Origin: a virus
IMG/VR virus record: IMGVR_UViG_3300025030_000216
Location: 1 to 41,845 of that record
Length of the DNA: 41,845 nucleotides
Reading direction: 5' to 3' (one strand)
Shown here: positions 1-41,845 of the stretch, piece after piece
Numbering within the stretch: the first letter of the stretch is position 1
Layout: each line of letters opens with the position of its first letter
The notes under the pieces: model-generated
What the model was told of the DNA's origin: nothing
Database searches by the model: none
What the model saw: only the letters and a program-made list of their open reading frames with translations
Program-made: the position numbers and the translations under genes

Positions 1-734
1 CTGGTGGTATTGGTGGCGGTGCTGGCGTCCAGACTGCCGGGAGTATTGCTGGCATGGTTGGCAACGAACGGAATGAACGGGTGAAGCTGGCCCACGAAAT
101 GGCAAAGGAAAAAGACCAGGCAGAATACCGGAAACAGAAACAAGAGCTTGACCTCGAAGCTATCAAGGCGTTGAGAGATAAAAGGATGGCCGCTGTTTCG
201 GGTGGCTCCTCAGATTCAGTTATTCAAGATATGGTTGGGAAGCCCTACAAGAGCCGGATAAACCCGGCTCAGATGTTCCCTAACCCTGACCCTATGCAGG
301 GGCAAAAAGAGGATATGGCCCTTTTGAAAGCTAATGAAATCAAAGCAAGGACGGCAAAAATAGAGGCTGGAACAGAGGCTATCAAAAAGGGTAAGCCAAC
401 TCGCGGGGGGTCTCGCGGTGGCGGGATGAAACAACCCAAGGTGAAATCGCCTGCCGGTCAAGCTTCTGATGCCCGCGCCGAATTCAACATGCAGCTTCCC
501 AAGTTTTTGAACGCCCTTGTAGGGGAGGCCGATAAAAACCAAGGCGTTTCATCGGACAAGATTATTGACCAGAAGATTCAGATGGCCATTGATAGCGGTG
601 ATGACCTGACAGCCTCCTTGCTCGATGCCAACCGGGAAAAGATTATCAAACGGCTCGAAGAGAAGCGCAGGAAGATTCCAACCGTTGAGGCTGAAAAGCC
701 TAGAGGCATTTTAAGCAAGATTGGTATTTGGTGA
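1..734 (+). CDS. Internal/ejection-type virion protein, 3' part (gene crosses the window ends)
   Basis: This is the C-terminal part of a gene whose beginning is at 41594-41845. The frame is already open at base 3, and the first ATG (position 54) has no good ribosome binding site, so 54 is probably not the true start. The first residues form a Gly/Ala-rich hydrophobic stretch that continues smoothly from the last residues at the right end of the window. The rest is highly charged and alpha-helical (Lys/Glu/Gln-rich, residues 1-45 after position 54), with a Gly/Arg-rich basic linker near 400-440. It lies between a Pro-rich internal protein and the giant polyvalent protein, where podoviruses keep ejected internal proteins. 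Function is inferred from context only. Confidence 0.6.
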   Translation, partial: GGIGGGAGVQTAGSIAGMVGNERNERVKLAHEMAKEKDQAEYRKQKQELDLEAIKALRDKRMAAVSGGSSDSVIQDMVGKPYKSRINPAQMFPNPDPMQGQKEDMALLKANEIKARTAKIEAGTEAIKKGKPTRGGSRGGGMKQPKVKSPAGQASDARAEFNMQLPKFLNALVGEADKNQGVSSDKIIDQKIQMAIDSGDDLTASLLDANREKIIKRLEEKRRKIPTVEAEKPRGILSKIGIW

Positions 735-3700
735 TGGCCATTGATTTGATGTCTCTCGTAGGGCAGGGGAAAAAGCCCGTTGACGGTATTACCAAGGAAA
801 AGACGAAGCCAAAAGGTTTGATGGCCCTTTTCCCGGATGAACCGGATACCGCGGTATCTCCTCCCGCGCTTCCCAAGATAGCCCCAATAGAGCCCCCACA
901 AAGCGAACGCCCTACGGTATCTCCCGATGTTATCAAGTCGCTGAAGCTGGCTCCATCGTTGCAGGCCCCTACCGTTCAACTCCCGCCGTCTTTCCAATCA
1001 GGCGGGCTCACGGTAAATACAATGCCGGAAACCGGGATAGAACAGCCGCCCATGATTACCCCTGCTTTGCCGGTGGGGGCCCCTCCTCCGAAGCCAACGA
1101 AGCCGAAAAAGGTAAATCTTGGGAAGCTTCTTGCTCGTGAGAATGTCCCTCAAGCGGAGCCTTCATGGACTGACCCGAGTATCCCCGGCCCGGCGCAAGT
1201 CGTTGATGCCCTTGGGAGATCACTTCCGAGGGGTGCTATTCAGACAGGGCTTTCTTTTCCTACGAAGGGTTTAGCGTGGTTGAATGAAGTGGTAGGGGCC
1301 GGGCAAAAACCATCCGGGGCTCCTTTGACAGATGTGCTTTTAGATCAGGCCAAAAAAATAGAATCATGGAGCCGGGACCAGTTCCCGAGTAACGCCAAAA
1401 GCCTTGAACAATTTTACGATGACCCTAAAAAAAACTGGTGGGATTTGGCAACAATCGCAGCCGATGGCGTTGGCGAAAATGCCCCACAGCTTGTTTTGTC
1501 GTTGGCCGCCACTCTTGCTTTCGGTCCTGCGGCTGGATTCGTTACCACAACAGGTCAAGAAACTGCTGAAATTTTCGCGGATATTGCGGAAAAGACAGGG
1601 AAAAAAGAGCCCGGCCTTTCTCTTGGTGCAGGTATCGCGGCTGGAGCGGTAGAGCTTCCTTTGTTGAATGTTTTAACAAAAAGGTTTTCTCAATCTTTTG
1701 GTCGCGCTGTTGCTCCTAAATTGGCGAAAGAAGTTCTTGGAAGCCGTGGACCGTGGGAGATTGCCAAGCGGGTTATGAAGGACGTTGTGAATGCTGGCAG
1801 TCCTGCCGTTATGGGGGGGCTCGAAGAAGTAGCGCAAACGCGGATTGAAAAGGCTGCTCTTGGTTGGGCTGATGATCGCTACCGGAATATGTCACGGGAA
1901 AACAAGTTTGAAATGGCACAAGCCGGGCTTATTGGTTTTGTAACTGCGGGCATGATTGATTTTTCAACCGCTGCTGCTGGCAGACTGGCACAGGGAAAAC
2001 CTGCTCCGGTTGCGCTTCAAGAAACTAAGGAACAGGACGTTCTGAAGGCGGTGGAAGCTGCCGTTACTCAGGCTCAGGCCGAAAAGGACGCGGAAGTATT
2101 GCGGCAGGTGGAGGACTCCAAAAAGGAAACGATTCCACCGGAAATTCCCCGACCAGGCCAGGAGATTCCCCAGATTGCCCCTGAACCGGTAACACAACCT
2201 CCCCCGGCTGCCCCCGCTTCCGCTCTGAAGCCGAAACAGATTCGGACACTTGAACGCCTGGCAGAGGTGAATAATGTTCAGGCCCCTATTGCAGCTGGGG
2301 CTATTCTGGGGCGTGAAATAACTTCCATTAACGAGTTGAGCCTGCCGGAATACAAGAAGGTCCGGAAGGCATTCATCTCCGATATTAAGGCGCAGGGGGG
2401 AAGTGAAGCTGACCCTTTGGGTGAATCGTCCGATACTGTTCCCTGGACCGTTGAGCCGGAACCGGATATAGGGCAAGCTCAGAAGAAAGAACCCCCTCTT
2501 TACACGGCGGAATACCTTGTAGCCAAATATGCGGCGAAGGGGTTTGAAAAGCTCGGGAACTTCGCTGTTGAAGCCGTTAAGACGGGCAAGAAATATGCTC
2601 AATACTTGGCCGATGGCGTGAAGCAGTTTGGGGAAAAAGCCCGCGCTTATTTGGCGCAAGCCTGGTCCGATGCAAAGCGTGTAATTCAGGAGGGCCAACA
2701 ACGCCGAACCTTGCGGGGTCGCACGGGTGGCGAGATTGTTACCGCTCCTCCTCCGAAGAAAGGGCCGATATTCTACTCTGAAGTAGAACAGACTATCAAT
2801 GGGCCAAAGTTTCCCAGCAAGATCCAGGGTGACGCGGCTTTGAACCTGCTCAGAAAAACGCCCGGCGTGAAACCTGACGAGATCGCGGACCTTGGCCTTG
2901 AAGAGTTTTTAAGGGGCAAATTAAGCGTTACGAAGCAGGAAATTGCCGACCATGTCAAGGCTAACTCTATCACGGTGGAGGAGGTCGGAAAGGCACCCGA
3001 TAAAATTGTTTACAATGTTGGGAACGAAGATTCGGATGATTATTTCGGGCTGTCAGAGGATGAAGCCACTAAGGTGGCTATCGAGGATTTGCAGAAAGAA
3101 TATCAAGAGTGGGCAGAAGAGTATAACAACGAAGCTGACGAGGGTGAAGAGCTTGATGATACAATCAATATAAATGATATAGTTGCGTCTTACGATGAGG
3201 ATTCCGATGGGAATGAAACAGTATGGTATTATCCTAATGATGATTCGGGAGAGATCCCAAACTGGTTACATAAGATAGTTACAAAAAAGAAAGAAGAGGG
3301 GACTACTAAATTTCAAGATTACCAGCTCCCCGGCGGGGAGAACTACCGGGAACTGCTGCTGACGCTGCCAAAACGTGAAAATACATCTATGCTTGATGTC
3401 ATCGCTGGGAAATATACAAATTACGAATCCCCCCACTTCGACGAACCGAACATCCTGGCGCATGTTCGGTTTAATGAACGCAATGACGCTGACGGGAACA
3501 AGGTTCTGTTCCTCGAAGAGGTTCAGAGTGATTGGGCGCAGGAGGGAAGAAAAAAGGGTTTCAATGATAAAAGTTTCGGTGGATTGAAAAAATATTTGCT
3601 GGATCTTGAAAAGAATAATCAACTTCCTTTCCCTTATTCTGAAGAAATAGCCAGAAAAATCTTTGATGAAAAGAAATCCCCGTTGTGGAAGGATTATAAC

Positions 3701-6700
3701 TCCAATGGCGTCCCTAACATGCCTTTCAAAGATACCGGCAAGTGGGCCATGCTTGCCATGAAGCGTATGATCCGGTATGCCGCTGAGAACGGCTTTGACA
3801 AGATCGCGTGGACAACCGGGGAACAACAGGCGGATAGATATGATCTGAGTAAAAAAATTACTGATCTGGCATACCAGAAAAAGGGGGATAACTATTTAAT
3901 ATTTGTGACACCCCAAAACAAAAATGAAGCTGTAAGGCTCGATACCGAACCTACCGCCAAAGAGCTTGAGGCGGTTGTCGGTAAAGACTTGGCAAAAAAA
4001 ATATTAAATAATGAAGGGGAGCCAGTAGGGATCAAAAGTTGGGGGAGGAAACGATTTTCCGGGCTTGACCTCAAGGTTGGCGGGGAGGGCATGAAGGGTT
4101 TTTATGATAAGATCCTGCCTTCTGAACTGAAAAAATACGGGAAATCTTTCGGCGTTGAGGTTGGGGAAACGACCATGGACACGGGAAAACAGCCGTCAAT
4201 TCACATCACACCAAAGCTGAAAGAGCGTGCCTTGAGCGGTCAGCCGCTTTATTCCGCTGAATATGTGATTGCCAAGTACGCGGCAAAAGGCTTCAAAAAG
4301 CTTGGACAATTCGCGGTGAATGCAGTCAAGAACCGCATAAAGTATCTTCAATACCTGAAGGATGGTATCAAGAGGTTTGGCGAGAAGGCCCGAAAGGTCT
4401 TAACCCAGGCATGGAAGGATGCAAAACGGGTTGTTTCTGAAGGGATGGAGCGGCGGGCACTCCGGAAGAGAACCGGCGCAACCATCGGCGAGGATTACAA
4501 AAAGAACCTCGATAAGGAACTCGGCAAAATGGAAAGGAAGGCCGCTCCTAAAGGCCAGAGACAGCCGCAAAAGCCCCTGAAGATTGATACCCCTCTTCTT
4601 GATTTCGCCCGTGAAAACGGCAGGATTATGAACCCCCCGAAAGAGCTTACCGGGGAATGGGATGATGCTCCCAAGGGGAAGATTTCCCCCTTCTATCGGC
4701 AACGGCTTTTCGGTGGGACCGCCACACCTGACCAGATGGCGGCGAGGATGTTTGAACGTGGGCTTATTCAGAGTGATTCCGTTCCGGAAATGTGGGAGAA
4801 GATCAAACAGGAAATGGGCACCCGGAAAAAGGCCCGTGCCGAGGACCGCGTAAAGCGGCAAGAGGAGCGCAGAATCGCGAAAGAGGACCGGGCTAAACGG
4901 TTAGAAGAATCCAAGGAGGAAAAGAAGGCTATCCGTGAAGCTGCAAAAGAAGAGAAGATGGCTGGAAGGGTTGCCAAGCAAACGGAGCGCATTATGAACC
5001 GGGTTAAAGATCCCGCGAAAATGCGGTCATTGATGGTTAACGCTGCTTCCAGGCTTCCCTTGAATGAGCGAGGGAAGATGGTTGGCATGATTGCCAACGC
5101 AAAAAGCTTACAGGATTTCCAAGATGTTTTGGACCGCGTGAAAAAGCTTGACTCAGAAAGTGCTAGGCGGTCTGCTGTCGAAAAGTTCAAGCGCGTCGTT
5201 GGGAAAGTGAAGCGTAAAAAATACCTGCCATTTTACCAGGAGCGCATTGACGGGATACTCAAGGGTTACACCCCGGATAAGCCGGAAACGGTGATCCGGG
5301 CGGTGGCAAAGGCACTGAAGAATAATCCCGATATTCCCGACGCGCTGAAGGACCGGATGGATGATGCTGCAAACAGGAAAAACCTGAATGATACTCCCAT
5401 CGGGGAAATTGAGTTCATTTCAAAGATGCTGGAACATTACGCCAAGACCTCTTCAAAACAATACAAGATACAGGTCGGGAAGCATTTCAAGGCCATGTCT
5501 GACTTGGCGCAAGAATCGAAGGATTTCCTTGAGGAAAAGGACGACCTGATACCGGGGAAAGACATTGATGAGCCTTCGCGACGGTCCTTCGTTGGGTATC
5601 TTATCCGTGAGGGTGGCGCGAATGCCCGCACCATGTTTGCAAAGCTTGGCAAGGCTGGCGAGGCTGTAGGGAATATGCTCAAGGATGGTCTTACTGAATC
5701 CATGCGGCTTATCCAATCGTCGGAGGACACGGTTAACTCTTTTATCAAAGACGATGACTTCAAACTGAATACCCAGGGGCTTGAACAATTCGCGAAAGAG
5801 AAAATAGAGGTTTATACAACAGGCGGGCGAAAGATAAAGATTCCCCGCGGTTGGGCTCTTAATATTTATGCCCATAGCAGGACGCCGTATAACAGGGAAA
5901 GGCTACTCGGGAACGGGTGGAAGTATGGCGGGGATGAAGGCGGGAAAGTTCTTGTTTTCGATGAGGACAATCTTGAAGTCTTAAAAAGGCAAGTGGAATC
6001 TGACCCGATATCGAAGGGCCTTGTTGATGGCATTTTCGCTGCTTTCAACGGGGAGATAAAAGAAGCCGGGAATAAAGCTGCAATAGAGTTACAAGGCCAT
6101 GAGATTTTTACCGTGGATAATTATTTCCCGGCTGCAATCAATAGGACCGTGGGACAAGGTGGACTTAACCAGGCTATGCGGTTCGGCCAGGCTACCCTTG
6201 AAAACAGCGGATTCACCAAAGCCAGAACGACAACCAAGAAAGCCCTTAACGGGATGGATATTCTCGACCTCTATCGGGCGCATACTCAGCAATCAGCGAA
6301 CTATGCCGCGTTGGCTGTCCCGCTTCGGGAGGCAAAGGTATTTCTCGGTGGATTGGGAGCCGATGATACTGGCCCGGCTGGCCGTAACCTGGGGGAAGTT
6401 ATTACAGAAAAACTCGGTGAGGATTATATCTCTGACCTTCGCGCCCGCCTTGATTTGGTCGAAGGCATGGGTTTTGATGAGAAAGATTCGGGAATGAAGA
6501 CCCTTGATAAGCTCATCGGCAATATCACCCAGGCGTATTTGATGTTGCCTTCCGGGACCGCGTTGAAGGTCTATGGAGGCATCATCAATGCTATGGGTGA
6601 AATGGCACCTACCAGCCTTATACCGAACCTGGGGAGGGCAATCAAGAACCGGGAAACCCTGCGAAAAAAGCTGATGGAAAACACATACCTTCGGAACCGG

Positions 6701-7606
6701 CTTGAAAGCATGAGCAAGATTTACTTGCAGCGTCTTGATTTCCTGAGTCAGAAAGAGCGGGCCGGGCTATCTTTGAAGGTGCTGAATAATATTGATACCG
6801 AGATCGCCGGGGCGGTTTATCTCACCGCAAAGGATGAGGGGCTTTCGGATACTGACGCGCTGGCAAGGACCGAAGAAGTTTTCCGGTTGACCCAAAACCC
6901 ATCTACCCCGTGGGAGATTTCCAACATGGCGATACGGGCGAAAAAGAATGTTGTCTACCGCCCCTGGATCTACATGCAAGGGGAAGGCACGGCACGGTTT
7001 AATTACCTATCAAAAGCCCTCAAGGATTACCAGGAAGGGACTATTACGCCTGAGAACCTAGCAAGGAAGGCTGTAACCATTCTTGGTTTCGCGACCATGT
7101 TTTCCGTAACCGCTGGCAAGTTCTGGCGTTGGGGCCTCAAAACTGCGGTGAACGAAGCCCGGCGGATTATCCACGGTGAAGAACCGGAGGAGCCGGAAGA
7201 TAAAGAAGATGCTGCGGATAAAGCAAAAAGGCTGGCGTGGGAAATCGCCCGCGAGTGGACCGGCATGATTCCGGGCGGGTCAACTATGGCTAAGGCTCTT
7301 GAAAGCGCGGTTACTCGCCGTAATGCTGAGTTTGGCGGGCCTGTTGCCCAAAACATCGGAGATTTTATGGAAGGCTTCGGCGCGGTCTGGAAGGCCGATG
7401 ATCCGCAACTGACCAAAAAAGGAAAAATGCGGGCTAGCCAGAAAACAAAAGGGGAAAAGATTGCTGATGGTGTGGCAAAGATTCTGCCTCCGCTGGCAAC
7501 CATGTTAGGTATCTCCCGCACGGGAACAAAACTGGCTGCCGACATTTTTATTAAATCCGAAAACAGCAAGGTAAAAGCCGCAAAGACAAAGATTCAAGGA
7601 AAATAA
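734..7606 (+). CDS. Giant polyvalent protein, probably ejected with the genome (2290 aa)
   Basis: The ATG at 734 overlaps the previous stop (TGATG), implying translational coupling; a TTG at 728 is a less likely alternative. Residues 1-200 are Pro-rich linker. Residues ~230-420 contain Gly/Ala-rich hydrophobic helices. Residues ~860-1145 hold a module recognised from phage polyvalent proteins, with LPGGENYRELLLTLP, FLEEVQSDWAQEGRKKGF, TTGEQQADRYDLS and GMKGFYDKILPSEL. This module is flanked by two copies of an ~82-residue segment. A charged coiled coil spans ~1375-1435, and the C-terminus has further hydrophobic helices. It closes the structural operon. By analogy with polyvalent proteins, it may be injected to protect or establish the phage genome. 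No catalytic residues can be assigned by eye. Confidence 0.8.
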   Translation: MAIDLMSLVGQGKKPVDGITKEKTKPKGLMALFPDEPDTAVSPPALPKIAPIEPPQSERPTVSPDVIKSLKLAPSLQAPTVQLPPSFQSGGLTVNTMPETGIEQPPMITPALPVGAPPPKPTKPKKVNLGKLLARENVPQAEPSWTDPSIPGPAQVVDALGRSLPRGAIQTGLSFPTKGLAWLNEVVGAGQKPSGAPLTDVLLDQAKKIESWSRDQFPSNAKSLEQFYDDPKKNWWDLATIAADGVGENAPQLVLSLAATLAFGPAAGFVTTTGQETAEIFADIAEKTGKKEPGLSLGAGIAAGAVELPLLNVLTKRFSQSFGRAVAPKLAKEVLGSRGPWEIAKRVMKDVVNAGSPAVMGGLEEVAQTRIEKAALGWADDRYRNMSRENKFEMAQAGLIGFVTAGMIDFSTAAAGRLAQGKPAPVALQETKEQDVLKAVEAAVTQAQAEKDAEVLRQVEDSKKETIPPEIPRPGQEIPQIAPEPVTQPPPAAPASALKPKQIRTLERLAEVNNVQAPIAAGAILGREITSINELSLPEYKKVRKAFISDIKAQGGSEADPLGESSDTVPWTVEPEPDIGQAQKKEPPLYTAEYLVAKYAAKGFEKLGNFAVEAVKTGKKYAQYLADGVKQFGEKARAYLAQAWSDAKRVIQEGQQRRTLRGRTGGEIVTAPPPKKGPIFYSEVEQTINGPKFPSKIQGDAALNLLRKTPGVKPDEIADLGLEEFLRGKLSVTKQEIADHVKANSITVEEVGKAPDKIVYNVGNEDSDDYFGLSEDEATKVAIEDLQKEYQEWAEEYNNEADEGEELDDTININDIVASYDEDSDGNETVWYYPNDDSGEIPNWLHKIVTKKKEEGTTKFQDYQLPGGENYRELLLTLPKRENTSMLDVIAGKYTNYESPHFDEPNILAHVRFNERNDADGNKVLFLEEVQSDWAQEGRKKGFNDKSFGGLKKYLLDLEKNNQLPFPYSEEIARKIFDEKKSPLWKDYNSNGVPNMPFKDTGKWAMLAMKRMIRYAAENGFDKIAWTTGEQQADRYDLSKKITDLAYQKKGDNYLIFVTPQNKNEAVRLDTEPTAKELEAVVGKDLAKKILNNEGEPVGIKSWGRKRFSGLDLKVGGEGMKGFYDKILPSELKKYGKSFGVEVGETTMDTGKQPSIHITPKLKERALSGQPLYSAEYVIAKYAAKGFKKLGQFAVNAVKNRIKYLQYLKDGIKRFGEKARKVLTQAWKDAKRVVSEGMERRALRKRTGATIGEDYKKNLDKELGKMERKAAPKGQRQPQKPLKIDTPLLDFARENGRIMNPPKELTGEWDDAPKGKISPFYRQRLFGGTATPDQMAARMFERGLIQSDSVPEMWEKIKQEMGTRKKARAEDRVKRQEERRIAKEDRAKRLEESKEEKKAIREAAKEEKMAGRVAKQTERIMNRVKDPAKMRSLMVNAASRLPLNERGKMVGMIANAKSLQDFQDVLDRVKKLDSESARRSAVEKFKRVVGKVKRKKYLPFYQERIDGILKGYTPDKPETVIRAVAKALKNNPDIPDALKDRMDDAANRKNLNDTPIGEIEFISKMLEHYAKTSSKQYKIQVGKHFKAMSDLAQESKDFLEEKDDLIPGKDIDEPSRRSFVGYLIREGGANARTMFAKLGKAGEAVGNMLKDGLTESMRLIQSSEDTVNSFIKDDDFKLNTQGLEQFAKEKIEVYTTGGRKIKIPRGWALNIYAHSRTPYNRERLLGNGWKYGGDEGGKVLVFDEDNLEVLKRQVESDPISKGLVDGIFAAFNGEIKEAGNKAAIELQGHEIFTVDNYFPAAINRTVGQGGLNQAMRFGQATLENSGFTKARTTTKKALNGMDILDLYRAHTQQSANYAALAVPLREAKVFLGGLGADDTGPAGRNLGEVITEKLGEDYISDLRARLDLVEGMGFDEKDSGMKTLDKLIGNITQAYLMLPSGTALKVYGGIINAMGEMAPTSLIPNLGRAIKNRETLRKKLMENTYLRNRLESMSKIYLQRLDFLSQKERAGLSLKVLNNIDTEIAGAVYLTAKDEGLSDTDALARTEEVFRLTQNPSTPWEISNMAIRAKKNVVYRPWIYMQGEGTARFNYLSKALKDYQEGTITPENLARKAVTILGFATMFSVTAGKFWRWGLKTAVNEARRIIHGEEPEEPEDKEDAADKAKRLAWEIAREWTGMIPGGSTMAKALESAVTRRNAEFGGPVAQNIGDFMEGFGAVWKADDPQLTKKGKMRASQKTKGEKIADGVAKILPPLATMLGISRTGTKLAADIFIKSENSKVKAAKTKIQGK
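2490..2735 (+). repeat. Internal repeat copy 1 in the giant protein
   Basis: This encodes about 82 residues (approx. 586-668 of the giant protein) beginning PLYTAEYLVAKYAAKGFEKL. It is about two-thirds identical to the second copy at ~4244-4489. The copies bracket the conserved polyvalent module, suggesting duplication or insertion within the gene. Both keep the core AKYAAKGF, FGEKAR, QAW and DAKRV. Confidence 0.85.
4244..4489 (+). repeat. Internal repeat copy 2 in the giant protein
   Basis: Second copy of the ~82-residue segment, beginning PLYSAEYVIAKYAAKGFKKL. About 56 of 82 positions match the first copy by eye. It follows directly after the polyvalent module. Confidence 0.85.
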
Positions 7607-7609
7607 AAA

Positions 7610-7641
7610 GTGTGGTAAAAATACCTCTATTTGAGTAGAAT
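7610..7641 (+). promoter_or_regulatory. Putative late promoter, copy 1
   Basis: The 16-base box GTGTGGTAAAAATACC at 7610-7625 is followed, exactly 10 bases later, by TAGAAT at 7636-7641. The same box and spacing occur upstream of the terminase and scaffold genes. It sits between the giant protein and the exported-protein operon. The box covers the position of a -35 element; no good TTGACA is present, so an activator or modified polymerase may be needed. Confidence 0.7.
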
Positions 7642-7659
7642 TATAAGGGGGTGACAAGA

Positions 7660-8103
7660 ATGAAAAAACTTATTGTTGCTTTATCTCTGGTGTTGATTTG
7701 CGCCTGTGCCTATGCCGATAGGGTCGTAATCGATCGCGACGGGAAAGGAAATGATGGCATTGTCTCCCCCAACATGCAACTCCCGACGGGGGACGACTCT
7801 GCTTTCGGGTTTCTCGATCTGGCTACAAGCACACAAACTTTTTCCCCTGGGGCTGCAACCCGCTTTGATGTGTCTACCATTGAGATCAGAAAACTTTACG
7901 TTTATGTCTACGGCGGGGATTTGCTGGTAGGTCATGGTAACGATCTTGCATCCGGAACGCTTGCAAATGGCGTTTTGATTTCAAGCGGTACTCAAGGCTA
8001 CATTGGCGGTCTGGTTGGGACCACAACCCCTCCTATATGGGGCTTGCCAACAGGCGTTGCAACCATCACTACAAAGTATTCGGGTTGGGGTAACGTCCAA
8101 TGA
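7660..8103 (+). CDS. Exported beta-rich protein with Sec signal peptide
   Basis: The ATG at 7660 has AAGGGGG about 6 bases upstream and is preferred over GTG 7651. Residues 1-19 (MKKLIVALSLVLICACAYA) form a typical Sec signal peptide with an AYA cleavage site; the mature protein would be ~128 aa. The remainder is rich in Gly, Thr, Ser and short beta-strand patterns, like phage fibre or adhesin fragments, but no family was recognised. It is the first gene behind a late-type promoter and overlaps the next gene by ATGA. A lipoprotein reading (ICAC) is possible but weak. Confidence 0.75.
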   Translation: MKKLIVALSLVLICACAYADRVVIDRDGKGNDGIVSPNMQLPTGDDSAFGFLDLATSTQTFSPGAATRFDVSTIEIRKLYVYVYGGDLLVGHGNDLASGTLANGVLISSGTQGYIGGLVGTTTPPIWGLPTGVATITTKYSGWGNVQ

Positions 8104-9170
8104 AACGATTTTTCGCGCTTCTTTTGCTTTGGTTCCTTCCACTTTCAATCGCGTTCGCGGTTGGGGGCGTGAACGGCGGGAGCGGATTTTCCGGAACTGA
8201 CCCAACGAAAGTTGCAAAGGCCGGGGATACCATGACCGGAGACTTAACAATATCGGCGGATCTTACCGTAACCGGCATCGCCTCTGCAACCGAGGGGCAC
8301 ATTGCAACGGCGTCTATCGGAACTCTGACGGTGATAACCCCTATCGGAATTTCCCTCGACGAGATTGAAGACCTCGCCACGGACAAAGTTTTCACGATGG
8401 CCAACAAGACGCTTGAATACCGGTTTACGAACCCTGCCGGGGGTATCAAGTGGGTGTGGCAGGGGGCTGCAACGGGGCATTTCTGGGAGCTTATGCAGGA
8501 AACCGGGAACCCAGGCGCGGGAACCCATCTGGCTCACATCCAGGCAGAAGACAGCGATGTGTTGCTTCTTCACTTGGTTCATCCAGGCACCCCGACGCCG
8601 GGCTATTTCTCGATCGATACAACCGATGATGCCAGCTCCGTCGGCGACATTTTCTGGGTAAACTCTGCCGGTGAAACGATGATAGGCTCTACCACGGACG
8701 CGGGCGCGTTCAAGTTACAGATTTTCGGGGATTCGTATTTCGGGGGGAATGCCTCTGTTTCTGGCACTCTCGACGCTGGAAACCTCACCATAGGCGGGGA
8801 TCAGGTTGCCATAGCGCTATCCGGCGACGAGGTTCTAATCGAAACCGCTACTTCCTCCTACCCCCTGCCAACGAACGGGGCCGCGGTGGCGGTCCCTGTG
8901 GCTTCAGGCGCGGTGGTGATGGCCGATTTCTGGGTGTCGCTTCAGGCGTCACCGACTCAACTTGTCTACGCGACCCGTGTTTCAGCAACATGGAGCGGGT
9001 ATAACAATACGATAACGACAGTGGGAAGCGAGGCAACCATTTTTCACAAACGGAACGCTCCCACCTGCAATGTGTTCATCGACGATTACGGGCGGGTTGT
9101 GGCGAGTGTCCCGGCAAATGTCAGGGCGCGGGTAACGAAAACCGAATATACCACGATGGGAGGCGACTGA
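8100..9170 (+). CDS. Tail-fibre-like protein with Sec signal peptide
   Basis: The N-terminus MKRFFALLLLWFLPLSIAFA is a clear signal peptide, cleaved before VGGVNGG. A segment near residues 38-60 (AKAGDTMTGDLTI) is the motif common in phage tail fibres and baseplate spikes, followed by Thr/Val/Gly-rich beta repeats. The C-terminal ~100 residues look like a compact beta domain. A fibre normally assembles in the cytoplasm, so the signal peptide is unexpected. The start overlaps the previous stop (ATGA), and the gene ends in TGATG with the next. A receptor-binding or surface role is inferred. Confidence 0.75.
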   Translation: MKRFFALLLLWFLPLSIAFAVGGVNGGSGFSGTDPTKVAKAGDTMTGDLTISADLTVTGIASATEGHIATASIGTLTVITPIGISLDEIEDLATDKVFTMANKTLEYRFTNPAGGIKWVWQGAATGHFWELMQETGNPGAGTHLAHIQAEDSDVLLLHLVHPGTPTPGYFSIDTTDDASSVGDIFWVNSAGETMIGSTTDAGAFKLQIFGDSYFGGNASVSGTLDAGNLTIGGDQVAIALSGDEVLIETATSSYPLPTNGAAVAVPVASGAVVMADFWVSLQASPTQLVYATRVSATWSGYNNTITTVGSEATIFHKRNAPTCNVFIDDYGRVVASVPANVRARVTKTEYTTMGGD

Positions 9171-9496
9171 TGGACGCTCCGAAATGCTTGGTTATTGGAA
9201 TCATGCTGTTGATCGTGCTGGCCGGTGTTGAGTTCCAGGTGTGCCAGCGGCTTGACGCGGTAGAGATTGAAAGCGCGCTGAAGTCTCCGAACGTCCAGAC
9301 AGCCGTTGGCCCCGGCTTTGTTCAGGCTGTCGGGTGTAAGCATGATGTTATTTTTTCAACGTTGCTGCATTCTACCGATGGCCAGGACCGCAATACACAC
9401 ACCTGTCATTCATGCGGGATGCAGCGGCGCGGTAATGGCCCCTGGGTCATGCCCCTTCGCGGTCTGAAATCACCCAATCCGGAGGTAACACCATGA
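9170..9496 (+). CDS. Small membrane-anchored protein with a Cys pair
   Basis: 108 aa. One N-terminal membrane segment lies at about residues 7-22 (CLVIGIMLLIVLAGVEF). The rest is soluble and probably periplasmic, and contains TCHSCGM (CxxC) near residue 80. A GGGAGG ribosome binding site precedes the ATG, and both gene ends overlap the neighbours. No family recognised. It could be a lysis accessory (spanin-like) or a chaperone for the exported fibre proteins; neither is demonstrated. Confidence 0.65.
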   Translation: MDAPKCLVIGIMLLIVLAGVEFQVCQRLDAVEIESALKSPNVQTAVGPGFVQAVGCKHDVIFSTLLHSTDGQDRNTHTCHSCGMQRRGNGPWVMPLRGLKSPNPEVTP

Positions 9497-9987
9497 AACG
9501 ACTTGTACTAATTCTGCTGTTTGCGCTCTGCCTGATGCCGTGTTTCGGCGCGGGGGAGAGCGGGGTTAAGTTAGGCGGTGGGTCGCTGGGATTTACACCG
9601 ATTCTCGTTATTGCCTCAAGCACCGAAAATTTGAATGGCGCATTTGTCCCACAATGGACTGTTGAGGATTACGATACCAATAACGCGTTTGTTGTCTCTA
9701 CGTTTACGGCACCGATGGATTGTGTGGTAACCATATCGTATCGCGTTAAGGGCAACCAAGACACCGGGCAGTTTCAGGATATTTATACTTACAAAAACGG
9801 TATTCTTTACTTGCCCGGTTGCGACTCTATCTACTCCTACTCTTCTGGGCTCCCAGTAGTTAATAAGGTAACGACAACGGTCCGTCTGCTGAAGGGGGAA
9901 ACATTGGGATTCAGCGGGTATTCTCAACGAAGCACCTCGAATTGCCAACTTTCGATTTCAATAATGGGATTCGGTTTCGAGGAATAA
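9493..9987 (+). CDS. Exported C1q/TNF-like jelly-roll protein
   Basis: A GGAGGT ribosome binding site precedes the ATG, which overlaps the upstream stop. Residues 1-19 (MKRLVLILLFALCLMPCFG) form a signal peptide. The mature part alternates short beta strands: FTAPMDCVVTISYRV, a Tyr-rich middle, then VTTTVRLLKGETLGFSGY and LSISIMGFGF. This resembles the C1q/TNF-like trimeric domain often found at tips of phage fibres. The fold is a visual judgement. It probably acts in attachment or as a surface-displayed protein. Confidence 0.7.
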   Translation: MKRLVLILLFALCLMPCFGAGESGVKLGGGSLGFTPILVIASSTENLNGAFVPQWTVEDYDTNNAFVVSTFTAPMDCVVTISYRVKGNQDTGQFQDIYTYKNGILYLPGCDSIYSYSSGLPVVNKVTTTVRLLKGETLGFSGYSQRSTSNCQLSISIMGFGFEE

Positions 9988-9992
9988 ACAAT

Positions 9993-10499
9993 ATGTCAAT
10001 AGTCATCCCACAACGCTCCTCCGCAGACTGCGAGGAATCCGCCCTTGCCACGGCCAGCGGCGAGAGCTACGAGGCCGCGAAGAAGGCTGTCGGGAAGGCT
10101 TCGGGGCTGCCGGAAGCCGCGAATGATCCGCTTTTCGGCAATCCTGAGAATATGCGCGGCGCGATTGAGCGACTCGGATACAAGCCGGTCAGGCGCACGT
10201 TGACGGACATCACCAGCGGCATCGGCGATTTCCGGCGCACCGTGATCCTGCTTCGGGCGTCCACCGCTTCACAGCATTGGGTATGTGGCGATCGAGTTCA
10301 GGGTGGCGTGGCGTATCTACATTGGGGGGATGGCAACGTGAAATCGTATCCCATCGAGAAATTCAAGACCTTATTCGGGCCGACGAAGGCGCACCTATTC
10401 AGCTTTAACGCGGCGTTCGAGGTTGGCCCGAAAGAGGGTAAGATCAGCCGGTTTCAGCAGGTGTTGAACTGGTTCAAAAACATTTTTAGAAAGAGGTAG
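9993..10499 (+). CDS. Papain-like (C39-type) cysteine peptidase candidate
   Basis: The ATG at 9993 is preferred over an upstream TTG (9942) inside the previous gene. A candidate catalytic Cys is at residue 13 (SSADCEESALA), His at about 95 (TASQHWVCGD) and a later WGDGN as the third residue: the Cys...His...Asp/Asn order of papain-like peptidases. The last ~20 residues are basic and amphipathic (WFKNIFRKR). It precedes holin-like genes, so it may take part in lysis as an unconventional peptidoglycan amidase/peptidase or in processing; the substrate is unknown. Confidence 0.6.
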   Translation: MSIVIPQRSSADCEESALATASGESYEAAKKAVGKASGLPEAANDPLFGNPENMRGAIERLGYKPVRRTLTDITSGIGDFRRTVILLRASTASQHWVCGDRVQGGVAYLHWGDGNVKSYPIEKFKTLFGPTKAHLFSFNAAFEVGPKEGKISRFQQVLNWFKNIFRKR

Positions 10500-10503
10500 C
10501 CCA

Positions 10504-10710
10504 ATGGAACCCTGCCCTACTGGCGAGTGCAAAAACCACGGGCACAGAATTTTGAGCCTGGAGGAACGTATGGAACGAGTTGAAAATAACCAGAGAGATC
10601 CGCGAATCTGGGTAGCGGTGTTCGGTTTGGTCGGTGTGGTCCTGTCTACTGCCGGAAGCGTTTGTGGTGTTGTTTTATCGGCATGGGCGAAAAGTAACGG
10701 GTGGCTGTGA
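10504..10710 (+). CDS. Holin candidate (XhlA-like small membrane protein)
   Basis: 68 aa. A short Cys/His-containing N-terminus (CPTGECKNHGH) is followed by an amphipathic helix (ILSLEERMERVENNQRD) and one long hydrophobic segment at ~36-60. This order matches XhlA-like holin accessory proteins. A GAGGT ribosome binding site precedes the ATG. It sits between the peptidase-like gene and the DUF5675 gene, a lysis-like neighbourhood. Confidence 0.6.
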   Translation: MEPCPTGECKNHGHRILSLEERMERVENNQRDPRIWVAVFGLVGVVLSTAGSVCGVVLSAWAKSNGWL

Positions 10711-11120
10711 TGTTTAAAGCTTTTCTTGATAGGCTTTACGACGATGGGACGCGCACGTTGGGCGTATTGAACGTCTATGACTGCCTTGGGTTGGTGTTCT
10801 CGTGCCGGACGCTTGAGCCGCCATGGATCAATAACGAGCGGAATAAATCTTGCATCCCTGTCGGGAAGTACGAACTTGTTTTAAGAACCTCGGAAAAATT
10901 TGGTGAACATTTTTTGGTGAAAAACGTCTATGATCGGGATCTGATCTTAATTCACGTTGGCAATTTTCCGGGAAATACAAGCGGTTGCATCCTGGTCGGA
11001 AGCAGTTTTACGGACATTGATGGTGACGGGAGGCCGGACGTTGGCAAAAGCAAAGCGACTTTTGAACGACTGCGGAAAATCCTTGGTGGTGCCGAGTGCG
11101 ACTTGTTTGTTAGCGGATAG
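10710..11120 (+). CDS. DUF5675 family protein
   Basis: The ATG at 10710 overlaps the previous stop (TGATG). The 136-residue protein shows the DUF5675 pattern: an N-terminal beta region, CIPVGKYEL near residue 48, then RDLILIHVGNFPGNTSGCIL with the conserved His and Cys. This family is found next to phage lysis genes. Its activity is not established; the IH...GC arrangement recalls L,D-transpeptidase-like sites, which is only a resemblance. Confidence 0.75.
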   Translation: MFKAFLDRLYDDGTRTLGVLNVYDCLGLVFSCRTLEPPWINNERNKSCIPVGKYELVLRTSEKFGEHFLVKNVYDRDLILIHVGNFPGNTSGCILVGSSFTDIDGDGRPDVGKSKATFERLRKILGGAECDLFVSG

Positions 11121-11232
11121 ATGCAATGAGCCGGGGTGCTTTAACCCTATTGAGATCGGCTGTAATTGCCGGTCATGTTACCTGAAGATATCCGCCGAAA
11201 TGGCGAAAACAGTTGAAAGGAAAAGACGATGA
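11089..11232 (+). CDS. Small Cys-rich protein (possible zinc knuckle)
   Basis: 47 aa from GTG 11089, overlapping the end of the DUF5675 gene in another frame and ending in ATGA overlap with the next gene. Cysteines cluster in RCNEPGCFNPIEIGCNCRSC, suggesting metal binding. The overlap pattern matches this operon; start and reality are uncertain because much of the frame lies inside the upstream gene. Confidence 0.4.
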   Translation: MPSATCLLADRCNEPGCFNPIEIGCNCRSCYLKISAEMAKTVERKRR

Positions 11233-11615
11233 CCTTATCTGACTTATTCACTTTCGAGAATTTCAAGCTTGCAATCACTCTCTCAGGCTGGCTTTTAGCA
11301 GTTGCAATTTTCACGCTGTCCTTTATTGCCCCGCGAACCGCCACAACCAAAGACGATGAAGCCCTGGTCAAACTCAAATGGCTTCGAGACAACGCTTTCC
11401 TGGCGTTCTCGAAGGTAAAATTCTGGCATGAATCAGGGAAAATCCCGGTGAATACTGACCGCTACGAGGCATACATCAAGGAGCTTGAAAAGGCTTTTGA
11501 ATCTTCATGGGGTCAGAAGCTTCCGGAAAGGTTTTTACCCGAAGCAAAATTGATCGCCGAGGGGCTTCACTCAGTGGCAAAATTAAACCCTCCTCCCGGC
11601 CCGGTGTCTCGGTAA
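11229..11615 (+). CDS. Holin-like membrane protein (LLH-type candidate)
   Basis: 128 aa with a GGAAA ribosome binding site. One membrane helix lies at about 16-35 (LSGWLLAVAIFTLSFIA), followed by a cytoplasmic charged helix and the C-terminal pattern FLPEAKLIAEGLHSVAKL. A single N-terminal TM plus a C-terminal helical domain resembles LLH-type phage holins. Its position in the lysis-like cassette supports this, but an inner-membrane spanin subunit is an alternative. Confidence 0.5.
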   Translation: MTLSDLFTFENFKLAITLSGWLLAVAIFTLSFIAPRTATTKDDEALVKLKWLRDNAFLAFSKVKFWHESGKIPVNTDRYEAYIKELEKAFESSWGQKLPERFLPEAKLIAEGLHSVAKLNPPPGPVSR

Positions 11616-11728
11616 GCATCGGGCCGCGTGAATCTGAAATCGGTATCAAAGTCCGGGACGTCTGGGCCGGGCTGAAAATAGGGCGGCACAAGCCGGAATG
11701 GGGGTTCGAGTGGCGAAAAGACTTTTAA
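11507..11728 (+). CDS. Overlapping small ORF between holin-like and exported genes
   Basis: A 73-codon frame beginning inside the holin-like gene and ending inside the next gene. The part in the otherwise non-coding gap, starting near 11612, reads as ordinary protein (RESEIGIKVRDVWAGLKIGR). Without it, 11616-11709 has no coding assignment. No ribosome binding site supports ATG 11507; it could be a remnant of a longer gene. Confidence 0.3.
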   Translation: MGSEASGKVFTRSKIDRRGASLSGKIKPSSRPGVSVSIGPRESEIGIKVRDVWAGLKIGRHKPEWGFEWRKDF

Positions 11729-12285
11729 CTGTTGTGATGGTTCTTTGTGCCGCTGCTGCGTCTGCTCAAATAGCCACAATGCCCTATCGGTGGAATTACG
11801 GAGACCCTGTCTACGGGCATGAAGTCAACTGGAATTTCGACCAGATGAACACGAACACAACCGCCTGGCTTGCCACCCTCACATACATTCTTGGCCTGAC
11901 CACGGCAGACAATACCAAGCTTGCTTCTTTCACCACCACAGCCGCAAGCACTACGCAAAACCTAATCTGGGATGAGAATGCAAGTAACAGTGTTCCCATG
12001 GTTGGATCTGGGGCGTTTTCTTTCAGTTCTGTGATTACGTTCGCGGGTAATGGGTTACTATCCGGGGGGATAAACCTTGAGGGGGTGGTTGGGTTTACGA
12101 CCGCCTCTGGCGCATATTTTGCGGGGGATACCATTGAAACCTTTTGGGCAATCCCAAGTAAAAGCTTTGGGTGTGTTGCGTCCTGTTCTGTTGTTTCCGG
12201 GGCTTTGCGGTTCTCGCTGATTGCATCGGCTCCGGCTGGCATAAAAATCAATTCCCGAACCCGATTCGTAAATTCAACCTTTTAA
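11710..12285 (+). CDS. Exported beta-rich protein with Sec signal peptide
   Basis: GTG 11710 with GGGGG upstream gives the signal peptide MAKRLLTVVMVLCAAAASA followed by Q; ATG 11698 adds four residues. The mature ~172 residues start with an aromatic-rich segment (YRWNYGDPVYGHEVNWNFDQ) seen in phage fibre/neck-like proteins, then become Thr/Ser/Gly-rich with two cysteines close together (GCVASC). No family assigned. Probably part of the exported fibre set. Confidence 0.7.
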   Translation: MAKRLLTVVMVLCAAAASAQIATMPYRWNYGDPVYGHEVNWNFDQMNTNTTAWLATLTYILGLTTADNTKLASFTTTAASTTQNLIWDENASNSVPMVGSGAFSFSSVITFAGNGLLSGGINLEGVVGFTTASGAYFAGDTIETFWAIPSKSFGCVASCSVVSGALRFSLIASAPAGIKINSRTRFVNSTF

Positions 12286-12299
12286 GGAGAGCTCCAACC

Positions 12300-12731
12300 A
12301 TGAAAAAACTCATTCTTGCTTTGGTCCTGATTGTTACCGTTTCCACTGTTCTTCTCGGTGCTGAGGCTCAGACCCGCCCGCATTGGAGAACCGGCGAAAT
12401 CCTTCGCGGTGGGGAACCCGGACAAGACCCGAATCAACTGGTCACGATGCAACTTGACAATATCAAGCCGGTTATTGCGTCCTCTGCCAGCGTTCCGGGT
12501 ACCTGGACAATCGTATTACCCACCACGTATTCTTTCGTTAAAATCACCGACGCGCACGCGGCTACCGGCACATGCAATGCTCTTTCTATTGCTGCTGCTT
12601 CCGAGGGGATGGTGCTGTACATTTTCAACGGTGACGCCTCCCCAACGTCCGGCATTGCAACGATCTCGTCAAATAAGATGGGCGTTTTGTTTTATGCCTC
12701 TGCAACCTGGAACTTGCTTTCCGACGAGTGA
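12300..12731 (+). CDS. Exported beta-rich protein with Sec signal peptide
   Basis: The ATG at 12300 is preceded by AAGGAG (10-base spacing). The first ~23 residues, starting MKKLILALVLIVTVSTVLLG, are a signal peptide with a probable AEA cleavage site. The mature ~120 residues resemble a fibre-tip beta domain (WTIVLPTTYSFVKI, GVLFYASATWNLLS). It overlaps the next small gene by GTGA. A receptor-binding or decoy role is inferred only. Confidence 0.7.
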   Translation: MKKLILALVLIVTVSTVLLGAEAQTRPHWRTGEILRGGEPGQDPNQLVTMQLDNIKPVIASSASVPGTWTIVLPTTYSFVKITDAHAATGTCNALSIAAASEGMVLYIFNGDASPTSGIATISSNKMGVLFYASATWNLLSDE

Positions 12732-12907
12732 TTCCGAAGGAAAGTATTCTGGTTGGGGTTCATGCCCTACTTGACGCTGTCATGGACAAGGGGGATGGAC
12801 AAGATTATTACCGGATAAATCACGCGCCCGCTGAGTCTGTCAGCGGGCTTTGTGCGTTGCTCTCCGGATGGTTGCGCGAAAGAGGGGTGAAGGTTGGGAA
12901 TAAATGA
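12728..12907 (+). CDS. Small uncharacterised protein
   Basis: 59 aa beginning at GTG 12728 with a 4-base overlap (GTGA) with the preceding gene. The sequence is helix-rich (ILVGVHALLDAVMDKG, VSGLCALLSGWLRERG) without a membrane span. Family not recognised. The overlap and its own overlap with the next zinc-ribbon frame support a real gene in the tail of the operon. Confidence 0.55.
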   Translation: MIPKESILVGVHALLDAVMDKGDGQDYYRINHAPAESVSGLCALLSGWLRERGVKVGNK

Positions 12908-13028
12908 TGATCGTGCCTGTCCCGATTGCTGGGCCACTCTGCGCGAATGTTGCGAGGATGGTTACTTGATATATCGGTGCCCGGCTTGTGGGTGGTCATC
13001 GGAAACGAACTCAAACCCACGGACATAA
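12894..13028 (+). CDS. Small zinc-ribbon protein
   Basis: 44 aa from TTG 12894 (GAGGGG upstream), because an in-frame stop lies just before. It contains CPDC and CPAC separated by 18 residues, with an extra CC between them: a typical zinc ribbon. It is the last gene on the plus strand before the convergent minus-strand terminator. The start codon is the weak point. Confidence 0.55.
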   Translation: MGINDDRACPDCWATLRECCEDGYLIYRCPACGWSSETNSNPRT

Positions 13029-13050
13029 AAAAAGGCCCCCGTTAGGGGGC
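13027..13050 (-). terminator. Rho-independent terminator of the leftward early operon
   Basis: The stem GCCCCC/GGGGGC (13035-13040 and 13045-13050, loop 13041-13044) is followed on the minus strand by a run of seven or more T. It lacks a T-run on the plus side, so it serves the minus-strand transcript. Confidence 0.85.
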
Positions 13051-13109
13051 TATGGTGTGAGGATCTTTTGAGAGGATTGAGGATAAGATACTGTGGAAGG
13101 AATCGCCTG

Positions 13110-13238
13110 TCAATAGGTCAAAGCAACTTCCCCCAGCCAATACCGATGCAGAGCCCTACCGCCACTCCCCCCGGCGAAGATGATGAGCGGTGCCAGCGCA
13201 ACAAGGGCGTCGATTATTCGGTCAGCGATTCGGCCCAT
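13110..13238 (-). CDS. Small membrane protein
   Basis: 42 aa from ATG 13238, which overlaps the previous stop (TGATG). One hydrophobic segment, RIIDALVALAPLIIFAGG, spans about residues 8-25. It is the last gene of the leftward operon. Unknown function; a single-TM inhibitor, leader or toxin-like peptide are all possible. Confidence 0.5.
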   Translation of the reverse strand: MGRIADRIIDALVALAPLIIFAGGSGGRALHRYWLGEVALTY

Positions 13239-13444
13239 CAGTATTTCCAATCCGCCGGTGCCCGGAAGCCGACCGGGAGGCAACAAGGTGCGCAGCGGCA
13301 ATAAATAATCATTGGGTGTGATTCTGAATGTCTTCCCGGACGCCCGGGGCTGAACCCGCTAGGTGGTTCTTTCATCAGCCTCAAACACTTCTCTGGTAAC
13401 CTGTCCCACCACTCGTCGCGGGGCTTGTCGTTTTCGCTGGTCAT
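13238..13444 (-). CDS. Uncharacterised small protein
   Basis: 68 aa; the ATG overlaps the preceding stop by ATGA. Charged, Pro-rich, with CRCAPCC near residue 50 that could bind metal. No family recognised. Position and overlaps are those of the other genes in this operon. Confidence 0.55.
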   Translation of the reverse strand: MTSENDKPRDEWWDRLPEKCLRLMKEPPSGFSPGRPGRHSESHPMIIYCRCAPCCLPVGFRAPADWKY

Positions 13445-13656
13445 GGCTTCAGCTCCCCTTTCTTTTGCAGCCTATCCCGTTCAAACGGGCTATGTTCACG
13501 CATTTCTTTTTCACTGCTGATGAGCTTTTCAAGCAAATCAAGTAGGTGGTCAACATTGTCGGCGGCTCTAATTCTGGCCGTGCCAAAATGGAGAAAAACC
13601 CCGTCGTCAAAGGTGTCACCGTCAGAATCAAATTCCCCGATACTCCAAGTAATCAT
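13441..13656 (-). CDS. Uncharacterised acidic small protein
   Basis: 71 aa starting MITWSIGEFDSDGDTFDDG. The acidic N-terminal half is followed by an amphipathic helix (HLLDLLEKLISSEKEM). The upstream gene's final codons supply the ribosome binding site (GGAGGCTGAGAGGCC). Function unknown. Confidence 0.6.
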   Translation of the reverse strand: MITWSIGEFDSDGDTFDDGVFLHFGTARIRAADNVDHLLDLLEKLISSEKEMREHSPFERDRLQKKGELKP

Positions 13657-13961
13657 GGCCTCTCAGCCTCCTTTTTCCATGCTGCCGCCATCTGAGCAAC
13701 AGCAGGACGGCAAAGCAAACCTGGGTGGCATTCTTGTATGCTGCATATCCCAGCAACTTTGCTTGGGCAGTCCTGAGAGCATTCCGGGATACCGTCTTTT
13801 GTCCTCTCCGGCACGATTAGCCCCGTATCTTTTGCTCCCCGGCATCTGTTGCAGGCGTGGTGCAGATAGTCTGTTTTGGTTTCTTTGTGCTCCTGTTCCC
13901 GAGATCGAGAACAAATAATAACCCCGCAGGTATCGCAAACAACAAACTCCTTGATGCTCAT
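13653..13961 (-). CDS. Cysteine-rich zinc-binding protein
   Basis: 102 aa with cysteines arranged CDTCGVIIC, CNRC, CSQDC and CSIQEC, so probably two zinc sites. The start overlaps the upstream stop (ATGA). It lies in a run of Cys-rich small proteins and is perhaps a host-takeover protein, but no target is visible. Confidence 0.6.
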   Translation of the reverse strand: MSIKEFVVCDTCGVIICSRSREQEHKETKTDYLHHACNRCRGAKDTGLIVPERTKDGIPECSQDCPSKVAGICSIQECHPGLLCRPAVAQMAAAWKKEAERP

Positions 13962-14173
13962 GGCTTCTCAGCCTCCTTTTTCAGTTTCCCGACGCAGCCG
14001 GGATGCCACACCATTGTTTTTATTCTTTCCCCGCCGCCCATCTCCTTTGGAATTGTGCCGATGTGGCGTTGTTCTATTATACACCAGTCGCCAGCGAATA
14101 CGAGATCGAGACACCCTGCACACACTATCGTGGTTGGCGATCGCCTGGGTTCCGGTTTATTTTTGGCTTTCAC
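13958..14173 (-). CDS. Small zinc-binding protein
   Basis: 71 aa with CAGC, then WC and HPGC, consistent with one zinc site. N- and C-termini are Lys-rich, and it ends KKEAEKP, a tail also seen in neighbouring genes because it encodes the next ribosome binding site. Unknown function. Confidence 0.6.
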   Translation of the reverse strand: MKAKNKPEPRRSPTTIVCAGCLDLVFAGDWCIIEQRHIGTIPKEMGGGERIKTMVWHPGCVGKLKKEAEKP

Positions 14174-14475
14174 TTCTTCACCTTCTTGTTTATGTCGATC
14201 AACACTGGTCTTACCACGATACCCTTCCCAAGAGCGAACGCAATCCGAGAAATAGTTTTAATCGTGATATTCCCTCCCGCAAAAAACCGTTGGACAGCGG
14301 CCCGGTGCATATTGCATTTTCTACCAAGGCTCGAATAATTAAGCCTTTGCCGGATCATTTCCTTGTAAAGTCTTTCTGCGATTTCGATGTGAAGCCCTTC
14401 TTGGTAATACTCCGGGTTTTGTTTTGCGTCTTCAAATATGCCTGCAAAAAATTCACTTGGGGTTGCTTCAGTCAT
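14170..14475 (-). CDS. HTH (Xre-like) DNA-binding protein
   Basis: 101 aa from ATG 14475 (GGAAAGGGG upstream; overlaps the preceding stop). Residues ~37-85 form a Cro/Xre-like helix-turn-helix: IAERLYKEMIRQRLNYSSLG, then HRAAVQRFFAGGNITIKTI and ALGKGIVVRP. The pattern resembles HigA-type antitoxins and phage repressors. No toxin partner is adjacent, so a transcriptional regulator is more likely. Confidence 0.75.
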   Translation of the reverse strand: MTEATPSEFFAGIFEDAKQNPEYYQEGLHIEIAERLYKEMIRQRLNYSSLGRKCNMHRAAVQRFFAGGNITIKTISRIAFALGKGIVVRPVLIDINKKVKK

Positions 14476-14606
14476 AATTTCCCCTTTCCATGCGGATCTG
14501 TAATTACGTAAAAAATCTTTCTGACAATCGAATAACCAATTCTCACCATAAGGACGAGGATGAACGCCACAATCCATATGATTACCAGAAAAATATGGGC
14601 ATTCAC
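14472..14606 (-). CDS. Small single-pass membrane protein
   Basis: 44 aa starting at GTG 14606 within GGAGGTGAAGAAGTG, a GTGA overlap with the upstream stop. The hydrophobic segment HIFLVIIWIVAFILVLMV is followed by a basic tail. Unknown; membrane-located by sequence. Confidence 0.6.
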   Translation of the reverse strand: MNAHIFLVIIWIVAFILVLMVRIGYSIVRKIFYVITDPHGKGKL

Positions 14607-15130
14607 TTCTTCACCTCCCAGAACCGCGCGAATGTCAGCGTCCATGGCCCATGTTTTTGACACGGCTCCGGGGCTGGCCCCACGGTGTAATCGGTTTCTC
14701 CCCCGCCGTAGCATTCGCAGGGAGCCTTGTATTTGACGCCGCCGAAACCCCATGACCCAACTGCGTCACATAGCCGACCCTGAATCCCTCCGGGGAATTG
14801 GACGACCCAGAACAGCTTCCTGTTAGATTCCCCAGCGATGTTAACCGGATACTCCACCCAGCCGCATCTCGGCTTCGCAGGCGCGATGACGGCACCGCAC
14901 CAGGAGCAGTAATCGCCGGATTGGCCGGGGTGGGGGCAGACGTAATCCTTGTGCAGGCGGTAGGTTGAATTTTTGGAATAAGGGGCTTTCGGGTGGCAGT
15001 AGAACCACTCCCCCATGGTGTTCAGAGTAAGCATGTGCTCTTTGCCGATCTTCTCCGCCACCCTCTGAAGCTCCTCATCCATCAGCCCGAAGGCTTCCTT
15101 GTTATTTTTCAGTCGTTCGATCAGGGTCAT
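14603..15130 (-). CDS. Uncharacterised Cys/His-containing protein
   Basis: 175 aa. The N-terminal ~40 residues form a helix; the rest has paired cysteines (CPHPGQSGDYCSWCG, CECYGG, CQKHG) and several His, suggesting a metal-stabilised fold. Not recognised. ATGA overlap with the upstream gene shows operon membership. Confidence 0.6.
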   Translation of the reverse strand: MTLIERLKNNKEAFGLMDEELQRVAEKIGKEHMLTLNTMGEWFYCHPKAPYSKNSTYRLHKDYVCPHPGQSGDYCSWCGAVIAPAKPRCGWVEYPVNIAGESNRKLFWVVQFPGGIQGRLCDAVGSWGFGGVKYKAPCECYGGGETDYTVGPAPEPCQKHGPWTLTFARFWEVKK

Positions 15131-15441
15131 GGTTTCACTCCGTCAAAAAGCTTTACTTTCCATCGTGTTTCCGCTGGGGCATATTGAGAAAATCCGGCCT
15201 TTTGCAATGCTCTTCTGGCGTCTTCTGACCATAACCCAATCGGGCTTGTTGCCGGGTAGTCTGCTGCAACCGCCTCGCCAAGCATGATGACAACAGCTAG
15301 GTTTTCTTTCTCCTTCTTCAAATTGTCGGCCAAATCCCATTTCACACCCAGAGCCAGACAGACCATAGCCATCGCAGCCATGAAGGATAGTTCTTGCGCT
15401 ATTCGTAGGTTGTTCATGTGTCGTCCTCCAATTTGATTCAT
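15127..15441 (-). CDS. Uncharacterised small protein
   Basis: Two starts are possible: ATG 15441 (ATGA overlap, 104 aa) or ATG 15417, which has GGAGG upstream (96 aa). Residues ~18-32 are mildly hydrophobic (LSFMAAMAMVCLALG), possibly a membrane anchor or buried helix. The C-terminal half is helical with WSEDARRALQKAGF. No family assigned. Confidence 0.55.
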   Translation of the reverse strand: MNQIGGRHMNNLRIAQELSFMAAMAMVCLALGVKWDLADNLKKEKENLAVVIMLGEAVAADYPATSPIGLWSEDARRALQKAGFSQYAPAETRWKVKLFDGVKP

Positions 15442-15653
15442 GGCTTCTTCCCCAGAATACGGACGAGTGCGCCCGTATAGACAAACGGGGTAATCTCAGC
15501 CGATACCGTTTTCCCAACAAGGTCTTGCGGAGGGTGAGGCCAGAAACCGTCAACCATGAGATCGACGCGGTAGAAATCTTCGACTCCTTCCTCCTGGCAA
15601 AGATGATAGTCTCCCGCCGACTCGTATTTTTTAACAACCAGATTTTTCCGCAT
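15438..15653 (-). CDS. Uncharacterised small protein
   Basis: 71 aa from ATG 15653, which overlaps the upstream stop (TGATG) and has GGAGAAGG upstream. Beta-rich, with FYRVDLMVDGFWPHPPQDL and VSAEITPFVYTGALVRIL: a small beta-barrel-like pattern. No family recognised. Confidence 0.6.
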   Translation of the reverse strand: MRKNLVVKKYESAGDYHLCQEEGVEDFYRVDLMVDGFWPHPPQDLVGKTVSAEITPFVYTGALVRILGKKP

Positions 15654-16045
15654 CACCCTTCTCCTTTCGCCATCAGATCCCCATGGCCATTTTTTCGGCA
15701 CCAATCGCGCAGATTGACTTTTATTTTCTCAACAGGATCTAACCAATGGTTTCGATACTCTTTACGCATGACTGAGATAAAGTCTTTCTCGGCTTGTTTC
15801 ATTGCTTCGGTTGGTTTTGTGTTCGTCACGTTATCAGGGTCGGAATATTCGTCGTCGAGGTCTTCCAAAAGCCTTTCAAGAACCTCGAATTTTCTTTCGG
15901 GAATCTCTTGAACAGCGAATTTAGAGACTGTTATCTCGTTTGGCAGGTCTTCATCGTAGTCGTGAACGAAGTCATGAAGATACTCATCAAGGCTGGTATG
16001 CGAAAGCCGTTCTTCCTCTTGTCCGTAAAAAAATAATTCTTCCAT
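15653..16045 (-). CDS. Uncharacterised acidic helical protein
   Basis: 130 aa, strongly acidic and helix-rich (LERLLEDLDDEYSDPD), with a more basic C-terminal third. GGAGAAGG precedes the overlapping ATG. Acidic phage early proteins can act as DNA mimics, but nothing here proves it. Confidence 0.6.
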   Translation of the reverse strand: MEELFFYGQEEERLSHTSLDEYLHDFVHDYDEDLPNEITVSKFAVQEIPERKFEVLERLLEDLDDEYSDPDNVTNTKPTEAMKQAEKDFISVMRKEYRNHWLDPVEKIKVNLRDWCRKNGHGDLMAKGEG

Positions 16046-16242
16046 CACCCTTCTCCTTTAGCGCAAACACACTCGCTCATACCCTCGCTGTGAACTACTT
16101 CCAATAGCACCGTCTCGACCGTATGCCCCTCCCTAATATATTTTTGGATTTCTGTCCTTGAATTTCTGTCCTCATAGCCTTTAACACAGGCCCAGAAAAT
16201 ACGCTTACAGCATTTATATCTGATTATGATTGCTTCGTCCAT
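16045..16242 (-). CDS. Uncharacterised small Cys-containing protein
   Basis: 65 aa from ATG 16242 with GGAGAAGG upstream. YKCCKRIFWACVKGYED and a C-terminal CVC suggest metal binding. It ends AKGEG, the tail encoding the next gene's ribosome binding site. Unknown function. Confidence 0.55.
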   Translation of the reverse strand: MDEAIIIRYKCCKRIFWACVKGYEDRNSRTEIQKYIREGHTVETVLLEVVHSEGMSECVCAKGEG

Positions 16243-16243
16243 G

Positions 16244-16477
16244 TCACCCTTCTCCTTTCTCGCCCCGCAGGGCTTCCAGTGGTGTTTTGCCATCAAACTT
16301 CAAGAACCTGCTTGATGGGTATGTGTTCACGCACCACCCATCAGCATACCGAGACAAAAATTGTCCCGGCTTCATTTCCTCCACCGCCCGCCCCAGATCA
16401 ATCAGGCGGCGGCAGCGGGGGCAAAGCTTGTGACCAGCAGGAACATTTTTCAGTGGTTTACATTTGCAATGATGCAT
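16244..16477 (-). CDS. Zinc-ribbon protein, paralogue A
   Basis: 77 aa from ATG 16477 with GGAGG upstream. CKC and CPRC (CPRCRRLIDLGRAVEE) form a zinc ribbon. Very similar to CPTCRRLISLGRAVEA in the gene at 16957-17157, also at the DNA level, so the two are duplicates. The C-terminus PLEALRGEKGEG is intact here. Confidence 0.65.
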   Translation of the reverse strand: MHHCKCKPLKNVPAGHKLCPRCRRLIDLGRAVEEMKPGQFLSRYADGWCVNTYPSSRFLKFDGKTPLEALRGEKGEG

Positions 16478-16478
16478 T

Positions 16479-16979
16479 TTATCCTCCAATAGTTTTTAAG
16501 AGTTTTGCGATCCGGTCATAATTTTTTATTTTTTTCAGACACTTGCCGCAAACACGGATTCTCACATGCGTCTCTAAATCTGGGGACGCATATCCAATGA
16601 GTTTCTTTTGTTCGTTGTTACATCCGACTTTGACTATCCTGCTTTTATCGCAAACGGGGCAAATACAATCTTGTACATAATACCCCCAGATGTTTTCAGC
16701 CCTGTCGCATCGCCCCTGCCCTGCGCCGCAATCGAACTGATTAGGGTAGCATTTACCTTGACCATGCTCGACATACATTGACTCGTGATTTTTTGAGTGT
16801 ACACACTTTTTACATTCTGGGTGATCCCGTTTGTTTTCGCACAGCACAGGGTTGCGAATCTGGGCCTTGTCGGCCTTTTCCTTTTTGGTCTCTTTTCTTG
16901 GGGGTGCTGCGATAACAGGAACCCTCGACACAATATGGTCGCCATCCCCTGCCCACCTACCCACTCCGCGACGACTCAT
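16479..16979 (-). CDS. Cysteine-rich multi-zinc protein
   Basis: 166 aa. Residues 1-45 are basic and probably disordered; then come clusters of cysteines (CENKRDHPECKKCVHS, CYPNQFDC, CDRAENIWGYYVQDCICPVC, CGKC), enough for two or three zinc sites. GGAGAATGAATC precedes the ATG. Unrecognised family. Confidence 0.65.
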   Translation of the reverse strand: MSRRGVGRWAGDGDHIVSRVPVIAAPPRKETKKEKADKAQIRNPVLCENKRDHPECKKCVHSKNHESMYVEHGQGKCYPNQFDCGAGQGRCDRAENIWGYYVQDCICPVCDKSRIVKVGCNNEQKKLIGYASPDLETHVRIRVCGKCLKKIKNYDRIAKLLKTIGG

Positions 16980-17157
16980 GATTCATTCTCCTTTCGCGCC
17001 CCGAAGGGCTTCCAGCACATTCCGCCTTCTTGGCCTCCACCGCTCTACCAAGAGAGATCAGGCGGCGGCAGGTGGGACAAACGTCAGCCCCACTGATGAC
17101 TGCCGGGGGTGTGACACTCTCAAAGAGGTCGAAACATCCGAGGCATTGAACTTTCAT
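16957..17157 (-). CDS. Zinc-ribbon protein, paralogue B, frameshifted C-terminus
   Basis: 66 aa from ATG 17157 (ATGA overlap, GGAAGGAGAAAG upstream). CLGC and CPTC make a zinc ribbon; CPTCRRLISLGRAVEA matches paralogue A. Downstream, the other frame encodes LEALRGAKGE and a stop, which is paralogue A's C-terminus. An indel has therefore shifted the end of this copy, which now runs ~23 bases into the next gene. Confidence 0.6.
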   Translation of the reverse strand: MKVQCLGCFDLFESVTPPAVISGADVCPTCRRLISLGRAVEAKKAECAGSPSGRERRMNHESSRSG

Positions 17158-17714
17158 ACTTTCTCCTTCCTTTCTCGCGGTTGGAATGCAGCACAAGGAC
17201 AAGGGTCGTTCTCAAAGTCTTTTATGATGCACTTCCGCCGATGTTTACACCTTTCCCCGTCCCGCTCCCACCGCTCATGTATCACCATCGCCAAAAGCGC
17301 CACATCCTGACCGCATTTCGACGGCCATACCGGCTCACCGTTTTTGATCTGCCGGGCCAGGGTCATTAGGCCCGCGTGGTTCCGGTTTTCACACTGGCTG
17401 TTGATTGAGTCGGCTATGGGCCTTGGTTTTTGGGCTTCTTTCCAGTCCACAAACTCCTCATAATCAGCCGTGCTTACCACCGAAACACCCTCGGGCATGC
17501 TCACCATGTCACCTTCAAGGACATGCTCAATTATCGACTTGAGATGTTTTTCCCCTTCCTCCCGCGCCTGCCGGATCGCGGCGTTGATTGCATTGACCTC
17601 CGTCTCCGTGATATCGGCTATCGGCGAGAGACAGCAATCGTTTTGTGGGTGGGTAAGTAATTTTTCATATGGCGGGCGGTCGGCCCAGTTGCCACCGCAA
17701 AGAGCGCATTTCAT
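17154..17714 (-). CDS. Uncharacterised protein with an N-terminal zinc knuckle
   Basis: 186 aa. It starts MKCALCGGNWADRP (CxxC plus a later CC), then a helical segment ~38-65, a beta region, and a C-terminal Cys cluster (CKHRRKCI, CPCAAF). Similar Cys pairs at both ends suggest a zinc-stabilised protein. No family recognised. ATGA overlap with the upstream gene. Confidence 0.6.
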   Translation of the reverse strand: MKCALCGGNWADRPPYEKLLTHPQNDCCLSPIADITETEVNAINAAIRQAREEGEKHLKSIIEHVLEGDMVSMPEGVSVVSTADYEEFVDWKEAQKPRPIADSINSQCENRNHAGLMTLARQIKNGEPVWPSKCGQDVALLAMVIHERWERDGERCKHRRKCIIKDFENDPCPCAAFQPRERKEKV

Positions 17715-18247
17715 GGCTCCACCTTCCGTTTAAGGAGCTTCAGGCCGTAGAACAGGATCTTGAGTTGCATTTTTACCCCGGCTGCTGCCCCGGCTGCCCA
17801 GGCTGCCAAGGCTGCTGCCCCGACTGCTGCCCCTGCGGCCCAGGCTGCCAAGGCTGCTGCCCCGACTGCTGCCCCTGCGGCCCAGGCTGCCCAGACTGCT
17901 TCCCTGGCTGCCCCTGCGGCCCCTGCGGCCCCTGCGGCGGCCCTGTTTCCCGGCGTGTCTTTTTTTAGACACGTTTCAGCCGCTTCGATAGCGGCCCTCG
18001 GCCTGTTGTCGCCGGGATATTTTTTCTCGAAAATATCTAACACCTGCCTGGCGGCGTAGATCGCGTAGGCCAAAAAATGTTTCCTCGTCATCCCCCGGAC
18101 GATTACCCAGTTAGCCCATCCGAGCCTCTTTTCCTTGATGAGTTTTTCAACCACTCTTAGGTGATCCCGCTTCTCCTGCGCCCAGAACCATTTCTGGCCG
18201 GGTTCGCAGGCGTCCCATTTATCCAGCCATTCTTGAGTTATTTTCAT
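17711..18247 (-). CDS. Imm-5-like domain protein with Ala-rich repeats
   Basis: 178 aa; GAGGAGG ribosome binding site 8 bases before the ATG. Residues ~40-90 match the Imm-5-like (putative immunity) pattern: LGWANWVIV, HFLAYAIYAARQVLDIFE and KYPGDNRPRAAIEAAE. Residues ~100-160 are an Ala/Gly/Trp repeat encoded by 42-base tandem units. The family is common in phages, and a true immunity role is unproven. It is the first gene behind the internal promoter and structured leader at 18270-18421. Confidence 0.7.
   Translation of the reverse strand: MKITQEWLDKWDACEPGQKWFWAQEKRDHLRVVEKLIKEKRLGWANWVIVRGMTRKHFLAYAIYAARQVLDIFEKKYPGDNRPRAAIEAAETCLKKDTPGNRAAAGAAGAAGAAREAVWAAWAAGAAVGAAALAAWAAGAAVGAAALAAWAAGAAAGVKMQLKILFYGLKLLKRKVEP
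17797..17899. repeat. 42-bp tandem repeat inside the Imm-5-like gene
   Basis: Two identical 42-base units at 17797-17838 and 17839-17880 are followed by a degenerate partial third copy. Each encodes AALAAWAAGAAVGA (14 residues) on the minus strand. The exact DNA identity points to recent slippage or expansion. Confidence 0.85.
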
Positions 18248-18269
18248 TGTTTTACCTCCTCATTTTTCC

Positions 18270-18386
18270 GAGAAAAGAGAGTGCCCGTGGATTGTCGCGG
18301 CGGGGGCCGTCACCTTACGGTGAACCACGGGCACTCTCAAAACTAAATCTTGCTTTAAACACGTTTAGCCCCCACCTTTAATCGAC
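18270..18386 (-). ncRNA. Structured leader or small RNA with long hairpin
   Basis: Downstream of a near-consensus promoter, the minus strand contains a perfect 14-bp inverted repeat (arms 18277-18290 and 18325-18338). Its 34-base loop holds a second hairpin (TCACC/GGTGA, 18310-18323). GGTGGGGGC near the predicted 5' end could pair with GCCCCCGCC in the loop, forming a pseudoknot. TTTT follows the main stem, so it may end a short RNA or act as a leaky terminator before the Imm-5-like gene. No known RNA family was recognised. Confidence 0.6.
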
Positions 18387-18392
18387 GTTTCC

Positions 18393-18421
18393 AGTATATC
18401 AGGGTTGCCCGGAGTTGTCAA
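18393..18421 (-). promoter_or_regulatory. Strong sigma70-like promoter
   Basis: On the minus strand, TTGACA (18416-18421), a 17-base spacer, then TATACT (18393-18398). The -35 overlaps the stop codon of the radical SAM gene. It would start RNA near 18386 and drive the lower half of the leftward operon. A TAAAC/GTTTA inverted repeat at 18356-18367, downstream of the start site, could be an operator. Confidence 0.8.
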
Positions 18422-19233
18422 CTGTTGGTTTTTGCATGGATAATAGCCGGTCGCGCCCATCGCTTTTGAAATTTGGACCACCCCGGTTTTTTCTTCCCGG
18501 TTTTTTCGTCCATCAGAACCATGGCCATCGGCGTGAAGCCTGCGTCCATGGCTTCAATCATGCGCTTCTCGGCCTTTTCTTCCGAGTCATTTTCCCACCC
18601 GCAAAGGACGTAACAGCGAAGCGCGTGAGATGCGCGGGTAAATCCCGCTCGAAGCATCATTTCCCCGGCAATTTGGAGCGGTTCGAGGTCGTCCTGGGTA
18701 TCGTAGGCGAAAAAGGCTTGCTTGGTCTTGAGCCGCCTTAATTCTTTCGCAATTTCTGGCGTAAGCCTTTTGGCTTCCAACCCCCCGGTAAACTCTGGCC
18801 GCCGGTCCTGTTCAGACAGCATGGAAAAAACCTTTTCAAGATGGGTTCCAGAACAGGCTAGAAGGTTGCTGTCAAGCACGTTCCAGCCTCGCCTAATTGG
18901 TAATTCTTGAATGTGCCCTTCTCGGCTTGGAACAGCGCAAAACCAACAGTTGTTCGGGCATCCCCGGCTGGTGATCGTGTAGCCATTCCGGACAAAAAGC
19001 CCGGGCGTGAAATCATCAGCAGAAGATCCATAAGCAGGACCGCCAACAACAACCGGCGCGATGTATGCCCATGCCTCGCGGAGTGCCTCTATCTCCCGCA
19101 GATGCCAAGTGAACAGGACCGAGATGAATACTTTTTCGATTCCCGGCGGTAAATGCTTCGGCGGGAATCCAACAAAGGCATACTCATCGTCAGGTGTTGC
19201 CGTTGTTCTCGTCGGAAAGACCCTTGCAATCAT
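18418..19233 (-). CDS. Radical SAM enzyme
   Basis: 271 aa from ATG 19233 (GGAGG 10 bases upstream; a TTG at 19254 with TTGA overlap is possible). ITSRGCPNNCWFCAVP near residues 87-102 is the CxxxCxxC iron-sulfur motif of radical SAM enzymes. GGLEAKRLT and ALRCYVLCGW are further barrel strands. The protein is short, with no obvious auxiliary domain. It lies beside a DUF5131 protein, a pairing known from other phages. Substrate unknown; nucleic-acid or peptide modification is possible. Confidence 0.85.
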   Translation of the reverse strand: MIARVFPTRTTATPDDEYAFVGFPPKHLPPGIEKVFISVLFTWHLREIEALREAWAYIAPVVVGGPAYGSSADDFTPGLFVRNGYTITSRGCPNNCWFCAVPSREGHIQELPIRRGWNVLDSNLLACSGTHLEKVFSMLSEQDRRPEFTGGLEAKRLTPEIAKELRRLKTKQAFFAYDTQDDLEPLQIAGEMMLRAGFTRASHALRCYVLCGWENDSEEKAEKRMIEAMDAGFTPMAMVLMDEKTGKKKPGWSKFQKRWARPAIIHAKTNS

Positions 19234-19250
19234 TTCTTTCCATCCTCCAT

Positions 19251-19412
19251 TCAATAAAATTCCTCAAGCACCTGCCACAGCCAATCCACAAGCCCCCACT
19301 CCCCCGCCATCCCTGCCGCCATGATCGCGTTGGAGATCGCTGAGACCATGGCGGCCTCGTCGCTCTCCGGGTCGCGGTCAGGAGGCAGGATGGTATCAGG
19401 GAGCGGCGTCAC
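19251..19412 (-). CDS. Small protein between radical SAM and DUF5131 genes
   Basis: 53 aa from GTG 19412 (GTGA overlap with the DUF5131 stop). The N-terminus is Pro/Asp-rich (LPDTILPPDRDPESDEAA), and the C-terminal helix is amphipathic (WGLVDWLWQVLEEFY). No Cys, no membrane span. Not recognised. It could be a partner or substrate of the adjacent enzymes. Confidence 0.6.
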   Translation of the reverse strand: MTPLPDTILPPDRDPESDEAAMVSAISNAIMAAGMAGEWGLVDWLWQVLEEFY

Positions 19413-20218
19413 TTCGGAAATTCCCTGGGGGCTCCCGTAACCACGACCCCATGACTATTCTTTTTGAAGAAAAATGGGATTCCAGCCGCTTTGCATTGGT
19501 TTGAAAGCCTGATAGCCCAATCCATATTCATCGGTCGCGCCTTTGGCCCCTGCTCCGCTCCGCAGATAACCCAATTTGGTGACATAGATTTTTCTCGGCA
19601 CGATTTGCATGTTGGCGATGTGCAACGCTGGCAAGGTGGACTCATCCTGATTTCCTCTAGCATCGGTTCAACCGACACGAAGTGGACCGCAGACGGAATC
19701 TGCATCAACAGCGGAACACGCCGGTTGTATTCGTCTTGGTTCTCGGCTGTCACCCCGAACCAAATATTTCCCGGAATACGCTCTCCGCTCCCGGTCATGC
19801 CGTTAAACTCCGGAAGAAGGCCATAGTTGCCGAATATTTTGAGTGCGTTTTCCGGGCGTTTGGTCAGCAAAATAAACGTATGCCGGGGGCTTTTCTCAGC
19901 CATCGTAAGCACGTTCAAGACCATTTTCGGGTAAGCACTCTCATGGAAAAGGTCGCTCATGGAACACACGAATATTTTTCGGGGATTTTTCCAACGCTCC
20001 GGCTTCAGCAATTCATCCGGCCGGAATTGGGTTGATCCTGTCCACCCGTCTTTTGTAACCACGCAGCGGTATTGATGCCGTAGGCCGTGGGGTATAACTG
20101 GATTGTTTGCCAGCCTCCATGCCATTTTTTCCGCGTAGCAGTTCTGGCACCCAGGAGATACGCGGCTACAGCCTATAACAGGATTGATTGTGGAATCTGC
20201 CCACTCTATTTTAGTCAT
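19409..20218 (-). CDS. DUF5131 (phage Gp37/Gp68 family) protein
   Basis: 269 aa from ATG 20218 (AAAGGGG upstream). It begins TKIEWADSTINPVIGCSRVS with SPGCQNCYAEKMA, the three-Cys hallmark of DUF5131. It continues with FVCSMSDLFHES, FILLTKRPE, IWFGVTAENQ and HFVSVEPML, all typical. A second Cys cluster (CQRCTSPTCKSC) near residue 200 is extra. The family is thought to be iron-sulfur/radical SAM related. It is commonly carried by phages with unknown substrate. Confidence 0.9.
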   Translation of the reverse strand: MTKIEWADSTINPVIGCSRVSPGCQNCYAEKMAWRLANNPVIPHGLRHQYRCVVTKDGWTGSTQFRPDELLKPERWKNPRKIFVCSMSDLFHESAYPKMVLNVLTMAEKSPRHTFILLTKRPENALKIFGNYGLLPEFNGMTGSGERIPGNIWFGVTAENQDEYNRRVPLLMQIPSAVHFVSVEPMLEEIRMSPPCQRCTSPTCKSCREKSMSPNWVICGAEQGPKARPMNMDWAIRLSNQCKAAGIPFFFKKNSHGVVVTGAPREFPK

Positions 20219-20228
20219 ATTTCCCCTT

Positions 20229-20552
20229 TCACTCGAACGGCAGGCGCATGACCTCTTCCAGCCATGCCAGAGCCTGCCCGCTCTTGATGTGCTCCCCGGT
20301 GACGCGCAGGACGCGCCAACCCTGAAGCATCGCCAGATTGTATTTCTCGCAATCATTCGCAAAGCCCTTCCCGCTGGTATGCCTGCCCCCGTTCCAAGTG
20401 CCGCCATCGACTTCGAGAAGGAGTTTCAGCGCGGGCCATGCGAAGTCAGCCCGGAAACACCTGCCATGGATGAAAAGGTATTCCCTGATCGGCTCCGGCC
20501 AGTCGCAGGCTTTGATTTGGAATGCCATTAGCTCTTCGAGTTTACTTGCCAT
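20229..20552 (-). CDS. Vsr/DUF559-like endonuclease (PD-(D/E)XK fold)
   Basis: 107 aa from ATG 20552 (GGCGGAG upstream). The region FRADFAWPALKLLLEVDGGT holds the D...ExD catalytic arrangement of very-short-patch-repair-like nucleases. Then come GRHTSGKGFANDCEKYN, QGWRVLRVTG and a C-terminal helix. Similar small proteins occur widely in phages. It may nick or resolve DNA in recombination or host DNA degradation. Confidence 0.75.
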   Translation of the reverse strand: MASKLEELMAFQIKACDWPEPIREYLFIHGRCFRADFAWPALKLLLEVDGGTWNGGRHTSGKGFANDCEKYNLAMLQGWRVLRVTGEHIKSGQALAWLEEVMRLPFE

Positions 20553-20686
20553 TTCTCCGCCCCCCACTCGACCGCAAAGCAGATTTTTTCTTCTTCCGAA
20601 AGATCCCTCCATTGGTTGTTGTCGTCGGCGGTCGCGTTCCATGCGTTAATAACGGCCATGTGGATCAGATGCGACATAGGTTTCAT
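20528..20686 (-). CDS. Small uncharacterised protein
   Basis: 52 aa from ATG 20686 with AAAGGAGA upstream; overlaps the nuclease start by 25 bases. Helical, with DLSEEEKICFAVEWGAEKW. Family not recognised. Confidence 0.6.
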   Translation of the reverse strand: MKPMSHLIHMAVINAWNATADDNNQWRDLSEEEKICFAVEWGAEKWQVNSKS

Positions 20687-20716
20687 GCTATTCTCCTTTT
20701 CTTTCAACCGATGGAT

Positions 20717-22387
20717 TTACCATCCTTGAACCTTCCAATATTTTCCGTCTTTTTTGATCTTAACTTGCATGTCGCTAAGGGGGTTAAAATCAAACGCTAC
20801 CGCCTCGTCAATGGTTTTCGGCATGGGGTATTGGCTCATAGCTATTTTCCAGAATTTTCCAAAATACCACGCTCCGGGGCCGTCCAACCGGAAAAAATGG
20901 TTTACGTGGACACTCCTATTATTTACCCCGACGAACACGGAAACTTTTAGACAGAGATTACCCTGCCTGGTGGTATATTTTGAAAATTCCATCGACTCAA
21001 TAACCCCTGTAAGTGTGTCTATGCTTTGTTCTGCCTGGGCAATTCGAGAAAGATTTAATTCTCGGAGTTTTACTGACTTTGCCTCTTCGATCTGTTTTAT
21101 CTTTAGAATTTCTCCGCAATTCTCGCAACACCAGCAGCCTGCCTGATTTTCATGCCCACAAGCGGGGCATTTTTTATCTGGTTTTACAAGTTTTTCTTTT
21201 GGTCTGCCTGGCTTGGAGTAATCCGGCAGAATAGGTGCCCATGGTGGGCCGTGGCGAAAGAAGTTTCCGGCAAGATCCAAAATTAAAACATCCTGTTTCC
21301 CCGGATAGGTCCGGAGCCCCCGCCCTACGATCTGGACGAATAAAGCTGCACTCATGGTCGGGCGGCAGAGCATGAGCATATCAACACTTCTGCAATCCCA
21401 CCCCTCCGTAAGCACCCCCACGTTGACCACAACTGGGATTGATCCCGCGTCGAATTTTTCGAGAACTTCCCGGTTGTGGCCCTTGTCTTTTTCGGAGTGG
21501 ACGCAATTGGCCATTATCCCCGCCGAAAAGAAAATCTTTTGAATTTTTTCAGCATGGTCGATATCGACCGCAAAAATAACCGTTCTGGTCCGTCCCTCCG
21601 AGTGCTTACGGTAAGCGTCCAGCGCGGTTTGCAGATGAATTGTTTTCTGCATCAGGTCGGAAAGCTCGCCCTGGTTAAACTCTCCCGCAGTTTTTGAGAT
21701 TGAGTTTAATTCGGTTGAAATGCTTTTGTCCTCGACAAACGCCCGCATACCGCACAGATACGGCGCGTCCGGGTTTTCATCATCAGGTTGAACCGCCTGA
21801 AGTTTTTGAATCCCAATTTCGAGATCCAGCGCGTCAAACCAGTTTTTCGACGGCTCCTCGTCTGAGGTTCGTTTGTGTTCCCGGCCATAGATGCTACCCC
21901 AGGAGAGCCTGAACGGGGTCGCAGTAAGGCCGAAAATACGCAAGCCAGGATAATACATTTCCAGACGATCTAACACTTTTTTATACTGGCTCTCGGTTGA
22001 TTTTGGGGGAAGCCGGTGAGCCTCATCAATTATAACTAGGTGGAACATGGGAAGGGTTTCGATCCGGCTGGCGAGCGTTTGAATAGACCCGAAAACAACA
22101 GGCGAGTGCATGTCAACTCTAGAGCTTGCCGACGCACAGGCGATTCCGATAGGGGCTGTCGGCCAAAGCCTGCGGAGCTTATCGGCGTTCTGTTTTACGA
22201 TAATTTCCCGATGGACCAAAACCAGAATTTTCATTGTTGGGAAATCATTCAGAAATCGCCGAATAAGCTCCGCAAATACTATTGTTTTCCCCGCGCCGGT
22301 TGCGGCCTGGATCAGAACGGTTTTTTTCGTCCTGAAGGCCGCAACCGCGCAAGAAATCATCTCCTCCTGGTAGGGTCTGGGGTTCAT
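20717..22387 (-). CDS. SF2 DEAH helicase, RadD-like
   Basis: 556 aa. RPYQEEM is the Q-motif-like start; Walker A ATGAGKT is at ~29-35; the DEAH box (VIIDEAHRLPP) near 121; LTATPFRLS near 155; motif VI QIVGRGLRTYPGK near 360. A zinc ribbon CPACGHENQAGCWCCENCG follows at ~410-430, then a C-terminal beta domain. This order fits RadD/XPB-type phage helicases, which unwind or remodel recombination and replication intermediates. All motifs look intact. Confidence 0.9.
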   Translation of the reverse strand: MNPRPYQEEMISCAVAAFRTKKTVLIQAATGAGKTIVFAELIRRFLNDFPTMKILVLVHREIIVKQNADKLRRLWPTAPIGIACASASSRVDMHSPVVFGSIQTLASRIETLPMFHLVIIDEAHRLPPKSTESQYKKVLDRLEMYYPGLRIFGLTATPFRLSWGSIYGREHKRTSDEEPSKNWFDALDLEIGIQKLQAVQPDDENPDAPYLCGMRAFVEDKSISTELNSISKTAGEFNQGELSDLMQKTIHLQTALDAYRKHSEGRTRTVIFAVDIDHAEKIQKIFFSAGIMANCVHSEKDKGHNREVLEKFDAGSIPVVVNVGVLTEGWDCRSVDMLMLCRPTMSAALFVQIVGRGLRTYPGKQDVLILDLAGNFFRHGPPWAPILPDYSKPGRPKEKLVKPDKKCPACGHENQAGCWCCENCGEILKIKQIEEAKSVKLRELNLSRIAQAEQSIDTLTGVIESMEFSKYTTRQGNLCLKVSVFVGVNNRSVHVNHFFRLDGPGAWYFGKFWKIAMSQYPMPKTIDEAVAFDFNPLSDMQVKIKKDGKYWKVQGW

Positions 22388-22390
22388 TGG

Positions 22391-22990
22391 TTATTCCCAG
22401 GGAAGTTTTGCAGGCGGATTAACAGCAGCAGTTTTCTCTTGCGGCACCGCAGATGCGGCAACGGGGGGCTGGGTTTGGGGAGCTTGCGCCGGTGCCGCGA
22501 ACGTAAAAGAAGGCGTTGTGGGGGTCGGCTTCGGGGCTTGCATTTGAGGAGCAATGGGAGAAGCAGGAGGAGGAGCAAAGACAGGCGGAGCAACGGGGGT
22601 TTGCGTCCCTTCCAGCTTTTTGAACCTGGTAATCTTGTTTTGTGGCGGGTATCCAGGGTCGGTTGAAACTTTGACTTTGATAATTAGTTTTAGTCCATGA
22701 AGTTCCTCGGAATCCTGGATGAAATCAGGGCTCTTGTGCTGTGATGCAATGGCCATTGATTTCATGCGGCTCATTGCAGCCTCGTTCCCGAGAACGAAAT
22801 TGTCAAAAATTTTACGTTCAGCGAATGGACCGTCAACCACTGAGAAAACTACCTTCAGCATGTGTTTTCCGGGTGTTTTTGTTTCCACAACCACGGAATC
22901 AATAATGGTGACGTGGTAATCACCGGGAGGAACGGGATCAAACGATTGTTGCTCTTTGGTTTGGGAAAGGTCTGCTCCAAGATATGCCAT
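22391..22990 (-). CDS. DUF669-like ssDNA-binding protein
   Basis: 199 aa. Residues 1-130 match the DUF669 pattern (FDPVPPGDYHVTIIDS, MLKVVFSVVDGPFAERKIFD, SEELHGLKLIIKVKV), a family found in phage recombination/replication operons. Residues 130-195 are a Pro/Ala-rich linker and the last residues are LPWE, an acidic hydrophobic tip like that of SSB proteins that recruits partners. It sits next to the Sak4-like ATPase and helicase, supporting an SSB-like role. Confidence 0.8.
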   Translation of the reverse strand: MAYLGADLSQTKEQQSFDPVPPGDYHVTIIDSVVVETKTPGKHMLKVVFSVVDGPFAERKIFDNFVLGNEAAMSRMKSMAIASQHKSPDFIQDSEELHGLKLIIKVKVSTDPGYPPQNKITRFKKLEGTQTPVAPPVFAPPPASPIAPQMQAPKPTPTTPSFTFAAPAQAPQTQPPVAASAVPQEKTAAVNPPAKLPWE

Positions 22991-23002
22991 TTTTTTATTC
23001 TC

Positions 23003-24064
23003 CTATCCTTTAATAATTTCAATTTTGCAGGGGGGAAGCTTCATCTCTGAGAATTTCCGGTAAAACCATTCTTCTGTGGAGGCTATTTGTTCCGGGGAAG
23101 TTTTGTCCGTTTCAATCGCGAATTGGCAGACCACCACGATCTTTGTTTTCTGGTTCTGAGAAATCATAGGGGAGGGGCAAGGGACGATTTCGGGAGCCTC
23201 GGTAGGGGTAATGGGTTCGGGTGTTTTCGCGGCGGCTTCCTGGGCTTCCTTTTGGGCTTTTTCTTTCGCCTCGCGGTCCAATTTTTCCCGCGCCTCGTTT
23301 TCGAGCCGCATTTTTTCGCGGGCTTCCTTTTCGGCTTTCTCAGTCGCTTCTCTTTCCATGCGGGCTTTTTCAGCGGCAAGGGTTTTCTCCTGTCGCTCTA
23401 CTTCGATCTTGATGAGGGATCGAAACATGATTTCATATTCATCGTCAGGTCGAAAAAGAAAACTTTCCACATGCTCCCTTTGGAGGGGTGATTTCAACCC
23501 TGCCTGGAGGGATTCTGCGGTCAGCTTGGCAAGACGACCGTCAACCCGGTCCTGGGTTCCCCGGTCTGCCATGGCAAGCAGATTCACCGCGTCTTTTGCG
23601 GCCTTGGTAAGTTCCCCCCTTCCCGTCACCTTTGAGATTCCAACCATCTTAGAGATTTTTGCCGCTCCCGTCTGGTATTCTGGCCTGACCCCGAGGGCCA
23701 GATAACCGTCTTTCAGGCTTGTGGTCATGGCTTCGAGACAGACAGCGCAGGTTTTTTCCTCGAAAACGGCAACTTGTTTTTTGAGAAAATCCTGGCCGGC
23801 TTGGATCATGCCGACCAGCTCCATAACCTTGTTTTTGAAGTCATCGATGGGGGCCGAAAATTCTTTTGCTTTCTCGGTCTTGAGTTTGTTGAGCTGGGTA
23901 GCCCCCTTTCCGAGTTCGGTTGCGAGTTTTTTTGCTTCGGCCAGGTTCTCTTCCGTGACCTGGATCTTGTAGGGTTCAAGGCGTTCTTGGATAGCCAGTT
24001 TCAGCGCGTCGAAATTCGACGTGATAACGGGCGGTGTCCCGCCTACGATCAGTTCCAATTCCAT
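23003..24064 (-). CDS. DUF1351 family phage protein
   Basis: 353 aa from ATG 24064 (GGGAGGATGAA upstream). The N-terminal ~110 residues match DUF1351 (ITSNFDALKLAIQERLEPYK, VTEENLAEAKKLATELGKG, then a long helix). Residues ~210-270 are a Lys/Glu/Ala coiled coil, followed by a Pro-rich linker and a small C-terminal domain. DUF1351 proteins accompany Sak4 and SSB-like genes. The exact role in recombination is unknown. Confidence 0.8.
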   Translation of the reverse strand: MELELIVGGTPPVITSNFDALKLAIQERLEPYKIQVTEENLAEAKKLATELGKGATQLNKLKTEKAKEFSAPIDDFKNKVMELVGMIQAGQDFLKKQVAVFEEKTCAVCLEAMTTSLKDGYLALGVRPEYQTGAAKISKMVGISKVTGRGELTKAAKDAVNLLAMADRGTQDRVDGRLAKLTAESLQAGLKSPLQREHVESFLFRPDDEYEIMFRSLIKIEVERQEKTLAAEKARMEREATEKAEKEAREKMRLENEAREKLDREAKEKAQKEAQEAAAKTPEPITPTEAPEIVPCPSPMISQNQKTKIVVVCQFAIETDKTSPEQIASTEEWFYRKFSEMKLPPCKIEIIKG

Positions 24065-24065
24065 T

Positions 24066-24761
24066 TCATCCTCCCAGAATTTTTGATTTGATTTGCCCCA
24101 AGTGGGGGGCTTCGACCACGGCAAGTTTTCCGCTCCGGTCTTTCGCGGGGAACCGCTCCCATGGCTGTGTAATAAAGGCCCGGCGTTCTCTCCCTTCGGA
24201 ATCCGGCAGAGAAACCATGTAGAAAACCTCGTCGAAAAAGCTGGCGAGGCGTTCTTTCAGGGTTCCACCCGAGATAGATGGACCCACAAAACGCCTGTTA
24301 AGGTCGTCTTTCTCGATAGAATCCAAGCACGTAAATATCACGTTAAAAGCCGAAAGATCCCGGTATGCCTTAATAAGGGCCGTCACCTTGTCGGAATACT
24401 CGCCCCACATGGGGAAGCTGTCCTTTCGATCTGGGTATTTATTTTTCATGGCCTCAACACACCGGGCCGAAATTTCGGTAAGAGAGTCAATGAACACCCA
24501 TTTGAAAAGGCTCTGGCCCTCGGTTGTCAGGTAGGTATAGACCTCGCCCAAATCTGCGAAACTTCCAACTTCAAAACCCTGAACGCGCCGGGACTCTATC
24601 AGGTCACGAACGCAAAGGAGCCCCGCCTCTGCTGATACGACGCACACTTGTTCATTCTCCGGGATGGTCCGAAGAAGAGAAGTTTTCCCAATCCCGGATT
24701 GACCTATGACCAGGGCAAGAAACCGGGAAGAATTTTCGAGAGCAATTTGTTTCAGAGCCAT
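24066..24761 (-). CDS. Sak4-like RecA-fold ATPase
   Basis: 231 aa. Walker A GQSGIGKTSLL at ~20-30; Walker B KWVFIDSLTE near 90; C-terminal beta strands FDEVFYMVSL and RRAFITQPWERFPAKDRSG. Short length and order match Sak4/AAA_24 proteins, which are single-strand annealing ATPases in phage recombination. The ATG directly follows the stop of the RHH gene. It works with the SSB-like, DUF1351 and exonuclease genes nearby. Confidence 0.85.
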   Translation of the reverse strand: MALKQIALENSSRFLALVIGQSGIGKTSLLRTIPENEQVCVVSAEAGLLCVRDLIESRRVQGFEVGSFADLGEVYTYLTTEGQSLFKWVFIDSLTEISARCVEAMKNKYPDRKDSFPMWGEYSDKVTALIKAYRDLSAFNVIFTCLDSIEKDDLNRRFVGPSISGGTLKERLASFFDEVFYMVSLPDSEGRERRAFITQPWERFPAKDRSGKLAVVEAPHLGQIKSKILGG

Positions 24762-24911
24762 TTAGGCTACTCCTTTTTCCAAAATATCAAGCTGAAGGGA
24801 CAAAAGCCGATCAGCCGCGTTTGACAAGCTTCTGCCTTCTTTGTCTGCCCAGGCTTGAAGCCGTTCCCAGGTTTTATCATCAAGAGAAATCCCTTTTGAA
24901 GTTGCTGGCAT
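24762..24911 (-). CDS. Ribbon-helix-helix (CopG/Arc-like) regulator
   Basis: 49 aa, first gene of the leftward operon, with GAAAGGTGGTGA upstream. SKGISLDDKTWERLQAWADK and EGRSLSNAADRLLSLQLDIL show the strand-helix-helix pattern of small RHH repressors. It lies just downstream of the divergent promoter with an inverted repeat, so autoregulation of early transcription is likely but inferred. Confidence 0.75.
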   Translation of the reverse strand: MPATSKGISLDDKTWERLQAWADKEGRSLSNAADRLLSLQLDILEKGVA

Positions 24912-24936
24912 TTTTTATCACCACCTTTCAAAATTA

Positions 24937-24965
24937 AGAATATCAGAAGTAAACTAAATATGCAA
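24937..24965 (-). promoter_or_regulatory. Leftward early promoter
   Basis: On the minus strand, TTGCAT (24960-24965), a 17-base spacer and TATTCT (24937-24942), about 26 bases from the RHH start. Paired back-to-back with the rightward promoter. Confidence 0.7.
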
Positions 24966-24982
24966 GTCTTTTTTTTCTTGCA
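24961..24982. promoter_or_regulatory. Operator-like inverted repeat between divergent promoters
   Basis: TGCAAG, ten bases (tctttttttt), CTTGCA. Each arm overlaps the -35 box of one of the two promoters, so one dimeric repressor could block both. Confidence 0.55.
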
Positions 24983-25006
24983 CTTGCTTTTATTTTTTGT
25001 TACTAT
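24978..25006 (+). promoter_or_regulatory. Rightward early promoter
   Basis: TTGCAC (24978-24983), a 17-base spacer and TACTAT (25001-25006), 23 bases before the nuclease ATG. Confidence 0.7.
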
Positions 25007-25029
25007 TGAGGAAATGAAAAGGGGGATTT

Positions 25030-25887
25030 ATGAAAGAAATTATTCCATTGATTTACGAGGGGGTAGCTAGACATGAGGCTTTACAGCCTGTCCGGGGGTA
25101 TCTCGGGATGTCCTCTATCGGGAGCCCATGCGAGCTGCAAAGCTGGTTTTCCTTCCGGCAAACCTCTGGGGCGTTGACCGATGGGCGTGTTTTAATGCTA
25201 TTTGAAACCGGGAAACACGTTGAAATGATCGTTTGCCGGGCTTTGCGCCTGGCCGGGATAAAACTCAAGGGGGCTTATCCTGACGAACAGCTCTCTTTTT
25301 CTGACCATGGCGGGTTCTTCTCCGGCCATCCTGACGGGATTTGTGAGGACGAATCCGGGGAAATGATTCTGGAAATAAAATCCTCGAACACAAACAAATT
25401 CAAGGAGTTCCAAAAGAGCGGGGTCAAGGAAGTTTACCCGGCTTATCATGTCCAAATGCAGCTATACATGCACTATTCCGGGTTGCCGCGGGCTGTTTTT
25501 CTCGTAATGAAAAAAGACGATTGTAGCCTGTATTTAGAGGTCGTTTCTTCTGATCCGGTTTGCGCGGAGATCAATATTGAAAAGGCCCGCCGGATTATCA
25601 TAACCCACGATCAGACGGGGAGGATCTCTATTCCCATCCCCATTTCCTCCGATCCAAAATCAGATACTTGCAAATGGTGCCGGTATCAGGTGCCGTGTTT
25701 CTCCCCGGAAGAATCGTTACAGAGTGTCCATTCATGCAGGTCTTGCGCCTACCTGAATATCGGGAGCGATTTCAAACCATCCTGTGGGCACAGGGACCAC
25801 AAGATACCCCTGAAAAACATTTCCCTCGGTTGCCCTCAATGGAATTGGGTGTGCCGGACTCCCTTCACGATCGAGGGGGAGGCATGA
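25030..25887 (+). CDS. RecB/Cas4-like PD-(D/E)XK exonuclease
   Basis: 285 aa; GGGGG ribosome binding site. FFSGHPDGICED (Asp near 101), then MILEIKSSN (ExK, ~115-117) and QMQLYMHYSG are motifs II, III and IV of RecB-family nucleases. The C-terminal region is Cys-rich (CKWCRYQVPC, CRSC, C...H...C), probably an iron-sulfur or zinc site as in Cas4/AddB-like nucleases. Together with the Sak4-like ATPase and SSB-like protein it makes a recombination set. The true start is supported by the adjacent promoter. Confidence 0.85.
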   Translation: MKEIIPLIYEGVARHEALQPVRGYLGMSSIGSPCELQSWFSFRQTSGALTDGRVLMLFETGKHVEMIVCRALRLAGIKLKGAYPDEQLSFSDHGGFFSGHPDGICEDESGEMILEIKSSNTNKFKEFQKSGVKEVYPAYHVQMQLYMHYSGLPRAVFLVMKKDDCSLYLEVVSSDPVCAEINIEKARRIIITHDQTGRISIPIPISSDPKSDTCKWCRYQVPCFSPEESLQSVHSCRSCAYLNIGSDFKPSCGHRDHKIPLKNISLGCPQWNWVCRTPFTIEGEA

Positions 25888-27974
25888 GCATCTTAAATTC
25901 AGCTCTGGAATATTTAGATTTGAATTTTTCCGTTATTCCAATCCGCCCGGGACCGGAGAAAAAGCCGTTCATCCCCTGGACTGAGTTTCAGAAGCGGCGC
26001 GCCTCAGAAGAGGAGGTTGAAGGCTGGTTCCAGAAATGGCCAGGCGCGAATATCGCAATCATCACCGGGTCCATCTCCGGCGTGTTCGTGGTTGACGGGG
26101 ACGGGGAAATCGGCTCCCGGTGGATCTACGAGAACTGCCCAAAAACCTCCGTCTACGCCAAAACAGGGAGGGTGGGAGGGTGCCATTGTTTTTACCGAAT
26201 CCCCCCCGGCGTAAAAATCCCGAATAAGGTTGGTTGGAAACCCAAGGTGGATATCAGAGGGGAAGGAGGCTACGTGATAGCCCCTCCATCCATCCATCAC
26301 ACAGGCAATACCTATTCCTGGATTTTCCGGGAGGGGCTAAACGGCTGGTCTGACCTGGCCGAATTTAACCCCGCGAAAATGGGCGGGAATCTCATGCTAG
26401 ACCTTCGGAACGTGAAACTACCTGGGGAAAACCTGAAGGGGGTTGAACAGGGGAGCCGAAACGCAACCCTGGCGTCAATGGTTGGGAAACTACTCTCGGA
26501 CGGTTCTACCCCTGATTTTGCCTGGGAGTTTATCACCGCCTGGAATGCCAGAAACACACCACCCCTCGGGGAAAAAGAAGTCAAAACAACCTTTCGGTCA
26601 ATCCTGAAAAAACACGAAGCCGGAACGCCGATCAAAATAGAATCTGTGCCGGTGATTGTGAGCACAGAGCCGGAACCAGAGCCGGAATTAACCGAAACGG
26701 ACAAGGAAATTTTCGGCGATAAAACCGATAGCTACCCGGTCGAATGCCTTCAACCCGGCGGGCTCTTGCAGGAGATCATGGAATACACCGAGAAAAGTTC
26801 CGCCTCCCATAAACCGATATTCGCCCTCTCCGCTGCGATTTCCCTCCTGGGAAACGTCCTGGGCCAACGAGTGATGACAGAAACAGGGCTCCGGACCAAT
26901 ATGTATTGCGTGAGTATCGGGTATTCGGGAGCCGGTAAAAATGCCAGCCATTCAACCATAGCCTCTATCCTGGGTTCCTCAAACGCCCGTCTTTCCATGG
27001 GGCCAACAGACACAGCTTCCGGTGTTGCCCTGCTCAAATGGCTTACCACCGATTCCCATCAGGTTTCTCTATTCACGTTCGATGAGTTTGGGATGCTCCT
27101 GCAAGGCACTAAAAACCCTGCTTCCCCAATGGCAGAGCTTCCCCGCATCCTCACAAAGATTTTTTCATCAACGGATCGCCCGGAAATTAAATCATATGCC
27201 GATTCAAAATTAAATATCACTGTCCCATGGCATCATCTCAGCCTCTATGCCTCCTCTACCCCCTCGAAATTCTGGGGGAATCTGTCTGAAGCCGATACTA
27301 TTTCCGGCTTTCTTGCCCGCATCCTGATTTTCGAGGCTCACGACGAAATTGAGAAAACCCGGAACGTCGTAAAATCCACCGTTCCAAAATCAATAATTGA
27401 CCAGGTTAACGCGCTCTGGGCAATCTCCCCACCCATCGACAAAGAGCGGGGAGATATCGCCCGCGTTCCGGTTCCTTTCGTTGTTCCACGATCTCAGGAT
27501 GCCGCTGTATTGTTCGATTCCTGGGCCGATAAATACTGGGAACTGAGGAACAAATACCGGGAAGACGACGCCAAAAGCGCGGTCTATGGCCGGGCCGCAG
27601 AGCACGCGGCTAAACTCGCACTGATCCACTCAGCCAGTCTCAAAGGAGGCAAAATAGTCTCCGGGGAAATAGATTCTGAATCCGTCGAATGGGCCACAAA
27701 AATAACAGACTCCTGTATTAAAGAGCTTCTGACGGGAATTTCCCGGAATATCAGCAAGAACCAATTCCACGCAGAGCAGCAGAGGATAATAAAATTTCTC
27801 TTGTCTCGGAGCGGGGAAGCCCCAGCGAGAGAAGTATATAGAAGGCTTCATGTCCCTTCGAGGCAATTTAACGAACTTATCGTAAGCATGAATTTTTCCG
27901 GAGAAATCCGACAAGAAAATAGAAAAAATAGTAAGGGACTGGATGTTTCTTGGATTATTTTGAATAGTTGTTAA
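25884..27974 (+). CDS. Primase-polymerase/helicase (prim-pol plus DUF3987)
   Basis: 696 aa from ATG 25884 (ATGA overlap). N-terminal AEP prim-pol domain ~1-170: FSVIPIRPGPEKKPFIPW, GVFVVDGDGE (catalytic DxD, ~71-73) and GGYVIAPPSIHHTG. A linker ~195-290 is followed by a DUF3987-type helicase domain with GYSGAGKN (Walker A-like, ~344) and FTFDEFGM (Walker B, ~398). Fused primase and helicase is common in phages and plasmids that replicate from their own origin. The iteron field lies right after it. No separate DNA polymerase was recognised. Confidence 0.9.
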   Translation: MSILNSALEYLDLNFSVIPIRPGPEKKPFIPWTEFQKRRASEEEVEGWFQKWPGANIAIITGSISGVFVVDGDGEIGSRWIYENCPKTSVYAKTGRVGGCHCFYRIPPGVKIPNKVGWKPKVDIRGEGGYVIAPPSIHHTGNTYSWIFREGLNGWSDLAEFNPAKMGGNLMLDLRNVKLPGENLKGVEQGSRNATLASMVGKLLSDGSTPDFAWEFITAWNARNTPPLGEKEVKTTFRSILKKHEAGTPIKIESVPVIVSTEPEPEPELTETDKEIFGDKTDSYPVECLQPGGLLQEIMEYTEKSSASHKPIFALSAAISLLGNVLGQRVMTETGLRTNMYCVSIGYSGAGKNASHSTIASILGSSNARLSMGPTDTASGVALLKWLTTDSHQVSLFTFDEFGMLLQGTKNPASPMAELPRILTKIFSSTDRPEIKSYADSKLNITVPWHHLSLYASSTPSKFWGNLSEADTISGFLARILIFEAHDEIEKTRNVVKSTVPKSIIDQVNALWAISPPIDKERGDIARVPVPFVVPRSQDAAVLFDSWADKYWELRNKYREDDAKSAVYGRAAEHAAKLALIHSASLKGGKIVSGEIDSESVEWATKITDSCIKELLTGISRNISKNQFHAEQQRIIKFLLSRSGEAPAREVYRRLHVPSRQFNELIVSMNFSGEIRQENRKNSKGLDVSWIILNSC

Positions 27975-28030
27975 AATTTTTCACACTGTCACACTGTCAC
28001 AACTCAAAAATCATATTTGTGACACCGTAG

Positions 28031-28064
28031 AATGGCTCCTGATCTATATCAGGGGCCATTTTTT
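28031..28064 (+). terminator. Rho-independent terminator after the prim-pol gene
   Basis: 13-bp stem (28031-28043 with 28048-28060, one G-T wobble), loop CTAT, followed by TTTT. Confidence 0.85.
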
Positions 28065-28209
28065 ACACTGTCACTGTCACAGATAGGCAAACGGGGAAAA
28101 GAAACTCCCGGAAAAAGGAAAAAGGGGATTTGGTATACCCCTGTGACAGTATGTATTTTTAGAAATTTTTTTTATATAATAAAGATATAGAGCGTGTTTC
28201 CCAGGGAAT

Positions 28210-28240
28210 CACACTGTCACAAAATGGTTGTGACAGTGTG
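28210..28240. repeat. Perfect 12-bp inverted repeat containing two iterons
   Basis: CACACTGTCACA (28210-28221), seven bases, TGTGACAGTGTG (28229-28240). Likely a high-affinity initiator or repressor site, or a cruciform. Confidence 0.75.
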
Positions 28241-28294
28241 GGACACCTTGGCCCTTTTTACGAAAACATTGTGAAATGGTGTTACATGCTTTTT

Positions 28295-28344
28295 CAACAA
28301 AACTCAACAAAACTCAACAAAATTCCGTGAAGATGTGTTATGAT
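28295..28344 (+). promoter_or_regulatory. Extended -10 promoter with 10-bp tandem repeats
   Basis: CAACAAAACT occurs at 28295-28304 and 28305-28314, and as CAACAAAATT at 28315-28324. An extended -10, TGTTATGAT, lies at 28336-28344. No -35 consensus is present; the helically phased repeats sit where a regulator would bind. It precedes an RHH gene, so autoregulation is plausible. Confidence 0.5.
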
Positions 28345-28363
28345 AATGGAAAGGAGAAAATAG

Positions 28364-28543
28364 ATGGCATACAAAAACATAACAATTAGCGAGGAGACAA
28401 TCGTAAAAATAAAAAAATGGGCAGAAGGGAATAACGAAAAAAGAACCTTTTCGAATGCAGTGGAAATCCTATGTCTTTTTGCATTGGAGAAAAAAAACAA
28501 GGAGAGGGAAGATGTCATTATTGAACCGAAAAACACTTCTTGA
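28364..28543 (+). CDS. Ribbon-helix-helix regulator
   Basis: 59 aa with AAAGGAG upstream. It begins MAYKNITISEETIVKIKKWA, then FSNAVEILCLFALEKK: an RHH-like beta strand and two helices. It overlaps the HNH gene by 32 bases. It probably binds the adjacent repeats and controls this small operon or the origin. Confidence 0.65.
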   Translation: MAYKNITISEETIVKIKKWAEGNNEKRTFSNAVEILCLFALEKKNKEREDVIIEPKNTS

Positions 28544-29012
28544 GTCTATCGGGCTCGCCGGGAAAAAATGTATTATTCATCATATTGATAGAAATCCGCA
28601 CAACAACAAGCATGACAATCTTTTGATCTTGGAAAATATAAAAGAGCACTCGGAGTTGCATCGGAGGATAAGGAAAAAAAGATTCGATACCATCCTGAGA
28701 GCTGTTCCGTTATCGGAGGTCGGAGCGCTGAAATTAAGAGCCATGGCCATGAGGCAGGGAAGAGGCACAAAACAAATAGTTGAAGAAATGATGATTCTTT
28801 CGGAAAATTCCATGACCAAAATCGACTTGTTGCCAATCCCAGAAATTGCAATAGAAAAATTCGGAACTAAAAGACAGCGCCGAATAGCACTAGAAGATGC
28901 GCGTGGGATGCGAGATAAGATCAAACAAGAAAATAAAAAAAGGGTTCTTGGGTGTCCGGGTGGAAAAATTGAAAGTAGAGATTTTTTTTCACTAGGGCCA
29001 AAAAGAGACTAA
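28512..29012 (+). CDS. HNH endonuclease
   Basis: 166 aa from ATG 28512 (GGAGAGGGAAG upstream). CIIHHIDRNPHNNKHDNLLI and HSELHRR form the HNH nuclease motif of free-standing phage homing-type endonucleases. Residues ~65-100 may be a DNA-binding helix region. Possibly a mobile homing gene, or part of packaging/replication; its location away from the terminase favours homing. Confidence 0.8.
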   Translation: MSLLNRKTLLESIGLAGKKCIIHHIDRNPHNNKHDNLLILENIKEHSELHRRIRKKRFDTILRAVPLSEVGALKLRAMAMRQGRGTKQIVEEMMILSENSMTKIDLLPIPEIAIEKFGTKRQRRIALEDARGMRDKIKQENKKRVLGCPGGKIESRDFFSLGPKRD

Positions 29013-29036
29013 AAAAGCCCCCGAGGGGGCTCTTTT
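29011..29036. terminator. Bidirectional terminator between convergent operons
   Basis: AGCCCCC/GGGGGCT stem (29016-29022, 29025-29031) with CTTTT on the plus side and a run of six T on the minus side. It separates the HNH gene from the leftward five-gene cluster. Confidence 0.85.
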
Positions 29037-29048
29037 CGATTTTCGTTT

Positions 29049-29228
29049 TCAGGATTCTTTTCTCTGCTCCTTTCTAATCTCCGTGACCTTCGTCCCGTCA
29101 CGGTATCCCATCCTGACCTCTGCCTGCCGATATCGGAAAGCATCGGCTAGGAACGCACTCACCGCCTCCGGCGTGTTGCCGGTGCGGCTGATGATTTCGA
29201 GGATTGTTTCCCACTGGTCTGTGAGCAT
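29049..29228 (-). CDS. Small uncharacterised protein
   Basis: 59 aa from ATG 29228 (TGATG overlap). Helical; TDQWETILEIISRTG and AVSAFLADAFRYRQAE, with a basic C-terminus. Last gene of the cluster. No family recognised. Confidence 0.55.
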   Translation of the reverse strand: MLTDQWETILEIISRTGNTPEAVSAFLADAFRYRQAEVRMGYRDGTKVTEIRKEQRKES

Positions 29229-29365
29229 CAGCCCGCCTTTGCCGCTTTTAATGCGGCTGTGAGAATTTTTGCCACCCAGCCTGAGAGAAAATACCCCTCG
29301 CGGGCGCAAAACTCCTTTAGAGCCGTGTGCAGCGGCTCCGGAACCCGGATCAAATAGGTTTTCAA
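29228..29365 (-). CDS. Small RHH-like protein
   Basis: 45 aa from TTG 29365 (AAAGGAG upstream; TTGA overlap). KTYLIRVPEPLHTALKEFCA and FLSGWVAKILTAALKAAKA resemble a strand-helix-helix regulator. The overlaps on both sides support reality despite the TTG start. Confidence 0.55.
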   Translation of the reverse strand: MKTYLIRVPEPLHTALKEFCAREGYFLSGWVAKILTAALKAAKAG

Positions 29366-29571
29366 CTGGTGATCTCCTTTCTGAAAAATCTTGCGTGGAT
29401 CTGTCGATCCTGATCTGTGACGTAGCGGGAAAATTGCTTCCCGTCTGATTCTCCTTCGACGCGCAATCGGCCGTCAAAGGACTTGAAGAGGACTGAAACG
29501 AATCCCTCCTCCCCGGAGGAAACTTCATCGAGCTTGGTTCCGAATCTCCTATCATTTTTTGTCCTGGTCAT
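29362..29571 (-). CDS. Small uncharacterised protein
   Basis: 69 aa beginning MTRTKNDRRFGTKLDEVSSG. Mixed charged, beta-like (GFVSVLFKSFDGRLRVEG). Weak ribosome binding site. No family recognised. Confidence 0.5.
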   Translation of the reverse strand: MTRTKNDRRFGTKLDEVSSGEEGFVSVLFKSFDGRLRVEGESDGKQFSRYVTDQDRQIHARFFRKEITS

Positions 29572-29577
29572 AGTTTA

Positions 29578-29784
29578 CTACTCATCCATCATGTGGGGCC
29601 ACTCCCCACATGATCCGAGCTTAAGGGCTGCGAAAAAGTCGCAATACTCTGAATAGCAGTATATCTCTCGGACCCCGTTGTGCTCGGGGTTCAATCCCAA
29701 TACCTCCCCGCATCGGGGGCAGGGATTCGCGGAGGGGTATTTTCCCCTCAACAACTTCAATTCTTTTGGGGTTGCGTGTCGCAT
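29578..29784 (-). CDS. Small zinc-ribbon protein
   Basis: 68 aa from ATG 29784 (AAAGGAAAG upstream). CPRC and CYSEYC with spacing typical of a zinc ribbon. It is preceded by a 7-bp hairpin (29817-29837) in the leader. Unknown role, perhaps host takeover. Confidence 0.65.
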   Translation of the reverse strand: MRHATPKELKLLRGKYPSANPCPRCGEVLGLNPEHNGVREIYCYSEYCDFFAALKLGSCGEWPHMMDE

Positions 29785-29816
29785 GGGCTTTCCTTTCTGG
29801 CCTCTCGGCCATTCCT

Positions 29817-29837
29817 GCCGGTCACTCCCCGACCGGC
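29817..29837 (-). other. Hairpin between the first two genes of the leftward cluster
   Basis: GCCGGTC, seven bases, GACCGGC. No T-run follows, so more likely a processing or stability element than a terminator. Confidence 0.5.
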
Positions 29838-29854
29838 TTAGGGGGGGTGGGGGA

Positions 29855-30037
29855 TTACTTTTGTTTTTTCCAGGTCTGATAGTCCTGGATCGACTCAAAC
29901 GCGATCCAGCCGTCAGACGTTGTAGCAACCCTGGACGCCCAGGGAGCCAATTTCTTAGCTTGGTATTTATTGGCGGCCCTCGCCGCGTCAATAGGGCCAT
30001 AGCCAAAGTCGTTGCTCCAAATAATCATTTTTCGCAT
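29855..30037 (-). CDS. Small uncharacterised protein, first of the leftward cluster
   Basis: 60 aa with GAGGAG upstream. It starts MRKMIIWSNDFGYGPIDAAR and includes DGWIAFESIQDYQTWKKQK. A compact alpha/beta mini-protein; no family recognised. Driven by the promoter at 30080-30108. Confidence 0.6.
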   Translation of the reverse strand: MRKMIIWSNDFGYGPIDAARAANKYQAKKLAPWASRVATTSDGWIAFESIQDYQTWKKQK

Positions 30038-30079
30038 ATTTTTTTCTCCTCGTTTTTTTTGGTTTTACCTTACCCTTTT

Positions 30080-30108
30080 AAGATAACCGACGCGTAAACT
30101 TTTGTCAA
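30080..30108 (-). promoter_or_regulatory. Strong sigma70-like promoter for the leftward cluster
   Basis: On the minus strand, TTGACA (30103-30108), a 17-base spacer and TATCTT (30080-30085). Typical early promoter placed back-to-back with the late promoter of the terminase operon. Confidence 0.8.
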
Positions 30109-30169
30109 CTATTATTTACAATCTTTTTTTACGGGGCTGAAATCGGCGCGGGGAGCGGGGTTCACCTAT

Positions 30170-30201
30170 GTGTGGTAAAAATACCTCGCAACGAATATCG
30201 A
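30170..30201 (+). promoter_or_regulatory. Putative late promoter, copy 2
   Basis: The box GTGTGGTAAAAATACC (30170-30185) is identical to the one at 7610, with TATCGA at the conserved 10-base distance (30196-30201). It lies 25 bases before the terminase small subunit. The -10 here is the weakest of the three. Confidence 0.65.
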
Positions 30202-30225
30202 AAAATGATATGCTTTTAGTGAAAA

Positions 30226-30774
30226 ATGGTTAAAAAACAGAAAAAATTTATTGCCGCCTACGTGCGGAGCATGAACGCTCGTGCCTCTGCGATGGAGGCG
30301 GGTTACAAGGAACATCAAGCGCAAAATGCAGCGCAAAGGCTTTTAGCCGATAGATTGGTTCGGGAAGAGATTGAGCGGCAGATTCAGGAAGCGAACGAAA
30401 AAAATCTTGTTAACCGGGAGTTCGTCGTAACCGAACTCGCTCGGGTAGCTGGTTTCGACCCTGCCAAAATGTTCGACGCTAACGGGGCTCTACTTGACAT
30501 GGGAGCATGGCCGCAGGGGGCTTCAAAAGCAATAGCTTCCTTCGATGTTCAGGAGTTATATTCCGGTTCCGGGGCCAAAAAGGAGCAGATCGGAACGATA
30601 AAGAAGGTCCGTGTGTGGGACAAGTTGAAGGCTCTGGAACTGTTAGGCAAGACCCTGATGATGTTTCGCGAGGATGATCCGCAACAGGGAACGAACCAGC
30701 CGCCCCGGCTTATTTCTGAAAAGTCCCTGACCGACGAGGAATGGGAAACGAAATATGGTAAACCCAGTGGATAA
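30226..30774 (+). CDS. terS: Terminase small subunit
   Basis: 182 aa. KKFIAAYVRSMNARASAMEA and HQAQNAAQRLLADRLVREEI match the DNA-binding N-terminus of Terminase_2-type small subunits. It recognises the packaging site and loads the large subunit. No strong ribosome binding site. It overlaps the large subunit gene by 20 bases. Confidence 0.85.
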   Translation: MVKKQKKFIAAYVRSMNARASAMEAGYKEHQAQNAAQRLLADRLVREEIERQIQEANEKNLVNREFVVTELARVAGFDPAKMFDANGALLDMGAWPQGASKAIASFDVQELYSGSGAKKEQIGTIKKVRVWDKLKALELLGKTLMMFREDDPQQGTNQPPRLISEKSLTDEEWETKYGKPSG

Positions 30775-32134
30775 CGTGGTGTGGGCTCCTCAGCCGGGGC
30801 CGCAGGAGGCTTTTATTCGCTGTGACGTTTACGAGATTTTCTATGGTGGGGCGCGTGGCGGTGCTAAGACTGATTCTGTCCTCGGGAAATACGGAATCAA
30901 GCAGGAGCGCTATGGGAGCGGGTTTAATGGTGTGATTTTTCGTAAAACGGTTCCCTCTCAGGATGACCTAGTATCCAGGTCCAGAGAGATTTACGGGCCG
31001 CTGGGCGGCAAATATAACGAGACAAAATCAACTTGGAAATTCCCGCGCGGGGGGAAACTCAGGTTTCGCCCGCTGGAAACTGTCCAGGACGCCGATAAAT
31101 ACCAGGGTCAAAACCTGTCGGATGTGGCCGTTGAGGAAGCTGGCGTTTATGCCGATCCGGCTCCAATACAGAGGTTACACGGCATTCTGCGGTCAGCTCA
31201 CGGTGTTCCGACGCAACTGGTATTGACGGGCAATCCGGGCGGCGCGGGTCAGGCATGGCTTGACGAGCGGTATGTCAAGCCGTTCCCGGCTGGCTTCAAG
31301 ATCCACTATGAGGAATACGAAACCCTCCCAGGAGTGCCACCGGTAAAGCGCGGGAGGGTGTTTATCCCCTCGAAGGTCACAGATAATAAGATCCTGCTCC
31401 AAAACGATCCCGGCTACGTTGTTGGGCTCCGAATGGTAGGCGGTGAGGATCTTGTTAATGCGTGGTTGTTCGGGCGGTGGGACGGAAAATTTGGGCAATT
31501 CTTCAACGAGTGGAAACCCGAAAAACACGTTATTCCTGATTTCCCGATCCCCTTATGGTGGAAACGTTACGGGGCTATGGATTGGGGCTATGATCCTGAC
31601 CCGTGGGTATACAAATGGTATGCGGTCGATGACCAGGGGCATACCTTCCTATACCGGGAAATTTGGGGGAATGAAATGACCCCCCGCGAGGCTGCGGAAA
31701 AGATTCTCTCGGCGCAGGGAGATGAGCGGGTATCGTCTGCTGAGGGAGATCCGAATATGTTTTTCAACAAGGACGGGGTATCAACGGGCGAAAAATTGAA
31801 CGGTGCCGGGCTCCCTATTTTCCCTGCGAATAATGAAAGGGAGCAAGGCTGGATGCGGGTTAGAGAAGTATTGCGGGATAATCCGAAAACCGGGCTCCCG
31901 TATTTCCGGGTATTAAAATCGTGTCAGAAATCGGTAGAGGCTATTCCGGCCATGCGATACCACGAGAAAAATCGGCTTGATTGCGCCCCGAATAAGCTTG
32001 ACCATTGGACGGATTGCGACCGGTATCATTTTATTTCTCGGTTCAGCGAGTCCAGCAAACCGAAAGAGCCGCCCCCGTGGGATAGCTACGAGGGTATGAA
32101 ATTACGACAGATCAGGAGGGAATATGGAAGGTGA
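30755..32134 (+). CDS. terL: Terminase large subunit
   Basis: 459 aa. Walker A FYGGARGGAKT at 29-39; Walker B-like VAVEEAG near 125; C-terminal RNase H-like nuclease with AMDWGYDPDP (Asp near 276) and SAEGDPNMF near 328. Motor and nuclease domains are both complete. It cuts concatemers and drives DNA into the prohead. Confidence 0.93.
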   Translation: MVNPVDNVVWAPQPGPQEAFIRCDVYEIFYGGARGGAKTDSVLGKYGIKQERYGSGFNGVIFRKTVPSQDDLVSRSREIYGPLGGKYNETKSTWKFPRGGKLRFRPLETVQDADKYQGQNLSDVAVEEAGVYADPAPIQRLHGILRSAHGVPTQLVLTGNPGGAGQAWLDERYVKPFPAGFKIHYEEYETLPGVPPVKRGRVFIPSKVTDNKILLQNDPGYVVGLRMVGGEDLVNAWLFGRWDGKFGQFFNEWKPEKHVIPDFPIPLWWKRYGAMDWGYDPDPWVYKWYAVDDQGHTFLYREIWGNEMTPREAAEKILSAQGDERVSSAEGDPNMFFNKDGVSTGEKLNGAGLPIFPANNEREQGWMRVREVLRDNPKTGLPYFRVLKSCQKSVEAIPAMRYHEKNRLDCAPNKLDHWTDCDRYHFISRFSESSKPKEPPPWDSYEGMKLRQIRREYGR

Positions 32135-33926
32135 ACAGTTAGCCATGATTGAAGATCCCATGCCCGTTACGGACGGAGCGGCGGGAGAACCAGAGCAAGA
32201 AGAATCGTTTGATTTTGATGCCCTCCGCAGGCGATGGCAACATTTTATCAAGATCGGAAATAACGAGTTAGACAAGTTCAAAGACCCGAACAAACGCGCG
32301 GATATGCTGATGCAGGGGGAGTTGATCGACTCCCGGAACGTAGACGGTATCGACGGTATCGGGCGAGGTAGAACCCGATATAACGCAATCAGACCGCGCG
32401 TTATCAGGAGCGTTAATAACCTCTACGCCCGGAACCCAAAAGTCACCGCAACCACCAAAAAACCGTTTTACAAAACGGAGTTGGCACCCATGATCGACCC
32501 CGCAACCGGACAGCCGGTTATCGGTGCAGATGGTATGCCGGTCATGGTCCCGAACGAGATCGAAATTTCCGAGGAACGGGCCGACATTGTGGAGGCGGTG
32601 ATGAACGAAAGTTTCCGGGAAAGTTCGTTCAAAAGTGAAGCGAAGGCCGGAATTTACGAGGCGAAACAGCGCCCTTGTGGTTGGTTAGAGGTTGGCTACG
32701 AGTTCGATGAGGACAACGACCAGGACGGCATTTTCTACCGGTTCCGACGGTTCACTGAAGTTATTTCCGATCCGCTGGCAGAGTTTTATCATGGGGTTGT
32801 TCGTAACTGCCGTTTTATGGGCCGCCGTTTGTGTTTGTCCGAATCTGAGGCGGGGAAGCTCGGGCTTGACTGGGCGGTAATAAAAAGCAACCCTGACAAT
32901 CTCGAAAATGACGCGCTGGATTCAGAGCTGAAACGCGGGGTTGTCTATGAGATGTGGGACAAGGACCAGGGCCTATACGGCTATGTTTGCGAGCATGGAC
33001 AGGACTTCCCGAAGCCTCCGGAGCCATGGCCGCTCGTAATCGACGGGTTCCCTTTTGTCCCTCTGAAACTAGCAGAGGATCAGGGGAAAAAATTTTCCCG
33101 CCCGCCCGTTCTGGAAGCTGAATACCACCAAGAAGAAATAACGAACATGAGGCAGACCATGAACCGGGCAATAGTCCATGGCCGCCCGGTGACGCTTTAC
33201 GACTCAATCGCGCTGTCGAAAACGGATGTTGCAATTCTTCAGGGCCGGGAAAAAGAAGGGTATTTTGGAGTTGAAAACCTCGGCAGGTTGAACCAACCAC
33301 CCATGGTCACGGTCAACGATAACAAAATTGATCCGGAGCTTTACGGCCAGTATGCCCGCAACGAGTATGAAATGGACGTTCTTCTTGGCGTTATATCTCA
33401 AGACACCGGGCGGGCATCAAAGGCGTCGGCAACGGAAATTGATGTAATTGCAGGGAGTTCGGAGCAATTTGTTTCCGCTGAAAAGGATGTGATTGACGAC
33501 TGGATGAGGACCATCGCCCGCAAAGCCAAACAGATCCTGGAACAAACCATTACGGACGAAAAAATTATTGAAGTCACGGGTCGAGATGGGGTGAAGTTCT
33601 GGGCGAAATATACCGGTTCCGTCCTCCAAGAGTGCGATGTTGATATCGAAGTTGGATCGACAACCCGGCAGGATGACAACGCAAAACAACAGGTCAATAT
33701 CAATCTTCTGAACGTGGCCAAAGGCGTTCCAGGTATCGACACAACTGAAATGGTTTTGGACACGATGAAGGACATGGGCCGCCGGAATGTTGATAAATAC
33801 CGGCTTCAGGCTCCAACGCAAGGAGCGCAACCGCAACCGGGGCTTGCTCCTGGCGGGGCTGCTGGTGAAACAACCGGAATAAACCCGGCGCAATCGCTGG
33901 CAGACCAGATGAACCCAATGGTTTAA
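32124..33926 (+). CDS. Portal protein (podovirus type)
   Basis: 600 aa; GGAGGGAAT before the ATG. After an acidic N-terminus, RTRYNAIRPRVIRSVNNLYA, YLGVENL-like mid segments and a Pro/Gly/Gln-rich C-terminal tail fit the P22-like portal family. It follows the terminase and precedes the scaffold. The dodecameric portal forms the DNA entry channel and the connector for the tail. Confidence 0.85.
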   Translation: MEGEQLAMIEDPMPVTDGAAGEPEQEESFDFDALRRRWQHFIKIGNNELDKFKDPNKRADMLMQGELIDSRNVDGIDGIGRGRTRYNAIRPRVIRSVNNLYARNPKVTATTKKPFYKTELAPMIDPATGQPVIGADGMPVMVPNEIEISEERADIVEAVMNESFRESSFKSEAKAGIYEAKQRPCGWLEVGYEFDEDNDQDGIFYRFRRFTEVISDPLAEFYHGVVRNCRFMGRRLCLSESEAGKLGLDWAVIKSNPDNLENDALDSELKRGVVYEMWDKDQGLYGYVCEHGQDFPKPPEPWPLVIDGFPFVPLKLAEDQGKKFSRPPVLEAEYHQEEITNMRQTMNRAIVHGRPVTLYDSIALSKTDVAILQGREKEGYFGVENLGRLNQPPMVTVNDNKIDPELYGQYARNEYEMDVLLGVISQDTGRASKASATEIDVIAGSSEQFVSAEKDVIDDWMRTIARKAKQILEQTITDEKIIEVTGRDGVKFWAKYTGSVLQECDVDIEVGSTTRQDDNAKQQVNINLLNVAKGVPGIDTTEMVLDTMKDMGRRNVDKYRLQAPTQGAQPQPGLAPGGAAGETTGINPAQSLADQMNPMV

Positions 33927-33936
33927 GGAGAAAACA

Positions 33937-34422
33937 ATGAAATATTTTCGCAAGCCAATTTCCATCGAGGCGTATATGATCCCGGCCAATGCCCGTGAAG
34001 GCGACTATCTGGTAATAAAGAAAAATGAATGTTGCGAAGTCATTTCGGCTGAAGATTTTGCCCGCGAGTTTTCCCGGAGCCCCTCAGCCTTAGTGCCGGT
34101 GCCAAAGCCCGACCTTGAGCCGGAAGAAGAAATCCTTACACCCCCACCAAGAAAATTCCCTCGGATGCCCCTGAAGCCAACCGAGGCAGATATCGCCCTT
34201 CTGAAAAAACAGGAGGCACAAACGGCGGTCATGTGTTGCGCCACTTGCGGGGCCGATGTCCAGGTGAAAGACGCTGATGCAAACAAGGATTGCCCCAAAT
34301 GCTCAACGCTCCCGAAGGGAACCAGGAAGCAGGTCTTGATTCCCTGCCCGTCATGCGGTGACTTGAAACAGCCTCATAAAATTGTTGCTGGCAAGTGCGT
34401 TGATTGCCTCGGGGGTGACTGA
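33937..34422 (+). CDS. Phage protein with PGDYG-like start and zinc ribbons
   Basis: 161 aa; AAGGAG site. The start KYFRKPISIEAYMIPANARE and GDYLVIKK recall the PGDYG-type small phage proteins. A Pro-rich linker follows, then CCATCGADVQVKDADANKDC and CPSC...CVDC, two zinc ribbons. The role in the head operon is unknown; it could be regulatory rather than structural. Confidence 0.65.
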   Translation: MKYFRKPISIEAYMIPANAREGDYLVIKKNECCEVISAEDFAREFSRSPSALVPVPKPDLEPEEEILTPPPRKFPRMPLKPTEADIALLKKQEAQTAVMCCATCGADVQVKDADANKDCPKCSTLPKGTRKQVLIPCPSCGDLKQPHKIVAGKCVDCLGGD

Positions 34423-34706
34423 TGCCACTGTTCATTTATCGTTGTCAAACGTGTGACAATGGGTTTGAAGAGTTTTTCCATAACCGCAACGATGGTGATA
34501 TTTGCGCCTGTCCAGTGTGCGGAGGCGAGGGAAAGAAATGCCTCCAACCAGGGAAATACAAGATCAGGACAGGAGACTTTTTTGAACCATACTGGGAAGA
34601 AGACTTTGGCCCGGAGCCGGTATTTATCCATAGCCGGGAGCATCTTTTCAAGGAGGCGCGGGAACGTGGGTTCAATCTCCGCCGGATGCCCGAAAAACTA
34701 AAATAA
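34422..34706 (+). CDS. FmdB-type zinc-ribbon protein
   Basis: 94 aa. PLFIYRCQTCDNGFEEFF and CACPVCGG match the FmdB/Zinc_ribbon_8 family (CxxC...CxxC). The C-terminal half is basic (HLFKEARERGFNLRRMP). Shares one base with the upstream stop. Often seen between portal and scaffold in phages; function unknown. Confidence 0.8.
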   Translation: MPLFIYRCQTCDNGFEEFFHNRNDGDICACPVCGGEGKKCLQPGKYKIRTGDFFEPYWEEDFGPEPVFIHSREHLFKEARERGFNLRRMPEKLK

Positions 34707-34714
34707 TCGAAAAA

Positions 34715-34746
34715 GTGTGGTAAAATTGCCGCACTTGGAATATACT
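34715..34746 (+). promoter_or_regulatory. Putative late promoter, copy 3
   Basis: GTGTGGTAAAATTGCC (34715-34730; differs at two positions) plus TATACT at 34741-34746, with the same 10-base spacing. It lies 27 bases before the scaffold ATG. Confidence 0.7.
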
Positions 34747-34772
34747 TAAAATATACGGATAAGGAGTTTTGA

Positions 34773-35654
34773 ATGTCTGAATTGGATACCGTGGTTGAAG
34801 CCGGGTCAGAATCCCCCGCTGGCGGCTCAGAAGCACCAGAAAATTCCGGGAGTATTTCGGATATTTTCGACGCTGTTGAAGCTGCGAAAAAAGCGGAAAC
34901 GGATAACGGCTCCGGAGATGACACCCCGCCCAAAAAAGAAGAGGTCACGCCGTCACTGTTAGCGGGTAAGTATGAGACACCGCGAGACCTGGAAAAAGCG
35001 TTCCTTGAGCTTCAAACGAAGCTTGGCCAGCAGGGGCAGGAATTGGGGGAACTTCGCAAGCTCAAAGAACCTCCACCCGCTGACAAGGAACCCGAACAAC
35101 TTCCGGACCTTGCGCCTGATGAACTCGAACAGCTGCGGGATGAAATGATCGAAGAGCATGGGGAAAAACAGGGCACAAAGCTGTATCAAGGTTTCCTGAA
35201 AAGGCTTGAAGCGCAAAGGCTTGAAAAAGTCATTGATGCTAGAGTGAAGCCGCTTCGGGATGCTGTTGAGCCGGTTTTGAAGAAGCAGGATGAACTTGCA
35301 CAACAAGAAACCCAGCTTTCGCGCAAGCAGTATCTTGATGACACTCGAAAAGAATTTGGTGACGACTTCGAGGGCCTTCAAAAACAGCTTGCAAATGATG
35401 CCCTTGTCCAGAGCATTCTTGCTAAATCCCCATCTCAAGATGCAATCATCGAAATTGCAAAGACCTCTCCAGAAAAAGCTCACCGTATGATTCTCTGGGA
35501 GATCCAGAGCCACAATCTCCGCGCTGATGCTGAAAAACGGCGCAGATCCAAACCGGCAGATATGCGGGGCGGTCCTCCGGTCCAGAAATCAAAAATTAAA
35601 GGCGGTACGATCCGGGATTATTACGACGCCGCTGAAAAAGACCTTCGGGCCTGA
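34773..35654 (+). CDS. Capsid scaffold protein
   Basis: 293 aa, very acidic and Glu/Lys/Gln-rich with a long helical coiled-coil region (~70-200) and a basic C-terminus (AEKRRRSKPADMRGG). Preceded by its own late promoter and AAGGAG, and followed by the major capsid gene: standard scaffold position. It guides capsid assembly and is then removed. Confidence 0.85.
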   Translation: MSELDTVVEAGSESPAGGSEAPENSGSISDIFDAVEAAKKAETDNGSGDDTPPKKEEVTPSLLAGKYETPRDLEKAFLELQTKLGQQGQELGELRKLKEPPPADKEPEQLPDLAPDELEQLRDEMIEEHGEKQGTKLYQGFLKRLEAQRLEKVIDARVKPLRDAVEPVLKKQDELAQQETQLSRKQYLDDTRKEFGDDFEGLQKQLANDALVQSILAKSPSQDAIIEIAKTSPEKAHRMILWEIQSHNLRADAEKRRRSKPADMRGGPPVQKSKIKGGTIRDYYDAAEKDLRA

Positions 35655-35695
35655 AACCGGCTTCCCTCCTGCCTAATTGAAAAGGAGTTTTTACA

Positions 35696-36694
35696 ATGGC
35701 CTATACTGGCGTTGATCTCATTAACTCGACCATCTCTAACTACGTGCGGGAAGGCAAGTTCATTGATAACGTATCAAGCCGCGTTCCGTTCCTTAACTGG
35801 CTCCGGAAATCCGGCTCTTTCAAACCCTGGACGGGAAACGGGAAACAGATTGAAGAACCCGCGTTCAAAAACCTGGTTACGGGTAACACCCAATCCCTTG
35901 ATCCCTACGATGAAGTGGTTATCAGACCGTCGGAAAATTCCGCGCTGGTTCCCTACACTCGGAAGGTGATTCGTCACCCCATCGTTATTTCCGAGGAAGA
36001 AATGGAGCAAAACAGCGGGCGGGAACAGATGATTGACTTGGTTGATTCCAAGATGATGATTGCCGAATTGTCCTTTGCATCTGACCTGGAAACTATGCTT
36101 TTCGGTGATGGAACCGGGAACAGCGGGAAAGACCTGCTCGGATTGGAGGCGTTCATTCCGAACACGTCCAACAGTGGCACGTTTGCCGGCTACGACCGAT
36201 CTGCCGCCGCTAACGCCTGGATTCGCTGTTCGACCGCCTCCGGTGCGAAAACAACCAGCGCGTTTGACAATCTCCGCGCCAAAATGTCGAACCTCACGAA
36301 CACCCTTTCCCGTGGTGCCATGCGCCCGGAATTGTATCTCACGGATCAGACGGTATACGAAGGCTATGAAACCCTGTGTTACGGGAAATACATGCCCACC
36401 GACAAGACCGGGGCTATCGACCTTGGTTTCCAGGGTGATCTTACTTTCCGGGGCAAGCCGGTTGTGTTCGGCGATTCCGCGATTGCGACGGCAAGCAAGA
36501 TGTATCTTCTGAATGCTACCGCGTTCAAATTCAGAGTCATGGGCTTGAAGAAGTCCGAAGATTCCCCGTTTGAAATTGAAGGCCCATTTGATCGCAAACC
36601 CGATCAAGCTGCTATGGCCTGGCTACTCTCGCTCAAGGGCGCTTTGACACTGAACTTCTTCCGGAATGTCGGCGCTCTGTATTCGATCACCTAA
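35696..36694 (+). CDS. Major capsid protein
   Basis: 332 aa; AAAAGGAG ribosome binding site. Patterns FIDNVSSRVPFLNWLRKSG, PYTRKVIRHPIVISEEEME, FASDLETMLFGDG, GAMRPELYLTDQTVYE and GKPVVFGDS are typical of HK97-fold capsid proteins of podovirus-like phages. No N-terminal propeptide region is visible; the scaffold is separate. Confidence 0.9.
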   Translation: MAYTGVDLINSTISNYVREGKFIDNVSSRVPFLNWLRKSGSFKPWTGNGKQIEEPAFKNLVTGNTQSLDPYDEVVIRPSENSALVPYTRKVIRHPIVISEEEMEQNSGREQMIDLVDSKMMIAELSFASDLETMLFGDGTGNSGKDLLGLEAFIPNTSNSGTFAGYDRSAAANAWIRCSTASGAKTTSAFDNLRAKMSNLTNTLSRGAMRPELYLTDQTVYEGYETLCYGKYMPTDKTGAIDLGFQGDLTFRGKPVVFGDSAIATASKMYLLNATAFKFRVMGLKKSEDSPFEIEGPFDRKPDQAAMAWLLSLKGALTLNFFRNVGALYSIT

Positions 36695-36708
36695 GGAGGA
36701 AATTTAAT

Positions 36709-37203
36709 ATGGCCGGAGCTGTAAGACTTGGTGTCCCGTTCCAGGGAAAAAATGGTGACTGGTTCGTTGTTGCAAAGAGCCACGCCGCCCTTGTTGCGGG
36801 AACCCCGTATCTTATCACGTTCACTTACGATTCCTACGTCAAAGACGGAACCACCTACTACCAGCAGGACGCTATCACCGCTGCTGTTGATGCCGTCGCT
36901 TCAATCCCTCGCTTGATTGCCTGGGCACAAGCAGACGAAGCAAACACGGACGTTGAAGTTGTCCTTAAATGCGGCGGTGAAATGGATGTTCTGTGTGATG
37001 GCGGGACAAATGATATCGCCGTTGGAAACTTCCTGAAGATCATTCCGGGCACTTCAACGGATGTTCTGGTTTACGAAGGAACCACAATCACCGCGTCCTC
37101 GATGGCTATTGCCCTTGAGGCATACGCTGATGCCACCGCTGCGCTGAAGAAGGTTTTCATTATCCCCTTCTGCGCCACGGCTGGCCGCGTCGTCAACACC
37201 TGA
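36709..37203 (+). CDS. Capsid decoration/stabilisation protein candidate
   Basis: 164 aa; AAGGAGG site. Beta-rich with SHAALVAGTPYLITFTYDSY and GNFLKIIPGTSTDVLVYEG. It directly follows the major capsid protein, where decoration proteins lie, and a terminator follows. Family not certain. Confidence 0.65.
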   Translation: MAGAVRLGVPFQGKNGDWFVVAKSHAALVAGTPYLITFTYDSYVKDGTTYYQQDAITAAVDAVASIPRLIAWAQADEANTDVEVVLKCGGEMDVLCDGGTNDIAVGNFLKIIPGTSTDVLVYEGTTITASSMAIALEAYADATAALKKVFIIPFCATAGRVVNT

Positions 37204-37209
37204 TTCTTT

Positions 37210-37238
37210 CGGGGGAGGGCTTTGGCTCTCCCCCGTTT
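37210..37238 (+). terminator. Terminator after the capsid/decoration genes
   Basis: CGGGGGAG (37210-37217) pairs with CTCCCCCG (37228-37235), followed by TTT. Possibly leaky, attenuating downstream genes relative to the capsid. Confidence 0.65.
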
Positions 37239-37262
37239 GACCAATCTAACTGAGGAGTTTTT

Positions 37263-37565
37263 ATGGCACATTTTGATTATGTCCCGCCCGGGATGAAGGC
37301 TGAAAACGGCATTCTGAAACCTTTAAGCGCGGGGAATCTCCCCGAATGCCAGCGACTTTTGACCCTGGCATTGGCAGAACGTGACAACTTCCAACGGGAA
37401 GTGAAAGAGCTTGCGGACAAGATCCAGGAAATTTATGTCCAGGGGGCTCCCCCGGTGTTGCGGGAAGAGATCGCCGTTGTTCGTGCCGAGAACACCCGAC
37501 TTGCTGAAGAACTTGAAAAGCTGAAGAAACCAGCGGCCAAAAAGAAAACCGAAGCTGAGGCGTAA
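37263..37565 (+). CDS. Small coiled-coil protein
   Basis: 100 aa. N-terminal HFDYVPPGMKAENGILKP, then helices ERDNFQREVKELADKIQEI and VRAENTRLAEELEKLKK and a Lys-rich tail. Probably a head-joining or assembly protein by position. No family recognised. Confidence 0.6.
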   Translation: MAHFDYVPPGMKAENGILKPLSAGNLPECQRLLTLALAERDNFQREVKELADKIQEIYVQGAPPVLREEIAVVRAENTRLAEELEKLKKPAAKKKTEAEA

Positions 37566-37567
37566 AA

Positions 37568-38239
37568 ATGACTTTCGCCGCGCTTGTTGCCCTGATCCAG
37601 AATGAAATCAACGATAACACATCTCAGATGCAAACCCGAATTGAAGGGTGGGTTAATGACGCCCATCACGAAATTTGTGCGTATCGCGATTGGGTTTGGC
37701 TTGAGGCCGTGGTAACAAGCATTACCCTGAAAACATCGAATCTCCCGATAAACATTCAGACCGGGTTTTCCACTCCGTTGCGGAAAATTCTTGATATTCT
37801 GGATTACACCGCATCGCCTTATGATCCGCTCCGGGAATCGACCTCGGATGAGGTCCGCGGGTTCATGCAGAATTACGCGAACTTTACGGACATCCCCGAA
37901 TACTATTACATGATTGGCGTTACGCTGGACCTGTTTCCTCCGGCTGATGCAACCGGGAGGAGCTATTCAATCCGGGGAACAAAACTGGCTTCGAGTTATA
38001 CCACCGGCTCAACAAGTGCGCTATTGGTGCCTGACAGGTGGGTATCTGCGTTGAAATACTCTGTTTTGTATCGGGCCTGGGCCTGGCTGAATGACCCACG
38101 GGCGGCAACGTCCATTGCCGAGTTTAACCGGCTCCTGGATAAAATGCTCTCCGAGGACACCAGCGAGGGCGCAAAGATCCAGTATGCCCATCGACGCCCG
38201 CCTAACTCGATCTTGCCGAGGCTGATTGATAACTCATGA
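37568..38239 (+). CDS. Head-tail adaptor protein
   Basis: 223 aa. TFAALVALIQNEINDNTSQM, RIEGWVNDAHHEICAYRDW, YYYMIGVTLDLFPPADA and an Arg/Trp-containing helical C-terminus match podovirus-type connector adaptors (gp4-like). It overlaps the hub gene by ATGA. Confidence 0.8.
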   Translation: MTFAALVALIQNEINDNTSQMQTRIEGWVNDAHHEICAYRDWVWLEAVVTSITLKTSNLPINIQTGFSTPLRKILDILDYTASPYDPLRESTSDEVRGFMQNYANFTDIPEYYYMIGVTLDLFPPADATGRSYSIRGTKLASSYTTGSTSALLVPDRWVSALKYSVLYRAWAWLNDPRAATSIAEFNRLLDKMLSEDTSEGAKIQYAHRRPPNSILPRLIDNS

Positions 38240-39771
38240 AAAGAATTTGGCTTGCTGTTATTTTGATTGTCTTGTCCTTGGCGTTTTGCGCGCTGGGACA
38301 GGTAGACAGAGTGGAATATTCGGATTTTAGCGGGGGCCTTTACGCTGGATACGATTCCCGCAAGTGCCCACCTAACCAATTCCTTGAGCTAAAAAATTGC
38401 ATTATCCAGGCTGACGGCTCGCTGACTGTTCGGGGAGGGTTCAGAAAAATAGTTGTTCCGGATAACGTCACTGAGGCCGGGCACTTATTCCGCTTCGACG
38501 GGTTCCCAATAATCACCCGGACGGCCGGATCTACCGGGGTTTATGCAAATTTTGTTGGTTCAAGCACACAGTTACCCCTCGGGTTTGTTACCGGTTTCGT
38601 ATCTGCGGCGACAATGGATGATTACTTGATCTATGGCGGATACGGTGGAGCTTTATACACTTGGTACAAATATGCTACGATGGCGGCTAATATTACGTCC
38701 TCGCGGATACAGGACATTATTGCTCATAACGACCGGGTTTTTTATGCCTCCGAGGGAACCCTTTACGAATCAGCCGTAGGAAGCGCAACAGATTTTGCAG
38801 GCGGGGAAGCTTGGGTTGTTGGTGGCGGGGAAGGCGGGGAGATAACAGGGCTTGGCCAAGCCGATGGGTCCTTGTATGTCTTTAAGGAGCGGAAAATTTT
38901 TCGGATGGATGGCTATTCCCCGTCCGAAAGGGTATTCACAAAGATTTCTGATATCGTAGGCTGCACCGCTGGCGGCAACCCGATATCGTTCAAAAGTGCG
39001 TCAATCGGCGATGGTATTATTTTCCCAACTGACCGGAGCGATTTATACATGATCGCGAATAGCCAGGTATATGATGTTTGCTCTCATATCAAGAAGCTTC
39101 TTCCGGGTCCCGGGGCCAATTTTAGGTTGACCCTGAGCAGAAAACTAGGCTTGGGTATTTTTTACGAAGAAACGAATGATACTTGGTATGCGCTTCATCT
39201 TGATTCCATCACTGCCAGGCCTGGCGGGTTTTTTATCCCAGTGTCGCAATGGTATTTGACTCCGAAGACCTCATCTTCATTACCGATTCTTATTGGTGGT
39301 GAAGACGATTTCTGTGCAACTACGGGAGAAGAAAACGGCGGGGCAAGCACCCCTCTTTTTCTTTATTATGACACCCGGTCAGCTTCTAATATGGCGATTG
39401 ATAATTTTAACAGCGCAACAATGACCCCGGTCATAAGCGTTAAAACTTCGTTTGACCCTCTTGGTGATGAACGATATTTGAAAAACGTGAGGAAAATAAC
39501 TGTGAGATGTTCCAGCAAAGAATCTGCTGGAACCGGGTTGGCTACAACCACGACCTCATTTAATTTTTCTTCTGCTGTTGTTTCTTCTGCTACAGAAACC
39601 GCGTCACTGGCTACCGAGTCGGTCAAGATCATTTCTTACCCGTCGGGATATTTCGAGCGTATCAGCATCAATTTTCTGATTTCTGGCGCAACCCCCTTGA
39701 GTGGGAATGGGCAAACGATCAATATCCATTCGATTATTGCTGATTATGTGTTGGGTTCGCGGGTGTATTGA
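38236..39771 (+). CDS. Tail hub/stopper (beta-propeller type) with a signal peptide
   Basis: 511 aa. The mature part begins VEYSDFSGGLYAGYDSRKCP, with QFLELKNCIIQADGSLTVRG, blades GYGGALYTWYKY and RKIFRMDGYSP, the usual beta-propeller stopper/nozzle of podoviruses. Residues 1-21 (MKRIWLAVILIVLSLAFCAL plus G) look like a Sec signal peptide, unexpected for an internal tail protein. The ATGA overlap makes a downstream start unlikely. Confidence 0.8.
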   Translation: MKRIWLAVILIVLSLAFCALGQVDRVEYSDFSGGLYAGYDSRKCPPNQFLELKNCIIQADGSLTVRGGFRKIVVPDNVTEAGHLFRFDGFPIITRTAGSTGVYANFVGSSTQLPLGFVTGFVSAATMDDYLIYGGYGGALYTWYKYATMAANITSSRIQDIIAHNDRVFYASEGTLYESAVGSATDFAGGEAWVVGGGEGGEITGLGQADGSLYVFKERKIFRMDGYSPSERVFTKISDIVGCTAGGNPISFKSASIGDGIIFPTDRSDLYMIANSQVYDVCSHIKKLLPGPGANFRLTLSRKLGLGIFYEETNDTWYALHLDSITARPGGFFIPVSQWYLTPKTSSSLPILIGGEDDFCATTGEENGGASTPLFLYYDTRSASNMAIDNFNSATMTPVISVKTSFDPLGDERYLKNVRKITVRCSSKESAGTGLATTTTSFNFSSAVVSSATETASLATESVKIISYPSGYFERISINFLISGATPLSGNGQTINIHSIIADYVLGSRVY

Positions 39772-40067
39772 TGGCCGTTTCATATCCGGTCAATATCAAA
39801 GACCCTGATGTTAGGCGTGGGTTTACCGGCATTGTAAACGAATTGAACCGGGATACGAACCCGATAGAGTTTACGGTTGCTGTTGCTGGAACCGAGGTAG
39901 CCGTTGAACACGGGCTTGATTACGTTCCCACGGGCGCGATACCGATATTTACTGAAGATACGACGGGGCAGGGGGTTATTTACCCTGGGACAACCGCATG
40001 GACAACCAAATACGTTTATCTGACCGCAACGGCAACGGGCGTTTACCACGTCCGAATTAGGAGGTGA
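39771..40067 (+). CDS. Small beta-rich virion-type protein
   Basis: 98 aa from ATG 39771 (TGATG overlap). VSYPVNIKDPDVRRGFTGI then a beta pattern (FTVAVAGTEVAVEHGLDYVP, VYLTATATGVYHVRIRR), like small domains in fibre or hub proteins. Its last codons encode AGGAGGTG, the next ribosome binding site. Confidence 0.65.
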   Translation: MAVSYPVNIKDPDVRRGFTGIVNELNRDTNPIEFTVAVAGTEVAVEHGLDYVPTGAIPIFTEDTTGQGVIYPGTTAWTTKYVYLTATATGVYHVRIRR

Positions 40068-40071
40068 TTTG

Positions 40072-41580
40072 ATGGCAAGCTGGTTTCGAGATTTAACCGA
40101 CACCCTTGGATTCACGAAAAAGAAGATTCCCGATTCTGCTTTGCCTCAGATTGACCCGTTGAAACGAGGCGCAGAAAACCTTTACGGGACATATGCAACT
40201 GACCAATTCAAGAAACTTCAGGAGTCCGGCGCGACGAATCCGGAGGGGTATTACAAGCTCCCGCGATACACCCCGACCCAGCCTATTTCCAGAGGGACAC
40301 CGGCAACGCGGCCAGAATCGGGACAATCAACGATTCCGGGAAGATTCATTCAACCGACACAACCGACGCAGATTTTACCGCCTGGTTACTATTTGCCGAG
40401 TCCAGTAGCACAACCAGGGATAGCATCGCAACCGGCAACACCTGCACCCGTTCAACCGGTTCAGCCTTCCGGCGGTTTGCCCCCTGGCGTTGTCCCTCCT
40501 GGATTCGCGCAAAACGGAGGAGGGATGATAACCAAGCGGGTATTACAGCCTTCCGGGGCTTATGCTACCGTGACGGTTCCAGCCGCTTCGGTTCCGGAAA
40601 CAACGAGTTTTTTCAATGCTCCTGCTCCGGTTCAGGCGGCACCACCACAGGCCCCGCCTACGGTTCCGACCCCTCCCCCGGCACCTCCTCGACCGGTAAC
40701 GCCTGACCAGGTCATTCCCCCGCAAGCCCCGACCATTGAAACCCCGAGTATTGAACCGTGGGTAATGGCTGTTCGCGATGCTCTGAAGGCGGCTCAAGCT
40801 GTATCGGTTCCAACTCAAACCGGTTATGATCCGGCGATGAAAGAGGCTGCTCTCGCTGCTCAAACTTCCGGGATTGCAGAGCAAAAAGCAGAAGCGTTGC
40901 AACAGGCGCGGGAAGTGCTTGGGAAGTCCGGCATTACTGAAAGCACGGTAGGAGCAAAAACGCTCGGCAAGGTTGGCGGGCAATATGACCGGACCATCAA
41001 CGAGATTCGGGCGGGCCTGGAAGCTCAAGACCTGGCGGCGCAACGGGAAGACCGTTATCGGAACCAGGAAGCGGCGTTACGGTCAGTGAATCAGATTGCC
41101 GGTCTTGCCGGTGAAGGTGCCGGGCTTACCGGTCAGGCGTATGATATCGCCCGCTCTGGCCGCGGTGAAGAAGCTGGCTTGCGGTCAGAGGTGAGGCAGG
41201 AAAGAACCTACGCCGACAGTGTGAATGACAAGGACTTTGAACGCTGGTTGATCCAAAACCAGATTGATACCTCTGCCCGTGGCGTTGACCGGGAAGAGGC
41301 GTGGAAGGTCTACAACGAACAGACCAGACAGGCCGAAAACGCGGCTGATACCACGAACAAGGCAAGCCTCTTCAATCTCGGCCAGACTCAGACGGAGGGG
41401 GAGCGGCGGCAGAAACAAGTGATGGATTTGTTAGAAATGATCCGGATGTTTGGCGCGGGAAACCAACTTACCCCCGAAAGCCAGATTGCTTCCCAAAAAT
41501 ACGCGGCTGAAACATCGGGACAACAGAACGCGCTTTCCAACACGCTTGGTACGATCACCAAGCTTTTCGGCATCTTCTGA
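40072..41580 (+). CDS. Internal virion/ejection protein, Pro-rich
   Basis: 502 aa from ATG 40072 with AGGAGGTGATTTG upstream. N-terminal ~35 residues are compact, then a Pro/Gln/Gly/Thr-rich linker (~70-215), and a long helical C-terminal half (~230-490) rich in Ala, Glu, Gln, Arg. This architecture and the gene order (after the hub, before the giant protein) suggest an ejected core protein. No lytic domain is visible. Confidence 0.65.
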   Translation: MASWFRDLTDTLGFTKKKIPDSALPQIDPLKRGAENLYGTYATDQFKKLQESGATNPEGYYKLPRYTPTQPISRGTPATRPESGQSTIPGRFIQPTQPTQILPPGYYLPSPVAQPGIASQPATPAPVQPVQPSGGLPPGVVPPGFAQNGGGMITKRVLQPSGAYATVTVPAASVPETTSFFNAPAPVQAAPPQAPPTVPTPPPAPPRPVTPDQVIPPQAPTIETPSIEPWVMAVRDALKAAQAVSVPTQTGYDPAMKEAALAAQTSGIAEQKAEALQQAREVLGKSGITESTVGAKTLGKVGGQYDRTINEIRAGLEAQDLAAQREDRYRNQEAALRSVNQIAGLAGEGAGLTGQAYDIARSGRGEEAGLRSEVRQERTYADSVNDKDFERWLIQNQIDTSARGVDREEAWKVYNEQTRQAENAADTTNKASLFNLGQTQTEGERRQKQVMDLLEMIRMFGAGNQLTPESQIASQKYAAETSGQQNALSNTLGTITKLFGIF

Positions 41581-41593
41581 AATAGGAGGCATC

Positions 41594-41845
41594 ATGGCAT
41601 ACGATCTGAAAAGTAGGTTTGACAAGATTTCTCCGGTTGCCTCCAACAAGACGGGGATACAGCTTGCGCTTGATTGGATACGGAAGGGAACCCCTGGGGG
41701 AACTCCCATGATAGCCCCTGAAAATGACGGGGAAAGCAAACCCCTTCAAAATGACCTGGGAACATCGCCGGGGTCAGAACCGAAGAAGGGGAGCGTTATT
41801 TCCCGGCTTGCCAAGGCCATTGGCCTCACCGCGCTTGCTGGTGGT
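41594..41845 (+). CDS. Internal/ejection protein, 5' part (continues at window start)
   Basis: 84 codons open to the window end, starting MAYDLKSRFDKISPVASNKT with AGGAGG before the ATG. Joined at the shared 8 bases (41838-41845 = 1-8), the frame continues to 734 for a 325-aa protein. Joining without the overlap would give a stop after a few codons. See the entry at 1-734. Confidence 0.7.
   Translation, partial: MAYDLKSRFDKISPVASNKTGIQLALDWIRKGTPGGTPMIAPENDGESKPLQNDLGTSPGSEPKKGSVISRLAKAIGLTALAGG

Follow-up and report, generated by a model that had tools for sequence, protein, structure and literature searches.

Sec-type signal peptides on fibre-like proteins and a probable tail nozzle of a podovirus-like phage

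In the accepted view, tailed phages build their tails in the cytoplasm. What, then, are export signals doing on fibre-like proteins encoded by the late genes of such a phage, and do the proteins that carry them belong to the virus particle or to the infected cell? The question is raised by the genome of a virus, IMG/VR record IMGVR_UViG_3300025030_000216, which was analyzed over its whole length of 41,845 bases and is referred to here as 'the window'. A preliminary description proposed that five proteins of one operon begin with signal peptides, that several have tail-fibre or C1q-like features, and that together they may form a previously undescribed attachment or surface-display system.

Positions 1–8 of the record are identical to positions 41838–41845, and a reading frame stays open over the joined ends (from a start near 41594 to 734); the genome is therefore probably complete and circularly closed. 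Small and large terminase, portal, capsid protein (phrog_9953, E 7e-46) and SU10-type adaptor occur in podovirus order, and by its genes the virus is a podovirus-like tailed phage with an SU10-type adaptor. The nearest relative found, G001, has a capsid protein 54% identical to that of the window. The sequence points to no particular host: the Acidobacteriales match (L061) is a DnaJ-like chance match, and the capsid protein has only distant matches in Acidobacteriota. Elsewhere in the window, a 178-aa protein (17711–18247, minus strand) has consecutive Ala/Gly/Trp repeats that are nearly identical to one another (WAAGAAVGAAALAAWAAG...), and the early region at 18418–20407 (minus strand) includes two radical-SAM-type-looking genes with CxxxCxxC motifs.

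The operon in question (7660–12907; 12 genes) lies downstream of a gene for a 2292-aa protein. It is tightly tiled, with short gaps or overlaps, and its signal-bearing genes are interspersed with genes that probably form a lysis cassette (Table 1). One of the latter, the DUF5675 protein at 10701–11120 (plus strand; PF18925, E 5.9e-30), is likely a cell-wall enzyme.

Table 1. Features of the operon and of the adaptor–nozzle junction. A slash marks the cut site placed by eye; 'SP score' is the score under the home-made signal rule.
Position	Strand	Feature	Observations
7660..8103	+	147-aa protein, mature part without known family	N-terminal signal MKKLIVALSLVLICACAYA/DRVV; SP score 9.6
8100..9170	+	356-aa fibre-like protein	Signal MKRFFALLLLWFLPLSIAFA/VGG, then GSGFSGTDPTKVAKAGDTMTGDLT tail-fibre module; SP score 8.4
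9170..9496	+	108-aa protein, N-terminal hydrophobic segment	Score 9.2, poor cut site
9493..9987	+	164-aa protein, beta-rich mature part	Signal MKRLVLILLFALCLMPCFGAG/ESG; SP score 8.3
9993..11615	+	9993 (unknown), 10504 (one TM, holin-like), 10701 (DUF5675), 11229 (one TM)	No signal in scan
11710..12285	+	191-aa protein, GTG start (ATG at 11698 possible)	Signal MAKRLLTVVMVLCAAAASA/QIA; SP score 8.8–9.1
12300..12731	+	143-aa protein	Signal MKKLILALVLIVTVSTVLLGAEA/QTR; SP score 9.3
37568..38239	+	SU10-type adaptor	PF24175 E 1.3e-19; without signal peptide
38236..39771	+	Probable tail nozzle	Signal MKRIWLAVILIVLSLAFCALG/Q; SP score 8.7; alternative internal GTG ~38311

Signals were sought with a home-made rule that scores a positive n-region, a hydrophobic core and a small-residue cut motif. 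It was applied in all six frames to every ATG, GTG or TTG start followed by 60 open codons (993 starts), and cut sites were then placed by eye at the small-residue motif. Scores of 8.2 or more were confined to seven genes: the five proposed originally, all present at their proposed starts, together with 9170 and 38236; the last is also signal-bearing and had been overlooked. Head, portal, adaptor, terminase and ejection-type proteins are without signals in the same scan. Markov random sequence yielded none among 2457 starts, even at a threshold of 7.5. Control loci from related phages yielded two genes out of 1164 at 8.2, compared with seven out of approximately 50 real genes in the window (Fisher p 4e-9, given this approximate count); a first control set yielded five out of 1025 at a lower threshold. 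Six of the seven high scorers fall within the operon (p 4e-4). Calibration on 83 proteins of E. coli K-12 gave scores of 6.4–9.2 for all eight known exported proteins, and likewise high scores for the N-terminal transmembrane segments of HokC, NhaA, AcrZ and YbhI, so that a high score signifies 'signal or anchor' rather than cleavage.

Acceptable cut motifs are present in the five genes and in 38236. There is none in 9170, the segment of which is better read as a membrane anchor that stays uncleaved than as a signal peptide. By the home-made rule, n-region, core and cut motif have the form expected of Sec/SPI substrates; a lipobox with invariant cysteine (SPII) had no match in the seven N-termini. 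When compared, the DNA sequences that encode the signals of the window are unlike one another. They are thus not mutual copies, which rules out a single signal cassette copied between genes; rather, the same feature has been kept in unrelated sequences. Judged in this way, from sequence, the Sec-type signals are genuine; they are also clustered, and much more frequent than chance allows.

The mature proteins are less eloquent. The 8100 protein has an AGDTMTGDLT module common to many viral fibre genes, and bears out the fibre-like part of the preliminary description to that extent: its best profile match, the tail-fibre family phrog_5667 (E 0.096), is also the best obtained when the signal-bearing operon proteins were compared with curated tail-fibre families, none of which was matched. 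A C1q-like reading of 9493 (a jelly-roll fold) was not confirmed; its structure model is of low confidence (pLDDT 50), mostly beta, and has no Foldseek match at E ≤ 0.001. Pfam and PHROG gave no match to 7660, IMG/VR no relatives of 12300, and tblastn of 7660, 8100, 12300 and the nozzle no match among cultured phages. For the window's five proteins, 'fibre-like' is thus a label with weak backing in sequence.

The seventh gene, 38236, is a different matter. It follows the adaptor gene directly, overlapping it by a 4-base ATGA, and from this position and from the start of the protein it is probably the tail nozzle. Its structure model has a pLDDT of 29, too low to show the beta-propeller fold of known nozzles, and hhalign against four nozzle-like proteins was without significance; the IMG/VR search with the nozzle found it in one relative only. 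The signal sits after the adaptor-coupled start codon and immediately upstream of a stretch conserved in G001. There the homologue occupies the same coupled position and begins MGNAKKDIVYNGFAGG, without a signal, where the window protein begins MKRIWLAVILIVLSLAFCALGQVDRVEYSDFSGG, and so the signal must have been gained or lost between the two; none of the late genes of G001 scored as signal-bearing. Translation from a GTG just before the conserved body is possible, and would forfeit the coupled start. A signal on the nozzle was found in the window phage only, and in none of G013, G017, G012 or 27 control loci. As a separate matter of nomenclature, phrog_5107 ('amidase') directly follows the adaptor-position gene in phage Mx8 and three others (L134:26850-28460 is p52 of Myxococcus phage Mx8); it resembles a nozzle, and its name is thus probably wrong.

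Is the arrangement peculiar to this phage? Viral loci were gathered by means of the tail-fibre module found in 8100. A signal is absent from most of the fibre genes that share this module, and present in several unrelated lineages, often in adjacent genes. Runs of signal-bearing genes occur in the tail or late region of G013 (five), G017 (four) and G012 (three), counted over whole records. The signal-bearing fibres of G016 and G017 (762 aa and 479 aa) end in a C-terminal Peptidase_S74 chaperone and have many PHROG tail-fibre matches; one signal-bearing protein of G013 has a laminin-G domain, and one spike in this set of four genomes is weakly pectate-lyase-like. A T7 gp17-type attachment domain in a fibre of another locus (L119), plausible by eye, was set aside since the comparison was not significant. 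When 881 genomes from three further phyla were screened for adaptor-bearing loci, one locus had signal-bearing fibres: L229 (G729:C58), a phage-like contig of an Acidobacteriota genome, with three signal-bearing genes. One encodes a 2030-aa spike, the pectate-lyase-like domain of which starts eight residues past the predicted cut; another encodes a 124-aa protein; in the third, a frame of 546 aa, a signal is present only from an internal Met. This contig is a possible lead to hosts of such phages. In 27 adaptor-bearing loci from Pseudomonadota genomes the next large gene has no signal and there are no runs, and in five phages related by capsid protein there are again no runs and the nozzle is without a signal.

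Runs of three to five signal-bearing genes thus recur in four lineages of unrelated uncultured phages. The preliminary description holds insofar as the signals are real and the same arrangement is found on domain-confirmed spikes and fibres; as a system unique to the window phage it does not. In sequence, at least, signals on such spikes and fibres in unrelated phages support an export step for receptor-binding proteins. The mature signal-bearing proteins of G016, G017 and G729:C58 match known families of fibres and spikes, S74 (PF13884) and pectate-lyase-like (PF12708), and the AGDTMTG module found on such fibres is also present on 8100, although the fibre-like proteins of the window have no match to any curated family. 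To our knowledge, the known members of these families have no signal peptide, and both their synthesis and their assembly are cytoplasmic. Sec signals on the fibres or nozzles of tailed phages are not described in the literature searched, which took in few subscription journals and no preprints and so offers weak evidence of absence. The component families are all known ones, and what is new is the way in which they are combined.

The reading that we favor, tentatively and at somewhat less than an even chance, is that distal tail proteins are exported by Sec and added to particles at or after lysis. On this reading, cleavable signals stand on several fibre-type proteins as well as on the probable nozzle, and not on head, portal, adaptor, terminase or ejection-type proteins. 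Late in infection the host Sec machinery would move the distal tail proteins out, and signal peptidase would trim their N-termini; the mature proteins would fold and oligomerize beyond the inner membrane, and would join filled, adaptor-capped heads either as lysis opens that membrane or soon after release. We infer all of this, from the identity of the nozzle through export, cleavage and extracytoplasmic folding to the late attachment to particles. In its strictest form, assembly would take place in two compartments: the nozzle and all other parts beyond the adaptor would be Sec precursors that mature past the inner membrane, and heads would gain their tails only once it opens. We consider this stricter form unlikely, since the window's is the one nozzle seen with a signal and its translation may begin at an internal codon. 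The virion proteins pVIII and pIII of filamentous phages have cleaved signal peptides; these, however, are assembled within the inner membrane and leave by extrusion, whereas the window encodes a tailed phage with a packaged head. We know of no tailed phage in which the tail is completed only on membrane opening. Export of distal tail proteins also has difficulties of its own: heads in the cytoplasm would be out of reach of an exported nozzle, and so would stay unplugged, until the membrane opened, which does not fit easily with podovirus assembly as it is known, and G001, the closest relative, evidently manages without signals, while the nozzle may start at the internal GTG.

Possible too, though rather doubtful, is that the five small proteins are exported and never enter the virion. 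They might cover the infected cell's envelope, or be set free at lysis, in order to block superinfection, to shield receptors so that progeny escape, or to act as adhesins, and the nozzle signal would be an oddity or a mis-annotated start. Superinfection-exclusion lipoproteins are exported phage proteins that act in this manner. The operon is intermixed with probable lysis genes, no virion-attachment domain was recognized in the window's proteins, and secreted cellular proteins of Elusimicrobiota have the 8100 module behind signals. Known exported phage proteins work in this way or in lysis. Examples for lysis are the late proteins that tailed phages pass through the host Sec machinery (Lys44-type endolysin, SAR endolysins, spanins and T4 RI; PMC6116005). 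Those resemble the window's proteins in being late and Sec-exported, but they are not tail proteins and do not form runs of fibre-like proteins. What tells against a purely cellular role is that the probable nozzle, an integral tail part, is signal-bearing too, which favors virion parts over decoys, and that signal-bearing genes elsewhere are S74 fibres and spikes of the tail region.

It is quite unlikely, in our estimate, that the N-termini remain uncleaved, whether as an inner-membrane assembly platform or as a hydrophobic attachment or membrane-penetration segment kept in the particle. The nozzle would then stay within reach of heads at the membrane, the scoring rule is blind to the difference between a signal peptide and an N-terminal anchor, and 9170, in the same operon, is anchor-like; yet in five cases at least the segment is short (10–16 hydrophobic residues) and ends in a small-residue cut motif of the typical kind (AYA/D, AFA/V, ASA/Q, AEA/Q and ALG/Q). 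Very unlikely is recombination debris, in which genes or signals were acquired from secreted fibre-like proteins of the host, the signals have no role and the nozzle starts at the internal GTG: that codon does immediately precede the conserved nozzle body, and the module does lie behind signals in secreted Elusimicrobiota proteins, but six unrelated, intact signals in one genome, each at the coupled or best start, together with independent cases in other phages, point to selection. The proteins concerned, from Elusimicrobiota and Omnitrophota (L055, L057), have a signal peptide and, further on, the AGDTMTG module; they differ from those of the window in that their genes are cellular, encode up to 2700 aa and have no phage context that we could see. 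The very long secreted proteins of Elusimicrobia among them (L055, L057) are a possible gene-exchange source for the phage fibre module.

Taken at sequence level, the signals suggest that in some phages the outer parts of the tail are exported first and joined to the particle afterwards. If so, pre-exported receptor-binding proteins would alter views of tail assembly, lysis timing and self-adsorption, and periplasmic chaperones and disulfide formation would become open to phage fibres. The signals themselves would allow such phages to be recognized from sequence and, since the arrangement recurs, the idea could be tested in any culturable phage that has it.
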